64,000 bases of DNA from Streptomyces vilmorinianum (GTDB taxonomy: Bacteria > Actinomycetota > Actinomycetes > Streptomycetales > Streptomycetaceae), in the NCBI RefSeq assembly GCF_005517195.1, contig NZ_CP040244.1, forward strand, positions 6,218,001-6,282,000, in the 5' to 3' direction. Position numbers and translations under genes: made by a program. The notes under the pieces were generated by a model. That model saw nothing but the letters and a program-made list of their open reading frames with translations. It did no database searches and was not told the DNA's origin. Shown here one piece after another: positions 1 to 64,000 of this stretch (positions are counted from its first letter, which is position 1; every line of letters starts with the position of its first letter).

Positions 1-95
1 CGCTCCTCGCGGTCCGGCATGTACCACTCCTGCTGACGGTCCCAGCTCTCCTGCCAGGCCGCCCAGTCGGTTCCGGTCGCCGTCGCGTCCGCCAT
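1..95 (-). CDS. Class I SAM-dependent methyltransferase, N-terminal fragment (partial)
   Basis: Only the first 31 codons are in the window; the gene runs off the left edge. The frame begins at an ATG (complement of 93-95) and reads MADATATGTDWAAW..., rich in Trp, Gln and Glu. I recall this opening from Streptomyces SAM-dependent methyltransferases next to sodX, but no catalytic motif is visible here, so the assignment rests on memory of the neighbourhood. It is divergent from the CGNR gene across a 94-bp gap that must hold both promoters. Confidence 0.5.
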   Translation of the reverse strand, partial: MADATATGTDWAAWQESWDRQQEWYMPDREE

Positions 96-189
96 CGCCG
101 TACCTCACCCTCTTCGTAATACCCTCGAAGGGGGACCATCGCTTACCCCTTCCGCCACCGACCCTAGACCGCCGGAGTAAGGACTACAA

Positions 190-819
190 GTGGAACTGGC
201 CTATTACTCGGACTACGCCGTGCGTCTGGTCAACACCGAGGAGCCCGCCCGCAACAAGGACTCCCTGACCTCGGTCGAGGCGGTACGCGAACTCTTCGGC
301 CCGTCCACCCAGATGGCCCGGCGCGTGGCGGACGCCGACGTGACGCGCTTCCGCTCGGTACGCACCCGGCTGCGGGCGATCTTCGCCGCCGCCGACGAGG
401 GCGACCACACGCAGGCGGTGGACCTGCTCAACTCGCTGCTCCTGGAGTTCCCGGTCAGCCCGCAGATCTCGGGGCACGACTACCTGGACGACGAGGGCCG
501 GCCGCGCTGGCACATGCACCTCGCCGACCACCCCTCGAACGCGACCGCGGGCTACGCGGCCATCGCGGCGATGGGACTCGCCTTCCACCTCACGGAGTTC
601 GGCGCCGACCGGCTCGGCCTGTGCCAGGCGTCGCCGTGCCGCAACGCCTACCTCGACACCTCGACCAACCGCTCCCGCCGCTACTGCTCGGACCGCTGCG
701 CGACCCGCGCCAACGTGGCCGCCTACCGGGCCCGCAAGCGCCTGGAGGCCGAACGGGCCGACCGTACGGGCCTGACGGCCGAGAGCAGCCAGGGGAACAC
801 CACGCCGGCCGACCGCTGA
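190..819 (+). CDS. CGNR zinc finger (ABATE-type) protein
   Basis: 209 aa. The N-terminal two thirds fit the ABATE domain, ending in alternating helices and an HMHLAD segment typical of the family. The C-terminus carries the zinc-ribbon signature: CQASPCRNAYLD then RRYCSDRCATRANVAAYRAR, giving four Cys in two pairs, with CRN.Y in the place of the family CGNRY. Such proteins are presumed DNA-binding regulators, often of stress or antibiotic genes; the target here is unknown. The GTG start follows an AAGGA-like ribosome site. Its last 97 bp overlap the convergent sodX gene. No full ATG alternative lies near the start. Confidence 0.8.
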   Translation: MELAYYSDYAVRLVNTEEPARNKDSLTSVEAVRELFGPSTQMARRVADADVTRFRSVRTRLRAIFAAADEGDHTQAVDLLNSLLLEFPVSPQISGHDYLDDEGRPRWHMHLADHPSNATAGYAAIAAMGLAFHLTEFGADRLGLCQASPCRNAYLDTSTNRSRRYCSDRCATRANVAAYRARKRLEAERADRTGLTAESSQGNTTPADR

Positions 820-1157
820 CGCCCGGGCGTGAGGGGCCGGTACCTCGCCCGTACGCGCCCCAGGACCAGCTCGGCCGGCACGGCGCCGAAGACCCGGCTG
901 TCGCCCTCGGTGTCCGGGTTGTCCCCGAGCACCCACCAGCCGGCGCCCTGTCGCTCGATCAGACGCTTGACGATGAGCAGGTCCTGCTGGAGCGGATGAC
1001 GCAGCACGGCCACGCTCCCGGGCCGCAGCCGTGCCCCGTAGTGCACGAGGAGCTGGTCGCCGTGGAGCAGCGTGGGCACCATGGACACCCCCGTCACCTC
1101 GGCGATCCCGAACAACGGCCCGGACCCCCGCCCCGGCTCCCGCCCCGCGTCCGTCAT
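723..1157 (-). CDS. sodX: Nickel-type superoxide dismutase maturation protease
   Basis: 144 aa from the ATG reading MTDAGREPG. This is a small S26 (signal-peptidase-like) serine protease that removes the pro-peptide of Ni-SOD so that the His-Cys nickel hook becomes N-terminal. Visible motifs are GVSMVPTL with the catalytic Ser, IVKRL with the Lys of the dyad, and GDNPDTEGDSR, the family's C-terminal box. No membrane anchor is evident, which fits a cytoplasmic maturase. It is divergent from sodN, its substrate gene, across 150 bp. The basic, Arg-rich C-terminus overlaps the convergent CGNR gene by 97 bp; a frame open further upstream (to 1574) runs antisense to sodN and is not used. Confidence 0.88.
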   Translation of the reverse strand: MTDAGREPGRGSGPLFGIAEVTGVSMVPTLLHGDQLLVHYGARLRPGSVAVLRHPLQQDLLIVKRLIERQGAGWWVLGDNPDTEGDSRVFGAVPAELVLGRVRARYRPLTPGRQRSAGVVFPWLLSAVRPVRSARSASRRLRAR

Positions 1158-1252
1158 CCGGCACCTCCCGGTCCGATCGTCCACTCGTACACGAGTCCCA
1201 TGGTGACCCTGGACTTTTGTCCTAAGCCGCAGGGGGCGCTCGCGAAAACAGC

Positions 1253-1283
1253 CTTCTCGGGGAGTAATCTCCCACCTGAGAAG
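1253..1283 (+). promoter_or_regulatory. Nested hairpin in the sodN 5' untranslated region
   Basis: An outer stem CTTCTC (1253-1258) / GAGAAG (1278-1283) encloses an inner stem GGGAG (1260-1264) / CTCCC (1269-1273) with a TAAT loop. It ends 8 nt before the sodN ribosome site GAGGAAGGA (1292-1300). In S. coelicolor sodN is known to be controlled after transcription (a nickel-responsive sRNA from sodF pairs with its mRNA 5' end), so a structured leader is plausible. The hairpin is seen; its role is inferred. Confidence 0.5.
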
Positions 1284-1307
1284 ACGATCACGAGGAAGGA
1301 CAGCTGC

Positions 1308-1703
1308 ATGCTCTCCCGCCTGTTTGCCCCCAAGGTGAAGGTCAGCGCCCACTGCGACCTCCCCTGCGGTGTCTACGACCCGGCCCAGGCCCGGATCGAG
1401 GCCGAGTCGGTCAAGGCCGTCCAGGAGAAGTACCAGGCCAACGAGGACGCGCACTTCCGCGCGCGTGCCACGGTCATCAAGGAGCAGCGCGCGGAGCTCG
1501 CGAAGCACCACATCTCGGTGCTGTGGAGCGACTACTTCAAGCCCCCGCACTTCGAGAAGTACCCCGAGCTGCACCAGCTCATCAACGACACCCTGAAGGC
1601 CCTCTCGGCCGCCAAGGCGTCGACGGACCCGAAGACGGGCGAGAAGGCGCTGGAGCTCATCGCCGAGGTCGACCGGATCTTCTGGGAGACCAAGAAGGCT
1701 TGA
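1308..1703 (+). CDS. sodN: Nickel-containing superoxide dismutase
   Basis: 131 aa. It converts superoxide to oxygen and peroxide in the cytoplasm. A 14-residue pro-peptide (MLSRLFAPKVKVSA) precedes the mature N-terminus HCDLPCGVYDP; His1, Cys2 and Cys6 of this hook bind nickel after cleavage by SodX. The rest is the four-helix bundle of the family at full length. A strong GAGGAAGGA ribosome site precedes the ATG. The last codons (W-E-T-K-K-A-stop) lie inside the 15-bp direct repeat that bounds a genomic island: the 3' end has been replaced by the island's copy, synonymous except for GCT in place of GCC at the final Ala. The native terminator is now at 14008-14048. Confidence 0.98.
   Translation: MLSRLFAPKVKVSAHCDLPCGVYDPAQARIEAESVKAVQEKYQANEDAHFRARATVIKEQRAELAKHHISVLWSDYFKPPHFEKYPELHQLINDTLKALSAAKASTDPKTGEKALELIAEVDRIFWETKKA
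1685..1699 (+). repeat. Left attachment site (attL) in the sodN 3' end
   Basis: GGAGACCAAGAAGGC is repeated exactly at 13968-13982. Counting the next four bases (tTGA here, cTGA on the right) the match is 18 of 19. It encodes the last residues of SodN, so recombination there leaves the protein unchanged. A decayed integrase lies immediately inside it. Confidence 0.88.
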
Positions 1704-1709
1704 TCTCAG

Positions 1710-2045
1710 CCTGGGCCGTCTGACCTGCCCTTACGCGGGTCGCACTGCCTACCTGTCCGCACCCGGTCCGCAGGCCGCCGAGCACGGCGTCCATGGCGGC
1801 CCGGGTGTGGTCTTCTTCCCACCGTGATCACGGCGGACGCGTACTCGAGGACCAACTGCACCTGCTTGCCGCTCGCGCCGCCGGCGATGAGGGCGGGCGT
1901 ACGAGCGCCACAGGTCGTGGGTGACCACGTGCGGCGGCTCGACAGCCTTACGGCCTTCCCGCTCGGCGACTTCGTCCTCGGGCGCCTGGAGTGCGCGACG
2001 AGCGCGGTTCCACTCGGTCTTCCACCGCCGGTAGTTGCGCGTCGG
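1710..2045 (-). pseudogene. Tyrosine site-specific integrase, C-terminal remnant
   Basis: Three minus-strand frames together give the C-terminal catalytic domain of an actinobacterial phage-type integrase: RRWKTEWNRARRALQ...EPPHVVTHDLWRSYA, then in another frame ALIAGGASGKQVQLVLEYAS, then HTRAAMDAVLGGLRTGCG. The family reads HDLRHTYASWLIAGGASVKQVQLVLGHAS. Here the catalytic HDLRH is HDLWR, the LGH histidine is Tyr, and the nucleophile Tyr is lost with the second frame change. The N-terminal half is absent or unrecognisable. It abuts attL, where the functional integrase would have sat. Clearly inactive. Confidence 0.8.
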
Positions 2046-2239
2046 TGACAACCTCTCCGACCGGGGCCGGATCCGATGTGTCGCCCCATCGGTTCGCAAT
2101 GACCTGTGGCTCTCCCCTGCCCGTCATGGCGTCACGGTACCGAGGTCATCACGGTCCGTCGCAGCGAATTCGCGGCGAGATTGCGGACTTCCACAGCCTC
2201 CTGGCATGGGCGGCTGTACCGCTCACTACGCTGGCAGGC

Positions 2240-3373
2240 GTGAACACGCCCTCGACCCCACGACTGACCCTGGAGAACGCTCGAGCCCTTCAGGGCATGC
2301 TCCGAGCCGAGATCGGTCCGGGTCTCAGCGAGCGGGAACTCGACGCGGTCGAGAAGCGGTTCGGCTTCACCTTCTCGGCAGATCACAGGGTCTTCCTCGC
2401 CGCCGGGCTCCCGCATGGCCCATCGGGGTGGCCCGACTGGCGCGACGGCGACCCCGAAGAGCTGGCCGGGCGACTGGCGTGGCCGGTAGAGGGCGTGCTC
2501 TTCGACGTGGAGCACAACGGGTTCTGGCATCCCGCCTGGCCGTCGAGGCCGACGAAGACATCCGAGGCACTGCACGTCGCGAGGACCGAGCTGGAGAGCG
2601 TGCCGCAACTGGTCCCTGTCTACGGACACCGCTACCTGCCCGGCACAGCGGGCGAGCACGGGCACCCCATCCTGTCCGTCTACCAGACCGACATCATCCT
2701 GTACGGGAACGACCTCGCCGACTACATCCAGCACGAATTCGCCGGCCGATCGACCAGCCGCCTCGCCCACGCGACCGTCGACTTCTGGTCGTACTTCGTG
2801 GAGGGCGGGCCGGGCATCGACGTCACCCTGCCCACGCCGTTCACCCCGTACGCCACGAGCGCACAGGAGGCCCTCGGCTGCCTTCGGATGCTGGCCCTGG
2901 AGCGCCTGATCGGCCGACGGCACCACCCGGAGCAGCTCATTGAGGCCGGCCTCACGGCCTTGGTCCTCGACGTCGAGACGGAGTCCCTCCCCCTCCTCGC
3001 CGGCCTGTCACGCTCCGAGCACGAGCAGGCCGACGCCCTTTTCGACCAGGTGCTGGACGAACTCGGCCTGCTCAAGGACCTCCCGGTCGACACCACCGAC
3101 CTCCCGTGGGAAGCGGCCCGCTGGGAACTCGTCCGCTGGTGGCTCCATCTGATCGTGAACGGCAGCCTGGACCCCGGCGCCGGCGGTGACCTGATCACGT
3201 ACGAAGGCTGGAGCGCACTGGCCCGGCCACAAACGCTCAGGCCCCTGGTCGACAAGACCGACGCCTACAACGACTGGACAGCGATCCGACGCGGCGACCG
3301 GGAACCCCTGGCGGAAGCTATCGCCGAGGAGGCAGGACGCCTGCTCGGCGGGCCCTGGCCGCCACTGGGCTGA
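2240..3373 (+). CDS. SMI1/KNR4 (SUKH) family protein
   Basis: 377 aa from a GTG preceded by GGCAGG. Residues ~15-170 fit the SUKH fold: LSERELDAVEKRFGFTF, HRVFLAAGLP, GWPDWRDGDPEELAGRL, then VEGVLFDVEHNGFW and a short YGNDLADYI segment near residue 160. SUKH proteins in bacteria are frequently immunity proteins to secreted nuclease toxins, though many are orphan. No adjacent toxin is seen, so an immunity role is only possible. The C-terminal ~190 aa are helical and unassigned. It converges with the methyltransferase on the other strand with only 2 bp between stops. A frame open to 1991 upstream overlaps the integrase remnant and has no start signal. Confidence 0.72.
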   Translation: MNTPSTPRLTLENARALQGMLRAEIGPGLSERELDAVEKRFGFTFSADHRVFLAAGLPHGPSGWPDWRDGDPEELAGRLAWPVEGVLFDVEHNGFWHPAWPSRPTKTSEALHVARTELESVPQLVPVYGHRYLPGTAGEHGHPILSVYQTDIILYGNDLADYIQHEFAGRSTSRLAHATVDFWSYFVEGGPGIDVTLPTPFTPYATSAQEALGCLRMLALERLIGRRHHPEQLIEAGLTALVLDVETESLPLLAGLSRSEHEQADALFDQVLDELGLLKDLPVDTTDLPWEAARWELVRWWLHLIVNGSLDPGAGGDLITYEGWSALARPQTLRPLVDKTDAYNDWTAIRRGDREPLAEAIAEEAGRLLGGPWPPLG

Positions 3374-3375
3374 TC

Positions 3376-4194
3376 TCACCGGCGGCAGACGAGGATGCCG
3401 CCAAGGCAGGTGATCTCGTAGGCGCCATTGCGGGCGATGTCGTCGGCGACGCGGGCCCGGGCCCGGTCGATGGTCGCGTCGAAGGGCACGTCGTGCTGGT
3501 CTGCCCAGGCTCGATACGAGGCCATGTGGGCGATGACGGGGTCGGGGTCGCGGACGGTGATGGTCCCTGGCAGTTCGACGACCTCGACCTGCCTGAACTC
3601 CTCGCCGAGGAAGGCCGGGGCTTTCTCCAGGGAGAAGCGGGCGCTGAGCGAGATTCGGGCCGGGCCGCGCTCGACACCGAGGACGTCGCCGGCGGCCCGC
3701 TGCCAGAGGTCGTCGAGTTCGGCCTTGTCGCGGTCGCTGTTGGTGGAGGCGACCACCAGCCCGTCACGGGCCACGACCCGAGCCAGTTCCCTGACTGCCT
3801 GGGAGATGTCGGGCACGTGGTAGAGCATGTGGAGCGCGAGAGCGGCGTCGACACTCCCCGCCGCCAGCGGCAGCCTCATCGTGTCTGCCACGGCGACCGG
3901 GCCGGGGACGCCGGCGAGGATGCCGGGCGCGATGTCGAGGCCGAGCAGGGACAGGTCCGGGCGGTCCTGATGGAGCCTCTGGATGAACTTGCCGTTGCCA
4001 CAACCGATGTCGACAACGCGCCCGCGTACGTCCCCCAGCCGCTCGGCGACGAGGCCGGGAAGGTCGTACCGGGGTGTCTGCCACTGGTAGAGCGACTGCC
4101 GGGCGGCCAGGTCCCGGTCCCCGTTGTAGGCGCTGCCCGCCAGTCGGGTCCGGTCGGTGACGGCGGCGTCGTGGGCGGCGGAAAGGTCGGTCAC
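3376..4194 (-). CDS. Class I SAM-dependent methyltransferase (Methyltransf_11 type)
   Basis: 272 aa. The SAM-binding motif I is VVDIGCGNGKF (~residue 65), followed by LLGLDIAPG (motif with acidic residue binding the ribose), then ADTMRLPLAAGSVDAALALHMLYHVPD, the motif II/III region typical of small-molecule or tRNA methyltransferases of the UbiE/type-11 group. The substrate cannot be told. The GTG start overlaps the TGA of the upstream XRE regulator (GTGA, 4191-4194), indicating translational coupling; the two probably share one transcript from the divergent promoter near 5528-5632. Confidence 0.82.
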   Translation of the reverse strand: MTDLSAAHDAAVTDRTRLAGSAYNGDRDLAARQSLYQWQTPRYDLPGLVAERLGDVRGRVVDIGCGNGKFIQRLHQDRPDLSLLGLDIAPGILAGVPGPVAVADTMRLPLAAGSVDAALALHMLYHVPDISQAVRELARVVARDGLVVASTNSDRDKAELDDLWQRAAGDVLGVERGPARISLSARFSLEKAPAFLGEEFRQVEVVELPGTITVRDPDPVIAHMASYRAWADQHDVPFDATIDRARARVADDIARNGAYEITCLGGILVCRR

Positions 4195-5528
4195 GTCGGC
4201 AACTCCGGAGGGTGGGCTGCGGGCAGGGACGCACGGACGGCCGTGTGCTGGAGTCGTTCGCACAGGTGCACCGCCTGCGCGGCTCCACCGTACTGCGGCT
4301 CTTCCAGCTCCCGCCCGAGAACGGTGAGCCGACGCACGATACTGGCCGACATGCGCTCCGGCGAGGACCCGAGGACGAAGCCGAGCATCTCTTCCGTGCC
4401 ATCCAGGTCGCCCAGGAGCAGGTGCCCGCGGGCGAGGTCGAGGTGCGCGGCGAACAGGTCACCGACCGACTGATCGTCTCCGTCCGCGCTGCGATAGAGG
4501 CGGATCGCCGTCTCCGCGCTGACGATGGCCCGCTGGACGTGCTCCTGCCCGCCCACGGCCAAGAGGGTCGTTCCGGCGTACGCGAACTGCTTGGCTGCGG
4601 GGAAGTCGAAGACTCCCAGTACCTCGTCCCCACCCGAGATCGCCTCGCGCGATCGTTCGGCATCCGACAGGGCAGCGAGCGCACCTGCCGAGTCGCCGAC
4701 TATCGCCAACGCCCGCGCCTCCAGGCTCGCCAGCCGTGCGCCGATGCTGCCGCTCGCCCTGTGCCGACGCCCGACCTGGGCCAGCCGGGCCGCCTGCTCG
4801 TACCGCCCGGTCCAGTACGCGATCAACGACTCCACGGCCCGTACCCAGGCCAGCATCCCCTCGTGCCCAGCCGCTTCGGCACAAGCGCGTGCCGTACGGG
4901 CATGGGTGGCGGCGGAGTCGTAGTCGCCGAGGTCGAGGCAGACGTGCGCGGACAGGCCGCAGAGGCGAGCAGCGGAGAGGTAGAGGTCGGTGGTCTGCCG
5001 GGGGTGCTGGCGCCCGCGCAGTAGCTCGAAGGCCCCGTCCCGTAACCGCCTGATCTCGACGTACTGCTCCATCAACGGGTGGCTGACGTACGTACGGGCG
5101 AGCCGGCCGACGTCTGCCTCCAGCTGCTCCACCACGAACTCGTCGGTGTTCCGCTGCGCAATGAACCGGGCGAACTCGGCCGACCGCACAGCGTCCTCAG
5201 AGAGCTGGTCTCCACGGACGAGAGTGTCTTCGGATGGCAGCACCGACGGCACGATCTCGACCTTGGCGGCGTCGGCCTCGTCCCGCTGCCCCTTGCTGAC
5301 GGCAACAGCCTGGTCGAGCACGGCGACATCGACACCGAAGACCTGCGCCAGGTACTTCCGGGCGTAAGGAACGGGAACTCGCGCTTCGCGCTCGTACCGC
5401 CCGATCTCCTTGCCGGTCTTCGCGGAACGCCCCTCCAGGGCGTTGTACTCGTCGGCAACCCTCTGCTGGCTCCAGCCGCGCTCGGTACGCAGCCGGACGA
5501 GCAAGACGCCGATCCCGGTGTCGCCCAT
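4191..5528 (-). CDS. XRE-family transcriptional regulator with TPR-like C-terminal domain
   Basis: 445 aa from the ATG reading MGDTGIGVLL, with GGGGGACGG as ribosome site. Residues ~5-70 form an HTH_3 domain (LLVRLRTERGWSQQRVADEY ... GKEIGRYEREARVP). The remaining ~370 aa are repeated helical hairpins rich in Ala/Leu/Arg (e.g. CLDLGDYDSAATHARTARAC, YWTGRYEQAARLAQ), the TPR-like arrangement seen in Streptomyces XRE regulators that sense peptides or small molecules. It is divergent from the ATP-binding/aaRS-like/ASCH operon, and four 12-bp direct repeats lie between them, so it may control both sides. It is translationally coupled to the methyltransferase. Confidence 0.82.
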   Translation of the reverse strand: MGDTGIGVLLVRLRTERGWSQQRVADEYNALEGRSAKTGKEIGRYEREARVPVPYARKYLAQVFGVDVAVLDQAVAVSKGQRDEADAAKVEIVPSVLPSEDTLVRGDQLSEDAVRSAEFARFIAQRNTDEFVVEQLEADVGRLARTYVSHPLMEQYVEIRRLRDGAFELLRGRQHPRQTTDLYLSAARLCGLSAHVCLDLGDYDSAATHARTARACAEAAGHEGMLAWVRAVESLIAYWTGRYEQAARLAQVGRRHRASGSIGARLASLEARALAIVGDSAGALAALSDAERSREAISGGDEVLGVFDFPAAKQFAYAGTTLLAVGGQEHVQRAIVSAETAIRLYRSADGDDQSVGDLFAAHLDLARGHLLLGDLDGTEEMLGFVLGSSPERMSASIVRRLTVLGRELEEPQYGGAAQAVHLCERLQHTAVRASLPAAHPPELPT

Positions 5529-5554
5529 GCCGTCCCCCAGGAACACGTGACCTC

Positions 5555-5602
5555 TGGCCCCCATAGTGGCCCCCGTCTTGGCCCCCACGCTGGCTCCCGA
5601 CC
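5555..5602. repeat. Four 12-bp direct repeats in a divergent promoter region
   Basis: Consecutive 12-bp units tggcccccatag, tggcccccgtct, tggcccccacgc and tggctcccgacc occupy 5555-5602, sharing the core TGGCCCCC. They sit in the 104-bp gap between the XRE regulator start (5528) and the ATP-binding protein start (5633). Regular spacing near one helical turn makes them candidate operator sites. Confidence 0.6.
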
Positions 5603-5632
5603 CAAATGAGTTAAGTCGCTTTGCTGTTGACC

Positions 5633-6136
5633 ATGGCAAGCAGACTCACCAACGAGGCGACCGACGCCGCCCCGGACCTCCTTCCGGGCACGGGCCGGCA
5701 CCGCACCATGCTCTTCCCCCGCCGTCGGACCACGCCGCGTACTGCTCGCGACTTCGTCGCCGCCACGCTGACCGAATGGGGTGAGACGAGCCGCCTCGAC
5801 GACATGCGGTTGTGCACCTCGGAACTCGTCACCAACGCCGTGCTGCACGGGGTGCCCGTAGGCCGACTGGTCCTGGTACGGGTCGAGTTCCTCGACGCGG
5901 AGCTGCGGATCGAAGTCCATGACAGCAGCGAGAACAGGCCGACACTGCGGATTCCTGAGGAGTCCGCCGTCGACGGTCGCGGTCTGCTGATCGTTGCCGC
6001 GACCGCCGACAGCTGGGGCGTGAAGGAGCGGACGGGCCCCGGAAAGTGCGTCTGGGCCGCATTCGACCGTGCCAAGAACGGGGCCGCTCCCCTGCCGCCC
6101 CACACCACCGGCCCCCACCAGGGAGGCACCACATGA
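5633..6136 (+). CDS. ATP-binding protein (HATPase_c, RsbW-like)
   Basis: 167 aa. A GHKL ATPase domain fills most of the protein: N-box ELVTNAVLHG (~residue 65), G1-like HDSSENRP, and G2 DGRGLLIVAATAD. Streptomyces encode many such stand-alone RsbW-like proteins, thought to act as anti-sigma factors or serine kinases; partners are usually unknown. The N-terminal MLFPRRRTTPRTARDF segment is typical of the group. ATG at 5633 is chosen; TTG or ATG alternatives nearby are possible. Its TGA overlaps the ATG of the next gene (ATGA, 6133-6136), so the gene is the first of a coupled three-gene operon on the island. Confidence 0.78.
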   Translation: MASRLTNEATDAAPDLLPGTGRHRTMLFPRRRTTPRTARDFVAATLTEWGETSRLDDMRLCTSELVTNAVLHGVPVGRLVLVRVEFLDAELRIEVHDSSENRPTLRIPEESAVDGRGLLIVAATADSWGVKERTGPGKCVWAAFDRAKNGAAPLPPHTTGPHQGGTT

Positions 6137-7249
6137 CCACCCACCCCGTCTCGCCGAACACCGTCCTCGCCAACGCCCTCCACCACGCCGAGGACGTCCT
6201 GACCCCGCGCATCCTGGCTGCCCCACCCGAGCGGATCGTGCTGGTCGTAGGCACCCAGATCAACGGTGCCCCGCACATCGGCACCTCGCTCGTGCAGTCC
6301 CTGGCCTTCGCCATGGCCGCCCGGCTGCGCGACCGCTTCGGCCTCCCCACCGAGGTGCTCTTCAGCGCCCTCGACAACGCCCCGTACGAGCTGGCGACCG
6401 ACCCGGCCAACGGCAACCGCTACCAGCGCGCCTACGCCCAGGCCCTCGGCGAGCAGGCCGTGCTCGACCTCGTCACCGCCCTCTACCAGCCCCTCTTCAC
6501 CGCCCTGTCCAGGCGCCTGGGCATCCCGCACCGCATCGAGACGTACACCCAGCAGCAGGCCGGCGAGCACTACCGCCGCACCTGGCTCCGCCTGCTCCCC
6601 CGCGTTGACGCCGCCCGCTGGTGGCTCGCCCCCTCCACCGGCACTCCTCACCTCCGCGTCCCCTGCCCTCACCCCGACTGTGGCTGGGCTGAGAAGCACG
6701 CCGAACGCACCCGGGTCCGCCTCACCGGGCCCGAGTCGGCGGTGGTCTCCGCCGTCTGCCTCCACCACGGCCCGCACGAGGCCGCGATCACGCCTACCGC
6801 CGGCGCGTACCTGGACCTTGGCCACGCTGTACCGCAACCTGGTCAAGGAACTCGCCCTGACCAGCCCCATCGGCACCCTGCACGTCATGGTCAAGGGCGG
6901 CGACTGGGTCTTCGGCTCCCACCTCGTCGACGAGGCCCTCCAGGCCGTGGGCCTCACGCGCACCCAGCTCCCGGCCCGCCTGTTCTGCCCCCAGGTCGTC
7001 ACCGACACCGGCGCCAAGCTGTCGAAATCCCTCATACGAGAAGGCCGTGCCCCCTTGCCCGAGGGCGCCGCCCCTTGGATGCTCGACACCCGGCAGTGGC
7101 CCGGCACTGTCACCGAGTACGCCGACCAGCTGCTCGCCATGGCCGAGACCCTGCTCTCCGACCCCCGCCACTTCTTCCGCTCGTACTCGGCCGCCGAGAT
7201 CGGCCGCCTGATCACCGCACCGTCCCCCAGGAGCGTTCCCTCCCGATGA
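6133..7249 (+). pseudogene. Class I aminoacyl-tRNA synthetase-like protein, frameshifted
   Basis: The first frame gives ~230 aa containing a nucleotide-binding signature GAPHIGT (the HIGH motif) and a CPHPDCGW...C...H zinc-knuckle-like stretch. An extra T at 6818-6819 shifts the frame; the second frame resumes at LATLYRNLVKE and carries KLSKSL (the KMSKS motif) near the end. Joined, the protein is about 370 aa, shorter than a housekeeping synthetase, with no recognisable anticodon-binding domain. Amino acid specificity is not evident. It is coupled to the ATP-binding gene before it and the ASCH gene after it (ATGA overlaps at both ends). The indel may be real decay or a sequence error; other island genes are also broken. 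Confidence 0.65.
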
Positions 7250-7599
7250 CCGACCGCACCGCCCGCGTCCGCGAGCTCAACCTCTACCGCCAGTACTTCG
7301 AGCTCGTCGCCGCGGGCACCAAGACCATCGAGGTGCGGGTCAAGTACCCGCACCTCGCGGACCTCGCCGCCGGCGACACCATCCGCTTCCGCATCAAGGG
7401 CACCGACGAGACTTGCGACGTCGAGGTCCTCCGCGTCACCGAGTACCCCGACTTCGAAGCCCTCCTGGACGGCGAGGGCCTCTCCAACGTCAACCCGACC
7501 GCCACCCGCGACCAGCAGCTCGCCAACATCCGCACGATCTACGGCCCCGAGAAGGAGGCCCTCGGAGCCCTCGCCATCGAGATGAAGCGCATGGCCTGA
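7246..7599 (+). CDS. ASCH domain protein
   Basis: 117 aa, essentially a single ASCH domain: LYRQYFELVAAGTKTIEVRV, then YPHLADLAAGDTIRFRI and a TCDVEVLRVTEYPDFEALL strand-helix unit. ASCH domains share the PUA-like beta-barrel and are proposed to bind RNA; some hydrolyse N4-acetylcytidine. The ATG overlaps the TGA of the aaRS-like gene (7246-7249). Coupling to a synthetase-like gene points to an RNA-related role, which is inference. Intact, with no sign of truncation. Confidence 0.82.
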   Translation: MTDRTARVRELNLYRQYFELVAAGTKTIEVRVKYPHLADLAAGDTIRFRIKGTDETCDVEVLRVTEYPDFEALLDGEGLSNVNPTATRDQQLANIRTIYGPEKEALGALAIEMKRMA

Positions 7600-7701
7600 C
7601 CGATTCACGCTCTTACACGACCGGACGCTCGGAGCGATCCTCGACCGGAACGGCAACGCCCATCGAAGCCGCCCTGGCGGCACCACCCAGAAGGGGATCC
7701 G

Positions 7702-8322
7702 GTGACCAGTTCAGTTCCCTGGAAGGATCGTCTGTCCACCGGTACGGAAGCGGCTCAGGACGACGTGGTGAGCTGGTACCAGAGCACGCGCGAGGGCAAG
7801 GCATACGTGCCCACGATGATCTGGGGCACGCTCCAGACCCAGGCGTACGCCACCGTGATCCTCGGCCAGGTCGTCGACTTCCTCGGCATCCCGAACGACG
7901 TGCCGGCCGGAGTCGCCAAGCGCATGCAACGGCAGCAGGTGCTGTACGACGGCGAGCACCACTACGACGTCGTCCTCGGGGAGCAGGCTCTCTACACGAA
8001 TATCGGTGGACCCAAGGTCATGCGAGAACAGATCGAGCGCCTCCAGCAAGAACTCGGCCTGGCTTCCCTCACACTCGGGATCCTTCCCTCCACCGCACGG
8101 GTGGACCTGTTCCCCGTCCACGCGTTCAACATCTACGGCGATGGCGACCGGGCCCACGTCGAACTCGTCTCCTCCTCCGTGGACATCACGGAACAGAGCG
8201 AACTCGACCTCTACAACAAAGCCTTCAGCGCGCTGAGCAGTGCGGCATGGTACGGCGACGCCGCCGAGGGGCTCCTGAAGAAGGCCCACTCCTTCTGGAC
8301 CAACACCCCGCTCCGACTGTAG
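7702..8322 (+). CDS. DUF5753 protein lacking the usual HTH domain
   Basis: 206 aa from a GTG preceded by AAGGGGA. The sequence matches the C-terminal DUF5753 domain: a Trp/Tyr lead (VVSWYQSTREGKAYVP), TLQTQAYATVIL, RMQRQQVLYDGEHHYDVVLGEQALY, and a terminal NKAFSALSSAAWYGD. In most Streptomyces this domain follows an N-terminal XRE helix-turn-helix in regulators of ~280 aa; here no HTH is encoded in the protein or in the 100 bp before it. It may be a truncated regulator or a stand-alone partner. Confidence 0.75.
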   Translation: MTSSVPWKDRLSTGTEAAQDDVVSWYQSTREGKAYVPTMIWGTLQTQAYATVILGQVVDFLGIPNDVPAGVAKRMQRQQVLYDGEHHYDVVLGEQALYTNIGGPKVMREQIERLQQELGLASLTLGILPSTARVDLFPVHAFNIYGDGDRAHVELVSSSVDITEQSELDLYNKAFSALSSAAWYGDAAEGLLKKAHSFWTNTPLRL

Positions 8323-8369
8323 GCCCCTAGTCACTCCAGCGGCGGAGCGCCGCACGGCAATCCGAAGCG

Positions 8370-8401
8370 CACCCGATCAAGACCGTCGCGCCCCATCGCC
8401 A
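8370..8401 (+). repeat. Internal copy of the island right-end repeat
   Basis: The 32-bp stretch beginning CACCCGATCAAGACCGTCGC matches 13864-13895 at 31 of 32 positions. The second copy lies about 70 bp inside attR, so this copy may mark an older element end within the island. Confidence 0.7.
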
Positions 8402-8496
8402 GCAACCAAAACCTCGGCGGCAGCCTCGCCTCCCAAGCCAGTGCTGACGAGGCCATCGCCCTCATGCCCGACAATCCGCCCGACGAAGGGAACCCA

Positions 8497-8994
8497 GTGG
8501 CCCAGCAGGCCGACGACCAGCCGAAGGCCCTCAAGCCGGCGCTCGAATCCATGACCCTGCTGGTCGCCGCCGTCATCGTCCACGACAAGGCCACCAACCG
8601 CGTCGTCCTCCTCCAGCGCAGCGAGAACGCCAAGTTCGCCCAGGGGATGTGGGACCTGCCCGTCGGCAAGAGTGAACATGGCGAGCCGATCACCGAGACC
8701 GCTGTCCGCGAGCTCTACGAGGAGACCGGCCTCACTGTGAAGCCCGAGTCCCTCAAGGTCGCCCACATCATCCACGGCGCCTGGGGCGTCGAGGCCCCCA
8801 ACGGCTTCCTCACCGTCGTCTTCGCCGCCCACGAATGGACCGGCGAACCCGAAAACCGCGACCCCCGCAAGCACTCCCAGGTCCGCTGGGTCGACACCGG
8901 CGCCATCCCTGACACCTTCGTCGACACCACCGCCAGCGCCCTCCACCGCTACCTCGCAGCTGGACCCCAGGTGTCCCTAGAGGGGTGGGCGTAG
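8497..8994 (+). CDS. NUDIX hydrolase
   Basis: 165 aa from a GTG with a GAAGGGA ribosome site; an ATG at 8464 in frame is a weaker alternative. The Nudix box is complete: G-x5-E-x7-R-E-x2-E-E-x-G, read as GKSEHGEP followed by ITETAVRELYEETGL. The domain spans most of the protein, starting with the beta-strand LLVAAVIVHDKATNRVVLLQ. Nudix enzymes hydrolyse nucleoside diphosphates linked to other groups; the substrate cannot be inferred. The gene follows the 32-bp internal repeat and ends 83 bp before the CD-NTase start. Confidence 0.85.
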   Translation: MAQQADDQPKALKPALESMTLLVAAVIVHDKATNRVVLLQRSENAKFAQGMWDLPVGKSEHGEPITETAVRELYEETGLTVKPESLKVAHIIHGAWGVEAPNGFLTVVFAAHEWTGEPENRDPRKHSQVRWVDTGAIPDTFVDTTASALHRYLAAGPQVSLEGWA

Positions 8995-9077
8995 CACCTG
9001 CTGGTCTCGCCGAGACCCCATCCATTTGTCAGTGGCGCCCTCTACGCTCATTCCTCCAGCACGAGCAAGGGGGGTCC

Positions 9078-9952
9078 TTGAGCACGGCGAGCAGGTTCGA
9101 CAAATTTCTGAAGAACATCAAGGTGACAGACGATCACCGCGCAGCTGCACTGACCAGCGTGAACGCCATAGCCCGCAAACTGCAAGGGCACTACAGCAAC
9201 GCGCCGTACACAGATGCCTGGCGGATGGTGATCGGCTCTTACGGGAAGGGCACTGCGGTACGCCCACCAAGGGATGTCGACGTCCTGTTCTTCATGCCCG
9301 TCCACGAGTACAACCGATACACCGGGTACACGCACAACGGGCAGTCGGCACTCCTGCAAGACATCCGCCGCCTCCTCCTGCAGCGCTACCCGCGGACCGA
9401 AATCGGCGGCGATGGCCAGGTCGTAGTCGTCGACTTCGCCACCGGACACAAAGTAGAGGTCCTGCCCGGCTGGCATCGGCGAGGCGGCGGGATGATTGTG
9501 CCCAACACCCACGACGGGGCAGCTGGCAGCACGTCGACCACAACGCGGAGATCGCCTTCGTCGCCGATTCCGACGCCAAGACCAACGGCAACACCCGCAA
9601 TCTCATCCAGATGATGAAGGTGTGGCAGACCCATTGCTCGGTCCCCATCAAGTCGCTGGTCCTGGAACTTCGAAGCGTGGAGTTCCTGAAGAGCTGGGAG
9701 CACGCCCAGTCGTCCACGACCTACTACGACTGGATGGTGCGGGACTTCTTCGCCGAGCTCATCAAGAAGGCCAACTCCTGGCACACGATCCCCGGCACCA
9801 GTGAGAAGAAGCAGTACGGTGACACCTGGCTGAGCAAGGCACAGAGCGCCCACGGACGGGCGATCAAGGCGTGTGAGTACGAGCTGGCCGGCAAGCAGCT
9901 CAGCGCCGCAACGGAGTGGCGCAAGATTTTCGGGGGTCAGTATGAGTTCTAG
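9078..9952 (+). pseudogene. CD-NTase-like (SMODS) nucleotidyltransferase, frameshifted
   Basis: The TTG start follows AAGGGGGG. The first frame has the CD-NTase catalytic core GSYGKGTAVRPPRDVDVLF (GS motif and DxD metal site) and a later acidic strand VVVVDFATGHKVEVLP. At 9513-9518 one G appears missing from a G tract; the next frame continues SWQHVDHNAEIAFVADSD and the helical C-terminal OAS1-C-like part to QYEF. CD-NTases make cyclic nucleotides that trigger CBASS effectors. The downstream SLATT gene overlaps its stop by 11 bp. With the frameshift the product would end after ~175 aa, with the core but no thumb, so function is doubtful. Confidence 0.75.
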
Positions 9953-10503
9953 CCCGAGCACCGGGCACTCGGCCAACGTCCAGTCCATCCGGGAAGCCTT
10001 CGGCCGTGTCGTCTACTCACACAAGACCCACGAGAAGGCCCGGGAGCTGGAGGCCACCAAGGCTGAGCGGGCCAAGTGGGTCAACATCGTCCTGCTGACG
10101 CTGACCTCCGGGACACTACTGACCTCCGTGATCACGAACGAGCGGACCCTTCTCTATATCAGCAGCGTTGCGTCTGCCCTGGCACTCGCCTTCACCATCT
10201 TCCAGCTGAGCTTCAACCCGGAGAAGGCCGCTGAGCAGCACAGGGCCGCCGCCAAGGAACTCTGGTACGTCCGGGAGCTGTATCTGCACCTCCTCACCGA
10301 CATACAGACCGACCCGCAGGCCGTGGACATCCCGCGCCGCAGGGACGAGCTGCTCGAGAAGTTGAACCACATCTATCGGCTGGCGCCCGACACATCGAGC
10401 CGTGCCTACCGTGCAGCCCAGAGCCCTGCAGATCGACGAGGACATGACGTTCAGCAGCTCAGAGATCGACCGCTTCCTCCCGGAAGCACTTCGCACGTCC
10501 TGA
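9942..10503 (+). pseudogene. SLATT-domain two-TM effector-like protein, frameshifted near the C-terminus
   Basis: Starts at ATG 9942, overlapping the end of the CD-NTase by 11 bp. A basic N-terminal helix (SHKTHEKARELEATKAERAK) precedes two membrane segments, WVNIVLLTLTSGTLLTSVI and LLYISSVASALALAFTIF, then a cytosolic helical region (KELWYVRELYLHLLTDIQTD). This is the SLATT architecture, predicted to act as a membrane-perturbing effector with SMODS nucleotidyltransferases. An extra C at ~10425 diverts the frame; without it the protein ends ALQ-type IDEDMTFSSSEIDRFLPEAL at a TGA (10501). As it stands it reads on to 10649 with an unrelated tail, so it may still fold. Confidence 0.7.
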
Positions 10504-10545
10504 TGCCCACCCCTGGGTTCTGTCGGGCGAATCACGGGCGGGTTC

Positions 10546-10899
10546 CTATTCGGTGCGGCCGCGCCGGGGGACGTCTTTCCGGGGCTTCCGCGGGACGGGC
10601 ACCTTACGCTGCTCGGTACGCTGGGAACGCCGGTCGCGGTACCGCATAGCAGCCAGCCACAGGTCCCGTTTGTGCTCGGAATCCGACGGCATAAGCACCA
10701 ACGCGGTGAGGATGCCGAAGGCTGCGGTGATGGTGAGGACGACGGCGACGGCCACCGCCCACCATGGGGCCCCCGCAAAGGCGAGCACACCGATAGCGCC
10801 CCCGCCGCCGAGAACGGTCCCGCCCAGCATCCGTCGGCCGTTCGGACCTGACGGGGACGGCGTGGGGGACGCGGCCGGCTGATGAAGCGGTGAGCTCAT
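10546..10899 (-). CDS. Small two-TM membrane protein of unknown function
   Basis: 117 aa from an ATG preceded by a strong AAGGAGG. A Pro/Ser-rich N-terminus (~35 aa) is followed by two hydrophobic segments, GGTVLGGGGAIGVLAFAGA and WWAVAVAVVLTITAAFGIL, and a very basic C-terminal tail rich in Arg/Lys (RDRRSQRTEQRKVPVPRK). I do not recognise a family. Similar short basic-tailed membrane proteins occur on Streptomyces integrated elements. It is convergent with the SLATT gene and divergent from the next gene. Confidence 0.6.
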   Translation of the reverse strand: MSSPLHQPAASPTPSPSGPNGRRMLGGTVLGGGGAIGVLAFAGAPWWAVAVAVVLTITAAFGILTALVLMPSDSEHKRDLWLAAMRYRDRRSQRTEQRKVPVPRKPRKDVPRRGRTE

Positions 10900-11016
10900 C
10901 GAGCCGCCTCCTTCTTGCAGGTCCTGTGGACCTTGTGGGCCAGCTCCTTGCGGCCGCGGGCCCACTCATGCGATTGCGCCCGCATGAGACTGGGGGTTGC
11001 ATTCTCCATGCCCTCA

Positions 11017-11022
11017 TATACT
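11017..11022 (+). promoter_or_regulatory. -10 element of a probably leaderless promoter
   Basis: TATACT at 11017-11022 lies 6 nt before the ATG at 11029, and no ribosome site precedes that ATG. A -10 box this close puts the transcription start at or next to the A of the start codon. TTGCAT at 10997-11002 could be the -35, though the 14-nt spacing is short. Confidence 0.5.
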
Positions 11023-11028
11023 GCCCGT

Positions 11029-12405
11029 ATGGGACATTGGTCTGAGGGCCTTGTCAACGAGGCCGCGAAGCTGATCGGCGGTAACCCAAGCCGCCAGGTG
11101 CTAACAGACATGCTCGCCCAGGCTGGCCGCGAGATTGAGGTCCTCACAGGCCGCAGCTTCCAGCCGCTGCGCCAATCGACCTCAGTCATAGAGCCAAACG
11201 GCTTGCCCTTCGTGGACATCCCCGACATGCAGGTCGGCTCGATGGAACCAGGGGCGGGTGCATGGGAGGTCCCTGACCCGGTGAACAGCGAGATTGCGAC
11301 CGTCCTGCAGGTCCCCCTAGCTAGCCCTGTACCGAATGCCGCGCACGCGGCTGACGCACTCTGGGTTGCTGGCCAACTCGTTGCCGGGGCATCACAGACG
11401 GGACGCCTAACCTCAGAACATGTCCTCCACTGGCTGGGCACGTCTGTGGACCGTGAGCAGCGAAATGATCTATTTCGTCGCGTTATGGACCCTGCCTTTC
11501 GCTATTACGTCCCGGTTCTCGGGGTCCCCATCAACGGATGGTGGATCCAAATCGCCCGGCGTCTCGTTTGGGTGACGAGCGAGACCGAGGACGAGGGACG
11601 GCTCTACGAGCTGCTACTGGACAAGGCGAATGCCAGCGGACAGATCCCGCCGCTTGCAGCCACCGAGGCCATCCTCGTGGTGGCCCCGATGACGCGGCAC
11701 CCCGCAGACTGGGCATTCACGGCACGCATCTGGACCGAGCAGGTTCAGCGCCCTATCGATCGGCCATGGAGAAGGCTTGCGAAGGCTATCCACGGCCACG
11801 GCATACCGACCATCACCCTCGACCCCGTCTCGACCTCTTACGAGATCGCGTGCCAGGTGGTCTTGAAGGGCTACTGGCACGGCTACATCAGGGGCGACGA
11901 GCCGGCGCTGGCGAACGCTGTCGCGATGGCGTACCCGCGGCAGGTCGATCGCATCCAGCGTGAGACCCACGCCCCAGACAGAGCTTCTGCGGCCGCAACA
12001 CTGCTCGAACAACTGATTCACCCTGGATTCGATCCAGCGCGGGGCGCGGAGGCGACTCGTCGGTACGTGCGCCGGAAGGCGAGCATCGCGGTCATGCAAT
12101 ACAGGAAGAGCGAGGCGCCGGACCGGTACCCGTGGACACAGGTCGGCATCAGCGAACGTCGCTACTACAAACTCCTGCCGATGTTCGCCCAGAAGGTCAA
12201 CGGCCGCTATGAGTACGACTACGACGACGTGGTGGCGCGCATGAAGGCCCACCTGAATCTCGTAGACAAGACGCGAGAAGTGCGAGCAGCCGCCCTTGAA
12301 GTCCTCCGGTCACACGGCTTCGGCGACGAGGCGGCACGCAAATGGCTACAACGGCATTCACCTGAGGAAGCTGTCAACGCATGGCCGCGTGGTCGACGTC
12401 CGTAG
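11029..12405 (+). CDS. Hypothetical protein with HTH-like C-terminal segment
   Basis: 458 aa. No family recognised. The N-terminal half has a conserved-looking Pro/Gly region, and the middle is rich in Trp and aromatic residues (WWIQIARRLVWVTSET, ADWAFTARIW). Around residues 375-420 the stretch YPWTQVGISERRYYKLLPMF then NGRYEYDYDDVVARM resembles a helix-turn-helix followed by a wing, so DNA binding is possible. The chosen ATG is 7 nt after a TATACT box (leaderless). Codon usage is less GC-biased than the core genes, fitting horizontal origin. Confidence 0.6.
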   Translation: MGHWSEGLVNEAAKLIGGNPSRQVLTDMLAQAGREIEVLTGRSFQPLRQSTSVIEPNGLPFVDIPDMQVGSMEPGAGAWEVPDPVNSEIATVLQVPLASPVPNAAHAADALWVAGQLVAGASQTGRLTSEHVLHWLGTSVDREQRNDLFRRVMDPAFRYYVPVLGVPINGWWIQIARRLVWVTSETEDEGRLYELLLDKANASGQIPPLAATEAILVVAPMTRHPADWAFTARIWTEQVQRPIDRPWRRLAKAIHGHGIPTITLDPVSTSYEIACQVVLKGYWHGYIRGDEPALANAVAMAYPRQVDRIQRETHAPDRASAAATLLEQLIHPGFDPARGAEATRRYVRRKASIAVMQYRKSEAPDRYPWTQVGISERRYYKLLPMFAQKVNGRYEYDYDDVVARMKAHLNLVDKTREVRAAALEVLRSHGFGDEAARKWLQRHSPEEAVNAWPRGRRP

Positions 12406-12527
12406 TGCGGACTATGCGGCTGCGGAAAGCTGCCAGGGGCGCGGTGACGCGGCCGGTCATGATGGGCCGGCCCAGGGCGGGCAGCCGGGGCAGCCTGTTG
12501 TCCGACCTGCCGCCTATGCTTCGCCGC

Positions 12528-13799
12528 ATGCCGAACGAACTTGCGCCACGTCATGGCGTCGACGAGCCAACCTCCTGGTCGGCTTCCGAGATGGTGGTCC
12601 ACTACTCTGTCGCCGCTCCAAGTGAAGCGGACGCTCGCTCAGTGGCCTCGGCACTGGCTCAACGCGGACACCGGTGGGTGACCGTGCGCCCGGTATACCT
12701 TCCGCATCTGGACCCCGGGAACCGTCTGTTCGGCAAGCCCGAATTCTCCCGACCTGAGCTAGAGGGTTGGTGGAGCGTCGACAGCCTCGTGGACGAAGAA
12801 GCCCCCGACCCGGCCTCGGAGTTTCACCAGCACGACTGCGAGAAGATGGCGGTCGAGGCCGTCGGCAGAGCACACGGCGGTTTCTGGAACAGCGGATCTC
12901 TGGCTAACCGAGAGACCATGCTGTCTGGATTCGACCACCGGGGGCTGGTCCATGAACTTGACCAGAAGCACGCCCATCGCATTCGGCGCGACGTGATCTC
13001 ACGCTTCCCTCCGCCGACGGAGGAACCCGCCCCGGCCACGCCGCTTCAGTGCACCATCACCGAACGTCCATTTCCACCCGTGCTTGAGTGTGCGCGACAG
13101 GTTGCCCGCAATCAGGAAGCTCAGCAGGCCGATCTGCCCGACGGAACGGCCTGGTGGCTCACCAGCGAGGCGGACGGCTTCTCTGATGATCATGAAGTCA
13201 TCTTCGAATTGGCCAACTCGGTCATGCATCAGGGCACCTGCTACCCGCACACCGCCGACGAGATTCCCCTGTTGGGCGGTCTCGCATGCCATGAGGACAT
13301 CCGTCCCGCGCATCGAGCCCTCTTCACCACGTTCTTGTTCGAAGCAGCCACCATCGGCCAGCGCCTGACTGCTTCCGGGGCCGACCGCAGAGTCGCCCTG
13401 GGCCTTCCACTGGAGGAGACAGCAGACGAACTTGCCACCCGTCATGCGGTCGAAGCCGTAGCACCGCACCTTCTGGACCGCTGGGACAGTGAGGACGAAT
13501 CCGTACAGTTCACCCTCGCCGCCCTCGCGGCTGCAACCCAACACAGCGCCTCGAGTGCACGCATCCGGCACTTGGCCGAGCGCTGGGGCACGGGGCCCCG
13601 GACGGATGCTCTACGTCTTGCAGTCGCCCTGGCCGAAACCGACGACGCCGAAGTGGTCGCCGTTCTCCGCAGCATGGTCGAGAGCGGTGTCATTCCTCCC
13701 AGCAGGGTCCCGAGTCCCCTCGCGCCCACACGCGGCGCAGCGCTCAACCTGCTCAAACCCCTGATCGAGCGGGAGATGTCTCCTCTGCTGGCCCAATGA
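12528..13799 (+). CDS. Hypothetical protein of unknown function
   Basis: 423 aa from ATG 12528 (an ATG four codons upstream is also possible). No family recognised. The N-terminal ~90 aa read like a small alpha/beta domain (MVVHYSVAAPSEADARSVAS, HRWVTVRPVYLP); the C-terminal ~200 aa are helical and Ala/Leu-rich (FTLAALAAATQHSASSAR, LRLAVALAETDDAEVVAVL), resembling HEAT-type repeats. No signal peptide or membrane segment. It is the last island gene before the right attachment site. Confidence 0.58.
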   Translation: MPNELAPRHGVDEPTSWSASEMVVHYSVAAPSEADARSVASALAQRGHRWVTVRPVYLPHLDPGNRLFGKPEFSRPELEGWWSVDSLVDEEAPDPASEFHQHDCEKMAVEAVGRAHGGFWNSGSLANRETMLSGFDHRGLVHELDQKHAHRIRRDVISRFPPPTEEPAPATPLQCTITERPFPPVLECARQVARNQEAQQADLPDGTAWWLTSEADGFSDDHEVIFELANSVMHQGTCYPHTADEIPLLGGLACHEDIRPAHRALFTTFLFEAATIGQRLTASGADRRVALGLPLEETADELATRHAVEAVAPHLLDRWDSEDESVQFTLAALAAATQHSASSARIRHLAERWGTGPRTDALRLAVALAETDDAEVVAVLRSMVESGVIPPSRVPSPLAPTRGAALNLLKPLIEREMSPLLAQ

Positions 13800-13863
13800 G
13801 GCAGCGCTGCTGACTTCGCCCTGATCCGCAGCCGCGCCGGCAGTCCGCACACAGTCCGCAGGA

Positions 13864-13895
13864 CACCCGATCAAGACCGTCGCACCCCATCGCCA
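13864..13895 (+). repeat. Right-end copy of the island 32-bp repeat
   Basis: Matches 8370-8401 at 31 of 32 positions (A versus G at one site). It lies in the 168-bp gene-free stretch between the last island gene and attR. Confidence 0.7.
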
Positions 13896-13918
13896 CCCAT
13901 CACCAAAAGGCCAGGTCA

Positions 13919-13949
13919 GTGACCTGCGGCCGTCATCGCCGCAGGTCAC
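13919..13949. terminator. Perfect 11-bp hairpin at the island right end
   Basis: GTGACCTGCGG (13919-13929) and CCGCAGGTCAC (13939-13949) form an 11-bp stem with a 9-nt loop, 18 bp before attR. It could end transcription leaving the island, or be part of the attachment-site architecture. Confidence 0.6.
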
Positions 13950-13967
13950 CGACCCGGCCCATTACTA

Positions 13968-13982
13968 GGAGACCAAGAAGGC
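13968..13982 (+). repeat. Right attachment site (attR)
   Basis: GGAGACCAAGAAGGC, identical to 1685-1699, followed by cTGA: an orphan copy of the last sodN codons and stop. It is joined directly to the native sodN downstream region with its terminator. Confidence 0.88.
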
Positions 13983-14007
13983 CTGACCTTCCTCCCGCAA
14001 GCGCCGC

Positions 14008-14048
14008 CCGAAGGGGCCCGTCCGGCGATCCCGGACGGGCCCCTTCGG
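14008..14048. terminator. Native sodN terminator, stranded by the island
   Basis: CCGAAGGGGCCCGTCCGG (14008-14025) and its exact complement (14031-14048) give an 18-bp stem with a 5-nt loop, 22 bp after the orphan sodN stop codon. It still lies between attR and the convergent DUF2000 gene and can serve the latter. Confidence 0.88.
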
Positions 14049-14063
14049 CTTGCCCGGGCGGGG

Positions 14064-14495
14064 TCAGGGGTGCATGCGGGCGCCCTTGAGGGCCTTGTCG
14101 ACCGCGTTGCGTGGGCCGTGGAGCGCGAGGCCCACCAGGTCCAACTGGTCCTTCGGTACGGCCCGGACCGCCGCGCGGTTGTCGCGGTCGTTGGCGGTGG
14201 CGAAGAGGTCGGAGGTGAACACCGACCGGGGAAGCGAGCGGGACAGGGCGCGGACGTGCGCCGCGGTCAGGGTCTCCTTCGTGCCCTCGAAGACGAGGAC
14301 GGGCTGGCGGAACATCGGCAGATACGGGGTGCCGTCGGCGTCGGCGTACGGGTCGCCGATCACTTCGGGGAGCGCGGAGCCGATTCCGCTGACCAGGAAC
14401 GCGGTCACGTTGAGCCGCTGCCAGGACTCCAGGTCCTCGCGCAGCAGGACGGCGATCTTGGTGTCGAACCGTACGGGGGTGCTCTCGGTCGTCAT
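14064..14495 (-). CDS. DUF2000 family protein
   Basis: 143 aa. The whole protein fits DUF2000: FDTKIAVLLREDLESWQRLN, VTAFLVSGI, then YADADGTPYLPMFRQPVLVFEG, and a C-terminal AVPKDQLDLVGLALHGPRNAVDKAL. Members fold like peptidyl-tRNA hydrolase II, but the biochemical role is unknown. It is divergent from the AraC regulator with 49 bp between start codons, a layout that suggests control by that regulator. Intact and full length. Confidence 0.85.
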   Translation of the reverse strand: MTTESTPVRFDTKIAVLLREDLESWQRLNVTAFLVSGIGSALPEVIGDPYADADGTPYLPMFRQPVLVFEGTKETLTAAHVRALSRSLPRSVFTSDLFATANDRDNRAAVRAVPKDQLDLVGLALHGPRNAVDKALKGARMHP

Positions 14496-15323
14496 GCTCC
14501 GAGACTGCCGACCGCCCCGCCGCGCCTTCTTGTACGTTCTTGGCATGGTGGCACGGCAAGAGGTCTCCGCGTGGCGCCCGCGGACCCCGGGCGTGGTGGA
14601 GGTCTTCCACGCCCATTTCACCGAGCACGCCTACCCGATGCACGTCCACGACGTGTGGACCTTGCTGATCGTCGACGACGGCGCGGTCCGGTACGACCTG
14701 AACCGGCGCGAGCACGGCACCCCGCGGGACACGGTGTCCCTGCTGCCCCCTCAGGTGCCGCACAACGGCTCGCCCGCCACCTCGCGGGGCTTCCGGAAGC
14801 GGGTGCTCTACCTGGACCTGACCCAGCTGGACGAGAGCTTCATCGGCCCGGCGGTGGACGGCCCCGACCTGGTCGACCCGCTGCTGCGCCGACGCGTCGG
14901 ACAGCTGCACGCGGCCCTGTCGCGCCGCGGCGATGAGCTGGAGGCGGCCGGCCGTCTCGCTCTGGTCGCCGAGCGGCTCCGCGGCCACCTGCGGCCGCGG
15001 CTCGTCGCCCACCCGCCGCCCGAGGCCGGCCGCGGGGTGGCCCACAGCCTGCGGGAGCTTCTCGACGAACGGCTGCTCCACGGCGTGAGCCTGGACGAGG
15101 CCGCGAAGCTGGTGCACGCCCACCCCACGCACCTGGTACGGGCCTTCAGCGCCGCCTTCGGCATCGCCCCGCACCAGTACCTGACGGCCCGCCGGATCGA
15201 CCGGGCCCGGCAGCTGCTTCTCGACGGCCTGCCCCCGGCGGAGGTGGCAGCCGCGGCCGGCTTCTACGACCAGCCCCATCTGACCCGGCACTTCAAACGG
15301 CTCGTGGGCGTCACCCCCGGACG

Positions 15324-15838
<515 letters not shown>

Positions 15839-15842
<4 letters not shown>

Positions 15843-16339
15843 CGGATCTCGCCCTCGGTGACGTCGTCCGCCCACGCCCGGACGCGCTCCGCGGCCGTTC
15901 CCGTACCGTCCAGGATCCGGCGTACGAAGGCCTCCCGCTCGTGCGCGAGGACGGCCGCCTCCCAGACGCAGGGCGCGAGGCCCCGCCGCCCCGGGCGCAG
16001 CTCCTCCGGGCGCCCCGCGGGGCCCGTCCAGATCGCCAGCTCGGACATGTGCCCCTCGATCCAGCTGTGGACGAGCACATAGTCCCCGTCGCCGCCGGCG
16101 TGCAGGATCAGCACGGCGAGGCCCAGCGCTCCGGCATGCCGGCCGAGCGCCAGCTGGTCCGCCGCCACCCGCAGGGCGGGCGCGAGCTCGGCCTCACCGA
16201 CCGTACGGCCGGGTGCCTCGATCGCGTACACCTTCACGAGCTGCCCGCCGGCCTCCCGTGTCCCCCACGCCCGGGCGGTCCGGGCGTGATGCCCCCGCGC
16301 CAGCGCCAGCAGCGCCGCCTCGTCCACGAGATCCGTCAT
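15839..16339 (-). CDS. Conserved hypothetical protein
   Basis: 166 aa from ATG 16339 with GGACGGC upstream (in-frame starts up to 16423 exist). Fairly hydrophobic central strands (LGLAVLILHAGGDGDYVLVH) and several Trp residues, with a TGPAGRPEELRPGRRGLAPC segment. I do not recognise a domain. Coupled to the GNAT gene by a 4-bp overlap, so the two may act together. Confidence 0.62.
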
Positions 16340-16446
16340 GCCGTCCATCATGCCCGGCCCCACTGACACCGAGAGCGAACGTCCTTGGATCCAGGCCGGG
16401 TTGCGTGAATGCTGGGGGGACACATCACGGACCCCGGAGGCGTTCC

Positions 16447-16905
16447 ATGACCGCGGAGCACGAGAACACCCTGTACGAGGCCGTGGGCGGCGCCGACGCG
16501 CTCCGCCGGCTCTCGGACACCTTCTACGAGTCGGTCCTGGCCGACCCCCTGCTCGCGCCCGTCTTCGCCGACTTCACCCCCGCCCATGTCGAGCATGTCG
16601 CCGTCTGGCTGGCCGAGGTCTTCTCGGGGCCCGCGGAGTTCACGGCGGAGCTGGGCGGGCACCAGGCCCTGCTCCGCGCCCACCTCGGGCTCTCCATCAC
16701 CGAGGAACAGCGGCTGCGCTGGATGGAGCTGATGACCGCGGCGGTGGAGAAGGAACTGCCCGACGACCCGACGCTGCGCCGCCGGGTGGTGGAGTACTTC
16801 GACTGGGGGACCCGGATCGCCAAGGACGTCTCGGCCTCGGAGCCGGGGACGGATCTGGGCGATCCCGGCCCCACCCCGCGCTGGGGGTGGAACGGTCTCG
16901 CCTGA
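16447..16905 (+). CDS. Group II truncated haemoglobin
   Basis: 152 aa. The 2-over-2 globin fold is recognisable from LYEAVGGADALRRLSDTFYE (helix A/B with the B10 Tyr), DPLLAPVFADFTPAHVEHVAVWLAE (E helix and CD region) and HLGLSITEEQRLRWMELM (proximal F-helix with the His ligand, and the Trp G8 of group II). Truncated haemoglobins bind O2/NO and are linked to NO or oxidative stress in actinobacteria. ATG after CGGAGGCGTTCC. It ends 3 bp before the convergent next gene, with no terminator between. Confidence 0.92.
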   Translation: MTAEHENTLYEAVGGADALRRLSDTFYESVLADPLLAPVFADFTPAHVEHVAVWLAEVFSGPAEFTAELGGHQALLRAHLGLSITEEQRLRWMELMTAAVEKELPDDPTLRRRVVEYFDWGTRIAKDVSASEPGTDLGDPGPTPRWGWNGLA

Positions 16906-16908
16906 CGG

Positions 16909-17331
16909 TCAGGCGGCGGCGTGGAGCAGCCGGCGGGCGAACTCGGCGCCGGGCGGAAGCTGCCGCCTCACCCGGTCGAGAGCCTCGTCGAAGTCGCCGC
17001 CCGCGATGCCCGATTCGAAGGCCGCGCCGCCGTAGTGCAGCGTCAGGCTCAGGTCCACGCGCTCACCGAGCGTCAGCAGGCAGCTGAGGGTGGCCTGCTG
17101 CTCGCCGCCGTCCACGACGACCGGGAGCGGCAGGTCCCACTCCAGTACGCAGCCGGTGAGGGCCTCGCCGCCCTCCTCCGCCGCGCACAGGGCGGCGAAG
17201 CTCGCGCCGGCGTACTCGATTCCCCTGATACGGGTGGACACGCGCCGCCCGTCCGCTGTGATCACGATCGCTTCCGCGCCGCTGCGGTCCCGGTACCAGC
17301 CGGTCCACACTTCCGTCGACTCCGATGACAT
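16909..17331 (-). CDS. Conserved hypothetical protein
   Basis: 140 aa. Starts MSSESTEVWTGWYRDRSGAE and is mostly beta: AIVITADGRRVSTRIRG, CVLEWDLPLPVVVDG, SLTLHYGG. This looks like a Streptomyces-specific small protein (DUF6304-like, low certainty). No membrane segment or cofactor motif. Convergent with the haemoglobin gene. Confidence 0.62.
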   Translation of the reverse strand: MSSESTEVWTGWYRDRSGAEAIVITADGRRVSTRIRGIEYAGASFAALCAAEEGGEALTGCVLEWDLPLPVVVDGGEQQATLSCLLTLGERVDLSLTLHYGGAAFESGIAGGDFDEALDRVRRQLPPGAEFARRLLHAAA

Positions 17332-17373
17332 GCGCGGACTGTAGCGGTCTGACCGGCTTCTTCGCGCGGCCGG

Positions 17374-17775
17374 TCACCCCGTGGCCGGACTTCTCCCGGT
17401 CTCGCCGTTCTTGCCGGTCACGTGCGTGGTAGTGGCTTCCGCACCACCCGGCGCCCCGCCTCCCGGAGCCTCGCCCGACGGAGCCTCGCCCGACGGAGCC
17501 ACGGCCGGCGGCTCGCCCGATGTGTCCTCCGGCACGACGCCCGACGCCTCGCCCGACGGATCCCCGGCCGACGGCTCGCCCGGCGGCCTGGTGCCGTCCG
17601 CCTTCCTGCCGAAGAGTTCGCAGTCGGGGTTGTGACACGGCTGCGGCTCCCAGAACGGCACCCAGGCCCCGAGGACCTTGTGTCGTTTGACGGCCGTGCC
17701 GACAGGCTGTCCGCAGGCCGGGCACACCGGCTCGGCCTCGGGGTCGTGGCCGGTGTAGCGCGCTTGGCTGCCCAT
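17374..17775 (-). CDS. Zinc-ribbon-like hypothetical protein with low-complexity tail
   Basis: 133 aa. The N-terminal half has CPACGQPVG and CHNPDCELFG, two Cys pairs that would make a zinc ribbon. The C-terminal half is built from repeated GEPSAGDPSGEA-like units (Gly/Glu/Pro/Ser), encoded by imperfect GCCTCGCCCGACGGA repeats, and is probably disordered. Function unknown. Such tails vary in length between strains. Confidence 0.65.
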   Translation of the reverse strand: MGSQARYTGHDPEAEPVCPACGQPVGTAVKRHKVLGAWVPFWEPQPCHNPDCELFGRKADGTRPPGEPSAGDPSGEASGVVPEDTSGEPPAVAPSGEAPSGEAPGGGAPGGAEATTTHVTGKNGETGRSPATG

Positions 17776-17802
17776 ACCGTCAAGGGTAGAGCGGCCCCCT
17801 CG

Positions 17803-18390
17803 TCACCGCTTCCTGGTGTACGTACGGACGAGCACACCGTTGTCGAAGGTGCGCACCGCCCCCAGCTCGAACTCGCGCGGCTCGAAGTCGGCGCCGAACA
17901 TCGGCATGCCGGAGCCGTAGACCTGCGGGTACGTCTTGATGACCAGCTCGTCGATCTCGTCGATCAGCTCGCCGGCGATCGTGGAACCGCCGCAGAGCCA
18001 GATGTCGAGTGGGCTGTCCTCCGCCTTGAGCTCGCGGACCCGGCCGACCAGGTCGTCGGCGATCAGCTCGACGTTCGGGTCGGGCGACCCGGTCAGGGAG
18101 CGGGTGGCGACGAATTCCCGCAGGTGGGAGTAGGGACTGGTGATGCCGACGTCCAGGCCGACCTTGTACGAGTTCAGGCCCTGGATCACGGCGTCGAAGC
18201 GCCGGTTCTCGGTGCCGGGCTCGATGCCGACCACGGGCCATCCGTGGGCGGGGATGGTCTCGGGGTACTCGGCCTTCATGTACTCCAGGTACTCCCCGGT
18301 CACGTAGCCGAACGTGGACGAGGCATCGCCCTTGGGGTCACCGATGAAGCCGTCGATGGTGCAGGCGATGAAGTAGGTGAGCTTGCGCAA
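17803..18390 (-). CDS. Dihydrofolate reductase-family (RibD C-terminal-like) protein
   Basis: 195 aa from a TTG with AGAGGAC before it; a GTG at 18435 is an alternative without a ribosome site. Fits the RibD_C/DHFR-like fold: LTYFIACTIDGFIGDP at the N-terminus, LDIWLCGGSTIAGELIDEI (the nucleotide-binding G-G-S), and DELVIKTYPQVYGSG near the end. These NADPH-dependent reductases are common single-domain proteins in Streptomyces with unknown substrates. Divergent from the TetR gene with a 137-bp gap, so probably its target. Confidence 0.85.
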   Translation of the reverse strand: MRKLTYFIACTIDGFIGDPKGDASSTFGYVTGEYLEYMKAEYPETIPAHGWPVVGIEPGTENRRFDAVIQGLNSYKVGLDVGITSPYSHLREFVATRSLTGSPDPNVELIADDLVGRVRELKAEDSPLDIWLCGGSTIAGELIDEIDELVIKTYPQVYGSGMPMFGADFEPREFELGAVRTFDNGVLVRTYTRKR

Positions 18391-18527
18391 ACCGGTCCTC
18401 TTTGTCTCTGGGATGTGGACTGCGGTCGCAACCACGACGGCTATAGTGCTTCACCTGTAGTGGTTACGCAAGCCCTATTTTCGAAGAGAGCTCGAGGACA
18501 GCTCGAAGAGAACGGAAGGAACCGGCG

Positions 18528-19103
18528 ATGGCGAGGAATCCCGAGCGGCGTGCGGCCCTGCTCGACGCGGCGATCGAGGTGCTCGCGGACGAGGGCGCCC
18601 GTGGGCTGACCTTCCGGGCGGTCGACGCCCGGGCGGGCGTCCCCACGGGCACCTCGTCCAACTACTTCACCGACCGGGACCAGCTGCTCTCCCAGGTCGG
18701 GGACCGGATCTTCGTCCGGCTGACCCCGGAGCCGGGCTCCCTGGACTCGGCCCTGCGGCCCGAGCCCAGCCGGCAGCTGGTGGTGGAGCTGATGCGCTGG
18801 CTCGCCCGGCGGATGGCGGCCGAGCGCACCTGCTATCTGGGCCTCTTCGAGCTCCGCCTGGAGGCGACGCGCCGCCCGGAGCTGCGCACCCAGCTCACGA
18901 AGGTGCTGCGCGCCGATCTCGACTACAACATCCGCCTGCACGTCGAGTCCGGGATGCCGGGGGACGCGGACACGGTCCGGCTGCTCTACTTCGCCCTCAC
19001 CGGGCTGCTCTTCGACCACTTCACGGTCCCCGGCCTGCACGACGACCGGGACCTGGACGATCTCATCGAGACCGTGGTCAGCCGGATCGTGCCGGAAGCC
19101 TGA
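18528..19103 (+). CDS. TetR-family transcriptional regulator
   Basis: 191 aa. HTH at residues ~10-55: RRAALLDAAIEVLADEGARG then LTFRAVDARAGVPTGTSSNY and FTDRDQLLSQVGDRI. The helical ligand domain follows with a typical TetR_C signature LRLEATRRPEL. Divergent from the RibD-like reductase, the likely target. Directly followed by a minisatellite. Confidence 0.9.
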   Translation: MARNPERRAALLDAAIEVLADEGARGLTFRAVDARAGVPTGTSSNYFTDRDQLLSQVGDRIFVRLTPEPGSLDSALRPEPSRQLVVELMRWLARRMAAERTCYLGLFELRLEATRRPELRTQLTKVLRADLDYNIRLHVESGMPGDADTVRLLYFALTGLLFDHFTVPGLHDDRDLDDLIETVVSRIVPEA

Positions 19104-19115
19104 GGCTGAGATCGG

Positions 19116-19192
19116 CGGCCTGAGGCCTGAGGTCGGCGGCCTGAGGTCTGAGGCCTGAGGTCGGCGGCCTGAGGTCTGAGGCCTGAGGTCGG
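19116..19192. repeat. Minisatellite of 28-bp units
   Basis: Two perfect 28-bp copies (19137-19164 and 19165-19192) begin CGGCCTGAGGTCTGAGG; a shorter 21-bp version lies at 19116-19136. It fills the 134-bp gap between the TetR gene and the convergent polyprenyl synthetase. Confidence 0.8.
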
Positions 19193-19237
19193 CGGCCGAC
19201 GGCCGGGCCGGGGGCCGTGGGGCCGGGGCCCGGCCCC

Positions 19238-20293
19238 TCAGCGGGTGCGGCGGGTGACGAACTCCGCGAGGGCCAGCAGATCCTCCGCCGCCGTCAGATC
19301 CGGCACCGCCCGGGCGAGCTGCTGGACCGCCCGGCCCATCCGGTCGGCCGCCTGGGTCTGCGCCCAGTCCCTGCCGCCCGCCCGCTCGATCGCGTCCGCC
19401 GCCGCCCGTACGGCCGGGGCGTCGAGTTCCTTACGGGCGTACAGCGCCGCCAGCTCCTCCCCCGCCGCCGTCCCCGAGGCGAGCGCCGCCACCACCGGGA
19501 GCGACTTCTTGTGGGCGACGAGATCCGCGCCCGCCGGCTTGCCCGTGCGCTCTGGGTCGCCCCAGATCCCGATCAGGTCGTCGATGAGCTGGAACGCGAG
19601 CCCGGCCTCCCGGCCGAACGCGTCCATCGCCGCGACCTCCTCCTCGCCCGCGCCCGCGTACAGCGCGCCGAGCGCGCACGCGCACCCCAACAGGGCGCCC
19701 GTCTTGGCGGTGGCCATCGCCAGGCACTCGTCCAGGGACACCTCGTGCGGACCGCGCTGCTCGAAGGCGCAGTCCGCCTGCTGGCCGGCGCACAGCTCGA
19801 TGACGCAGGCCGCGAGCCGGGCCGAGGCCGCGGCGGAGGCCGGATGGCCGTCCTCGGCGAGGAGCCGCAGGGCGAGCGCGAGCATGGCGTCGCCCGCGAT
19901 CAGCGCGTCGGGGATGCCGAACACCGTCCAGGCCGTGGGCCGGTGCCGGCGGGTCGGGTCCTCGTCCACGATGTCGTCGTGGAGCAGCGTGAAGTTGTGG
20001 GCGAGCTCCACGGCGGCGGCCGCCCGTACCGCCGGCGCCGGGTCCCCGCCGAGCGCGCGGGCCGCGGCGAGCACCAGCGCGGGCCGGATCGCCTTGCCCG
20101 TCTGGCCGGCGGCCGGGGTGCCGTCGGCGTGTTCCCAGCCGAAGTGGTACATCGCCACTCTCCGTATGGAGTCCGGCAACGACTCCACGGTGGAACGCAG
20201 TTGGGGATTGACGACGGTCCGTGTCTGGTCGAGGAGTGCCATGGCGCCCTGCCCCTGGGTGTCGGTCGCGGCATCCGCCCGGGTCATGGTCAC
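19238..20293 (-). CDS. Polyprenyl synthetase, family 2 encapsulin cargo
   Basis: 351 aa. A trans-prenyltransferase joining isopentenyl diphosphate to allylic diphosphates. Both Asp-rich motifs are intact: DDIVDED (first) and DDLIGIWGD (second), with GKAIRPALVLAAARALGG and the later KKSLPVVAAL. The N-terminal ~30 aa before VVNPQLRSTV are poorly structured and could be the targeting segment for loading into the shell encoded just upstream. The GTG start follows a GGAAAC site; an ATG two codons later is possible. Product chain length cannot be read from sequence. Same orientation as the encapsulin gene with a 107-bp gap; the pair forms the unit. Confidence 0.88.
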   Translation of the reverse strand: MTMTRADAATDTQGQGAMALLDQTRTVVNPQLRSTVESLPDSIRRVAMYHFGWEHADGTPAAGQTGKAIRPALVLAAARALGGDPAPAVRAAAAVELAHNFTLLHDDIVDEDPTRRHRPTAWTVFGIPDALIAGDAMLALALRLLAEDGHPASAAASARLAACVIELCAGQQADCAFEQRGPHEVSLDECLAMATAKTGALLGCACALGALYAGAGEEEVAAMDAFGREAGLAFQLIDDLIGIWGDPERTGKPAGADLVAHKKSLPVVAALASGTAAGEELAALYARKELDAPAVRAAADAIERAGGRDWAQTQAADRMGRAVQQLARAVPDLTAAEDLLALAEFVTRRTR

Positions 20294-20400
20294 GTTGTTT
20301 CCGCCTTCTTTCCTGAGGGCTCGGTTCGCGGCGCGGAGGCCGGCGCGGAGGTCGGCGCGGGGCCGGGGCGGGGCACAGCGGCCCCGCCCCGGTCACCGGG

Positions 20401-21816
20401 TCAGCGCCAGCGGCTGACCTCCACGTTCTCCAGGACTCCCAGCGCGTCGGGTACGAGCACCGCCGCCGAGTAGTAGGCCGTGACCAGGTAGGAGATGATC
20501 GCCTGCTCGTCGATGCCCATGAAGCGCACGGACAGGCTCGGCTCGATCTCGTCCGGGATGCCCGTCTGGTGCAGACCGATCACGCCCTGGTCGGACTCGC
20601 CGGTACGCATGCAGATGATCGACGTCGTCCGGGCGTCCGAGATCGGGATCTTGTTGCACGGGTAGATCGGCACCCCGCGCCAGGTGGGGATCCTGTTGCC
20701 GTTCACCTCGATGGACTCGGGGACGAGACCGCGCCGGTTGCACTCGCGGCCGAAGGCGGCGATGGCGCGCGGGTGGGCGAGGAACATCTTGGAGCCCCGG
20801 CGGCGGGAGAGCAGCTCGTCCATGTCGTCCGGGCTGGGTACGCCGTCGTGGGGCTGGAGGCGCTGCCCGTAGTCGCAGTTGGAGAGAAGACCGAACTCCC
20901 TGTTGTTGATCAGCTCGTGCTCCTGGCGCTCGCGCAGCGCCTCGACCGTGAGCCGCAACTGCTGCTCGGTCTGGTTCATCGGCTGGTTGTAGAGATCGGC
21001 GACCCGGCTGTGGACCTTCAGCACGGTCTGCGCGACCGACAGTTCGTACTCGCGCGGCGAGGCGTCGTAGTCCACGTACGTGTGCGGGACGATCGCCTCG
21101 CCGACGTGACCGGCGGAGAGGTCGATCGCGGCCTCGCCGTACTTGTTCGTGCGCTGATGGGGCAGCGCGGCGACGCCCGCGAGGTGGGCGGCGAGCGAGG
21201 TGGCCCGCTCGGCGAGGTTGCGCACGTCGTCGCGGGTGAGCTCGAGGACGGTACAGGCGGTGGCCGCGCGCGCGGTGCACTCCCAGGTGGCGTTGTCGTG
21301 GGTCAGTGAACTGTCGCCGAAGTACGCGCCGTCGGCGAGGACTTCGAGGACCGTCTCGTCGCCGTACGGCCCCTCGCCGATCTGCTCCACCTTTCCGTGG
21401 GCGAGGAGGTGGACGCGGTCGGTGGGCTCGCCGGCCGCGGCGATCACTTCTCCCGGCGCGTACTCCCTCTGGCTGCACCGCGATGCGAGCTCGGCGAGGG
21501 CCTCCTCGTCCTCGTAGCCGCGCAGGGCGGGGAGTTCGCCGAGCTCGGCGGGGATGACCGCGACGCGCTCGCCGGTCTGCACGAAGGTGACGCGGCCGTC
21601 ACCCACGGAGTAACTGAGCCTCCGGTTCACGCGGTACGTACCACCCTGCACCTGCACCCACGGCAGCATCCGCAGCAGCCACCGGGAGGTGATCTCCTGC
21701 ATCTGCGGGGCGGACTTGGTGGTGGTCGCCAGGTTCCGCGCGGCGGCGGTACCGAGACTCTGCTGCGGGCCTGCCTGTTCCGCGCGGACCTCGTCGCCAA
21801 CCGAACCTACGGACAT
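20401..21816 (-). CDS. Family 2B encapsulin shell protein (EshA/EshB type)
   Basis: 471 aa, the length of S. griseus EshA. Residues ~100-220 hold the inserted cyclic-nucleotide-binding-like domain ([45 protein letters not shown]) that defines family 2B; the flanking parts make the HK97-like shell fold ([65 protein letters not shown]). Shells of this type enclose terpenoid enzymes; here the neighbour is a polyprenyl synthetase. By gene position it probably corresponds to the S. coelicolor paralogue called eshB (from memory). Whether the domain binds cAMP is not shown. Confidence 0.92.
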
Positions 21817-22082
21817 GGAACTCCCTCTCGAAGTGAATGACCTGCGAGAGGAAGCCTTTCAGCACGGAGAGTGCGCGCGCCATTACACAAATGAGTGGGA
21901 GTGGATCGCTTTCAGCTGGGCATGTCATTCGGATTCCACTCGAACAGCCGAGCAATGGGCACCACTTGGCGCAATGTCCGGATCGAGTCGCACACCGTCC
22001 GAACGGATAGCCGCGGAGCCACTCGCTCCGGTACTCCGGTACTGCACACCTGTCCCGTTCCGCCTGTCCGAAGGAGTCGGCC

Positions 22083-22673
22083 ATGGCCCCACCCATGTCC
22101 GCGAGCAGGTTCCTCTCCGCACTGCGCGGCGAGGGCCTCTCGGTCGTCGAGGTCGGCGACTGGCGTACGCACAACCGCAACCACAAGGGCCCCTGGGGCC
22201 CTGTCCACGGCGTGATGATCCATCACACGGTCACTCGCGGCACCGCGAACACGGTCCGGATCTGCCGGGACGGCTACGCGTCCCTGCCCGGACCGCTCTG
22301 CCATGGCGTGATCGCCAAGGACGGCACGGTCCATCTCGTCGGATACGGCCGCGCCAACCACGCGGGGGCCGGCGACGACGATGTCCTGCGGGCGGTCATC
22401 GCCGAGCAGGGCCTCCCGCCGGACAACGAGGCCAACACGGACGGCAACCGCCACTTCTACGGCTTCGAGTGCGAGAACCTCGGGGACGGGCGGGACCCGT
22501 GGCCGAAGGTCCAGCTGGAGGCCATCGAGAAGGCCGCGGCCGCGCTGTGCCGGGTGCACGGCTGGAACCAGCGCTCGGTGATCGGGCACCTGGAGTGGCA
22601 GCCGGGGAAGGTGGACCCGCGGGGCTTCACGATGGCCTCGATGCGGGAGCGGATCGCGGAGCGCCTGCGGTAG
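22083..22673 (+). CDS. N-acetylmuramoyl-L-alanine amidase (Amidase_2)
   Basis: 196 aa. The zinc amidase domain spans most of the protein: HGVMIHHTVTRG (first zinc His), CHGVIAKDGTVHLVGYGRANHAG (second region), NRHFYGFECEN, and SVIGHLEWQPGKVDPRGF with the last His and the catalytic Lys. No signal peptide is visible, so it may act in the cytoplasm, be released by lysis, or derive from a phage endolysin. The 266 bp before it, back to the encapsulin start, hold no gene; the less GC-rich stretch near 21860-21990 probably contains promoters for both. Confidence 0.9.
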   Translation: MAPPMSASRFLSALRGEGLSVVEVGDWRTHNRNHKGPWGPVHGVMIHHTVTRGTANTVRICRDGYASLPGPLCHGVIAKDGTVHLVGYGRANHAGAGDDDVLRAVIAEQGLPPDNEANTDGNRHFYGFECENLGDGRDPWPKVQLEAIEKAAAALCRVHGWNQRSVIGHLEWQPGKVDPRGFTMASMRERIAERLR

Positions 22674-22766
22674 CCCGCGCGTAGGCACCGGTCGTGTCGC
22701 GTGGGCCCACCCGGGGGCCGGCCCCCGCCCCGCGCGGCACGCGGAGCCCCGCCCGACAATGGGCGG

Positions 22767-23672
22767 GTGACCACGTTCGACCTCGCGCTCTCCCGGCTCC
22801 GGCCCCGGCTCCCGTCCCCCCTGGAGCCGGTCGAAGACGAGCGCTTCGCCCGGCGCGGCCTGCGGCTGCTGCTCAAGCGCGACGACCTGATTCATCCGGA
22901 CCTGCCGGGCAACAAGTGGCGCAAGCTGGCGCTCAATCTGCGGGCGGCGGGCGGGCGTCCGGTGCTGACCTTCGGCGGCGCGTACTCCAACCATCTGCGT
23001 GCGACGGCGGCGGCCGGCCGGCTGCTCGGCTTCGCCACGATCGGGGTCGTACGGGGGGACGAGCTGGCCGACCGCCCGTTGAACCCCTCGCTTGCGCGGT
23101 GCGCGGCGGACGGGATGCGGCTGGTGTTCGTGGACCGGTCCACGTACCGGGCGAAGAAGGACCCGGCGGTGCTCGGCCGCATCCTGCGGCTCGCGGCCAC
23201 GGACGCCCCCTACGTCGTCCCCGAGGGCGGCAGCAACGCGCTCGCCGTCGAGGGCTGTACGGAACTGGGGCGCGAGCTGCGCGAGGCGGCCGTGGACGTG
23301 GTGTCCGTCGCCTGCGGCACGGGCGGCACGCTCGCGGGCCTGGCCGCCGGCCTCGGGCCCGGGCAGCGGGCGCTCGGTGTCCCCGTCCTCAAGGGCGGCT
23401 TCCTGGGCGACGAGATCCGCTCCCTGCAACGCGCCGCCTTCGGCGGCCCCCGCGGCGACTGGACCCTGGACGAGCGCTTCCACGGCGGCGGCTACGGCCG
23501 CACGACCCCGTCGCTCGACGCGTTCGCCGAGGATTTCGAGGCGCGGCACGGGCTCGCCATCGAGCGACTGTATGTCGCCAAAATGCTCTACGGACTTGTC
23601 ACCCTGGCCGAGGAGGGCGCGTTCGCCCGGGGGACGCGCGTCACGGCAGTGATCACGGGCGCGCCGGAGTAG
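22767..23672 (+). CDS. PLP-dependent ACC deaminase / D-cysteine desulfhydrase family protein
   Basis: 301 aa from a GTG. Fold type II PLP enzyme: LLLKRDDLIHPDLPGNKWRK contains the PLP-binding Lys (NKWRK), TFGGAYSNHLRATAAAGRLL follows, and the phosphate-binding loop is ACGTGGTLAGLAAGL. The family splits alpha-amino acids to ammonia and ketoacid or sulfide; the true substrate (ACC or D-cysteine) cannot be told. Full length, no breaks. It is convergent with the antiporter gene across a repeat-filled gap. Confidence 0.88.
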   Translation: MTTFDLALSRLRPRLPSPLEPVEDERFARRGLRLLLKRDDLIHPDLPGNKWRKLALNLRAAGGRPVLTFGGAYSNHLRATAAAGRLLGFATIGVVRGDELADRPLNPSLARCAADGMRLVFVDRSTYRAKKDPAVLGRILRLAATDAPYVVPEGGSNALAVEGCTELGRELREAAVDVVSVACGTGGTLAGLAAGLGPGQRALGVPVLKGGFLGDEIRSLQRAAFGGPRGDWTLDERFHGGGYGRTTPSLDAFAEDFEARHGLAIERLYVAKMLYGLVTLAEEGAFARGTRVTAVITGAPE

Positions 23673-23692
23673 CCCCCACGCGCGCGTGGGGG
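23673..23692. terminator. Perfect 20-bp palindrome after the PLP enzyme
   Basis: CCCCCACGCG followed directly by CGCGTGGGGG, starting at the base after the stop codon. Likely a terminator or the first member of the adjacent palindrome field. Confidence 0.55.
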
Positions 23693-23699
23693 CCGCCCG

Positions 23700-24320
23700 G
23701 GGCGGCAGCCGGGCCAGGCCGGTGTCCCCCTGCGCCGCCCCGCACAGCAGCCGCGGCAGCGGCGAAGTCCCTTGCCCGACATCACTGCCGCGCGACCGGC
23801 CACCCCGCCCAGCAGCCGGGCAGGCCGGTGTCCCGTCCTGAGCGCCACGCCCGCGCGCGGGCCTACCAACCCAGCAGCCAGGGCAGAGGCCGTGTCCCGC
23901 CCCGCGCGACCGGTCTGCCCCGCCCGGCAGCCGGCAGGCCGGTGCCCCTGAGTACCACGCCCGCGTGCGGGCCTACCGGCCGGGTAGCCAGGGCTGAGGC
24001 GGTGCGCCCCCTGCCCAACACCACCGCGTCGCGACCGGTCTGCCCCGCCCGGCGGCCGGGCAGGCCGGTGCCCCTGAGCACCACGCCCGCGTGCGGGCCT
24101 ACCGACTCGGTAGCCGGGCAGTCGGTATCCCCTTGCCAAGGGCAACGCCCGCGTGCGGGCCCCCCGGCCCGGTAGCCAGGGCAGAGGCCATGTTCCGCCC
24201 CGGCCGGCAGCCGGGCAGGCCGGCAGCCCCTCCTGAGCGCCACGCCCGCGTGACCGGCCTCCCGGCCCAGCAGCCGGTGTCCCCTGCCAAAGCCCGGGGC
24301 TGAGCCGAGGGCCGTCCCGG
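23700..24320. repeat. Extragenic repeat field with recurring palindromes
   Basis: About 620 bp between two convergent genes with no credible gene. Two motifs alternate: CAGCCGGGCAGGCCGGTG-like (near 23706, 23813, 23930, 24053, 24209) and ACGCCCGCGTGCGGGCCTAC-like (near 23845, 23956, 24082, 24145, 24240), the latter containing the palindrome GCCCGC-gt-GCGGGC. Spacing is roughly 100-130 bp in the best copies. Open frames here are artefacts of GC content. Confidence 0.8.
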
Positions 24321-24366
24321 TTCCGCGTCGCGTGCGTGTGGGCTCGGCCCGCGCAGAGCGGTGGGG

Positions 24367-25962
24367 TCAGGTTGGCTCCTCGCGGTATGCCGCGGCCTCC
24401 TCCAGGTCCAGGCGGCGCAGCAGGGTGCGCAGCATCTCGTCGTCGATGCGGCGCTCGTCACGGAGCCGGACGAAGACCTCGCGCTCGGCTTCGATCATCT
24501 CCCTGGCGAGCCGGCGATAGGTGTCGTCGGCCGTCTCGCCGGTGAGCTCGTTGACCGCGCCGAGGCGCTCCCAGACCGCGTTGCGGCGGCGCTCCAGGAC
24601 GGTGCGGAGCCGGTCGGCCAGGGGCTGTGGCAGGGCGTTGCGTTCGTCGCTCAGCAGGGCGTCGAGGCGCTCCTCGGCGGCCCGTGAGGCCTCGCTCTGG
24701 GCCTGTGCCTCCGCCAGGGTCTCCGTGTACGCGTCGCGTCCCGGCAGGTTCAGGATCCTGATCAGCGGCGGCAGGGTGAGGCCCTGCACCACCAGCGTGC
24801 CGATCACGGTGGTGAACGTGAGGAAGAGGACGAGGTTCCGCGCGGGGAACTCGACGCCGTCGGTCACGACCGGGATCGAGAAGGCGATGGCGAGGGAGAC
24901 CACGCCCCGCATGCCGGCCCAGCCGACGACGAGCGGTGCCTTCCAGTCCACCCCCGGCTCCCGTTCCCTGATGCGCTCCGACATCCAGCGCGGCAGGAAG
25001 GTGGCCGGGTAGACCCAGACGAACCGGACCACGACCACGGCCGCGAAGACCCCCACGGCGTACCCGACCGCCTCGCCGATCCCGTACCGCCCGAGCCCCT
25101 GGACGACGTACGGCAGCTGCAGCCCGATCAGGGCGAAGACGGCGGACTCCAGGATGAAGGCGACCATCTTCCAGACGGCCTCCTCCTGGAGGCGGGTCGC
25201 GAAGTCCACCTGCCAGTTGCGGTGCCCGAGGAAGAGGCCGACGACGACCACCGCGAGGACGCCGGAGGCGCCGACCTCCTCCGCCGCCGCGTAGGCGACG
25301 AAGGGGACGAGCAGCGAGAGGGTGTTCTGGAGCAGGGCTTCGCGGAGCCGGCGGCGCAGCCAGTGGATGGGGACCATGAGGACGAGGCCGACGCCGATCC
25401 CGCCGACCGCCGCGAGCGCGAACTCGCCGATGCCGCCGGCCCAGCTGATGCCCTCGCCGACCGCCGCGGCGAGCGCGACCTTGTAGGCGGTGATGGCGGT
25501 GGCGTCGTTCACCAGGGACTCGCCCTGGAGGATGGTGGTGATGCGGTTCGGCAGCCCCAGCTTGCGGGCGATCGCCGTCGCGGCGACCGCGTCCGGCGGC
25601 GCGACCACCGCGCCGAGCACGAGCGCGGCGGTCAGCGGCAGGTCCGGGACGAGGACGTACGCGAGCCAGCCGACGGCCACGGTCGCGAAGAGGACGTACC
25701 CGACGGAGAGCAGGGCGACGGGCCGGATGTTGGCCCGCAGATCGAGGTACGAGGAGTCCACCGCGGCCGTGTAGAGGAGCGGGGGCAGGATGAGCGGGAG
25801 CACGATGTGCGGGTCGAGGGTGTAGTCGGGGACGCCCGGGACGTAACTGGCCGCGAGCCCGGCCGCGACCAGGAGCAGCGGCGCCGGCACCGGCGTCCTG
25901 CGGGCCAGGCCCGCCACCGCGGCGCTCGCCGCGACGAGCGCCACCAGCTGCAGTGCGTCCAT
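24367..25962 (-). CDS. Na+/H+ antiporter (CPA1 family)
   Basis: 531 aa from ATG 25962 (MDALQLVALV); a GTG ten codons upstream is possible. About 12 membrane segments precede a cytoplasmic C-terminal tail from ~residue 400 (LPGRDAYTETLAEAQAQSEA onwards) rich in charged coiled-coil residues. The ion-binding region is recognisable: LGAVVAPPDAVAATAIARKL and GESLVNDATAITAYKVAL carry the conserved Asp residues of the NhaP/NHE type; GWAGMRGVVSLAIAFSIP is the later conserved segment. It exports Na+ for H+ in pH and salt homeostasis. Divergent from the UBP zinc-finger gene. Confidence 0.92.
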   Translation of the reverse strand: MDALQLVALVAASAAVAGLARRTPVPAPLLLVAAGLAASYVPGVPDYTLDPHIVLPLILPPLLYTAAVDSSYLDLRANIRPVALLSVGYVLFATVAVGWLAYVLVPDLPLTAALVLGAVVAPPDAVAATAIARKLGLPNRITTILQGESLVNDATAITAYKVALAAAVGEGISWAGGIGEFALAAVGGIGVGLVLMVPIHWLRRRLREALLQNTLSLLVPFVAYAAAEEVGASGVLAVVVVGLFLGHRNWQVDFATRLQEEAVWKMVAFILESAVFALIGLQLPYVVQGLGRYGIGEAVGYAVGVFAAVVVVRFVWVYPATFLPRWMSERIREREPGVDWKAPLVVGWAGMRGVVSLAIAFSIPVVTDGVEFPARNLVLFLTFTTVIGTLVVQGLTLPPLIRILNLPGRDAYTETLAEAQAQSEASRAAEERLDALLSDERNALPQPLADRLRTVLERRRNAVWERLGAVNELTGETADDTYRRLAREMIEAEREVFVRLRDERRIDDEMLRTLLRRLDLEEAAAYREEPT

Positions 25963-26009
25963 CCCTTGGTCCCCGTCCCCGTCTCGCTCCACGACGTAAC
26001 CTGGCCATC

Positions 26010-26270
26010 ATGAGTGAGTGCCCGCACGTTGCCGAAATGCCGCGCCCCGAACCGGCGCCGCTGACCGACACCTGCTCGGAGTGCCTGTCCGCGGACACGC
26101 ACCCCGTCCAGCTGCGGCTCTGCCTCAGCTGTGGGCACGTGGGGTGCTGCGACTCCTCGGCGGGACGGCACGCGACCGGGCACTTCTCGACCACCGGGCA
26201 TCCGGTGATGCGGACCTTCGAACCGAACGAGCGTTGGCGCTGGTGCTTCGTGGACGGTTCGATCGTCTGA
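26010..26270 (+). CDS. UBP-type zinc finger protein
   Basis: 86 aa, a single ZnF_UBP domain: CPHVAEMP, TCSECLSADTHPVQLRLCLS, CGHVGCCDSSAGRHATGHFS and TTGHPVMRTF give the full Cys/His ligand set. In eukaryotes the fold binds the ubiquitin C-terminus; bacterial stand-alone versions have no settled role. It is divergent from the antiporter and its last codons overlap a SigB-type promoter for the downstream anti-sigma/sigma operon. Confidence 0.9.
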   Translation: MSECPHVAEMPRPEPAPLTDTCSECLSADTHPVQLRLCLSCGHVGCCDSSAGRHATGHFSTTGHPVMRTFEPNERWRWCFVDGSIV

Positions 26271-26281
26271 GGGTTGGGTAC
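26257..26281 (+). promoter_or_regulatory. Putative SigB/SigH-type promoter for the anti-sigma/sigma operon
   Basis: GTTC (26257-26260), 15 nt, then GGGTAC (26276-26281) fits the SigB-like consensus GTTT-N14-16-GGGTAY. It lies ~240 bp before the anti-sigma start, overlapping the end of the zinc-finger gene. A SigH-type self-regulated promoter is expected here. Confidence 0.5.
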
Positions 26282-26518
26282 GACAATCCTCCGCCGGTCG
26301 CTCGCAATTGGGTGCCGCAGACCTCTAGCCACTGTGCGCACTCAAGGCCTTACCATGAGTGACAGACGGGGGCGGGGTCCTGACCGGGGCCCACGGCGAC
26401 ACGGCAGCATGGATCGCGATAGCGTCACGGCGGATTGCGCAACCGACTGCGTACCGCCCGGTTCGGGGGGTTTCTCCCCCCGGGCCCCGAATGAGCTTGT
26501 GCCACCTTGGAGGTGAGG

Positions 26519-26932
26519 GTGTCCCAGATCGCAGGCGAGCCCGGGACCCAGGACTTCGTGGAAGTCCGGCTGCCCGCTGCGGGTGCCTACCTGTCCGTGC
26601 TGCGTACGGCCACGGCCGGCCTCGCGGCGCGCTTGGACTTCACCCTCGACGAGATCGAGGACTTGCGGATCGCGGTCGACGAGGCGTGCGCCATCCTGCT
26701 CCAGCAGGCCGTACCGGGATCCGTCCTCAGCTGTGTCTTCCGCCTGGTCGACGACTCGCTCGACGTGACCGTCTCGGCCCCGACGACGGACGGGCGGGCG
26801 CCGGAGCGGGACACGTTCGCCTGGACGGTGCTCTCCGCGCTGGCCGGGAAGGTCGAGTCGTCCGTGGCGGAGGACCGTACGGTCTCCATCAGCCTGTACA
26901 AACAGCGCGGCGCGGGGCCAGGCCCGGCGTGA
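26519..26932 (+). CDS. Anti-sigma regulatory factor (RsbW-like, RshA/UshX/PrsH type)
   Basis: 137 aa from a GTG with GGAGG five bases before. GHKL ATPase fold: VEVRLPAAGAYLSVLRTATA at the start, N-box DLRIAVDEACAILLQQ, and the closing WTVLSALAGKVESSV. It should bind and silence the sigma factor encoded next. The stop overlaps the GTG start of the sigma gene (26929-26932), so the pair is translationally coupled. Position matches the S. coelicolor anti-SigH protein (from memory). Confidence 0.88.
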   Translation: MSQIAGEPGTQDFVEVRLPAAGAYLSVLRTATAGLAARLDFTLDEIEDLRIAVDEACAILLQQAVPGSVLSCVFRLVDDSLDVTVSAPTTDGRAPERDTFAWTVLSALAGKVESSVAEDRTVSISLYKQRGAGPGPA

Positions 26933-27888
26933 GGAGCGGGGACGCGACGGCCGGCATCCCTGAGCAGCAGGCGCGGCCGCATCCGGAGGTCGAGGTCGAG
27001 GTCGCTACGGAGCAGGCGGTCCACATGAGCGAGCACGAGCAGCACAACGAGGTTCCCAAGGCACCCGGGACCTCCGAGGCGCCCGGGGTCCCCGAGGTTT
27101 CGGTGGCATCCGAGCACCAGGAGGCTCCGGATCCGCACGACCGGAGCGGGGCGCGCGCGCTCTTCGTCGAGCTGCGCAAGCTTCCGGAGGGCTCTCCGGA
27201 GAAGGCGGAGCTGCGCAATCAGCTGGTGCGGATGCATCTGCCGCTGGTGGAGCACCTGGCGCGGCGCTTCCGCAACCGCGGCGAGCCGCTCGACGACCTG
27301 ACGCAGGTCGCGACGATCGGCCTGATCAAGTCGGTGGACCGGTTCGATCCGGAGCGGGGCGTCGAGTTCTCGACGTACGCGACGCCGACGGTCGTCGGCG
27401 AGATCAAGCGGCACTTCCGGGACAAGGGCTGGGCGGTCCGGGTGCCGCGGCGTCTGCAGGAGCTGCGGCTCTCGCTGACGACGGCGACGGCGGAGCTCTC
27501 GCAGCTACACGGCCGCTCGCCGACGGTGCACGAGCTCGCGGAGCGGCTCGGGATCTCGGAGGAGGAGGTCCTGGAGGGCCTGGAGTCGGCGAACGCCTAC
27601 TCGACGCTCTCCCTGGACGTCCCGGACACGGACGACGAGTCCCCGGCGGTCGCGGACACGCTGGGCGCGGAGGACGAGGCGCTGGAGGGGGTCGAGTACC
27701 GGGAGTCGCTCAAGCCGCTCCTGGAGGACCTGCCGCCGCGGGAGAAGCGGATCCTGCTGCTGCGCTTCTTCGGCAACATGACCCAGTCGCAGATCGCACA
27801 GGAGGTCGGCATCTCGCAGATGCACGTCTCCCGTCTCCTTGCGCGCACGCTGGCCCAGCTGCGGGAGAAGCTCCTCGTCGAGGAGTAA
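26929..27888 (+). CDS. sigH: SigB/SigF/SigG-group RNA polymerase sigma factor (SigH)
   Basis: 319 aa from the overlapping GTG; an ATG at 27025 (MSEHEQHNEV) gives a 287-aa form. Region 2 is RNQLVRMHLPLVEHLARRF then LDDLTQVATIGLIKSVDRFD and FSTYATPTVVGEIKRHFRDK; region 3 is LQELRLSLTTATAELSQL; region 4 ends with SQIAQEVGISQMHVSRLLAR. The frame is also open upstream to 26359, right through the anti-sigma gene. In S. coelicolor several SigH forms, including long ones of ~51-52 kDa, are reported (from memory), so this open frame may matter. Stress and development sigma factor. Confidence 0.88.
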   Translation: MRSGDATAGIPEQQARPHPEVEVEVATEQAVHMSEHEQHNEVPKAPGTSEAPGVPEVSVASEHQEAPDPHDRSGARALFVELRKLPEGSPEKAELRNQLVRMHLPLVEHLARRFRNRGEPLDDLTQVATIGLIKSVDRFDPERGVEFSTYATPTVVGEIKRHFRDKGWAVRVPRRLQELRLSLTTATAELSQLHGRSPTVHELAERLGISEEEVLEGLESANAYSTLSLDVPDTDDESPAVADTLGAEDEALEGVEYRESLKPLLEDLPPREKRILLLRFFGNMTQSQIAQEVGISQMHVSRLLARTLAQLREKLLVEE

Positions 27889-27905
27889 CCGTCACCTCAC
27901 GACCT

Positions 27906-27962
27906 GTACGTCAGGTCTCGCCGTACGTCAGGCCTAGTACGTCAGGCCCAGTACGTCAGGCC
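27906..27962. repeat. Four GTACGTCAGG repeats
   Basis: GTACGTCAGG occurs four times in 57 bp, at a spacing of 14-17 bp, between the sigma gene stop and the convergent membrane protein gene, slightly overlapping the latter's end. Direct repeats; function unknown. Confidence 0.7.
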
Positions 27963-28369
27963 TCGCCGCGGCGGCCGATGCCCAGGGCCTCGGTCGTCGC
28001 CGGGCTCACCAGAAGCACGAGCCCGGTGACGGCGAGGGCGGCGAGGGCGATGCCCGCCGGGATCATGGCGCTGTCGGCCTGGAGGAGCTGCCAGGCGACC
28101 GGCAGCGCCAGGATCTGGGTGATGATCGCCGGCCCGCGGCTCCATCCGCGGCGCAGCAGCAGGCCGCGCGCCGCGATGCCCGGGATCAGGCCGAGCGCGA
28201 TCAGCGTCGCCCCGCCGGTGACCGCCTGGGTCAGACTGTCGGGGTTGCCGGTGAGGCCGGACACCAGGACGTACACGCCCCCGATCGCCAGCGCCAGCGC
28301 CTCGATTCCGGCCACCGCCGCCGCGGCGATCAACCGGACAGGGCGGGAAGTCTGCTCCGTACTGCTCAT
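27956..28369 (-). CDS. Four-TM integral membrane protein
   Basis: 137 aa. Four hydrophobic segments: LIAAAAVAGIEALALAIGGV, VTGGATLIALGLIPGIAARG, AIITQILALPVAWQLLQ and AGIALAALAVTGLVLLV. A short basic loop (LLLRRGWSRG) separates the middle pair. It resembles a common small Streptomyces membrane protein of unknown role. Divergent from the diacylglycerol kinase gene. Confidence 0.78.
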   Translation of the reverse strand: MSSTEQTSRPVRLIAAAAVAGIEALALAIGGVYVLVSGLTGNPDSLTQAVTGGATLIALGLIPGIAARGLLLRRGWSRGPAIITQILALPVAWQLLQADSAMIPAGIALAALAVTGLVLLVSPATTEALGIGRRGEA

Positions 28370-28459
28370 ACCTGGCAGGGTAGCGGGGGTCGGGCGCGGG
28401 GCCGTCCGGCAGGTGGCCGGGACTGGGATCGGTACCGCCGGGTAGGTACGCTGGCGGCC

Positions 28460-29428
28460 ATGCGCGCACTTCTTGTGGTCAATCCGGCAGCCACCACCAC
28501 CAGTGCCCGCACGCGTGACGTCCTCATCCACGCCCTCGCGAGCGAGATGAAGCTGGAGGTCGTCACGACCGAGTACCGCGGCCACGCCCGTGACCTCGGC
28601 CGCCGGGCGGCCGATTCCGAGGAGATCGAGCTGGTCGTCGCCCTCGGCGGCGACGGCACCGTGAACGAGGTCGTCAACGGACTGCTGCACGACGGGCCGG
28701 ATCCCGGCCGGCTTCCCGGCCTCGCGGTCGTGCCCGGCGGTTCCACGAATGTCTTCGCCCGCGCGCTCGGACTGCCCAACGACGCGGTCGAGGCGACCGG
28801 GGCGCTGCTCGACGCGCTCCGTGAGCGCCGGACACGCACCGTGAGCCTGGGTCTCGCCTCCGGCACGCCGGGGACCGAGGACGAGGCGGTCCCGCCGCGC
28901 TGGTTCACGTTCTGCGCCGGGTTCGGCTTCGACGCCAGTGTCATCGGCCGGGTCGAACAGCAGCGGGAGCGCGGCAAGAGATCCACGCACGCGCTCTACC
29001 TCCGCCAGGTGGTCCGCCAGTTCCTGGAGGAGCCCAACCGCCGGCACGGCACGATCACCCTGGAGCGCCCCGGCGAGGACCCGGTCGAGGACCTGGTCCT
29101 GTCGATAATCTGCAACACCTCCCCCTGGACCTACCTGGGCAATCGTCCGGTGTACGCGTCCCCGGAGGCATCCTTCGAAACCGCCCTGGACGTCCTCGGG
29201 CTGAGCCGGCTCTCGACCCCCGCGGTGGCCCGGTACGCCACTCAGCTGCTCACTTCGAGCCCCGAGCGCGGCCCCCATGGCAAGCACGCCCTGTCTCTGC
29301 ATGATCTGACGGACTTCACCTTGCATTCGAAGGTTCCGCTCCCCCTGCAGATGGACGGCGACCACCTTGGGCTGCGTACGAGCGTGACGTTCACAGGCGT
29401 ACGCCGTGCACTGCGTGTGATTGTGTGA
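28460..29428 (+). CDS. Diacylglycerol kinase-family lipid kinase
   Basis: 322 aa. DAGK_cat domain: MRALLVVNPAATTTSARTRD at the N-terminus, the glycine-rich ATP site VVALGGDGTVNEVVNGLL, and VVPGGSTNVFARALGLPNDA. The C-terminal beta-rich domain carries FTFCAGFGFDASVIGRVE and the conserved ICNTSPWTYLG. Such enzymes phosphorylate diacylglycerol or related lipids at the membrane; the exact lipid is unknown. The 315-bp gap to wblE holds only that gene's leader and promoter, including a 9-A tract. Confidence 0.9.
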   Translation: MRALLVVNPAATTTSARTRDVLIHALASEMKLEVVTTEYRGHARDLGRRAADSEEIELVVALGGDGTVNEVVNGLLHDGPDPGRLPGLAVVPGGSTNVFARALGLPNDAVEATGALLDALRERRTRTVSLGLASGTPGTEDEAVPPRWFTFCAGFGFDASVIGRVEQQRERGKRSTHALYLRQVVRQFLEEPNRRHGTITLERPGEDPVEDLVLSIICNTSPWTYLGNRPVYASPEASFETALDVLGLSRLSTPAVARYATQLLTSSPERGPHGKHALSLHDLTDFTLHSKVPLPLQMDGDHLGLRTSVTFTGVRRALRVIV

Positions 29429-29745
29429 GTGGAAGGGCCGAAAGTCCTTTCACTCGAACGTTTAGGCTGCCATCCACCCCTTAGAAGTACGGCTGTGACC
29501 TAGCCGACACCGAGGAATCAAAAAAAACTTTCCTGAAGGGGTTGTATCCGCTGCCGAGGTTTGCGAGTCTCTTCTTGGCGATCGGGACGGCCCGCAAGAC
29601 CGGCCTCCACTGAGAGCCAGAACCCCTCCTCACTTCAAGGACCACGCCAGTTCGTCTGGCGGTCGGCCCTTCCCTTGCGGGGGGATTCGTGAAAGCGTTC
29701 ACATTCACAAGCAACCTGCACGTAATACCAAGAGAGGTAGCAGCC

Positions 29746-30003
29746 ATGGACTGGCGTCACAACGCCGTTTGCCGCGAGGAAGACCCCGAGCTCTTCTTCC
29801 CCATCGGCAACACCGGTCCTGCGCTGCTGCAGATCGAGGAAGCCAAGGCCGTCTGCCGCCGCTGCCCCGTCATGGAGCAGTGCCTGCAGTGGGCGCTCGA
29901 GTCCGGCCAGGACTCCGGCGTCTGGGGTGGCCTCAGCGAGGACGAGCGTCGCGCTATGAAGCGCCGCGCCGCTCGCAACCGGGCGCGCAACGCCACCGCC
30001 TGA
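29746..30003 (+). CDS. wblE: WhiB-family transcriptional regulator WblE
   Basis: 85 aa with an AGAGAGGTAG ribosome site. The four cluster-binding Cys are present: AVCREEDPELFFP, then C-x2-C-x5-C in AVCRRCPVMEQCLQW. The G-VWGG turn (SGVWGGLSEDERR) and the basic C-terminal helix (KRRAARNRARN) follow. WblE holds a [4Fe-4S] cluster and binds the main sigma factor; in Streptomyces it is nearly universal and implicated in oxidative stress and antibiotic response. A 300-bp leader precedes it, and a strong bidirectional terminator follows. Confidence 0.95.
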   Translation: MDWRHNAVCREEDPELFFPIGNTGPALLQIEEAKAVCRRCPVMEQCLQWALESGQDSGVWGGLSEDERRAMKRRAARNRARNATA

Positions 30004-30094
30004 ACACCCTGACAAGCCTGAGGCAAGCGGCGCGTACATCGCGTACGCAATCACCGCCCCCGAGCCGCAGCGCGCAGCAGTAACCCACAGCATT

Positions 30095-30130
30095 CGAGCC
30101 CCGGACCGATCTCCTTCGGTCCGGGGCTCG
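30095..30130. terminator. Bidirectional terminator between wblE and the histidine kinase
   Basis: CGAGCCCCGGACCGA (30095-30109) pairs perfectly with 30116-30130; 15-bp stem, 6-nt loop. It lies between two convergent genes. Confidence 0.9.
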
Positions 30131-30175
30131 CTGCTGTGCACCGGCGGTGCACCGGTCGCGAAAGCTCCGCGAAGG

Positions 30176-31642
30176 CTACTTCTGGGGCTGTACGGGAATG
30201 TCGAGGACGACCTTGGTCCCGCGCTCCGCGCCCCGCTGCATGTCGAACGTGCCGCCCAACTCCCCCTCCACCAGCGTCCGTACGATCTGCAGACCGAGGT
30301 TGCCGGCGCGCTGCGGGTCGAAGCCCTCGGGCAGACCGCGGCCGTCGTCCTTCACCGTGATCAGCAGGCGGGCGTCGGCGCGGGGTTCGCCGCGGACGGC
30401 CGTGACCTCGACGGTGCCCTGCTCCCCCGGCGCGAAGGCATGCTCCAGGGCGTTCTGGAGCACTTCGGTGAGGACCATGGAGAGCGGCGTGGCGACCTCG
30501 GCGTCGAGGATGCCGAAGCGGCCGTTGCGCCGGCAGGTCACCTTGCCGGGCGAGATCTCGGCGACCATCGCGATCACCCGGTCGGCGATCTCGTCGAACT
30601 CCACGCGCTCGTCCAGGTTCTGGGAGAGCGTCTCGTGCACGATGGCGATGGAACCGACCCGGCGCACGGCCTCGTTGAGGGCCTCGCGTCCCTGGTCGGA
30701 GTCCATCCGGCGGGCCTGGAGGCGCAGGAGCGCGGCCACGGTCTGCAGGTTGTTCTTCACCCGGTGGTGGATCTCCCGGATGGTGGCGTCCTTGGTGATC
30801 AACTCGCGCTCGCGGCGGCGCAGTTCCGTGACGTCGCGGAGCAGGACGAGTGAACCGATGCGCGTGCCCTTGGGCTTGAGCGGGATCGCCCGGAGCTGGA
30901 TCACGCCGCCGTTGCCCTCGACCTCCGCCTCGCGCGGGGCGTAGCCGGAGGCCAGCTTGACCAGGGCCTCGTCGACGGGGCCTCGGGAGGGGGCGAGTTC
31001 GGCGGTGATCTGGCCGAGGTGCTGGCCGACGAGGTCGGCGGCGAGCCCGAGCCGGTGGTAGGCCGAGAGGGCGTTGGGCGAGGCGTACTGGACGATGCCG
31101 TCGGCGTCGAGGCGGATCAGTCCGTCGCCGGCCCGCGGCGAGGCGTCCATGTCGACCGCTTCGCCGGGGAAGGGGAAGGCTCCGGCGGCGATCATCTGGG
31201 CCAGGTCGGAGGCGGACTGGAGGTAGGTGAGCTCCAGCCGGGAGGGGGTCCGCACGGTGAGCAGGTTGGTGTTGCGGGCGATGACGCCGAGGACGCGGCC
31301 CTCGCGGCGTACGGGGATGGACTCGACCCGGACCGGGACCTCCTCGCGCCACTCGGGGTCGCCCTCGCGCACGATCCGGCCCTCGTCCAGGGCGGCGTCG
31401 AGCAGCGGGCGGCGGCCGCGCGGGACCAGGTGGCCGACCATGTCGTCCTGGTAGGAGGTGGGGCCGGTGTTGGGGCGCATCTGGGCGACGGAGACGTAAC
31501 GGGTGCCGTCGAGGGTGGGAACCCAGAGCACGAGGTCGGCGAAGGAGAGGTCGGAGAGCAGCTGCCACTCCGACACCAGCAGGTGGAGCCACTCGAGGTC
31601 GGACTCACTCAGAGCGGTGTGCTGGCGGACGAGGTCGTTCAT
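30176..31642 (-). CDS. PdtaS-like sensor histidine kinase
   Basis: 488 aa from ATG 31642 (a GTG three codons upstream is possible). N-terminal ~150 aa match the PdtaS GAF-type domain (LVRQHTALSESDLEWLHLLV, MRPNTGPTSYQDDMVGHLV); a PAS domain follows (GLIRLDADGIVQYASPNALS). The kinase is of the HisKA_2 class: REIHHRVKNNLQTVAALLRL with the phospho-His, then LTEVLQNALEHAFAP (N box) and VKDDGRGLPEGFD, GNLGLQIVRTLV. In mycobacteria PdtaS works with the ANTAR regulator PdtaR on antitermination; no partner gene is adjacent here. A DasR-type box lies 119 bp upstream of its start. Confidence 0.9.
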   Translation of the reverse strand: MNDLVRQHTALSESDLEWLHLLVSEWQLLSDLSFADLVLWVPTLDGTRYVSVAQMRPNTGPTSYQDDMVGHLVPRGRRPLLDAALDEGRIVREGDPEWREEVPVRVESIPVRREGRVLGVIARNTNLLTVRTPSRLELTYLQSASDLAQMIAAGAFPFPGEAVDMDASPRAGDGLIRLDADGIVQYASPNALSAYHRLGLAADLVGQHLGQITAELAPSRGPVDEALVKLASGYAPREAEVEGNGGVIQLRAIPLKPKGTRIGSLVLLRDVTELRRRERELITKDATIREIHHRVKNNLQTVAALLRLQARRMDSDQGREALNEAVRRVGSIAIVHETLSQNLDERVEFDEIADRVIAMVAEISPGKVTCRRNGRFGILDAEVATPLSMVLTEVLQNALEHAFAPGEQGTVEVTAVRGEPRADARLLITVKDDGRGLPEGFDPQRAGNLGLQIVRTLVEGELGGTFDMQRGAERGTKVVLDIPVQPQK

Positions 31643-31760
31643 GGAGGGCACATGTGCGAGCGTACCTGCGGAATTGAGGGGCGATGAACCTGGATCTCGC
31701 GGCGTTCGTGTTGGAGGATGGGCCGGTGAACACCAGTGTCCTTATGGATGGACAGACGAG

Positions 31761-31776
31761 AATGGTCTAGTCCACA
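31761..31776 (-). promoter_or_regulatory. Putative DasR box (dre) upstream of the histidine kinase
   Basis: AATGGTCTAGTCCACA matches the DasR consensus ASTGGTCTAGACCAST with the TGGTCTAG core intact. The stretch 31643-31991 contains no gene that I can support. Confidence 0.55.
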
Positions 31777-31991
31777 ATGACAGGGCACCATGGACACCAT
31801 CACATGAAGACCTCCGCTCTCCCCGCACAGGAGGGCGGACGAGGCACCCGGCGCTCTCTGCCCTGACTGCGCCGAGGCCTCCCTGACGGCCGCGGGACCG
31901 CACACCCCCGGCCGGGCAACTCCGGGCTGCGGTGCCGGACGGGTTGAGGGTCCCGTCGGGCGCCGCGGCCCGCGGGTGCGTTCGGGGACCT

Positions 31992-32606
31992 TCACCCCGC
32001 GGCCGGCGCCTGCGCCTGCGGCCACGCGAGCATCGCCGCCTCCGCCACGGCCTCCAGCTCCTCCTTCGTCGCCCCGTCGCGCGCCTGCTGGGACATCCCC
32101 TGCATCACGGCGCCGCTGAACCGGGCCAGGGCGCGCGCGTCGGTCTCCGGCGGGAGGGCGCCCGCGGCGATGTCCGCGCGGATACGGGACTCGAAGCCGC
32201 GCAGTGTCTCGTTGCGCCGGTCGGCCAGGGCCTGGGCGACCTCCGGCGAGGCGCAGTTGATCGCGGCGCTGATCATCAGGCAGCCGTACGGGTGGGACGG
32301 GTCGGTGTACTCGGCGGCGGCCTCGCGCAGGAGGCGGCCGAGGGCCGCACGGGCCGTGGGCTCCTCCTCGATGGCGCGGGTGCCGAAGGAGCCGTAGCGC
32401 CGGGCGTAGACCTCGACCACCTCGGCGAAGAGCGCCTTCTTGTCGCCGAAGGCGGCGTACAGGCTGGGGGCGCCGATGCCCATCGCGCGCGTGAGGTCGG
32501 CGACGGACGTCGTCTCGTAGCCGTGCTTCCAGAAGGCCATCGTCGCCTTCTCCAGGGCCGCGTCCCGGTCGAAGGAGCGGGGTCGGCCGCGCTGTCTCGT
32601 CGCCAT
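31992..32606 (-). CDS. TetR-family transcriptional regulator
   Basis: 204 aa from ATG 32606 (ATG 32615 possible). HTH: RSFDRDAALEKATMAFWKHG, YETTSVADLTRAMGIGAPSL then YAAFGDKKALFAEVVEVY. The C-terminal domain carries the GCLMISAAINCASPEVAQAL signature seen in repressors of SDR and oxidoreductase genes. It is divergent from the SDR gene; two similar palindromic operators sit in the 80-bp gap, one of them directly at the regulator's own start. Confidence 0.9.
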   Translation of the reverse strand: MATRQRGRPRSFDRDAALEKATMAFWKHGYETTSVADLTRAMGIGAPSLYAAFGDKKALFAEVVEVYARRYGSFGTRAIEEEPTARAALGRLLREAAAEYTDPSHPYGCLMISAAINCASPEVAQALADRRNETLRGFESRIRADIAAGALPPETDARALARFSGAVMQGMSQQARDGATKEELEAVAEAAMLAWPQAQAPAAG

Positions 32607-32619
32607 GCGGCTCATTTTA

Positions 32620-32669
32620 TAGCGGGCGCTAGAGAATCTGCTAACGTGCTTTCTGTAGCGACCACTAGA
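32620..32669. promoter_or_regulatory. Two TetR operators in the divergent promoter
   Basis: TAGCGGGCGCTAGA (32620-32633) and TAGCGACCACTAGA (32656-32669) share 11 of 14 bases and each has the palindromic frame TAGCG....CTA. Centres are 36 bp apart. They lie between the TetR and SDR starts. Confidence 0.72.
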
Positions 32670-32686
32670 TAAAGGGGGGCGTCGCC

Positions 32687-33436
32687 ATGAGCACGCTCAA
32701 GGGCAGGACGGCACTGGTCACGGGCGCGAGCCGGGGCATCGGACGGGCCGTCGCCGAACGGCTCGGCCGGGACGGGGCGCGGGTGGCCGTGCACTACGGC
32801 CACAACGAGGCGGCGGCGAAGGAGACGGTCGCCGCGATCGAGGCGGCGGGCGGCGAGGCCTTCGCGATCCGCGCCGAGCTGGGGGTCCCGGGCGACGCGG
32901 AGGCGCTGTGGGCGGCCTTCGACGAGCACGCCGAGGGGCTCGACATCCTCGTCAACAACGCCGGCGCGGCCACCTTCGCGACGATCGCGGAGACGGACGA
33001 GGAGTCGTACGACCGGATTCACGCGCTCAACGCCAAGGCGCCGTTCTTCATCATCAAGCACGGCCTGGGGCGGCTGCGCGACGAGGGGCGCATCGTCAAC
33101 GTGACGGGGACCCCGGACATCGCCCTGCCGCCGATCCTCGCCACGATCACGGCCAAGGGCGCGGTGAACGCCCTGACCCGCTCGCTCGCCGCGGAGCTCG
33201 CGCCGCGCGGGATCACGGTGAACTCGGTGGGGCCCGGGATCATCGAGACCGACCTGAACGCCGCCTGGCTCGCCGACCCGCGGGCCCGCGCCCACGCCTC
33301 CTCGCGCTCGGTCTTCAACCGCCTGGGCACGGTGAGCGAGGTCGCGGACGTGGTCGCCTTCCTCGCCTCCACCGACGCCCGCTGGGTGACCGGCCAGCAC
33401 CTGGACGCGACGGGCGGCCTGCTCCTCGCGCTCTGA
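32687..33436 (+). CDS. SDR-family oxidoreductase with altered catalytic residues
   Basis: 249 aa. Classical SDR fold: cofactor loop TGASRGIGRAVAERLG, NNAG motif DILVNNAGAATF, and the late PGIIETDLNAAWLADP. The catalytic tetrad is unusual: in GTPDIALPPILATITAKGAV the expected Ser-Ser-G is Thr-Gly-Thr and the Tyr of YxxxK is Thr (T-I-T-A-K), while Lys is kept. The Asn of the tetrad is preserved in the upstream helix (RIHALNAKAP). Reductase activity is therefore doubtful. Strong AAAGGGGGG ribosome site. Target of the divergent TetR by context. Confidence 0.88.
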   Translation: MSTLKGRTALVTGASRGIGRAVAERLGRDGARVAVHYGHNEAAAKETVAAIEAAGGEAFAIRAELGVPGDAEALWAAFDEHAEGLDILVNNAGAATFATIAETDEESYDRIHALNAKAPFFIIKHGLGRLRDEGRIVNVTGTPDIALPPILATITAKGAVNALTRSLAAELAPRGITVNSVGPGIIETDLNAAWLADPRARAHASSRSVFNRLGTVSEVADVVAFLASTDARWVTGQHLDATGGLLLAL

Positions 33437-33576
33437 GCCCCCGGCCCTCACAGGCGCGGTTCCCCCAGCGGTTCCCCAGTGGCTGCGCCGAGGTTCCCGG
33501 CCGACGATGAAAGCGACCCGTCCGCAGGCTGGAAGGGCATGAGGAGACGGTGCCCGCTCTGCTAGATTGGGCTTAG

Positions 33577-33592
33577 ATTGGTCTATACCACA
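33577..33592 (+). promoter_or_regulatory. DasR box (dre) of nagB
   Basis: ATTGGTCTATACCACA, a close match to ASTGGTCTAGACCAST, 41 bp before the nagB start. DasR represses nagB through such a site in S. coelicolor; phosphorylated aminosugars relieve it. Confidence 0.88.
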
Positions 33593-33632
33593 CAGACCCT
33601 CCCCAGCCCCTCACCAGATCGGCAGGAACAGC

Positions 33633-34418
33633 GTGGAAGTTGTCATCGTCCCGGACGCCACGGCAGGCGGAGAGCTCATCGCGGACGGCATCGCCGGCCT
33701 CCTGCGCCGCAAGCCCGACGCGCTGCTCGGCGTTGCCACGGGTTCGACTCCGCTGCCCATCTACGAGGCCCTGATCGCCCAGGTCGAGGCCGGGTCCGTG
33801 GACGCCTCGCGCGCCCGGATCGCTCAGCTGGACGAGTACGTCGGGCTCCCCACCGGCCACCCGGAGTCCTACCGCTCCACCGTGCTGCGCCAGGTCGTCG
33901 AGCCGCTCGGGCTCTCCCCGGAGGCCTTCATGGGCCCCGACGGCTCGGCCGAGGACGTCCAGGCCGCCTGCGAGGCCTACGACCGGGCGCTGCGCGAGGC
34001 CGGCGGGGTGGACCTGCAGATCCTCGGCATCGGGACCGACGGGCACATCGGCTTCAACGAGCCGTGCTCCTCGCTCGCCTCGCGCACGCGGATCAAGACG
34101 CTCACCGAGCAGACCCGGGTCGACAACGCGCGCTTCTTCGACAACGACATCGAGCAGGTCCCTCACCACGTCATCACCCAGGGCATCGGCACCATCCTGG
34201 AGGCCCGTCACCTGGTCCTCCTGGCCACCGGCGAGGGCAAGGCCGACGCCGTGGCCCAGACCGTCGAGGGCCCGGTCGCCGCGCTCGTACCGGCCTCCGC
34301 GCTGCAGCTGCACCCGCACGCCACGGTCGTCGTGGACGAGGCCGCCGCCTCCAAGCTGAAGCTCGCGGACTACTTCCGCCACACCTTCGCCAACAAGCCC
34401 TCCTGGCAGAGCATCTGA
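33633..34418 (+). CDS. nagB: Glucosamine-6-phosphate deaminase
   Basis: 261 aa from a GTG with an AGGAAC ribosome site. Converts glucosamine-6-phosphate to fructose-6-phosphate and ammonia, joining chitin-derived aminosugars to glycolysis. Family features: LGVATGSTPLPIYEALIAQ, AQLDEYVGLPTGHPESYR, the signature LGIGTDGHIGFNEP, and RIKTLTEQTRVDNARFF. An in-frame extension to 33567 overlaps the DasR box and is not used. Followed by a very long hairpin. Confidence 0.96.
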   Translation: MEVVIVPDATAGGELIADGIAGLLRRKPDALLGVATGSTPLPIYEALIAQVEAGSVDASRARIAQLDEYVGLPTGHPESYRSTVLRQVVEPLGLSPEAFMGPDGSAEDVQAACEAYDRALREAGGVDLQILGIGTDGHIGFNEPCSSLASRTRIKTLTEQTRVDNARFFDNDIEQVPHHVITQGIGTILEARHLVLLATGEGKADAVAQTVEGPVAALVPASALQLHPHATVVVDEAAASKLKLADYFRHTFANKPSWQSI

Positions 34419-34479
34419 GAGGTACACGAGAGGGGCCCGGCACCTGGTTCAGGTGCCGGGCCCCTCTCGCGTACCTCTC
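34417..34479. terminator. Exceptionally long hairpin between nagB and the hexosaminidase
   Basis: A 20-bp perfect stem (34427-34446 with 34450-34469, 3-nt loop) is extended, after one mismatch, by 9 more pairs (34417-34425 with 34471-34479). Variants of CGCGTACCTCTCT are then repeated to 34512. It lies between convergent stops and would end transcription from both sides. Confidence 0.9.
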
Positions 34480-34516
34480 TCGCGCACCTCTCTCGCGTAC
34501 CTCTCGCGTACCGGTC

Positions 34517-36034
34517 TCAGATCCCGGCGATGGCCTCCGCCGCCGCCCGGCCGCAGACCCGGGCCGCGCCGTGCGTGGCGATGTGCAGGGCGCCACGGGG
34601 CTCCGCCTGGTTCAGGCCCATCTCCACCACGACCGTGTCCGGGCGGGCCGCCAGCAGGCCGTCCAGGGCCTGGGTCATCCACGGGTGCCGGTGGGCGTCC
34701 CGTACGACCGCGACGATCCGCCGCTCCCCGGCGGCGGCGAGCGCCGCGTCCACCGAGGGCTCGTCGTACGCGTCCGTCTCGGTGCCCGGAAGCAGCCGCT
34801 CCAGCTCCGCCGCGACGCCCCACGGCGTCTCGTCGCCCACCGCGATGTTGGCGACCGGGGTGAAGGCGGCGACGTAGGGAGCGCTGGTCAGCGGCGTGTA
34901 GGGCCGCTCCCCCGTCGTCAGGGTCAGGGCCCGGCGCGCCGCGACGAGTCCGATCTCGGTGCCGGGCGCGGTCCCCTCCTGCACTGCCGCGCCCGGCTCC
35001 GATCCAGCCCCCCTGGCCCGGTGCGACTGGGTCCAGGCCGCCAGGGCGCGTACACGCGCCGCGGCGTCGGCCAGCCGCTCCTCGGGCAGTTCACCGGTCC
35101 GTACCGCGTCGACCAGCGCGTCGCGCAGTCGCAGTACGGTGTCCTCGTCGGCCAGCCCGCCGCCGACGCAGATGGCGTCGGCGCCCGCGGCGATCGCGAG
35201 GACGGATCCGCGCTCGATGCCGTACGTCGACGCGATGGCCTGCATCTCCATGCCGTCGGTGACGATCAGCCCCTCGAAGCCCAGCTCCTGGCGGAGCAGA
35301 CCGGTCAGGATCTGCGGGCTCAGGGTGGCCGGACGGTCGGGGTCGAGCGCGGAGAGCAGAATATGCGCGCTCATGACCGCTTTGGAACCCGCGGCGATCG
35401 CGGCGCGGAAAGGTACCAGCTCACGGGCGTGCAGTGTGTCCAGATCCACATCGATCCGGGGCAGCGCGTGGTGCGAGTCCACGTTGGTGTCGCCGTGTCC
35501 GGGGAAGTGCTTGGTGCAGGCGGCGACTCCGACGGCCTGGAGGCCTTCGACGTACGCCACGGTGTGCCGGGCGACCAGCTCGGGGCCGGCGCCGAAGGAC
35601 CGGACGCCGATGACCGGGTTGTCGGTGTTGGAGTTCACGTCGGCCGAGGGCGCCCAGTTGAGGTCGACGCCGCACGCGGCGAGCCGGCGGCCGAGCTCCT
35701 GGGCGACGGCCCGGGTGAGGTCGACGTCGTCGACCGAGCCCAGCGCGTAGTTGCCGGGGAACGAGGAACCGTGGCGCACCTCGAGGCGCGTGACGTCCCC
35801 GCCCTCCTCGTCGATGGCGACCAGGACGTCGTCCCGCTCGGCCCGCAGGCGCGCCGTGAGCGCGGCGAGCTGCTCGGGGGAGGCGATGTTCCGGCCGAAC
35901 AGGCCGACGGAGGAGAGCCCCTCACCGATCCTGCGGAGCAGCCAGTCCGGGGCGGTCGTGCCGACGAAGCCCGGCTGGAGGACCGTGAGCGCGTCCCGGG
36001 TCAGGGTGTCCGTGGCGCTTACGAGAGTGGTCAT
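34517..36034 (-). CDS. Glycoside hydrolase family 3, beta-N-acetylhexosaminidase
   Basis: 505 aa. GH3 N-terminal domain: the substrate/catalytic segment CTKHFPGHGDTNVDSHH (NagZ-like, with the His-Asp pair) and the nucleophile region LIVTDGMEMQAIASTYG. Additional marks: LVAIDEEGGDVTRLEVRHG and KAVMSAHILLSALDPDRP. No signal peptide, so it acts in the cytoplasm on imported (chito)disaccharides. A C-terminal ~150-aa domain is typical of actinobacterial members. Located between nagB and dasC; in S. coelicolor this position is the sugar hydrolase of the das cluster (sometimes dasD). Its ATG is 10 bp after the dasC stop, in the same operon. Confidence 0.9.
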   Translation of the reverse strand: MTTLVSATDTLTRDALTVLQPGFVGTTAPDWLLRRIGEGLSSVGLFGRNIASPEQLAALTARLRAERDDVLVAIDEEGGDVTRLEVRHGSSFPGNYALGSVDDVDLTRAVAQELGRRLAACGVDLNWAPSADVNSNTDNPVIGVRSFGAGPELVARHTVAYVEGLQAVGVAACTKHFPGHGDTNVDSHHALPRIDVDLDTLHARELVPFRAAIAAGSKAVMSAHILLSALDPDRPATLSPQILTGLLRQELGFEGLIVTDGMEMQAIASTYGIERGSVLAIAAGADAICVGGGLADEDTVLRLRDALVDAVRTGELPEERLADAAARVRALAAWTQSHRARGAGSEPGAAVQEGTAPGTEIGLVAARRALTLTTGERPYTPLTSAPYVAAFTPVANIAVGDETPWGVAAELERLLPGTETDAYDEPSVDAALAAAGERRIVAVVRDAHRHPWMTQALDGLLAARPDTVVVEMGLNQAEPRGALHIATHGAARVCGRAAAEAIAGI

Positions 36035-36043
36035 GGGGCGGCG

Positions 36044-36934
36044 TTATCCCTTCACCGCGCCGGCCGTCAGGCCGGCGGCCATCTTGCGCTGGACGAGGAG
36101 GAAGAGGATCACGATCGGGACGGCCATCATCGTGGAGCCCGCCATCATCGGGGCGTACTCCGTGCCGTTCTTCGTGATGAAGTTGCCGAGCCAGACGGTG
36201 GCCGTCTGGTTCTGCTGGCTCATCAGCATCAGGGCGTAGAGGTACTCGTTCCACGCCTGGATGAAGCCGTAGACGGAGGTGGCGACCATGCCCGGGGCGA
36301 GCAGCGGGAAGACGACCCGGACGAACGCGCCGGTGCGGGTGCAGCCGTCGACCTGGGCGGCCTCCTCCAGCTCCTTGGGGATGTTGACGATGAAGCCGCG
36401 CAGCGTCCACACCGTGAAGGGGAGGATGAAGGTCAGGTACGTGATGATCAGGCCGCTGATCTTGTCGTACTGGCCCAGGTCGTTGAGCATCAGGAAGACC
36501 GGGATGATCATCGCGACGAGCGGGACCATCTGGACGGCGAGGATGCCGACGATCACGATCTTGCGGCCGCGGAAGGCGAAGCGGGAGATGGCGAGCGCGG
36601 CCAGCATGCCGACGACGATGCCGATGACGACGACGACCGACGAGACGATCAGGCTGCGGGTGACCGGGCCCCAGAAGTCCGCGATCTCCAGCGCACGCTT
36701 GAAGTTCTCCAGCGTGAAGGTGGAGGGGAAGAAGTGCGGGTTCGGGTCGATGGCGTCCTTCGCCGGCTTGAACGCCGTGTTCACCATCCAGTAGACCGGG
36801 AAGCCGGCCGTGACGAAGACGAGGAGTCCGAGCAGGTTCCAGCCGAGCTTGGTCTTGCGGCGGCGGGTGACGGCTGGCGACGCCGGCGCCGCGTCGGTCG
36901 CGGCGGGCGCGGTGGTCGCGGTGGTCGTGGTCAC
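36044..36934 (-). CDS. dasC: Chitobiose ABC transporter permease DasC
   Basis: 296 aa from a GTG overlapping the dasB stop (GTGA, 36931-36934). Six membrane segments; the ABC inner-membrane signature is EEAAQVDGCTRTGAFVRVVF (EAA motif) between segments. A Thr/Ala-rich cytoplasmic N-terminus precedes the first segment (LLGLLVFVTAGFPVYWMVN). Forms the transmembrane pore with DasB for chitobiose import; the ATPase MsiK is encoded elsewhere. Confidence 0.93.
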   Translation of the reverse strand: MTTTTATTAPAATDAAPASPAVTRRRKTKLGWNLLGLLVFVTAGFPVYWMVNTAFKPAKDAIDPNPHFFPSTFTLENFKRALEIADFWGPVTRSLIVSSVVVVIGIVVGMLAALAISRFAFRGRKIVIVGILAVQMVPLVAMIIPVFLMLNDLGQYDKISGLIITYLTFILPFTVWTLRGFIVNIPKELEEAAQVDGCTRTGAFVRVVFPLLAPGMVATSVYGFIQAWNEYLYALMLMSQQNQTATVWLGNFITKNGTEYAPMMAGSTMMAVPIVILFLLVQRKMAAGLTAGAVKG

Positions 36935-37923
36935 TCCACCTCTCCGATCTTGAGCATCTGACGCATGTACACGGCGACCACTCCGAGCAGCAGGACGACC
37001 GTGACGAGCGCGATCGCGGAGCCGGTGCCGTAGTCGTTGACGACGAACGCCTTGTCGAACGAGTACGTGGTGAGCAGCTGGAACTCGGCCTCGGGGTGGC
37101 CGTTGCGCATCACGTAGACCTGCGGGAAGACGCCCATGTCCCAGATCACCGAGAGGGTCGTCAGCATGACGATGATCGGCTTGAGGATGGGCAGCGTGAC
37201 GAAGCGGAAGACGCCCCAGGCTCCGGCGCCGTCGAGGCGGGCGGCCTCCTCCAGCTCCTTGGGGACCTGGGTCAGGCCGGCGCTCAGGGTGATCACGACG
37301 AAGGGCACGGCGCCCCAGACGACGAGCAGCATGATGACCGCGAGGCCCTCGGGGCCGCTGGCGAACCAGTTGTGCCCGATCATGTCGACGCCGGGGAGCT
37401 TGCTCATCAGCCAGTTGAGGACGCCGTAGTCGGCGTCGAAGAGCCACTTGAAGATGGCGGTGGCGACGATGATGGGCATGCCCCAGCTCGCCACGAGCAC
37501 GATGTTGACGAGGGCCTTGACCCAGCCGGAGACCTTCTGCAGCAGCAGCGCGATCAGCATGCCGAGGACCATGGTGAGGATCACCGCGCCGGCCGCGAAG
37601 ATCACGGTGCGCAGGACGACGGCCCAGAACTCGCCGTCGCCGAGGATCTTGGTGAAGTTGGCGAAGCCCGACCACTCCGCTTCCTGGAAGCCCCAGAGCT
37701 GCGGTTGCCCGAAGTTCTGGAAGGAGAGGGTGACCAGGCGCACGAGCGGATAGCCGAGCACCAGGACCAGGACGAGCAGGCACGGTGCGAGGAGCAGCCA
37801 GGGCACCCCACCCCCGCCCGCGGTCGGCTTCTTCCCCGGCTTCGGGGTACCGGCTCCGGAGCCGGATGGTGGCGATTGCCGCACCGGCGGCACCTTCGCG
37901 GTGGTTGTGTCTGCGGCACTCAT
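36931..37923 (-). CDS. dasB: Chitobiose ABC transporter permease DasB
   Basis: 330 aa. A long disordered N-terminus (Pro/Gly/Lys-rich) is followed by six membrane segments, beginning LLLAPCLLVLVLVLGYPLVR. EAA motif: KELEEAARLDGAGAWGVFRF. ATG with a GAGGAGCACGGG ribosome site, 74 bp downstream of dasA. Partner of DasC. Confidence 0.93.
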   Translation of the reverse strand: MSAADTTTAKVPPVRQSPPSGSGAGTPKPGKKPTAGGGGVPWLLLAPCLLVLVLVLGYPLVRLVTLSFQNFGQPQLWGFQEAEWSGFANFTKILGDGEFWAVVLRTVIFAAGAVILTMVLGMLIALLLQKVSGWVKALVNIVLVASWGMPIIVATAIFKWLFDADYGVLNWLMSKLPGVDMIGHNWFASGPEGLAVIMLLVVWGAVPFVVITLSAGLTQVPKELEEAARLDGAGAWGVFRFVTLPILKPIIVMLTTLSVIWDMGVFPQVYVMRNGHPEAEFQLLTTYSFDKAFVVNDYGTGSAIALVTVVLLLGVVAVYMRQMLKIGEVE

Positions 37924-37997
37924 CCCGTGCTCCTCAGCGATCCCTCTCGTGGTACGGGCGGCAGGGCCCCGTCGCCGTGACGGGGCCCTGCCATAGG

Positions 37998-39275
37998 TCA
38001 CTTGGTGTTGATGACCTTGTCGATCGCGGTGTCCGCGTCCTTCGCGGCGGCCTCGACCGACTTCTTGCCGTTGGCGATCTCGATCAGCATCGTCTTGAGG
38101 ATCTGGGCCTTCTCGACCTGACCCCAGCCCGGGGCGGTCGGGACGAACCAGCTGGACTCGGCCGCGGTGGCCGCGACCGTGGTGGCCGGGTCGGCCTTCA
38201 GCGGGGCGAGGGCCGTCTTGTTGTTGGGCAGGTTGCCCTTGGCGATGAGGCCCTTCTGGCCCTCGGCGCCGGTGTAGGCGGCGATCCACTCGGCCGCGAC
38301 GCCCTGCGCCTTGGACTTGACCGGGATGGCCAGGTCGGAGCCGCCGAGGAAGACCGGGAGGTTCTTGCCGGACGGGCCGGGCATCACGAAGTTCTCGAGC
38401 TTGTCCTTCAGCCCGCCGACCTTGTCGCTCTCCGGGGCGGCCGCCGTGGCGCCCTCCCAGCCGGCGCCGAAGATCATGGCGGCGTTGCCCTGGCCGAAGA
38501 CGACCGGGCGGTCGGCCTCGTCCTTGGTCTTGTCGCCGTGCATGTACTTGTCGACGATGTTCTTGTACTCGGTGAGGCCCTTGACGGACTCCGGCGAGGA
38601 CAGGTTCGCCTTCCAGGTCTCGCCGTCCTGCTTGGCGATGGAGCCGCCGGCCTCGAAGACGAAGGACATCGCCGCGTACCAGTCGGGCGACGGCTGGTAC
38701 CAGGCGCTGAACTTGTCGCCCTTCTTCTTCTGGATGGCGTCGAGGGCTGCGGTCAGCTCGGCCCAGGTCTTCGGGGCGGCCTTGACGCCCGCCTCGGCGG
38801 CGACGTCCTTGCGCCAGGTGCCCACGCGGCCACCGGCGTAGTAGGGGACGCCGTAGGTCTTGCCGTTGTAGGTGACCGAGTCCTTGAGGGCGTCGAGCCA
38901 CTGGTCCGAGTTGTCGAACTTCGAGGCGTCGACCTCGGCGAAGGCACCCTTCGCCATGTAGCTGATCATCTCGGTGTTGCCCATCTCGACAACATCCGGG
39001 GCCTTGTCCGTGGCGAGCACGGCGTCGAGCTTGGTGTTCTTGTCCGGCCAGCCGTAGTACTCGTGCTTGATCTTGATGCCCGGGTGCTTCTTGGTCACCG
39101 CGTCGTCGGCGGCCTTGACCAGCTCCGGCCAGTTGTTCTGTGCGTCGACCGTCAGCCAGACGGTGAGCTCCTTGGCGTCGCCGCCGGCGTTGTCCCCGCT
39201 GTCCGTACCGCCACACGCAGCGATGCCGACCATGATGCCCGCGACGCCGATCGCCGCGATGAGCTTGCGCTTCAC
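37998..39275 (-). CDS. dasA: Chitobiose-binding lipoprotein DasA
   Basis: 425 aa from a GTG with GAGGAGGGTGGC before it. The lipoprotein signal is KRKLIAAIGVAGIMVGIAAC with the lipid-modified Cys after GIAA. The mature protein is a family 1 solute-binding protein (LTVWLTVDAQNNWPELVKAA, APDVVEMGNTEMISYM, YGVPYYAGGRVGTWRKDV), the chitobiose receptor of the das system. Under control of the DasR boxes at 39365-39404. A 74-bp gap separates it from dasB. Confidence 0.94.
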   Translation of the reverse strand: MKRKLIAAIGVAGIMVGIAACGGTDSGDNAGGDAKELTVWLTVDAQNNWPELVKAADDAVTKKHPGIKIKHEYYGWPDKNTKLDAVLATDKAPDVVEMGNTEMISYMAKGAFAEVDASKFDNSDQWLDALKDSVTYNGKTYGVPYYAGGRVGTWRKDVAAEAGVKAAPKTWAELTAALDAIQKKKGDKFSAWYQPSPDWYAAMSFVFEAGGSIAKQDGETWKANLSSPESVKGLTEYKNIVDKYMHGDKTKDEADRPVVFGQGNAAMIFGAGWEGATAAAPESDKVGGLKDKLENFVMPGPSGKNLPVFLGGSDLAIPVKSKAQGVAAEWIAAYTGAEGQKGLIAKGNLPNNKTALAPLKADPATTVAATAAESSWFVPTAPGWGQVEKAQILKTMLIEIANGKKSVEAAAKDADTAIDKVINTK

Positions 39276-39364
39276 GCCACCCTCCTCAGGGATGCCTGCA
39301 AACCCCTGCCCACCGCGCGAAGACATACGTCGAGTAGTGCTCGTGGGGCTGGGACCTGGTCTTT

Positions 39365-39404
39365 AATGGTTTAGACCAGTACCCGGAGCTTGGCCTAGAC
39401 CTTT
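39365..39404 (-). promoter_or_regulatory. Two DasR boxes (dre) upstream of dasA
   Basis: AATGGTTTAGACCAGT (39365-39380) and CTTGGCCTAGACCTTT (39389-39404), centres 24 bp apart. Both keep the TAGACC half of the DasR consensus; the first is the better match. They lie between divergent dasA and dasR. Confidence 0.8.
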
Positions 39405-39462
39405 AGGGGTGTCAAGGGTGTATAAGAAGGGCAGTCGGGTCCGTTATCGGACCGACACCTGA

Positions 39463-40326
<864 letters not shown>

Positions 40327-40359
40327 GCGAGGCACGTAGGTCGCCGAGAGGCGTACGTC

Positions 40360-40391
40360 AAGGCCCCACGGAGCATGCTCCCTGGGGCCTT
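40360..40391 (+). terminator. dasR terminator
   Basis: AAGGCCCCA (40360-40368) pairs with TGGGGCCTT (40383-40391), with an inner GGAGCATGCTCC palindrome, followed by TTTC. Confidence 0.87.
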
Positions 40392-40525
40392 TTCGCTGCC
40401 CTGGCACGGCGGTTGAACACAAAAGCGTTGCCGTACCGATATGCGGACGGGGGGTGACGCTGCCCGAAGTCAACGCCTAGATTTCCTGCGCATTACGACG
40501 TGATCAGCGAGGGGACGGTTGCAGC

Positions 40526-42769
40526 ATGCCAGAGCCGGAAGCACCACCCAGCACGCCTCGTAGGGGCCTCACTCCGAAGTCCATCGCCATCTGGTCGCTC
40601 GTCGCCCTCGTGGGCGCGGCGGGCTGGGGCGTCCTCGCGCTCTCCCGCGGCGAGGAGATCTCGGCCGCCTGGATGCTCGCGGCCGCGCTCGGCTCGTACG
40701 CGATCGCCTACCGCTTCTACGCGCTGTTCATCGCGCGGCGCGTACTGAAGGTGGACAAGACCCGGGCGACCCCCGCCGAACGGCTCGACAACGGTGTCGA
40801 CTTCCATCCGACCGACCGCCGGGTGCTCTTCGGGCACCACTTCGCGGCGGTGGCGGGCGCGGGTCCGCTGGTCGGCCCGGTCCTCGCCGCCCAGATGGGG
40901 TATCTGCCCGGCACGATCTGGATCATCGTCGGTGTCATCTTCGCCGGCGCGGTCCAGGACATGGTGACGCTGTTCTTCTCCACCCGGCGCAACGGGCGGT
41001 CGCTGGGCCAGATGGCCCGGGACGAGATCGGACCGTTCGGCGGAGCGGCCGCGCTGATCGCGGTCTTCGCCATCATGATCATCCTGCTCGCGGTGCTCGC
41101 CCTGGTCATCGTCAACGCCCTGTCCCACTCGCCGTGGGGTGTCTTCTCCATCGGCATGACGATCCCGATCGCGCTGCTGATGGGCGTGTACCTGCGCGTC
41201 CTGCGGCCGGGCCGGGTCACCGAGGTCTCGGTCATCGGAGTGGCCCTGCTGCTGCTGTCGATCGTGGCGGGTGGCTGGGTGGCCGAGTCCTCCTGGGCCG
41301 ACACCTTCACCCTGGAGCCGGGCACGCTGGTCGTCTGGATGGTCGTGTACGGATTCGTGGCCTCCGTACTCCCCGTCTGGATGCTGCTGGCACCGCGCGA
41401 CTACCTGTCGACGTTCATGAAGGTCGGCACGATCGCGCTGCTCGCCCTCGGCGTCGTCATCGCCCTGCCGACCATGAAGATGGACGCGGTCACGGACTTC
41501 GCGACCCGCGGCGACGGGCCGGTCTTCGCCGGTTCGATGTTCCCGTTCGTCTTCATCACCATCGCGTGCGGCGCGCTGTCGGGCTTCCACTCCCTGGTCT
41601 CCTCGGGCACCACCCCGAAGATGATCCAGAAGGAGACCCAGGTCCGGATGATCGGCTACGGGGCCATGCTCACCGAGTCCTTCGTCGCCATCATGGCGAT
41701 GATCGCGGCCTGCATCATCGACCCCGGTCTGTACTTCGCGATCAACTCCCCCGGCGGCGTGGTCGGCACCACGGTCCAGTCCGCCTCCGAAGCGGTCGCG
41801 AACCTCGGATTCACCATCACCCCCGACGCGTTGGCCCAGGCGGCCAAGGACGTCGAGGAAGCGAGCCTGCTCTCGCGTACCGGTGGCGCACCGACCTTCG
41901 CGCTCGGCATGTCGGAGATCTTCTCCGCCGTCATCGGCGGTGTCGGGATGAAGGCCTTCTGGTACCACTTCGCCATCATGTTCGAGGCGCTGTTCATCCT
42001 CACCACGGTGGACGCGGGCACCCGTGTCGGCCGGTTCATGCTCCAGGACATGCTGGGCAACGTCTACAAGCCGTTCCGCCAGGTCAGCTGGAAGCCGGGC
42101 GTCTGGTTCGCCAGCGCGGTCGTCGTCGGCGGCTGGGGCTACTTCCTCTGGGTCGGCGTGCACGACCCGCTGGGCGGCATCAACCAGCTCTTCCCGCTGT
42201 TCGGCATCGCCAACCAGCTCCTCGCCGCCGTGGCACTGGCCGTCTGCACCACGCTGCTGATCAAGTCCGGCCGCCTGAAGTGGGCCTGGGTCACGGGCGT
42301 CCCGCTCGCCTGGGACGTCGCCGTCACCCTGACCGCCAGCTGGCAGAAGATCTTCTCGGAGGACCCGCGGGTCGGCTTCTTCGCCCAGCGGGACAAGTAC
42401 CAGGCGGGCATCGACGCCGACAAGGTGCTGCCGCCCGCCAAGTCGCTCGACGACATGCACACCGTCGTCACCAACTCCACCGTCGACGGCATCCTCTCCG
42501 CCCTCTTCGCGATCCTCATCGTCGTGGTCATCGCCGACGCGGCCCGGGTCTGCCTCAAGGCCATCAACAACCCTGAGACCGTACGGCTCTCCGAGGTCCC
42601 GCACACCGAGTCGAAGCTGGTCGCTCCGGCCGGCATGTTCCCGACCCAGGAGGAGAAGGCCGAGCTGGTGGCCGCGGGCCTCGGCAGCGGCGGCGGTCTC
42701 CGCACCATCGGCGCGCAGCGCGGCGAGAGCCACGGCGACGACGTGCCGGCCGGGACCGGTTCGGCATGA
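40526..42769 (+). CDS. cstA: Carbon starvation protein A, peptide/pyruvate transporter family
   Basis: 747 aa with ~16-18 membrane segments. CstA signatures: TPAERLDNGVDFHPTDRRVL, FGHHFAAVAGAGPLVGPVLA, CGALSGFHSLVSSGTTPKMI and TTVDAGTRVGRFMLQDMLGN. Members import pyruvate or peptides under carbon limitation. The stop overlaps the ATG of the YbdD-like gene (42766-42769), the usual cstA partner. Start preceded by GCGAGGGGACGG. Confidence 0.94.
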   Translation: MPEPEAPPSTPRRGLTPKSIAIWSLVALVGAAGWGVLALSRGEEISAAWMLAAALGSYAIAYRFYALFIARRVLKVDKTRATPAERLDNGVDFHPTDRRVLFGHHFAAVAGAGPLVGPVLAAQMGYLPGTIWIIVGVIFAGAVQDMVTLFFSTRRNGRSLGQMARDEIGPFGGAAALIAVFAIMIILLAVLALVIVNALSHSPWGVFSIGMTIPIALLMGVYLRVLRPGRVTEVSVIGVALLLLSIVAGGWVAESSWADTFTLEPGTLVVWMVVYGFVASVLPVWMLLAPRDYLSTFMKVGTIALLALGVVIALPTMKMDAVTDFATRGDGPVFAGSMFPFVFITIACGALSGFHSLVSSGTTPKMIQKETQVRMIGYGAMLTESFVAIMAMIAACIIDPGLYFAINSPGGVVGTTVQSASEAVANLGFTITPDALAQAAKDVEEASLLSRTGGAPTFALGMSEIFSAVIGGVGMKAFWYHFAIMFEALFILTTVDAGTRVGRFMLQDMLGNVYKPFRQVSWKPGVWFASAVVVGGWGYFLWVGVHDPLGGINQLFPLFGIANQLLAAVALAVCTTLLIKSGRLKWAWVTGVPLAWDVAVTLTASWQKIFSEDPRVGFFAQRDKYQAGIDADKVLPPAKSLDDMHTVVTNSTVDGILSALFAILIVVVIADAARVCLKAINNPETVRLSEVPHTESKLVAPAGMFPTQEEKAELVAAGLGSGGGLRTIGAQRGESHGDDVPAGTGSA

Positions 42770-43029
42770 GCCCGGCGAGCACGAGCGCGGGAACGGGCGC
42801 GGGAACGGGCGCGGGAACGGGCGCGGGCGCGGTGGGCCTGCTGCGGTACGCGTGGAGCCGGGTCCGCTGGTACGTGCGCGAGCTGTCCGGCGAGGCGGTG
42901 TACGACAAGTACGTCGCCCACGCCAGAAGCTGCGACCCGGCCGCCGAGGTCATGACCCGGCGGGAGTTCGAGCGCAGCCGCACCGACGCGCGGGAGGCGG
43001 ATCCGCGCGACGGGTTCCGCTGCTGCTGA
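42766..43029 (+). CDS. YbdD/YjiX (DUF466) family protein
   Basis: 87 aa. Coupled to cstA by ATGA. The N-terminus is a GTGA tandem repeat (GTGAGTGAGTGAGA), encoded by repeated gggaacgggcgc units, followed by the family core: RVRWYVRELSGEAVYDKYVA then SCDPAAEVMTRREFERSR. YbdD-like proteins are small partners of CstA transporters in many bacteria. The repeat may vary in length between strains. Confidence 0.9.
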   Translation: MSPASTSAGTGAGTGAGTGAGAVGLLRYAWSRVRWYVRELSGEAVYDKYVAHARSCDPAAEVMTRREFERSRTDAREADPRDGFRCC

Positions 43030-43057
43030 TCCGTCTCCGGTTCGGCAGCGGCAGATC

Positions 43058-43102
43058 GACGGGCCGTCGCGTTCCTCCTCGTGGGGAGCGCGACGGCCCG
43101 TC
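43058..43102. terminator. Terminator after the cstA-ybdD operon
   Basis: GACGGGCCGTCGCG (43058-43071) pairs with CGCGACGGCCCGTC (43089-43102): 14-bp stem with a 17-nt loop. Confidence 0.78.
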
Positions 43103-43130
43103 GCGTTCGCGCCGGCGGCAGACTGCCGGG

Positions 43131-43634
43131 ATGGACATCATCATCAGGGCCGTACGGCCCGAGGAGTACGACGCTCTGGGCGAACTCACGGCGCGGGCCT
43201 ATCTCGACGACGGGCACCTGGACTTCGGCGAGGACGACACGTACCTGCACGTGCTGCGCGACGTGGCCCGGCGGGCCGGTGAGGCCGAGGTGCTCGTGGC
43301 CGTGGACGCGGCGGGCACGGTCCTGGGCGGGGTGACCTTCACGCCGGGCGGCCGGCCGTGGGCCGACATCGCCGCCGACGACGAGGCGGAGTTCCGGATG
43401 CTGGCGGTCGCGAAGGACGCGCGCGGCCGGGGTGTCGGCGAGGCGCTCGTACGGGCCTGTGTGGAGCGGGCACGGGCCCTGGAGGGCTGTGTACGGATCC
43501 GGCTCTCCACCCAGCCCGGCATGGCCTCAGCGCACCGGATCTACGAGCGGATGGGCTTCGTCCGCACCCCCGAAAGGGACTGGAAGCCGATTCCGGACAT
43601 GGACCCCCTGCTCACCTACGGCCTGGAGCTCTGA
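43131..43634 (+). CDS. GNAT-family N-acetyltransferase
   Basis: 167 aa. GNAT core: IIIRAVRPEEYDALGELTAR, the strand EVLVAVDAAGTVLGGVTF, acetyl-CoA motif EFRMLAVAKDARGRGVGEAL, and SAHRIYERMGFVRTPER at the end. Substrate unknown. It is followed by a strong hairpin and then the B12 riboswitch. Confidence 0.88.
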   Translation: MDIIIRAVRPEEYDALGELTARAYLDDGHLDFGEDDTYLHVLRDVARRAGEAEVLVAVDAAGTVLGGVTFTPGGRPWADIAADDEAEFRMLAVAKDARGRGVGEALVRACVERARALEGCVRIRLSTQPGMASAHRIYERMGFVRTPERDWKPIPDMDPLLTYGLEL

Positions 43635-43648
43635 GCGCCAACGACACA

Positions 43649-43686
43649 ACATGTGGGGGGTGCTTCGAGGGGCGCCCCCCACATGT
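43649..43686. terminator. Terminator before the nrd riboswitch
   Basis: ACATGTGGGGGG (43649-43660) pairs exactly with CCCCCCACATGT (43675-43686); 12-bp stem. Confidence 0.82.
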
Positions 43687-43698
43687 ATGCTCATGCTC

Positions 43699-43800
43699 GC
43701 TGTCCTCGCAGGGGAATCCGGTGGAAATCCGGAACTGTCCCGCAACGGTGTGGTTTCGGCGTACTTGCACGCCTGCCGAGTCCGAAGACCTGTGGACAGC
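43699..43800 (+). promoter_or_regulatory. Cobalamin (B12) riboswitch of nrdAB
   Basis: The outer stem GCTGTCC (43699-43705) pairs with GGACAGC (43794-43800). Inside lie GGGGAATCCGGTGGAAATCC and GGAACTGTCCCGCAACGGTG, the conserved core, and the B12 box region GCCGAGTCCGAAGACCTG (43775-43792). The stretch 43801-43937 is the expression platform. In S. coelicolor adenosylcobalamin turns off class Ia nrd through this element, leaving class II enzyme to act. Confidence 0.92.
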
Positions 43801-43937
43801 GCGCCCGGTCCGTCCGTTCCGGGTGCCACAGACGTCCGGGCCTCGCGGAATGGGCCGTGGCGCGGCGCATCCCTGCGTACGGGTGCCCGCCGCCCGCCTC
43901 CCCGCCGGCCCCGAGCCGAGCGAGGGAGAGCCCCCAC

Positions 43938-46313
43938 GTGACCATCGCGCCCGCCGATCCGGCCGCAGCGATCGAGAGCGACGGTAACGAGAGCGACGGA
44001 CCCGGGACCGTGCTTCTGCGGACCCTGACCGATCTCACCGCCGACCTCCCCGACACCGACCCCGGCAAGGTCGCCGCCGCCGCGCTGCGCGGCCGCAACG
44101 CCGGTTCGGACGAGGCGGAGCTGCGCGAGCTGGCCACCGAGGCGGCCGCGGGTCTCATCGCCGAGGACCCGGCGTACTCCCGGCTCGCCGCCCGGCTCCT
44201 GACGATCACCATCGCGGACGAGGCGGCCGGCCAGGGCTCGGTCACCTTCTCCGCCTCGGTCGCCGTGGGGCACCGCGAGGGCCTGATCGCCGACCGTACG
44301 GCCGAGTTCGTGACGCTGCACGCCGCCCGGCTCGACGCGCTGATCGACGCGAAGGCAGACGACCGCTTCGGCTACTTCGGTCTGCGCACCCTCTACTCGC
44401 GCTACCTGCTGCGTCACCCGATCACCCGCAAGGTGATCGAGACCCCGCAGCACTTCATGCTGCGCGTCGCCGCCGGCCTCGCCGAGGACGACTCGACCCG
44501 CGCGCTGGACGAGGTCGCGGCGCTGTACGGGCTGATGAGCCGGCTCGACTACCTGCCCTCCTCCCCCACGCTCTTCAACTCCGGCACCCGCCACCCGCAG
44601 ATGTCCTCCTGCTACCTGCTGGACTCGCCGCAGGACGAGCTGGACTCCATCTACGACCGCTACCACCAGGTCGCGCGCCTGTCGAAGCACGCCGGCGGCA
44701 TCGGCCTGTCGTACTCCCGTATCCGCTCCCGCGGTTCGCTGATCCGTGGCACCAACGGGCACTCCAACGGCATCGTGCCGTTCCTGAAGACGCTGGACGC
44801 CTCCGTCGCGGCCGTGAACCAGGGCGGGCGGCGCAAGGGCGCGGCCGCGGTCTACCTGGAGACCTGGCACGCGGACATCGAGGAGTTCCTGGAGCTGCGC
44901 GACAACACCGGTGAGGACGCCCGGCGTACGCACAACCTGAACCTGGCGCACTGGATCCCGGACGAGTTCATGCGCCGCGTGAACGCGGACGCCGAGTGGT
45001 CGCTGTTCTCCCCGGCGGACGTGCCCGAGCTCGTCGACCTGTGGGGCGAGGAGTTCGACGCCGCGTACCGCAAGGCGGAGGCGGCGGGCCTGGCCCGCAA
45101 GACCATGCCGGCCCGTGACCTGTACGGCCGGATGATGCGGACCCTGGCCCAGACCGGCAACGGCTGGATGACCTTCAAGGACGCCTCGAACCGTACGGCC
45201 AACCAGACCGCCGAGCCAGGCCACACGGTCCACTCCTCCAACCTCTGCACGGAGATCCTGGAGGTCACGGACGACGGCGAGACCGCGGTCTGCAACCTGG
45301 GCTCGGTCAACCTCGGCGCGTTCGTGGCCGGTGGCGACATCGACTGGGAGCGGCTCGACGCGACCGTCCGTACGGCCGTCACGTTCCTCGACCGGGTCGT
45401 GGACATCAACTTCTACCCGACCGAGCAGGCGGGCCGCTCCAACTCCCGCTGGCGCCCGGTGGGCCTGGGCGCGATGGGCCTCCAGGACGTCTTCTTCCAG
45501 CTGAAGCTGCCCTTCGACTCCCCCGAGGCGCGCGCGCTGTCGACCCGTATCGCCGAGCGGATCATGCTCGCCGCGTACGAGGCGTCCGCCGACCTCGCCG
45601 AGCGCAACGGCCCACTGCCGGCCTGGGACAAGACCCGCGCGGCCCGCGGTGTCCTGCACCCCGACCACTACGACGTGGAGCTGAACTGGCCGGAGCGCTG
45701 GACGGCGCTGCGCGAGCGGATCGCGGCCGTCGGCATGCGCAACAGCCTGCTCCTGGCCATCGCGCCGACGGCGACCATCGCCTCGATCGCGGGCGTGTAC
45801 GAGTGCATCGAGCCGCAGGTCTCCAACCTCTTCAAGCGCGAGACGCTCTCCGGCGAGTTCCTCCAGGTCAACTCGTACCTCGTCGACGAGCTGAAGCGGC
45901 TGGGCGTGTGGGACGCGCAGACCCGTGAGGCGCTGCGCGAGTCCAACGGCTCGGTGGCGGGCTTCACCTGGGTCCCGGCCGAGGTGCGCGAGCTGTACCG
46001 GACGGCGTGGGAGATCCCGCAGCGCGGCCTGATCGACATGGCGGCGGCGAGGACCCCGTTCCTGGACCAGAGCCAGTCCCTGAACCTCTTCCTGGAGACC
46101 CCCACCATCGGCAAGCTGTCGTCGATGTACGCGTACGCCTGGAAGCAGGGGCTGAAGACGACGTACTACCTGCGTTCGCGCCCGGCGACCCGGATCGCCC
46201 GCGCGGCCCAGGCGTCGACCGTGGCCGCCACCCCGATCCCCGTCCAGGCGACCCCTGAAGAGGCCGTCGCCTGCTCCCTTGAGAACCCCGAGTCCTGCGA
46301 GGCCTGCCAGTAA
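43938..46313 (+). CDS. nrdA: Class Ia ribonucleoside-diphosphate reductase, alpha subunit
   Basis: 791 aa from GTG with GAGGGAGAG. Reduces ribonucleotides for DNA synthesis. Active-site features: SPTLFNSGTRHPQMSSCYLL with the first redox Cys, the loop SNLCTEILEVTDDGETAVCN with Asn-x-Cys-x-Glu (thiyl radical Cys and Glu), and the C-terminal swinging pair CSLENPESCEAC. No complete ATP-cone is evident at the N-terminus beyond the ~100 aa lead. Controlled by the riboswitch upstream. The TAA overlaps the nrdB ATG (TAATG). Confidence 0.93.
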   Translation: MTIAPADPAAAIESDGNESDGPGTVLLRTLTDLTADLPDTDPGKVAAAALRGRNAGSDEAELRELATEAAAGLIAEDPAYSRLAARLLTITIADEAAGQGSVTFSASVAVGHREGLIADRTAEFVTLHAARLDALIDAKADDRFGYFGLRTLYSRYLLRHPITRKVIETPQHFMLRVAAGLAEDDSTRALDEVAALYGLMSRLDYLPSSPTLFNSGTRHPQMSSCYLLDSPQDELDSIYDRYHQVARLSKHAGGIGLSYSRIRSRGSLIRGTNGHSNGIVPFLKTLDASVAAVNQGGRRKGAAAVYLETWHADIEEFLELRDNTGEDARRTHNLNLAHWIPDEFMRRVNADAEWSLFSPADVPELVDLWGEEFDAAYRKAEAAGLARKTMPARDLYGRMMRTLAQTGNGWMTFKDASNRTANQTAEPGHTVHSSNLCTEILEVTDDGETAVCNLGSVNLGAFVAGGDIDWERLDATVRTAVTFLDRVVDINFYPTEQAGRSNSRWRPVGLGAMGLQDVFFQLKLPFDSPEARALSTRIAERIMLAAYEASADLAERNGPLPAWDKTRAARGVLHPDHYDVELNWPERWTALRERIAAVGMRNSLLLAIAPTATIASIAGVYECIEPQVSNLFKRETLSGEFLQVNSYLVDELKRLGVWDAQTREALRESNGSVAGFTWVPAEVRELYRTAWEIPQRGLIDMAAARTPFLDQSQSLNLFLETPTIGKLSSMYAYAWKQGLKTTYYLRSRPATRIARAAQASTVAATPIPVQATPEEAVACSLENPESCEACQ

Positions 46314-47326
46314 TGAGCTCCACCGAGAAGAACCTGCTCGACCCGGGCTTCGAGCTGACTCTGCGTCCCATGCGCTACCCGGACTTCTACGAGCGCTACC
46401 GGGACGCGATCAAGAACACCTGGACGGTGGAGGAGGTCGACCTCCACTCCGACGTCGCCGACCTCGCGAAGCTGACGCCGGGCGAGCAGCACATGATCGG
46501 CCGCCTGGTCGCGTTCTTCGCGACCGGTGACTCGATCGTCGCGAACAACCTCGTGCTGACGCTCTACAAGCACATCAACTCCCCCGAGGCGCGCCTCTAC
46601 CTCTCGCGCCAGCTGTTCGAGGAGGCTGTGCACGTCCAGTTCTATCTGACGCTGCTCGACACCTACCTGCCCGACCCGGACGACCGCGCCGCCGCGTTCG
46701 CCGCCGTCGAGAACATCCCCTCCATCCGCGAGAAGGCGCAGTTCTGCTTCAAGTGGATGGACTCGGTCGAGAAGATCGACCGCCTGGAGACCCAGGCCGA
46801 CCGCCGCCGCTTCCTGCTGAACCTGATCTGCTTCGCCGCGTGCATCGAGGGCCTGTTCTTCTACGGCGCCTTCGCGTACGTGTACTGGTTCCGGTCCCGC
46901 GGTCTGCTGCACGGCCTGGCGACCGGCACCAACTGGGTGTTCCGCGACGAGACGATGCACATGAACTTCGCCTTCGAGGTCGTGGACACCGTCCGCAAGG
47001 AGGAGCCCGAGCTGTTCGACGACGCGCTCCAGCAGCAGGTCACCGACATGCTGAGGGAGGCCGTGGAGGCGGAGCTGCAGTTCGGCCGCGACCTGTGCGG
47101 CGACGGCCTGCCGGGCATGAACACCGAGTCGATGCGCGAGTACCTCCAGTGCGTCGCCGACCAGCGCCTCCAGCGCCTGGGCTTCGCCCCGGTGTACGGC
47201 TCCGAGAACCCGTTCGCGTTCATGGAGCTCCAGGGCGTCCAGGAGCTGACGAACTTCTTCGAGCGCCGCCCGTCCGCGTACCAGGTGGCGGTCGAGGGCT
47301 CGGTGGACCTCGACGAGGACTTCTGA
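46313..47326 (+). CDS. nrdB: Class Ia ribonucleoside-diphosphate reductase, beta subunit
   Basis: 337 aa. Di-iron/tyrosyl-radical subunit. Ligand helices: FFATGDSIVANNLVLTLYKH, RQLFEEAVHVQFYLTLLDTY (EExxH), EGLFFYGAFAYVYWF and DETMHMNFAFEVVDTV (ExxxH). The C-terminal tail DLDEDF docks into NrdA. Starts on the nrdA stop. The regulator nrdS, which follows nrdAB in S. coelicolor (from memory), is absent here; a MarR gene on the other strand lies downstream instead. Confidence 0.95.
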   Translation: MSSTEKNLLDPGFELTLRPMRYPDFYERYRDAIKNTWTVEEVDLHSDVADLAKLTPGEQHMIGRLVAFFATGDSIVANNLVLTLYKHINSPEARLYLSRQLFEEAVHVQFYLTLLDTYLPDPDDRAAAFAAVENIPSIREKAQFCFKWMDSVEKIDRLETQADRRRFLLNLICFAACIEGLFFYGAFAYVYWFRSRGLLHGLATGTNWVFRDETMHMNFAFEVVDTVRKEEPELFDDALQQQVTDMLREAVEAELQFGRDLCGDGLPGMNTESMREYLQCVADQRLQRLGFAPVYGSENPFAFMELQGVQELTNFFERRPSAYQVAVEGSVDLDEDF

Positions 47327-47338
47327 CGCTTCACCTCT

Positions 47339-47372
47339 GAGGGCTGCCCGCACGTCGTGCCGGGCAGCCCTC
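47339..47372. terminator. nrdAB terminator
   Basis: GAGGGCTGCCCG (47339-47350) pairs with CGGGCAGCCCTC (47361-47372), with a 10-nt loop that itself pairs (CAC/GTG). Confidence 0.87.
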
Positions 47373-47387
47373 GGCTGTGCGTGACCC

Positions 47388-47843
47388 TCAGCCCTGGGAC
47401 ACGTCTCCGCCCGCGTTGCCCATCATGCGCTGCAGTACCTTCAGGGTGATCAGGTATTCCTCGTCGGGGATGCCCGCGTGCACGCGCTCCCGGTTGGCCC
47501 GCTGGGTCTCGGCCGCGCGCTGGTGCAGCGCCCGGCCTTCTTCGGTGATCCGCAGTCGGCCGGCCGCGTCGGCGACGAGCAGCTTCCGCTCGACCAGAAG
47601 GTCGATGTCGGGGGCCAGGCCGGCGCCGACGTCCAGGTTGGCCTGCTGGGCGGTGATCACCTCGTCCCGGGTGGCACCGGTCTCGCTGTGCAGCACCTGG
47701 TGCAGCACCCACCACTGGGGCTGTGTGATCCCGATCGCCGCGAGCCGCCCCCTGACGTACGCGGTCAGCGTCTTGTTCGCGGCCCATGTCCAGTACCCGA
47801 TCGGCTGGTTCACCAGCTCCGCGTCGTCGTGCGAGTACGTCAT
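47388..47843 (-). CDS. MarR-family transcriptional regulator
   Basis: 151 aa from ATG 47843 with GAGGAGC; frames open to 47936 upstream have no start signal. Winged-helix core: TQPQWWVLHQVLHSETGATR, then VGAGLAPDIDLLVERKLLVA and AAGRLRITEEGRALHQRAAE. N-terminal helix NQPIGYWTWAANKTLTAYVR. Divergent from the LysR gene with a 101-bp gap. Effector unknown. Confidence 0.85.
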   Translation of the reverse strand: MTYSHDDAELVNQPIGYWTWAANKTLTAYVRGRLAAIGITQPQWWVLHQVLHSETGATRDEVITAQQANLDVGAGLAPDIDLLVERKLLVADAAGRLRITEEGRALHQRAAETQRANRERVHAGIPDEEYLITLKVLQRMMGNAGGDVSQG

Positions 47844-47944
47844 CGTGTCTGCTCCTCTCACCGCGCTCTCCATGATCACCAGCGTCTCGTCCCCTCTCCC
47901 AGAAGTCCAAGAGACAGCTGTTCTCGCAACTAGCATCTCTGCTT

Positions 47945-48853
47945 ATGGAACTCCGTCAGCTGCGGTACTTCGTCGCCGTCGTCGAGGAAGCCAATTTCAC
48001 CCGCGCCGCCACCGCCCTGCATGTGGCGCAGCCGGGGGTGAGTGCGCAGATCCGGCAGCTGGAGCGGGAGTTCGGGCAGCCCCTGCTGGACCGCTCCGGC
48101 CGCACGGTGACCACGACCGAGGTGGGCGAGGCGGTCCTTCCCTACGCGCGGGCGGCACTTGCGGCGGTCGAGGGGATGCGGCAGACGGTGGACGAGTTCA
48201 CGGGACTGGTCCGGGGACATGTCACCCTCGGCCTCGTCTCGGGCGCCGCCACCGAGGAGTACGACATGGCGACCCTGCTCGCCGACTTCCACGACGAGCA
48301 CCCGCAGGTCGAGATCTCCCTCATCGAGGACACGTCGGAACGCATGCTCACCGCCCTGCGCCGGGGCGAACTCGACCTCGCCGTCGTCGGCCTCGCCGAC
48401 GACGACTCCCCGCCGAACATCAACCTTGAGATCTTGATCGACACTCCCCTGGTCGCCGCCATGGCACCGGACGACCCCCTGCTCCTCCCCGGCCGGACCG
48501 CGCTCCCCCTGACCGCGCTCGCCGATCGCCCGCTCATCAGCCTTCCGCGGGGCACCGATATACGCGATGTACTCGAACGCGCCTGCAGGCAGGCCGGTTT
48601 TCAGCCGCGCGTCGCCTTCGAGGCCGCCGCACCGACCCTGCTGGCACGTTTCGCCGCCCGCGGCCTCGGGGTCGCCATCCTCCGGGAGGACCCGCCCGAA
48701 GCCGCGGCCGCCCTCGGCCTGCGCACTCTCCCCCTGACCTCTCCCGCCCTGCGCGGGCGGATCGCCCTCGCCTGGCCGGCGGGCGGCCCCACCGGTCCGG
48801 CGGCCAAGGCCGTCCTCAGCCGCATGCGGAAGGGCATCCCCCAGGCCCGATAG
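47945..48853 (+). CDS. LysR-family transcriptional regulator
   Basis: 302 aa. N-terminal HTH_1: MELRQLRYFVAVVEEANFTR then AATALHVAQPGVSAQIRQLE and QPLLDRSGRTVTTTEVGEAV. The substrate domain follows with the paired alpha/beta lobes (VTLGLVSGAATEEYDMATLL, ELDLAVVGLADDDSPPN). No metabolic gene is adjacent beyond the divergent MarR gene, so the target is unclear. No obvious ribosome site before the ATG. Confidence 0.9.
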   Translation: MELRQLRYFVAVVEEANFTRAATALHVAQPGVSAQIRQLEREFGQPLLDRSGRTVTTTEVGEAVLPYARAALAAVEGMRQTVDEFTGLVRGHVTLGLVSGAATEEYDMATLLADFHDEHPQVEISLIEDTSERMLTALRRGELDLAVVGLADDDSPPNINLEILIDTPLVAAMAPDDPLLLPGRTALPLTALADRPLISLPRGTDIRDVLERACRQAGFQPRVAFEAAAPTLLARFAARGLGVAILREDPPEAAAALGLRTLPLTSPALRGRIALAWPAGGPTGPAAKAVLSRMRKGIPQAR

Positions 48854-48863
48854 GCTGCCCGCC

Positions 48864-49274
48864 ATGGGTTCTCACGCGCGTACGCGCCTCGTGGCGTGCG
48901 CCGCGGCCGTGCTCACCGTCGCCGTCGGCCTGGGGATCAGGTCCGTGGCGTCGGGCCTCGTCGCCAAGTACGCGGGGGACGCGCTCTACACGGTGCTGAT
49001 CCTGACCCTGGTGGTGCTGCTCGCACCCCGGGTGCGGCCCGTCACGGCGGCGGGGATCGCCCTCGGCTTCAGCTGCGCGGTGGAGCTGTTCCAACTGAGC
49101 GGCGTACCAGCGGAGCTGGCCGAGCACAGCACGCTCGCGCGGCTCGTGCTCGGTACGTCGTTCAACGCGCCGGACCTGTTCTGGTACGCGATCGGCGCGG
49201 CGGTCGGCTGGGCCGTCCACCGCGCCGTGGCAGGACGCGTCCGCGAGGATCAGTCGTTCGGGACGGTCTCGTAG
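48864..49274 (+). CDS. DUF2809 family membrane protein
   Basis: 136 aa. Four hydrophobic segments: [54 protein letters not shown] and [19 protein letters not shown]. The DUF2809 marks G(D/N)[11 protein letters not shown] and [11 protein letters not shown] are present. Function unknown. The gene begins 10 bp after the LysR stop and its end overlaps the convergent deformylase by 25 bp. Confidence 0.85.
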
Positions 49275-49879
49275 CGCGGGGTTCCCTCGGCCATCTGGCG
49301 CAGGGCGTCCTTGCGGTCGCGCTTGGAGAGGCGGTCGATGTACAGGTAGCCGTACAGGTGGTCCGTCTCGTGCTGGAGGCAGCGGGCGAAGTAGCCGGTG
49401 CCGCGGACCTTGATCGGGTTGCCCTGGGCGTCCTGGCCGTGCACCTCGGCGTAGTCCGGGCGGGCCAGCGAGGCGTACGCGGTCGGCACCGACAGGCAGC
49501 CCTCGTTGGAGTCGTCCAGCAGGCGGCGGTCGGCCGGCAGGTCCTGGAGCACCGGGTTGACCACCACGCCGGTGTGCCGCACGCCCTCGTCGTCGGGGCA
49601 GTCGTAGACGAAGACCTTCAGGTCGACGCCGATCTGGTTCGCGGCCAGGCCCACGCCCTCGGCCGCCTTCTGGCTGGCGAACATGTCGTCGATCAGCGCC
49701 GCGAGCTTGTCGTCGAACTCGGTGACGTCCTTGCACTCCTTGTGGAGCACCGGGTTGCCGACGACCGTGATCGGGCGCACCGTGCCGCGCTCGCGGTACG
49801 CGAGCTCGCGCGCCTCGCAGTCCTCCGTGTCGACGACGAACCCGTCGTTGATCTGCTCGTCAGTCTCCTGCTGCGCCAT
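49250..49879 (-). CDS. def: Peptide deformylase
   Basis: 209 aa. Removes the formyl group from nascent N-termini. All three motifs are present: [17 protein letters not shown] (metal Cys) and QHETDHLYG (HExxH with the two metal His). The N-terminal ~40-aa extension (acidic, before [14 protein letters not shown]) is common in actinobacterial enzymes. Stop overlaps the convergent DUF2809 gene. Confidence 0.95.
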
Positions 49880-49939
49880 TCCGCCGCACGCCTTCCTCAG
49901 AACCCCAGTCGATGGTCCCGTACAGCCTACGGGCTGTGG

Positions 49940-50920
49940 TCAGCAGACTTCTTCGAGATCCCGCCACTCACGGCTGTCGGGGCTGTCCGCCACCCAGCCG
50001 TCGAGTAGGCCCCGGACCAGGCCCACGGGCGCCGCGATACCGCACTCGCGCTCGGGCACCCAGAGCTCGCCGGGCGAGCGGTGGCCGAGGGGGCCGGGGT
50101 GGCCCGGTTCGCTGTGGTCGTGCGGGTCGAGGTGCTCGCCCTCGCCCTCGGCGCTGGGCATGGTCGACTCGGAGCAGGCACGGCACAGCAGCCGGACCGA
50201 CGAGGACCAGTCCTCGGCGGCGAAGCCGGCGTCGGCGGCGAGCTGCTCCAGTGCGTCCCGGTCGGCCTCGGTCGCGGCCTCCAGGAGGACCACCCAGGTG
50301 GGGACGGGCGACGGGGCCCACAGCTCGATCTCGTCGAAGACGGGGTAGGACGGGCCCGCGGTCGTCGTGCGCTCGCCGTTGGGCACGCCATCGTGCAGGA
50401 CGACCTCGCCCCAGCGCCGGCCGGAGGACGGCAGCGGGATGGAGAGCACCTCGATACGGGCCGGGTCGAGCCTGCGGCCCCACACGACCTCGGCCTCGCC
50501 CTCCGGCGAGAGCCGGACGGCCGCGCTGCCCAGCTCCATCCCGGCGGGCTCACCCGTCGCCGCGGAGGCCCCGGGCACCTTCAGCCCGTACGCCTGCCAG
50601 GCGCGGCGGGCCAGCGGCCAGTCCTGGAGCGCGGTGGCGGCGATGCCGACGTTCCACCAGTCGGGGGCGCCGGTCTCCTTGTCGAGCAGCGCGACGGCGC
50701 GCAGCCCGGCGGCCCGGGCCTGCTCCCAGTCGTGCCGGAACTTGTGCAGCAGAGCCAGGTTGAACCAGGACTCCGAGAGCCAGGGCTCCAGATCCGCCGC
50801 GCGCGTGAGCAGCGCGCCCGCGTCCTCGTACCGGCCGTCGCCGATCAGCGTGAACGCGCGGTCGGTGGCCTGCCGCCACGAGGCGGAGGGCCGATGCCGT
50901 ACCTTCCCGAAGATCCTCAC
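49940..50920 (-). CDS. Tetratricopeptide-repeat protein
   Basis: 326 aa. Three to four TPR-like hairpins in the first ~115 aa (ATDRAFTLIGDGRYEDAGAL, LSESWFNLALLHKFRHDWEQ, ALQDWPLARRAWQAYGL). The C-terminal ~200 aa are unassigned, with a His/Pro/Gly-rich linker (DPHDHSEPGHPGPLGHRS). Conserved in Streptomyces beside def; function unknown. The C-terminal ECGIAAPVGLVRGLLDGWV is a likely domain core. Confidence 0.78.
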   Translation of the reverse strand: MRIFGKVRHRPSASWRQATDRAFTLIGDGRYEDAGALLTRAADLEPWLSESWFNLALLHKFRHDWEQARAAGLRAVALLDKETGAPDWWNVGIAATALQDWPLARRAWQAYGLKVPGASAATGEPAGMELGSAAVRLSPEGEAEVVWGRRLDPARIEVLSIPLPSSGRRWGEVVLHDGVPNGERTTTAGPSYPVFDEIELWAPSPVPTWVVLLEAATEADRDALEQLAADAGFAAEDWSSSVRLLCRACSESTMPSAEGEGEHLDPHDHSEPGHPGPLGHRSPGELWVPERECGIAAPVGLVRGLLDGWVADSPDSREWRDLEEVC

Positions 50921-50999
50921 GATTCCCGCCTGCCGGTCGCTTCACCCTCTTGTTCGCATCCAACCATGCCCGGTTGGACGCGCGCTCATTACCCATGGG

Positions 51000-52313
51000 T
51001 TACCCAGCGGGGGCCGACGCGACGCCGCCTCGCGCGAGGACTCTGGCCAGGGACTCGACGACCTCCGGGTGGTAGTCGCGGGCGGTCCCGAGGCGCAGGC
51101 GTTCGAGGGCTCCGAGGCCGCCTGCCGCGGTGTCTCCGGCCAGGTCGTCGTAGGCGTTGACGGTACGGACGATCCGGGCGGGCAGGGGCTGCTCGCGGTA
51201 CGGGTCGGCCTGCCGTTCCACGACGACGGCGACGGCCGCGGGGACGCCGGTCTGGCGGACGACCGCGCCGCCGAGGAGCGCGATCCGGCGCTGCTCCTCG
51301 GGCGGGAGGAGGGCGGTGGCGCCCTCGGGGACGGGGTCGACGAGGGAGAGCTGCCCGATGTCGTGCATGAGCGCCGCGTACTCCAGGACGGTCAGCTCGG
51401 CCCCGGAGAGGCCCAGCTCGCGCCCGACGGCGCCGCTGAGCGCCGCGACCCTGCGGGCATGCCCCGGTGGGGTGCAGCCGGCGATCTCGGTGGCGCGGGC
51501 GAGCGAGGCGATCGTCTGCCGGTTGGTCGTGCGCACGGCGGTGTAGCGCCGGAGGGAGACCTGGGTGAGCAGCAGCGGTACGCAGAAGACGGGCAGCGCC
51601 CACAGCCCGGCGACGGCGACGCCGAGGGCCATCACGGCGCCGGTGGCGCAGACGGCGGAGCCGATGCCGAGCAGGGCGCGCAGCTCGTCGCGGAGGAGGG
51701 GGCCGTACGGGATGGGGGTCCCTCCCGTGCGCTTGGCGCCACGGGGGAGGGTGCGGGCGCGGAGCATCAGGGCGGCGAGGACGGCGTCGCACAGGGCGGT
51801 GAGGACGAGCAGGAGCAGCAGGAAGAGGGCGTACGGAGGACCCTGGCCGAGGTATTCGGTGACGTTGCCGGCGTTGTAGAGCGGCTGGAAGAGCAGCGCG
51901 GCGAAGCCGACGGTGAGGATGCGCCGGGCCAGGTCGTCGAGGTCGGGGCCCTTGCCGCGGGCGATGTGCGGGACGACCCCGGCGAGTCCGGCGGCGACGA
52001 CGACGGCGACGATCTGGAGGACGCCGTGGGTGGTGGTGCGGCCCGCGTTCTCGCCGAGCAGGGCGTACGCGAGGGCTCCGGCGGCGGCGAGCGGCGCGGG
52101 CTCCCTCCCCCGGAGCTCTTCGAGCACGGGAGGGACCCCCGTGTTTCGTGGTGCGCCCCAGCGGGCGAGCTCGCCGAGCGCGATGAGGACGCCGAACGCG
52201 AGGGCGCTCCTGGGCTCGCTGAGCCCGTACCAGAGCGTGGAGCCGAACCCGGCGACGGTGAGCGCGAGCGCGGCCCCGTGGACCGTCCCGACAGTGACGG
52301 CCCCGGGCCTCAT
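51000..52313 (-). CDS. HD-domain membrane protein with degenerate HD-GYP
   Basis: 437 aa. About eight membrane segments in the first ~250 aa (LIALGELARWGAP, VLQIVAVVVAAGLAGVVPHI, ALFLLLLLVLTALCDAVLAA, ALGVAVAGLWALPVFCVPLL), then a cytosolic HD domain: HARRVAALSGAVGRELGLSG, YAALMHDIGQLSLVDPVPEG. The HD-GYP half is degenerate: the HHERxDGxGYP position reads VVERQADPYREQ, and HDIGK is HDIGQ. Its ATG overlaps the stop of the complete HD-GYP gene upstream. Likely a non-catalytic partner. Confidence 0.85.
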   Translation of the reverse strand: MRPGAVTVGTVHGAALALTVAGFGSTLWYGLSEPRSALAFGVLIALGELARWGAPRNTGVPPVLEELRGREPAPLAAAGALAYALLGENAGRTTTHGVLQIVAVVVAAGLAGVVPHIARGKGPDLDDLARRILTVGFAALLFQPLYNAGNVTEYLGQGPPYALFLLLLLVLTALCDAVLAALMLRARTLPRGAKRTGGTPIPYGPLLRDELRALLGIGSAVCATGAVMALGVAVAGLWALPVFCVPLLLTQVSLRRYTAVRTTNRQTIASLARATEIAGCTPPGHARRVAALSGAVGRELGLSGAELTVLEYAALMHDIGQLSLVDPVPEGATALLPPEEQRRIALLGGAVVRQTGVPAAVAVVVERQADPYREQPLPARIVRTVNAYDDLAGDTAAGGLGALERLRLGTARDYHPEVVESLARVLARGGVASAPAG

Positions 52314-54064
52314 GCGTGGCCCTGCGGGCGGGTGAGGGGCAGCGCGTCCCCGTCCCCGTCCCCGTCGCCGGTGGAGGTGGACGTGGACGTGGAGGTGGAC
52401 GTGGAGGTGACCGATCGCGGACCGGCGTCCGCCCCCGGCACCGGGACGCGGTCCCCCGGAGCACCGGGGGTGGCGCGGGCGCGACGGGTCGCCCTCCCGG
52501 CAGGCACGGACCGGGTCGCTCGCGCCGCCGCCTCCTCGCCCTGCGGCCGGTCGTCGTCGGCGGGCGTCGACCCGCGGACCTGCCCGGCGGGGGCCGGCTC
52601 GTCCGCGCCGGCGTCGCGGCGCCCGGGCACCGGTGGCGTCGATGGCATCGGTGGCATCGGTGGCATCGGAACGGTCGCCCCGGGCCCCGCCGGCTCGTCC
52701 GCCGTGACCGTCGTCTGCCAGCCGTACCGGTCGAGCGCCCGGACCAGGGCTCGTACCATCCGGGGGTCGAAGTGCGTGCCCGCGCACCGCTCCAGCTCCG
52801 CCACCGCCGTCGCCACCGGCCGCGCCCGGCTGTAGGAGCGGGTCGAGGTCATCGCGTCGAAGGCGTCGGCGACCGCCACCACCCGGGCGAACTCCGGGAT
52901 CTGGCCCCCGCTGAGCCCGTACGGGTAGCCGCTCCCGTCCATCCGTTCGTGGTGGTGCAGGATCGCCGCCCGCGCCTCGCCGAGGAACCCGATCCCGCGG
53001 ACCATCTCGTGTCCGTACTCCGGATGCAGTTCGATGACCCGGCGCTCCTCGGGCGTCAGCGGCCCGTCCTTCCTCAGCACCCGGGTCGGCACGCCCAGCT
53101 TGCCGACGTCGTGCAGGATGCCCGCGAAGCGGACGATCTCCAGGCGTTCCTCCGCCATCCCGAGCTCACGGGCGATCAACACGGAGGCACGGCCGACCCG
53201 TTCGCTGTGTCCGCGCGTGTACCGGTCCTTGATGTCGACGGCCTGGACCAGGGCCCGGATCGTCGCCTGGTGGGCGGCGCGTTCGCGGTGGTACTGGGCG
53301 AAGACCCAGCAGGAGATGTACATGGGGAGCAGCACGAAGAGCGCGGCGACGGGGCCGTACGTGCTGCGCCACAGCACCGCCATCATCAGCCCGGCCAGGC
53401 CGTGCACGGCGTGCGGGGCGAGGGCCCGGCCGAGGGTCCCCTGCCAGGCGGTGCGCGGCGGCACTCTCTCCGCGGTGGCCCGGATCCCGCCGTCGAGGGC
53501 GGTCAGGACCAGGCAGAAGGTGAGCGCGGAGGCCCCGGCCGGGAGCAGGACGTACGGGAAGTCGGGGGTGTGCGGCCCCCGTCCGAGGGCGTCGTCGGCG
53601 CCCAGGGCCTGCGCGACGAGCGCGGCGGCCCAGACGGCGATCGTCAGCTGGGCCGTACGCCACGCCCGGCGTACCCCCGCCGGACGCTGATCGACCCGGG
53701 CGAGCAGCGCTCCGGGCACCGCGGTGAGGGCGGCGGCGGAGGGCGGCAGGAGCAGCGCCGAGGCGAGCAGGACGGGGAAGAAGGAGCCGGCGCCCATGGG
53801 CACAGAGCCGCTGAAGACCCGGCCGAGCAGCCGGCAGCGGGCGGGCAGCTCGCACACGGCGTACAGGGTGGCGAGCAGTGCGAGGGTGCCCCAGGGGGTC
53901 TGCGCGCCGGCGCGCAGCGCGGGAAGCGCGCACCCGGCGGCGCCGAGGAGGGCGCAGCCGATGAACACGCGTGCCGCTCGTGGAATCACCATCACGCCCA
54001 TCACGCCTGTCACGCTAGCGAGTTGGGCGGGGAGCGCGGGCGGTCGGCGGCCGATTCGCACCAT
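52310..54064 (-). CDS. HD-GYP domain membrane protein
   Basis: 584 aa from ATG 54064; starts further in (near MVIPRAARVF) are possible. Six to eight membrane segments cover ~30-260, then a complete HD-GYP domain: HSERVGRASVLIARELGMAE, FAGILHDVGKLGVPTRVLRK and ILHHHERMDGSGYPYGLSGG. HD-GYP enzymes hydrolyse cyclic di-nucleotides, so a c-di-GMP/c-di-AMP phosphodiesterase role is likely but unproven. The last ~100 aa are disordered, ending in Ser-Thr and Gly-Asp dipeptide runs from simple repeats at ~52345-52410. Coupled to the degenerate HD gene. Confidence 0.87.
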   Translation of the reverse strand: MVRIGRRPPALPAQLASVTGVMGVMVIPRAARVFIGCALLGAAGCALPALRAGAQTPWGTLALLATLYAVCELPARCRLLGRVFSGSVPMGAGSFFPVLLASALLLPPSAAALTAVPGALLARVDQRPAGVRRAWRTAQLTIAVWAAALVAQALGADDALGRGPHTPDFPYVLLPAGASALTFCLVLTALDGGIRATAERVPPRTAWQGTLGRALAPHAVHGLAGLMMAVLWRSTYGPVAALFVLLPMYISCWVFAQYHRERAAHQATIRALVQAVDIKDRYTRGHSERVGRASVLIARELGMAEERLEIVRFAGILHDVGKLGVPTRVLRKDGPLTPEERRVIELHPEYGHEMVRGIGFLGEARAAILHHHERMDGSGYPYGLSGGQIPEFARVVAVADAFDAMTSTRSYSRARPVATAVAELERCAGTHFDPRMVRALVRALDRYGWQTTVTADEPAGPGATVPMPPMPPMPSTPPVPGRRDAGADEPAPAGQVRGSTPADDDRPQGEEAAARATRSVPAGRATRRARATPGAPGDRVPVPGADAGPRSVTSTSTSTSTSTSTGDGDGDGDALPLTRPQGHA

Positions 54065-54148
54065 CGGGTGATACAAGCTGATGTATGCATGAGGGCCGCC
54101 GCGATCGTGTCGCGGCGGCCCTTCAGGCAGGGGGGACAGGGACGGCGG

Positions 54149-54475
54149 TCACTCCTGGGCGGTCGCCGTCACATCCGTCACGTCCGTCATATCCGTCACG
54201 TCCTGCTCGGGCACCAGGTGCCCCGAGCGGATCAGGTCGATGCGGCCCATCACCTTGGCCCGCAGATCGGTGGGCACGTCGTCACTGCCGCAGCAGCGCT
54301 TGACGAGCTTCTTCACCGCCTGCTCCAGGCCGTACTTCTCCAGGCACGGGGAGCACTCCTCGAAGTGCACCTCGAACTTGGTGCAGTCACTGTCGGGCAT
54401 CTCGTGGTCGAGGAACTCGTAGAGATGATCCAGGACCTCTGAGCAATCCGTCTCGTGCGGCTCTCCGCAGCTCAT
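54149..54475 (-). CDS. rsrA: Redox-sensing anti-sigma factor RsrA
   Basis: 108 aa. ZAS zinc-binding motif H-x3-C-x2-C in [15 protein letters not shown]; together with C11 it binds zinc and forms a disulphide under thiol stress, releasing SigR. Starts on the SigR stop (ATGA, 54472-54475). The C-terminus ends in repeated [13 protein letters not shown] units. Confidence 0.95.
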
Positions 54476-55290
54476 GAGCCCGAGCCTTTCAATTCGTTCG
54501 ACTCTCCGGCGCCCGCGGGAACGAGCCCGCGGTCGCGGGCGTAGTCCTCGAGCATGCCGCGCAACTGGCGGCGGCCCCGGTGCAGTCGGGACATCACCGT
54601 ACCGATGGGTGTACCCATGATGTCCGCGATCTCCTTGTACGCAAAGCCCTCTACGTCCGCCAGATAGACGGCGATGCGGAATTCCTCGGGGATCGCCTGA
54701 AGCGCTTCCTTCACGTCGGAGTCCGGCAGGTGGTCGAGGGCCTGTGACTCGGCGGACCGCAGCCCGGTCGACATGTGCGACTCGGCGCGGGCGAGCTGCC
54801 AGTCCTCGATCTCCTCGGCAGCGCTGCGCTGGGGTTCGCGCTGCTTCTTGCGGTACGAGTTGATGAAGGTGTTGGTGAGGATGCGGTACAGCCACGCCTT
54901 CAGGTTCGTACCCTCGCGGAACTGGTGGAACGAGCCGTACGCCTTGGCATACGTCTCCTGCACCAGGTCCTCGGCGTCTGCGGGGTTGCGCGTCATGCGC
55001 AGCGCGGCGGAGTACATCTGGTCGAGGTATCCGAGGGCGTCCCGCTCGAAGCGCGCGTTGCGCTCCTCGGTCGTCTCCTCGGGGCCGTCGTCGGTCCCTG
55101 TGTCGGTCCCAGTGACCGGACCCACCTCCTCCAGCGCTGCGGCGAACCCGAATGCGGACCCGCTCGTTTCGGAGGATAGACGAGGAACCGCTCCGCCCGC
55201 CGCCCGAATAGGGGCGTTCTTGGGCGCAGGCAGCACTGTCCAGTCGAGGTCAGCGGCCTGCGCGCGCTCGGGGCAGATGGTCGAACCCAT
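54472..55290 (-). CDS. sigR: Thiol-oxidative-stress sigma factor SigR, long form
   Basis: ECF sigma factor. From ATG 55290 it is 272 aa; from GTG 55125 (with GGAGGAG just upstream) it is 217 aa, the size of mature SigR. The difference is exactly 55 codons. In S. coelicolor the long form SigR', made from the SigR-dependent promoter, has a 55-residue extension that makes it unstable. Region 2: [40 protein letters not shown]; region 4: [40 protein letters not shown]. Overlaps rsrA. Confidence 0.95.
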
Positions 55291-55334
55291 GCGACGGACT
55301 CCCTCTTCCTTGCTCTCACACCGACATGGGTCAC

Positions 55335-55361
55335 AACCGTGGACGCCCGCTCAGCATTCCC
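55335..55361 (-). promoter_or_regulatory. SigR-dependent promoter of sigR-rsrA
   Basis: On the minus strand GGGAAT (complement of 55356-55361), then 18 nt, then GTT (complement of 55335-55337): exactly the SigR consensus GGAAT-N18-GTT. Transcription from here includes the ATG of the 272-aa form, giving positive feedback. The box overlaps the last codons of the upstream hydrolase gene. Confidence 0.92.
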
Positions 55362-55989
55362 GGAGTGACGCGACCCACCCGGAGACGTCTCGGACGATGA
55401 GATCGAGGGCTTCGTCCTGTGCGAGGGGCGCGCGCTTGGCGACGGCGAAGCCGTGATCGCCGTACGGCACCTCCACGAATCCGTACTCCCCTTCGGGGAA
55501 TTCCCCGGGCTTCCCGAAGGGGTCGTTGCCGCCCTGGACGACGAGGGTGGGCAGGCCGGTGGCGAGGAGCTCGTCGGCGCGGGACTTCTCCGGCTTGCCC
55601 GGCGGGTGCAGCGGGAAGCTCAGGGCGAGCACGGCGGTGGCGCCCAGCTCCTTCCCGGTCCGGCAGGCGACCCGGGCGCCGGCGCTGCGGCCGCCCGCGA
55701 TCACGGGCAGGCCGGGCTCGGCGAGGGCGGGCCAGATCCCGCGCCACCCGGTGTCCAGGGTCTTCGGCGCGGGCGCCACCTTCTTCCCGGCGACCCGCCA
55801 GGGCTGCTCGACAAGCGCGACGGTCACCCCCTGCGCGGGCAGCGCGCCGGCCAGTGCCTGGAGGTCGCGTGCCTCGATGCCGCCCCCGGCCCCGTGGCTG
55901 AGGGCCAGGACCGCCCACGGCTTCTTCCCGGGGTGCCAGGTGATCCGGGCGTCCCCGGCCTCGGTCGATACGATCTCGCTCTTGGTCAC
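55351..55989 (-). CDS. Alpha/beta hydrolase
   Basis: 212 aa from GTG 55989. Alpha/beta hydrolase fold of the dienelactone-hydrolase-like type: WAVLALSHGAGGGIEARDLQ (oxyanion region), nucleophile elbow AGGRSAGARVACRTG (G-x-S-x-G), the acid TLVVQGGNDPFG (Asp), and PYGDHGFAVAK (His). Substrate unknown. Its 3' end overlaps the sigR promoter, so the two are separately controlled although on the same strand. Confidence 0.85.
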   Translation of the reverse strand: MTKSEIVSTEAGDARITWHPGKKPWAVLALSHGAGGGIEARDLQALAGALPAQGVTVALVEQPWRVAGKKVAPAPKTLDTGWRGIWPALAEPGLPVIAGGRSAGARVACRTGKELGATAVLALSFPLHPPGKPEKSRADELLATGLPTLVVQGGNDPFGKPGEFPEGEYGFVEVPYGDHGFAVAKRAPLAQDEALDLIVRDVSGWVASLREC

Positions 55990-56027
55990 CCGATCATCCT
56001 GCCGCGCGGGACCGTCCGGCGCGGCGC

Positions 56028-56843
56028 TCAGAACAGCGTGCCGACCTCCGGACCGTCCAGCTCCTTCAGGAGCTCCGGGCCGTTGTTGCGGACGTTGCTC
56101 ACGGCCGTCGCCACCGGGTACGCCCGCATGAGTCCCCCGGGCGGCGGTACGAGCAGACCCTTCAGCTCCTCCACGTCCGTGCGCCGCGGGTCCAGCCACG
56201 CGTCCCAGCGGTCCGGGGTCAGCATCAGCGGCATCCGGGGGTGGATGTCCGCGAGCGACCGGGGGCCTTCCTCAGGAGCCACTCCCAGGGGTCCGGTCTC
56301 CGCCTCGGTCGTGATGACGGAGCAGGTCACCCACCAGGCCTCCGGGTGGTCGTCCGGCAGGGTGCGGTCGCGCCAGAACTCGTAGAGCCCGGCCATCGCG
56401 AAGACCGAGCCGTCGGCCGGGGTCACGAAGTACGGCTGCTTCCTCGGCCGCTTCTTCTTCCCCTCGACCTCCAGGTCCCGCTCCCCGGCCCCGGTCACCC
56501 ACTCGTAATAGCCGTCCGCCGGCAGGATGCACCGGCGCGCGGAGAACGCCCGGCGGAACGACGGCTTCTCGTGCACGGACTCGGCCCGCGCGTTGATCAT
56601 CCGGGCCGCGCCCTCCGGCGTCTTGGACCAGGAGGGTACGAGTCCCCACTTCAGCGTCCGCAGCTGGCGAACCGGCCGCGGCGAATCCGCGTCTTTGAGA
56701 GGACGCTCCAGAACCGCGTAGACCTCCTTGGTGGGGGCCACGTTCCAGTCCGGAGCCAGGGTCTCCTCGGGCTCCCACTTCTCGACCTCGAAGACACCCA
56801 CCAGGTCCTCGGGCCGCCTGCTCGCTGCAAACCGTCCGCACAT
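56028..56843 (-). CDS. SRAP (SOS response-associated peptidase) family protein, HMCES/YedK-like
   Basis: 271 aa beginning MCGRFAAS: Cys2 (after Met removal) is the residue that forms a DNA-protein crosslink with abasic sites in single-stranded DNA. Other conserved parts: APDWNVAPTKEVYAV, RTLKWGLVPSWSKTPEGAAR, MINARAESVHEKPSFRRAF, CILPADGYYEW and DIHPRMPLMLTPDRWDAWL (HxRMP). Protects abasic DNA. Divergent from the M50-like gene. Confidence 0.92.
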   Translation of the reverse strand: MCGRFAASRRPEDLVGVFEVEKWEPEETLAPDWNVAPTKEVYAVLERPLKDADSPRPVRQLRTLKWGLVPSWSKTPEGAARMINARAESVHEKPSFRRAFSARRCILPADGYYEWVTGAGERDLEVEGKKKRPRKQPYFVTPADGSVFAMAGLYEFWRDRTLPDDHPEAWWVTCSVITTEAETGPLGVAPEEGPRSLADIHPRMPLMLTPDRWDAWLDPRRTDVEELKGLLVPPPGGLMRAYPVATAVSNVRNNGPELLKELDGPEVGTLF

Positions 56844-56947
56844 ACGTGCCACACTGCCACTCCCTCCCGTCGCCCGACCACCACCCCTCAACGACGGTGC
56901 TCCGCACCGGCACCTTCTTGATCCCACCCGAGGAGACAGTCCACAAC

Positions 56948-57634
56948 ATGACCGAAGTCCTCGGCACGCAGCCCGCCCCGGAACTGTGGCTGGTGATCGC
57001 GACCGCCGTCGCCGCCCTCGCCGTCACCCTCCCCCGCGCGATATGGCGGCTGTCCCGCAACGCCATCACCATCGCCCACGAGGGCGGCCACGGTCTGATC
57101 GCGCTCGTCACCGGCCGCCGCCTCCAGTCCATCCGGCTCCACTCGGACACCAGCGGGCTCACCGTCTCCCGCGGCCGCCCGAGCGGCCTCGGCATGATCC
57201 TCACCGCGGCCGCCGGCTACACCGCCGCCCCGCTGCTCGGCCTCGGCGGCGCCTGGCTGCTCGCCGCCCACCGGATCACGCTCCTCCTCTGGGTCGCCAC
57301 CGCGCTCCTGCTGGTCATGCTCGTGATGGTCCGCAACGCGTACGGGATCTTCACCGTCCTCCTCACGGGCGCCGCGTTCCTCCTGGTCTCCTGGCTGACC
57401 GGCCCGGACGTCCAGTCGGCGTTCGCGTACTCCGTCGTCTGGTTCCTCCTCGTCGGAGGCGTCCGCCCGGTCTTCGAGCTGCAGGGGAAGCGACGCCACG
57501 GCGGGGCGCCGGACTCCGACGCCGACCAGCTCGCCCGGCTCACCCACGTCCACCCGGTGATGTGGCTGTTCCTCTTCCACGCGGTCTCGATCTGCTCCCT
57601 GATCGGCGGAGGCCGCTGGCTGCTGGGGCTCTAG
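56948..57634 (+). CDS. M50-family (site-2 protease-like) metallopeptidase
   Basis: 228 aa. HEGGH at ITIAHEGGHGLIALVTGRRL is the zinc HExxH motif in the second membrane region; five to six hydrophobic segments (MILTAAAGYTAAPLLGLGGA, LLLWVATALLLVMLVMV, WLFLFHAVSICSLIGGGRWL). The second metal motif is not evident. This is the M50B-like family found widely in Streptomyces; substrate unknown. Ends 28 bp before aroA. Confidence 0.83.
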   Translation: MTEVLGTQPAPELWLVIATAVAALAVTLPRAIWRLSRNAITIAHEGGHGLIALVTGRRLQSIRLHSDTSGLTVSRGRPSGLGMILTAAAGYTAAPLLGLGGAWLLAAHRITLLLWVATALLLVMLVMVRNAYGIFTVLLTGAAFLLVSWLTGPDVQSAFAYSVVWFLLVGGVRPVFELQGKRRHGGAPDSDADQLARLTHVHPVMWLFLFHAVSICSLIGGGRWLLGL

Positions 57635-57662
57635 TCGGTGTGGGCCCCACTAAAGTGAGGGC

Positions 57663-58994
57663 ATGACCGAAAGCTCCGCGCACTCCGACCCGACGACCTA
57701 CGACCTCTGGCCCGCCCCCTATGCGAGCGGTGCCGTCGACGCGACCGTCACCGTGCCCGGATCCAAGTCGGTCACCAACCGCGGTCTGGTCCTCGCCGCG
57801 CTCGCCGCCGAGCCTGGCTGGCTGCGCCGCCCGCTGCGCTCCCGCGACACGCTCCTGATGGCGGAGGCCCTGCGCACCCTCGGCGTGAAGATCGAGGAGG
57901 GCGTCGGCCCCGACGGCACGGGCGAGGCGTGGCGGATCATCCCGGCCGGTCTTCGCGGCCCGGCGACCGTCGACGTCGGCAACGCCGGAACGGTCATGCG
58001 CTTCCTGCCGCCGGTCGCCGCCCTCGCCGACGGTCCGGTGCACTTCGACGGGGACGCCCGTTCCCACGAACGGCCGCTGCACGGGGTGATCGACGCGCTG
58101 CGCGTGCTCGGCGCCCGGATCGACGACGACGGGCGCGGCGCGCTGCCGATGACCGTGCACGGCGGCGGCGCCCTCGACGGCGGCCCGGTGGAGATCGACG
58201 CCTCGTCGTCCTCCCAGTTCGTCAGCGCCCTGCTGCTCTCGGCGCCCCGCTTCAACCAGGGGGTGGAGGTACGCCATGTGGGCGCGAAGCTGCCCTCCCT
58301 CCCGCACATCCGGATGACCGTCGACATGCTCCGCGTGGTCGGCGCCCAGGTCGACGAGCCGGAGACCGGTGGCGAGCCGAACGTCTGGCGGGTCTCCCCC
58401 TCCGCGCTCCTCGGCCGGGATCTGGTCGTCGAGCCGGACCTGTCCAACGCCCAGCCGTTCCTGGCCGCCGCGCTGGTGACCGGCGGCCGGGTCACCGTTC
58501 CCGACTGGCCGGCCAGGACCACCCAGCCCGGTGACGCGCTGCGCGAGATCTTCACCGAGATGGGTGGCTCCTGCGAGCTGACCGACGCGGGCCTCACCTT
58601 CACCGGTACCGGCCGGATCCACGGCATCGACGTCGACCTGAGCGAGGTCGGCGAGCTGACGCCCGGCATCGCGGCGGTCGCCGCGCTCGCCGACTCGCCC
58701 TCCACGCTGCGCGGTGTCGCCCATCTGCGGCTCCACGAGACGGACCGCCTGGCGGCCCTGACGAAGGAGATCAACGAGCTCGGCGGTGATGTGACGGAGA
58801 CCGAGGACGGACTGCACATCCGCCCCCGCCCGCTGCACGGCGGCGTCTTCCACACGTACCACGACCACCGGATGGCGACGGCGGGCGCGATCATCGGCCT
58901 CGCGGTCGAGGGCGTGGAGATCGAGAACGTGGCGACGACGGCCAAGACCTTGCCCGACTTCCCCAGGATGTGGACCGAAATGCTCGGAGTCTGA
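57663..58994 (+). CDS. aroA: 3-phosphoshikimate 1-carboxyvinyltransferase
   Basis: 443 aa. EPSP synthase of the shikimate pathway. Family features: [75 protein letters not shown], and [20 protein letters not shown]. Full length. The rsgA start is 3 bp after its stop, so the two form an operon. Confidence 0.96.
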
Positions 58995-58997
58995 GTC

Positions 58998-60011
58998 ATG
59001 CGGCGTTACGGCAAGCACACCGACGAGGACGACATCCGCCAGCGTCCCAACCCCAAGGGCAACCGTCCCCGGACCAACATCCGTCCCAAGCACGAGGAAG
59101 CGGTCGAGGGCATGGTCCTCACCGTGGACCGGGGCCGGCTCACCTGTCTCGTCGACGACCGTGTGGTCATGGCGATGAAGGCGCGGGAGCTGGGCCGCAA
59201 GGCCGCCGTCGTCGGCGACCGCGTCTCGATCGTGGGCGATCTGTCCGGCGAGAAGGACACGCTGGCCCGGATCGTACGGATCGGTGAGCGCAGCTCCGTA
59301 CTCCGCCGAACGGCCGACGACGACGACCCGTTCGAGCGGGTGGTCGTCGCCAACGCCGACCAGCTGGCGATCGTCACCGCGCTCGCCGATCCCGAGCCCC
59401 GTCCGCGGCTGATCGACCGCTGTCTGGTCGCCGCGTACGACGGCGGGCTCACTCCGCTGCTCGTGCTGACGAAGTCGGACCTGGCCCCGCCGGACGAGCT
59501 CCTGGAGATGTACGGCGCGCTCGGTGTGCCCCATGTGGTGACCACCCGCGACGAGTTCGTGGACGGCGTCGCCGCCGAACGGGTCCACGAGCATCTGACG
59601 GGGCGGACCACCGCGTTCGTCGGGCACTCCGGTGTCGGCAAGACGACGCTGGTCAACGCCCTCGTACCGAAGGACCGGCGGCGGACCACGGGCGTGGTCA
59701 ACGCGGTCACGGGCCGCGGCCGGCACACCACCACCTCGGCGCTCGCGCTGCCGCTGAACGACCCGGCCGGCGGCTGGGTGATCGACACCCCGGGCGTGCG
59801 GTCGTTCGGGCTCAACCACGTCGACCCGTCCCGGGTGATCCTCGCCTTCCCGGATCTCGTCCCCGGTACGGAGGACTGCCCGCGGGCCTGCGGCCACGAC
59901 GAGCCGGACTGCGCGCTGGACGCGTGGGTGGCCGACGGGCACGCCGATCCGGCGCGGCTGAACTCGCTGCGGCGGCTGCTGGCCACGCGGGAGCGACGCG
60001 AAGGCGACTGA
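58998..60011 (+). CDS. rsgA: Ribosome small subunit-dependent GTPase A
   Basis: 337 aa. Circularly permuted GTPase that helps finish 30S subunits. OB-fold N-terminus (VEGMVLTVDRGRLTCLVDDR), G4 LLVLTKSDLAPP, G1 GHSGVGKTTLVNALV, G3 DTPGVRSFGL (order G4-G1-G3), and a C-terminal zinc knuckle CPRACGHDEPDC. Directly after aroA. Confidence 0.95.
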   Translation: MRRYGKHTDEDDIRQRPNPKGNRPRTNIRPKHEEAVEGMVLTVDRGRLTCLVDDRVVMAMKARELGRKAAVVGDRVSIVGDLSGEKDTLARIVRIGERSSVLRRTADDDDPFERVVVANADQLAIVTALADPEPRPRLIDRCLVAAYDGGLTPLLVLTKSDLAPPDELLEMYGALGVPHVVTTRDEFVDGVAAERVHEHLTGRTTAFVGHSGVGKTTLVNALVPKDRRRTTGVVNAVTGRGRHTTTSALALPLNDPAGGWVIDTPGVRSFGLNHVDPSRVILAFPDLVPGTEDCPRACGHDEPDCALDAWVADGHADPARLNSLRRLLATRERREGD

Positions 60012-60053
60012 GTCGAGCACGTTTGCGGCCGCTCGCTGTTGGTAAGTGCATAA

Positions 60054-60075
60054 TCGCACCAAGTTCGCACCAAGT
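60054..60075. repeat. Tandem 11-bp repeat before the SMR gene
   Basis: TCGCACCAAGT occurs twice without spacing (60054-60064 and 60065-60075), 40 bp before the SMR start. One helical turn apart; a candidate operator, perhaps for the nearby TetR. Nothing else in this gap. Confidence 0.6.
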
Positions 60076-60114
60076 GCGACGAAGCAGTCACCGACGGCGT
60101 GGGAGGCACTGACG

Positions 60115-60438
60115 ATGGCGTGGCTGCTGGTGGTGGTCGCCGGGCTCCTGGAGACGGGGTTCGCGGTGAGCCTGAAGCTCTCGCACAGTTTCACCCGGCT
60201 CTGGCCGACCATCGCCTTCGTGATCTTCGCGCTCGGAAGCTTCGGACTGCTCACCCTCGCGCTGCGCAAGCTGGACGTCGGTCCGGCCTACGCCGTGTGG
60301 ACCGGGATCGGCGCGGCGGGGACCGCGATCTACGGCATGATCTTCCTCGGTGACGTCGTGTCGACCCTGAAGATCGTTTCGATCACGCTGGTGATCGTGG
60401 GCATCGTCGGCCTCCAGCTCTCGGGCGGCGCCCACTGA
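60115..60438 (+). CDS. SMR-family multidrug / guanidinium efflux protein (SugE-like)
   Basis: 107 aa with GGAGG before the ATG. Four membrane segments: WLLVVVAGLLETGFAVSLKL with the conserved Glu of the SMR pore, TIAFVIFALGSFGLLTLALR, AYAVWTGIGAAGTAIYGMIF and LKIVSITLVIVGIVGLQLSG. SugE-type members export guanidinium or quaternary compounds. The 3' end overlaps the convergent TetR gene by 109 bp. Confidence 0.9.
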   Translation: MAWLLVVVAGLLETGFAVSLKLSHSFTRLWPTIAFVIFALGSFGLLTLALRKLDVGPAYAVWTGIGAAGTAIYGMIFLGDVVSTLKIVSITLVIVGIVGLQLSGGAH

Positions 60439-60989
60439 GCGTCCGTGGCAGCGGGCTCGGGGGCGACGACGTACGACAGCGCGAGGCGCAGGACGACCTC
60501 GCACGAGCCCGACAGCAGGCCGTCGTCCGGGCCCAGGGCCGTCGCGGCCCGGTCCCTCGCGAGTCCGAGCAGATCGGCGGGGGACGGCACCCCCGCGTCG
60601 GCGCGGCGCTGGGCGGGGACGACGGAGGCGCGGGCTCCGGTCCTGGCGGGGCGCGGCGTGGGCAGCCGCTCGCCCCAGCAGCCGGTGAGCAGGGCGCGCA
60701 GCAGGGGCCGGGTGCCGGCCTCGGCGACGGTCCACTCCGCGACGGCGGCGAGGTTCCGCGCGGGCGGGGCGGGCTCGGCGAGGACCGCCTCCACTCCCTG
60801 GAGGTAGGCGTCGGCCTCGCGTCGTACCAGCGCGCGGGCCAGCCCCTCCTTGCTGCCGAACTCGTTGTAGAGGGTCTGCCGGGAGACACCCGCGGCGGCG
60901 GCGACGTCGACCATCCGGACCGCGGACCAGGGCAGCCCCGCCAGGGCCGCGAGTGCGGCGTCCAACAGGGCCTCACGGGCAGTCGGCAT
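60330..60989 (-). CDS. TetR-family transcriptional regulator
   Basis: 219 aa. HTH: REALLDAALAALAGLPWSAV, RMVDVAAAAGVSRQTLYNEF then GSKEGLARALVRREADAYLQ. C-terminal ligand domain ends within the antisense overlap with the SMR gene (last ~35 codons). It may control the SMR gene or itself. Divergent from hisN. Confidence 0.87.
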   Translation of the reverse strand: MPTAREALLDAALAALAGLPWSAVRMVDVAAAAGVSRQTLYNEFGSKEGLARALVRREADAYLQGVEAVLAEPAPPARNLAAVAEWTVAEAGTRPLLRALLTGCWGERLPTPRPARTGARASVVPAQRRADAGVPSPADLLGLARDRAATALGPDDGLLSGSCEVVLRLALSYVVAPEPAATDAQWAPPESWRPTMPTITSVIETIFRVDTTSPRKIMP

Positions 60990-61095
60990 CGTCGCCTCCC
61001 GGCCAGAACGGTTCTGCGCTCAGAGTTGACGGGTCGCCACACACTGTCAAGGGCTCCCGTGGGGCGATGTCCCTTCGAGGGATAGAGTTTCGACC

Positions 61096-61896
61096 ATGGC
61101 CGACTACCACGACGATCTGCGCCTCGCCCATGTCCTCGCGGATGCCGCCGACGCGGCCACGATGGACCGGTTCAAGGCACTCGACCTGAAGGTCGAGACC
61201 AAGCCGGACATGACACCGGTGAGCGAGGCCGACAAGGCCGCCGAGGAGCTGATCCGCGGCCAGCTCCAGCGTGCCCGGCCGCGCGACGCGATCCTCGGCG
61301 AGGAGTACGGCGTGGAGGGCACCGGCCCGCGCCGCTGGGTGATCGACCCGATCGACGGCACCAAGAACTACGTGCGCGGGGTGCCGGTCTGGGCGACCCT
61401 GATCGCGCTGATGGAGGCCGGTGACACCGGGTTCCAGCCGGTGGTCGGCGTGGTCTCGGCACCGGCGCTCGGCCGTCGCTGGTGGGCGGCGAAGGGCGCG
61501 GGCGCGTACACGGGCCGCAGCCTGACCTCGGCGACGCGGATCCACGTCTCGAAGGTCTCGCAGCTCGCCGACGCCTCGTTCGCGTACTCGTCGCTGAGCG
61601 GCTGGGAGGAGCGGGGCCGCCTGGAGGGCTTCCTCGACCTCACGCGCGCGTGCTGGCGGACCCGCGCGTACGGCGACTTCTGGCCGTACATGATGGTCGC
61701 CGAGGGCGCGGTGGACATCTGCGCCGAGCCGGAGCTCTCGCTCTGGGACATGGCGGCGACGGCGATCGTCGTCCAGGAGGCGGGCGGCACGTTCACCGGC
61801 CTGGACGGCCGGCACGGCCCGCACAGCGGAAACGCGGCCGCGTCGAACGGTCTGCTCCACGGTGAGCTGCTGAGCTACCTCAACCAGAAGGACTGA
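61096..61896 (+). CDS. hisN: Histidinol-phosphatase, inositol-monophosphatase type
   Basis: 266 aa. Removes phosphate from histidinol phosphate in His synthesis. IMPase fold: [20 protein letters not shown], the metal box [20 protein letters not shown] with [10 protein letters not shown] (DPIDGT), and the late [20 protein letters not shown] (WD metal motif). The IMPase-type enzyme is the actinobacterial HisN. Followed by a short hairpin. Confidence 0.93.
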
Positions 61897-61912
61897 CCGC
61901 CCCGCATGCCCC

Positions 61913-61933
61913 GGGGGCGCCTCGCGCGCCCCC
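61913..61933 (+). terminator. Terminator after hisN
   Basis: GGGGGCGC (61913-61920) pairs with GCGCCCCC (61926-61933); 8-bp stem, 5-nt loop, then TTGT. Confidence 0.65.
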
Positions 61934-62059
61934 TTGTCGGCCCCCTCGCCCGGTGTCACTCTGAGAGTCCCCCCACTTGTGAACTTGTGCATCCTCTCCT
62001 CAGGCGCCTCCGGCGCCGGGCTTCTCATTGAAGGATTCACGAAGGAGGTGGCTCCCTTC

Positions 62060-62461
62060 ATGCTCGTCCGTGACGCCATGAGTACGGTGGTCCTCACCAT
62101 CGGTCCCGCCCATACCCTTCGCCAGGCCGCTCGACTGATGTCGGCGCGCCGCGTCGGCGCGGCGGTCGTTCTCGACACCGACGCCGGCGGGCTCGGCATC
62201 CTCACCGAACGCGACATCCTCAACTCACTCGCCCGGGACCAGGATCCCGACCACGAGACCGCGGGCTCCCACACCACCACCGACATCGTCTTCGCCGCCC
62301 CCACCTGGACTTTGGAGGAGGCGGCAGGGGCCATGACGCACGGCGGCTTCCGTCACCTCGTCGTCCTCGACGGTCATGGACCGGTCGGCATCGTCTCCGT
62401 ACGCGACATCATCCGCTGCTGGTCCCCGGCACACCGGCACGCGGCGCCCATGGCGAGCTGA
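62060..62461 (+). CDS. CBS-domain pair protein
   Basis: 133 aa, two CBS domains: LVRDAMSTVVLTIGPAHTLR then GLGILTERDILNSLARDQDP; and APTWTLEEAAGAMTHGGFRH then GPVGIVSVRDIIRCWS. ATG follows GGAGGTG with a 9-nt spacing. Stand-alone CBS pairs bind adenosine nucleotides; target unknown. Confidence 0.88.
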   Translation: MLVRDAMSTVVLTIGPAHTLRQAARLMSARRVGAAVVLDTDAGGLGILTERDILNSLARDQDPDHETAGSHTTTDIVFAAPTWTLEEAAGAMTHGGFRHLVVLDGHGPVGIVSVRDIIRCWSPAHRHAAPMAS

Positions 62462-62547
62462 GCACGGGGAGGGGGTCGAGCCACGAGGCCCGGCCCCCTC
62501 CCCCTCGGAGCCCCACGGCTTGCCCGCACTCGATCCCGCAATAGACA

Positions 62548-62568
62548 ATGTCCAAGTCCAGTGGACAT
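62548..62568. promoter_or_regulatory. Palindrome upstream of the Fur-family gene
   Basis: ATGTCCA (62548-62554), 7 nt, TGGACAT (62562-62568): a perfect 7-bp inverted repeat ending 53 bp before the Fur-family ATG. Length (21 bp) and place fit an autoregulatory Fur-family operator. Confidence 0.6.
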
Positions 62569-62621
62569 CCAGAGTCACACCCGTTCGGGACCCCGACCCT
62601 CCCGCTGTTAGTCTGGTCCTC

Positions 62622-63041
62622 ATGAGCGACCTGTTGGAACGACTGCGCGGCCGCGGCTGGCGGATGACCGCGCAGCGGCGTGTCGTGGCCGAGGTCCTCG
62701 ACGGGGATCATGTGCATCTGACCGCCGACGAGGTCCACGCCCGCGCTGTGGAGCGGCTCCCCGAGATCTCGCGGGCGACCGTCTACAACACGCTGGGTGA
62801 GATGGTCACGCTCGGCGAGGTCATGGAAGTCGCGACGGACGGCCGCGCCAAGCGGTACGACCCGAACGCCCACCGCCCGCACCAGCACCTGGTCTGCGGC
62901 CGCTGCGGCGCGATCCGTGACGTCCACCCGGCAGGCAACCCGCTGGCGGACCTCCCCGACTCGGAGCGCTTCGGCTTCACGATCTCGGACGTCGAGGTCA
63001 CGTACAGGGGCATCTGCCCGAACTGCGCGGCGTCCGCCTGA
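62622..63041 (+). CDS. Fur-family transcriptional regulator (CatR/PerR-like)
   Basis: 139 aa. Winged helix: RGRGWRMTAQRRVVAEVLDG, HLTADEVHARAVERLPEISR, ATVYNTLGEMVTLGEVMEV. Dimer/metal domain: DPNAHRPHQHLVCGRCGAIR with the HxHx..C-x2-C structural zinc site, and RGICPNCAAS as the second Cys pair. Two Cys pairs and His-rich sensing segment fit peroxide or metal sensing. By position it could be CatR (from memory), but catA is not nearby, so I keep the family name. Confidence 0.88.
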   Translation: MSDLLERLRGRGWRMTAQRRVVAEVLDGDHVHLTADEVHARAVERLPEISRATVYNTLGEMVTLGEVMEVATDGRAKRYDPNAHRPHQHLVCGRCGAIRDVHPAGNPLADLPDSERFGFTISDVEVTYRGICPNCAASA

Positions 63042-63045
63042 GACA

Positions 63046-63085
63046 CGCGAAAGGCCCCCCGACTCCGATCGGGGGGCCTTTCGCG
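63046..63085. terminator. Terminator after the Fur-family gene
   Basis: CGCGAAAGGCCCCCCGA (63046-63062) pairs perfectly with 63069-63085; 17-bp stem, 6-nt loop. Confidence 0.92.
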
Positions 63086-63119
63086 TACCCGTCGTGCACG
63101 CAGCCGCCTACGACGAAGA

Positions 63120-63144
63120 CCCGGATCCAGTGACTGGATCCGGG
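63120..63144 (-). terminator. Terminator downstream of the tRNA
   Basis: CCCGGATCCAGT (63120-63131) and ACTGGATCCGGG (63133-63144), flanked by GAAG and CTTC, 18 bp past the tRNA 3' end on the minus strand. Confidence 0.72.
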
Positions 63145-63161
63145 CCTTCGTTGCTACTGAG

Positions 63162-63235
63162 TAGCGGGGACAGGATTTGAACCTGCGACCTCTGGGTTAT
63201 GAGCCCAGCGAGCTACCGAGCTGCTCCACCCCGCG
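63162..63235 (-). tRNA. Initiator tRNA-Met (CAT)
   Basis: 74 nt without encoded CCA. The acceptor stem has CGCGGGG at the 5' end; position 1 (C) faces T at 72, an unpaired end as in initiators. The anticodon stem has three consecutive G-C pairs around CTCATAA (anticodon CAT), the initiator mark. D-arm GAGCAGCTCGGTAGCTC and T-arm GCAGGTTCAAATCCTGT are regular. Confidence 0.95.
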
Positions 63236-63281
63236 TCGGTGAACCCAACCTTACGGGACCCCCTCCACCAGCGCAAATCGC

Positions 63282-64000
63282 TTAAGCGGTGAGCTCCTGG
63301 TGCAGCGCCTCGCTCAGCCGCGCCGCCCGCTCCGCCACCTCCGCAGGCCCGAGCTCCACCGCCCGCGCGCACCAGCGCCGCCCCTCCGTCAGCTCTCCCC
63401 GCCGCGCCGCGAGCAGCGCGAGCCGGAGCGCGGCGCGGCCGTGGCCGGCGCGGGCGGCGCGGGTCCACCACAGGGCCGCCTCGCGCTCACTGCCCTCGCG
63501 GGCGAGGAGCAGGCCGAGGTTGAAGGCGCCGTTACGACTGCCGGCCTCCGCGGCCTCGCGGTACCAGTGGGCCGCGTCCGCCACGTCACCGCGTGCGGCG
63601 GCCAGCATGCCGACCCGTACCTGTGCACGCCGGTGCCCCTGCTGGGCGGCGCGCTCGTACCACTCCTCGCACTCGCTCTTCTCCTCCGCGCGCGGGGCGC
63701 CCAGCGCGGGCGCGGCCGGCTCCGGCCGGCGCGCGTCGAGGACGGTGGCGAGCCGGAACGCGGCCTCGGCGCTGCCGCCGCCCGCCGCGCACCGCAGATG
63801 GCGCTCGGCGGTCTGCTCGTCGCCGTCCCGCAGGCTGGCGATGCCGACCTGGAGGGCGGCCTCGGTGTGCCCCGCCGCGGCGGCGCGCTCGTACCAGCTC
63901 AGCGCCGTACGGTCGTCGTCGCGACCCGCGTAGAGGATGCCGAGATTGAAGGCGGCGTCCACGCTGCCGGCCTCGGCGGCCTTGGAGAACCAGGGCTCGG
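63282..64000 (-). CDS. Sel1/TPR-like repeat protein, C-terminal part (partial)
   Basis: The frame runs off the right edge; 239 codons are visible. Repeated ~36-aa Sel1-like helices: AAFNLGILYAGRDDDRTALS, WYERAAAAGHTEAALQVGIA, WYREAAEAGSRNGAFNLGLL, WWTRAARAGHGRAALRLALL. Each has the A..G....A..L pattern of Sel1/TPR scaffolds. Function unknown; in Streptomyces this gene is adjacent to the initiator tRNA. Ends TAA, 46 bp before the tRNA start. Confidence 0.85.
   Translation of the reverse strand, partial: EPWFSKAAEAGSVDAAFNLGILYAGRDDDRTALSWYERAAAAGHTEAALQVGIASLRDGDEQTAERHLRCAAGGGSAEAAFRLATVLDARRPEPAAPALGAPRAEEKSECEEWYERAAQQGHRRAQVRVGMLAAARGDVADAAHWYREAAEAGSRNGAFNLGLLLAREGSEREAALWWTRAARAGHGRAALRLALLAARRGELTEGRRWCARAVELGPAEVAERAARLSEALHQELTA

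Follow-up and report, generated by a model that had tools for sequence, protein, structure and literature searches.

A class I lysyl-tRNA synthetase-like protein coupled to an ASCH protein on Streptomyces chromosomes, phages and plasmids

Results

We analyzed a 64,000-nt stretch of Streptomyces vilmorinianum DNA (assembly GCF_005517195.1, contig NZ_CP040244.1, positions 6,218,001 to 6,282,000), referred to here as the window. The locus under study comprises the following features:

3376-4194, minus strand, class I SAM methyltransferase (MT) with a GTG start (PF08241, E = 6.9e-16)
about 4191-5528, minus strand, NsdA-family XRE/TPR regulator (NF053720, E = 7.2e-32)
5529-5632, divergent intergenic region between the XRE and HATPase genes, assigned by position
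5633-6136, plus strand, ATP-binding protein of the HATPase_c_2 type (RsbW-like), whose gene opens the plus-strand unit
6133-7249, plus strand, aminoacyl-tRNA synthetase-like (aaRS-like) gene, with a class I LysRS-type catalytic domain and HIGH-like, zinc-knuckle and KMSKS-like motifs
7246-7599, plus strand, ASCH single-domain protein (PF04266, E = 1.1e-10)

A sequence-only reading of this DNA had described two divergent units with five genes in all, and both units were found as claimed. The stop of the XRE gene overlaps the GTG start of the MT gene as GTGA (4191-4194, minus strand), and ATGA overlaps form the HATPase/aaRS-like and aaRS-like/ASCH junctions on the plus strand, just as had been reported. 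The span given earlier, 4191-7599, takes in the XRE, HATPase, aaRS-like and ASCH genes but leaves most of the MT gene outside. From its position, the interval at 5529-5632 is presumed to be a regulatory region shared by both units. Since the HATPase, aaRS-like and ASCH genes are found together again in dozens of further genomes, their arrangement in the window is not a product of chance.

The aaRS-like gene had also been described as broken, and its reading frame does change at about 6818. The change is absent from all 11 close relatives compared and is therefore private to the window genome; it may have arisen by mutation in recent times or reflect an error of base calling. Most relatives, S. 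griseoluteus among them, carry intact copies of about 371 aa, several others are also frame-broken, and broken copies are common overall.

Beyond the ASCH gene, the window encodes a DUF5753 protein that lacks an HTH domain (7702-8319) and a NUDIX hydrolase (8464-8991), and both recur 3′ of the aaRS-ASCH genes in close relatives (e.g., loci L026, L029, L032, and L059 of our set). These are followed by a CBASS-like CD-NTase (SMODS; 8985-9952) and a SLATT_4 2TM effector (9873-10649). The CD-NTase reading frame also shifts part-way, at roughly 9500-9570, making it a second broken frame within 3 kb of the first.

In Pfam and NCBIfam, the aaRS-like family had no match above cut-off. Within the main family the best match to PF01921, the class I LysRS (LysRS1) family, had an E-value of 0.05, and no member exceeded the Pfam cut-off of 27 bits; a distant Macrococcus relative also fell under it (E = 2.5e-5, 23.8 bits). 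An AlphaFold2 model of the protein was confident (pLDDT 90), and its top PDB match was class I LysRS 1IRX (Foldseek E = 1.6e-8), a globally moderate match (TM 0.54) with ~11% identity in the structural alignment. Foldseek matches also included MshC and the C-terminal domain of PyrN (PDB 9L8V), a biosynthetic aaRS-like protein, the latter match being weaker than that to LysRS1. A family profile that included the Macrococcus and Pantoea relatives aligned with actinobacterial LysRS1 over 326 columns (E = 9.8e-7); when these relatives were left out the match was weak (E = 0.0084), which counts against our preferred interpretation. Among the matches in a viral-model library was a lysine--tRNA ligase (375 aa) from a tailed virus of haloarchaea. 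PDB sequence searches with an aaRS-like fragment or profile as query gave chance matches only and were discarded.

The HIGH, KMSKS and zinc-knuckle motifs named in the sequence-only reading are all there (NGAPHIGT, AKLSKS, and CxxxxC...CxxH), set in a class I catalytic fold with a zinc-binding insert, and 36 intact relatives show little or no variation at the HIGH, KMSKS and zinc-ligand residues. The 371-aa protein shares with LysRS1 (PF01921; 1IRX) the Rossmann catalytic domain, both signatures and the zinc-binding insert, but the profile alignment stops at the catalytic core, and the protein lacks the anticodon-binding domain that LysRS1 possesses. Fold and profile thus indicate a diverged class I LysRS catalytic domain in which the zinc knuckle is kept and the anticodon-binding domain is absent. 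Because this protein has GGDW where LysRS1 has its GxDH motif, specificity for lysine seems doubtful. A plain truncated housekeeping synthetase, a concern raised beforehand, is not what we found: a full-length LysRS1 is encoded elsewhere in the genome (ORF of 589 codons, stop to stop), and dN/dS values of 0.11-0.29 show that the aaRS-like gene is under purifying selection.

We identified 104 loci with an aaRS-like match, which are loci rather than independent events, a few genomes being represented by two. ASCH lies directly 3′ of the aaRS-like gene in 84 of these, with an ATGA overlap in 78 of the 104, and shares one open frame with it in a further 12 (one of which, L071, follows a deletion in the aaRS). 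In two loci ASCH is found 541-603 nt away, and it is absent from six: two at contig ends, one with a truncated copy, and three (L199, L102, and L104) that form an ASCH-less clade, which counts against our preferred interpretation. Fusions occur at no fewer than two places in the tree (L062 and the L094-L101 group), a natural example being that of Nonomuraea guangzhouensis, and in the fused forms ASCH takes the C-terminal position that an anticodon-binding domain would occupy. The window ASCH scored 42.6 bits against PF04266 (cut-off 21.2), and its residues G24, K26, E29, and R31, part of a GxKxxExR-type motif, are kept in at least 95% of 94 sequences. PDB relatives of the ASCH protein are PF0469 and PH0355, and the ASCH part of a fused-protein model matches PH0355 with a TM of 0.89; the gene has a dN/dS of 0.11-0.19. 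The proposal of a small class I synthetase-like protein with an RNA-binding-type partner is borne out. To the question of whether homologues occur alone, the answer is mostly no, ASCH being adjacent nearly always, with one small biosynthetic clade as the exception.

ASCH domains of the same subfamily were also seen, by eye, in one frame with NUDIX-like sequence (L152, L153, L157, L158, L159, L161, and L162). Methyltransferase-like genes lie near these frames, in some cases with a P-loop kinase-like and a VanX-like gene as well, and no aaRS-like gene was seen beside them.

The remaining genes of the window proved to be changeable neighbors. XRE-MT pairs also occur in genomes without an aaRS match, and in a neighboring clade XRE-YdcF-WbqC takes their place; the two contexts are interleaved in the tree while aaRS-ASCH stays constant. 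At least four other regulator contexts accompany the pair. Different XRE regulators are found in other clades, or, 5′ of fused forms, an AAA_28 protein. The HATPase_c_2 gene, whose product is a probable regulator, is confined to certain contexts, among them phage Picard, which carries the same gene type. A 160-aa protein (phrog_12213), not encoded in the window, was found in 21 loci (e.g., L126:19385-19867) and lies 5′ of aaRS-ASCH where inspected. Of the recurrent actinobacterial association proposed earlier, the ASCH part held, whereas XRE and MT are swappable, and the single five-gene module did not survive the comparison. The conserved core is the aaRS-ASCH pair, and the five genes of the window are two pairs and one regulator.

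An aaRS-like match was present in 20 of 150 Streptomyces genomes (about one in eight), some being fragments, and in 3 of 397 genomes across the phylum. The gene is found on thirteen plasmid records, and the temperate phages Picard and Mojorita carry aaRS-ASCH beside a serine integrase. In Picard the order is XRE-DUF5753 (minus strand), HATPase, unknown, aaRS, ASCH, and serine integrase. On one viral contig the aaRS-like gene adjoins what by eye is a tape-measure-like gene. A search of the loci for integrase, FtsK and virion proteins flagged phage and a few plasmid records only, so that most chromosomal copies are without a mobile-element mark. That phages and plasmids carry it is in line with a mobile accessory role in general. 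Rfam detected no RNA family near the window locus, and tRNA genes are not a regular neighbor of aaRS-like loci.

Distant relatives occur in other surroundings. On two Macrococcus plasmids (L122:4134-8048 and L123:9506-13420), the aaRS-like gene lies beside two ATP-grasp ligases, one of which weakly resembles DdaF, and these genes are divergent from an HTH regulator and an MFS transporter. A 137-aa protein 3′ of the Macrococcus enzyme was considered as an ASCH candidate from its ASCH/PUA-like start, seen by eye, and rejected; it matched only PHROGs of unknown function. On a Pantoea plasmid (L121:11252-15032), genes for a methyltransferase, the aaRS-like protein, a LOG-family protein, an EamA exporter and a Ham1 pyrophosphatase overlap or adjoin in an apparent operon. 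The ASCH-less clade adjoins MFS, PALP, AurF, SbnB-like, OTC-like and methyltransferase genes; its biosynthetic-type actinobacterial cluster is seen at L199:38-8052, and parts of it recur in L102 and L104. All three contexts point towards amino-acid ligase chemistry.

Discussion

In the current study, we characterized a synthetase-like family and its ASCH partner, for which the label "undescribed" is only partly deserved. The curated cellular libraries do not describe a synthetase-like protein with such a partner, but PHROGs already names the two phage families (from the Streptomyces phages Picard and Mojorita): PHROG 35625, "tRNA synthetase", is the same family as the aaRS-like protein (E = 2.3e-194), and PHROG 19935, "RNA-binding protein", is the same family as the ASCH protein (E = 9.9e-45). 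These are named annotations, and the literature searched held no functional description of either. A search for ASCH together with synthetases returned no description of the pair, and neither the curated libraries nor the literature searched contained a class I LysRS-derived, catalytic-domain-only family coupled to ASCH. PyrN has a different partner domain from that of the aaRS-ASCH pair. LysU, PoxA, and LysX are class II-type LysRS paralogues. These three are the LysRS paralogues named in the passages found in a synthetase-paralogue review, which contain neither a class I LysRS paralogue nor ASCH (PMC9437257). MshC, GluQRS, and PoxA/EpmA, catalytic-domain-only paralogues that have taken on new acceptors, resemble the aaRS-like protein in that a synthetase core is apparently used without an anticodon domain (PMC9437257).

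ASCH domains are widespread, but few biological data exist for them (PMC9599836). The window protein shares the ASCH fold and a GxKxxExR-type motif with YqfB, ZmASCH, and PH0355. YqfB is an N4-acetylcytidine (ac4C) amidohydrolase with catalytic Lys21, Thr24, and Glu74 (PMC9599836); its Lys is kept in the window ASCH, and the Thr24 position appears to be Glu29, as judged by motif comparison. YqfB-type ASCH proteins hydrolyze free acyl-cytidines, and RNA was judged an unlikely substrate by the authors (PMC9599836), so an ASCH domain does not in itself imply RNA. ZmASCH, for its part, is a weak ssRNA nuclease (PMC5615036). Neither precedent fixes the role of ASCH in the pair.

Our leading interpretation, held tentatively and with slightly less than even confidence, is that the aaRS-like and ASCH proteins form a two-protein enzyme, a ligase that activates an amino acid and to which ASCH presents the acceptor. 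From the motifs we infer that the aaRS-like protein would convert an amino acid and ATP to an aminoacyl adenylate at the HIGH/KMSKS site, and that the amino acid is probably not specifically lysine. Given the absence of an anticodon-binding domain, the acceptor of the amino acid would not be a standard tRNA, and ASCH would most likely present or recognize this acceptor, which could be a nucleotide, a nucleoside, another small molecule or RNA. The pair would be the functional core of an accessory cassette that is under regulation and resides on both mobile and chromosomal DNA, with the HATPase and XRE genes as putative interchangeable regulators and MT as part of the separate XRE-MT pair. A bolder version, which we consider speculative and unlikely, is that ASCH replaced the anticodon-binding domain of LysRS, giving rise to an ASCH-guided aminoacyl transferase of phages and plasmids whose target might be an unusual RNA or modified nucleotide.

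The alternative that deserves most attention, although we think it somewhat unlikely, is an MshC-like small-molecule ligase of specialized metabolism, in which the aaRS-like enzyme would couple the amino acid, once activated, to a metabolite, with a nucleoside or another small acyl intermediate as the target of ASCH. The neighbors of the ASCH-less clade suggest as much, as do the paired ATP-grasp ligases and MFS exporter in Macrococcus, the apparent MT, LOG, EamA exporter and Ham1 operon in Pantoea, the fusion of related ASCH domains to NUDIX elsewhere in Streptomyces, and the Foldseek matches to MshC and PyrN. However, the common Streptomyces and phage cassettes have no recurrent exporter or biosynthetic genes beyond ASCH and regulators, the swappable MT and YdcF/WbqC genes aside. 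XRE and HATPase regulators are common across Streptomyces, which weakens another theory, namely that the pair is a phage or plasmid conflict gene altering host RNA or aminoacyl-tRNA pools in defense, in counter-defense or as a toxin-like module. Carriage by plasmids and, beside a serine integrase, by temperate phages is consistent with this, as are the frequent broken copies, one copy adjoining a gene annotated as a Pycsar effector, and the nearby CBASS-like genes in the window. Yet PADLOC gave no match for the aaRS-like, ASCH, XRE or HATPase proteins (a weak match of the methyltransferase to mad2 was taken as generic), and no defense partner recurred in the neighborhood clusters inspected. 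A defense role of the pair is possible, but we regard the conflict theory as improbable, and the RNA-directed defense suggested earlier gains nothing from PADLOC or from Rfam in this region.

The two remaining explanations fare worse. If the five genes were one module, with XRE and MT as working parts of the aaRS-ASCH system, the retention of the whole arrangement in about 30 Streptomyces loci would be accounted for; XRE-MT pairs in genomes lacking an aaRS match, and aaRS-ASCH in other contexts interleaved in the tree, make this very improbable. That the gene is a decaying copy of a housekeeping synthetase amid chance neighbors agrees with the broken frames in the window and several relatives, but is contradicted by the separate full-length LysRS1, by the mostly intact, selected copies of relatives and by an ASCH gene that stays in place across deep divergence, and is scarcely credible.

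The evolution of new aminoacyl chemistry can be followed in repurposed synthetase cores, and the tentative two-protein ligase could be considered in this light. Because Streptomyces that can be cultured carry the family, as do temperate phages of S. venezuelae ATCC 10712, its substrate is open to testing. Should the less likely scenario of an ASCH-guided aminoacyl transferase prove true, it would represent a new kind of non-translational aminoacylation.
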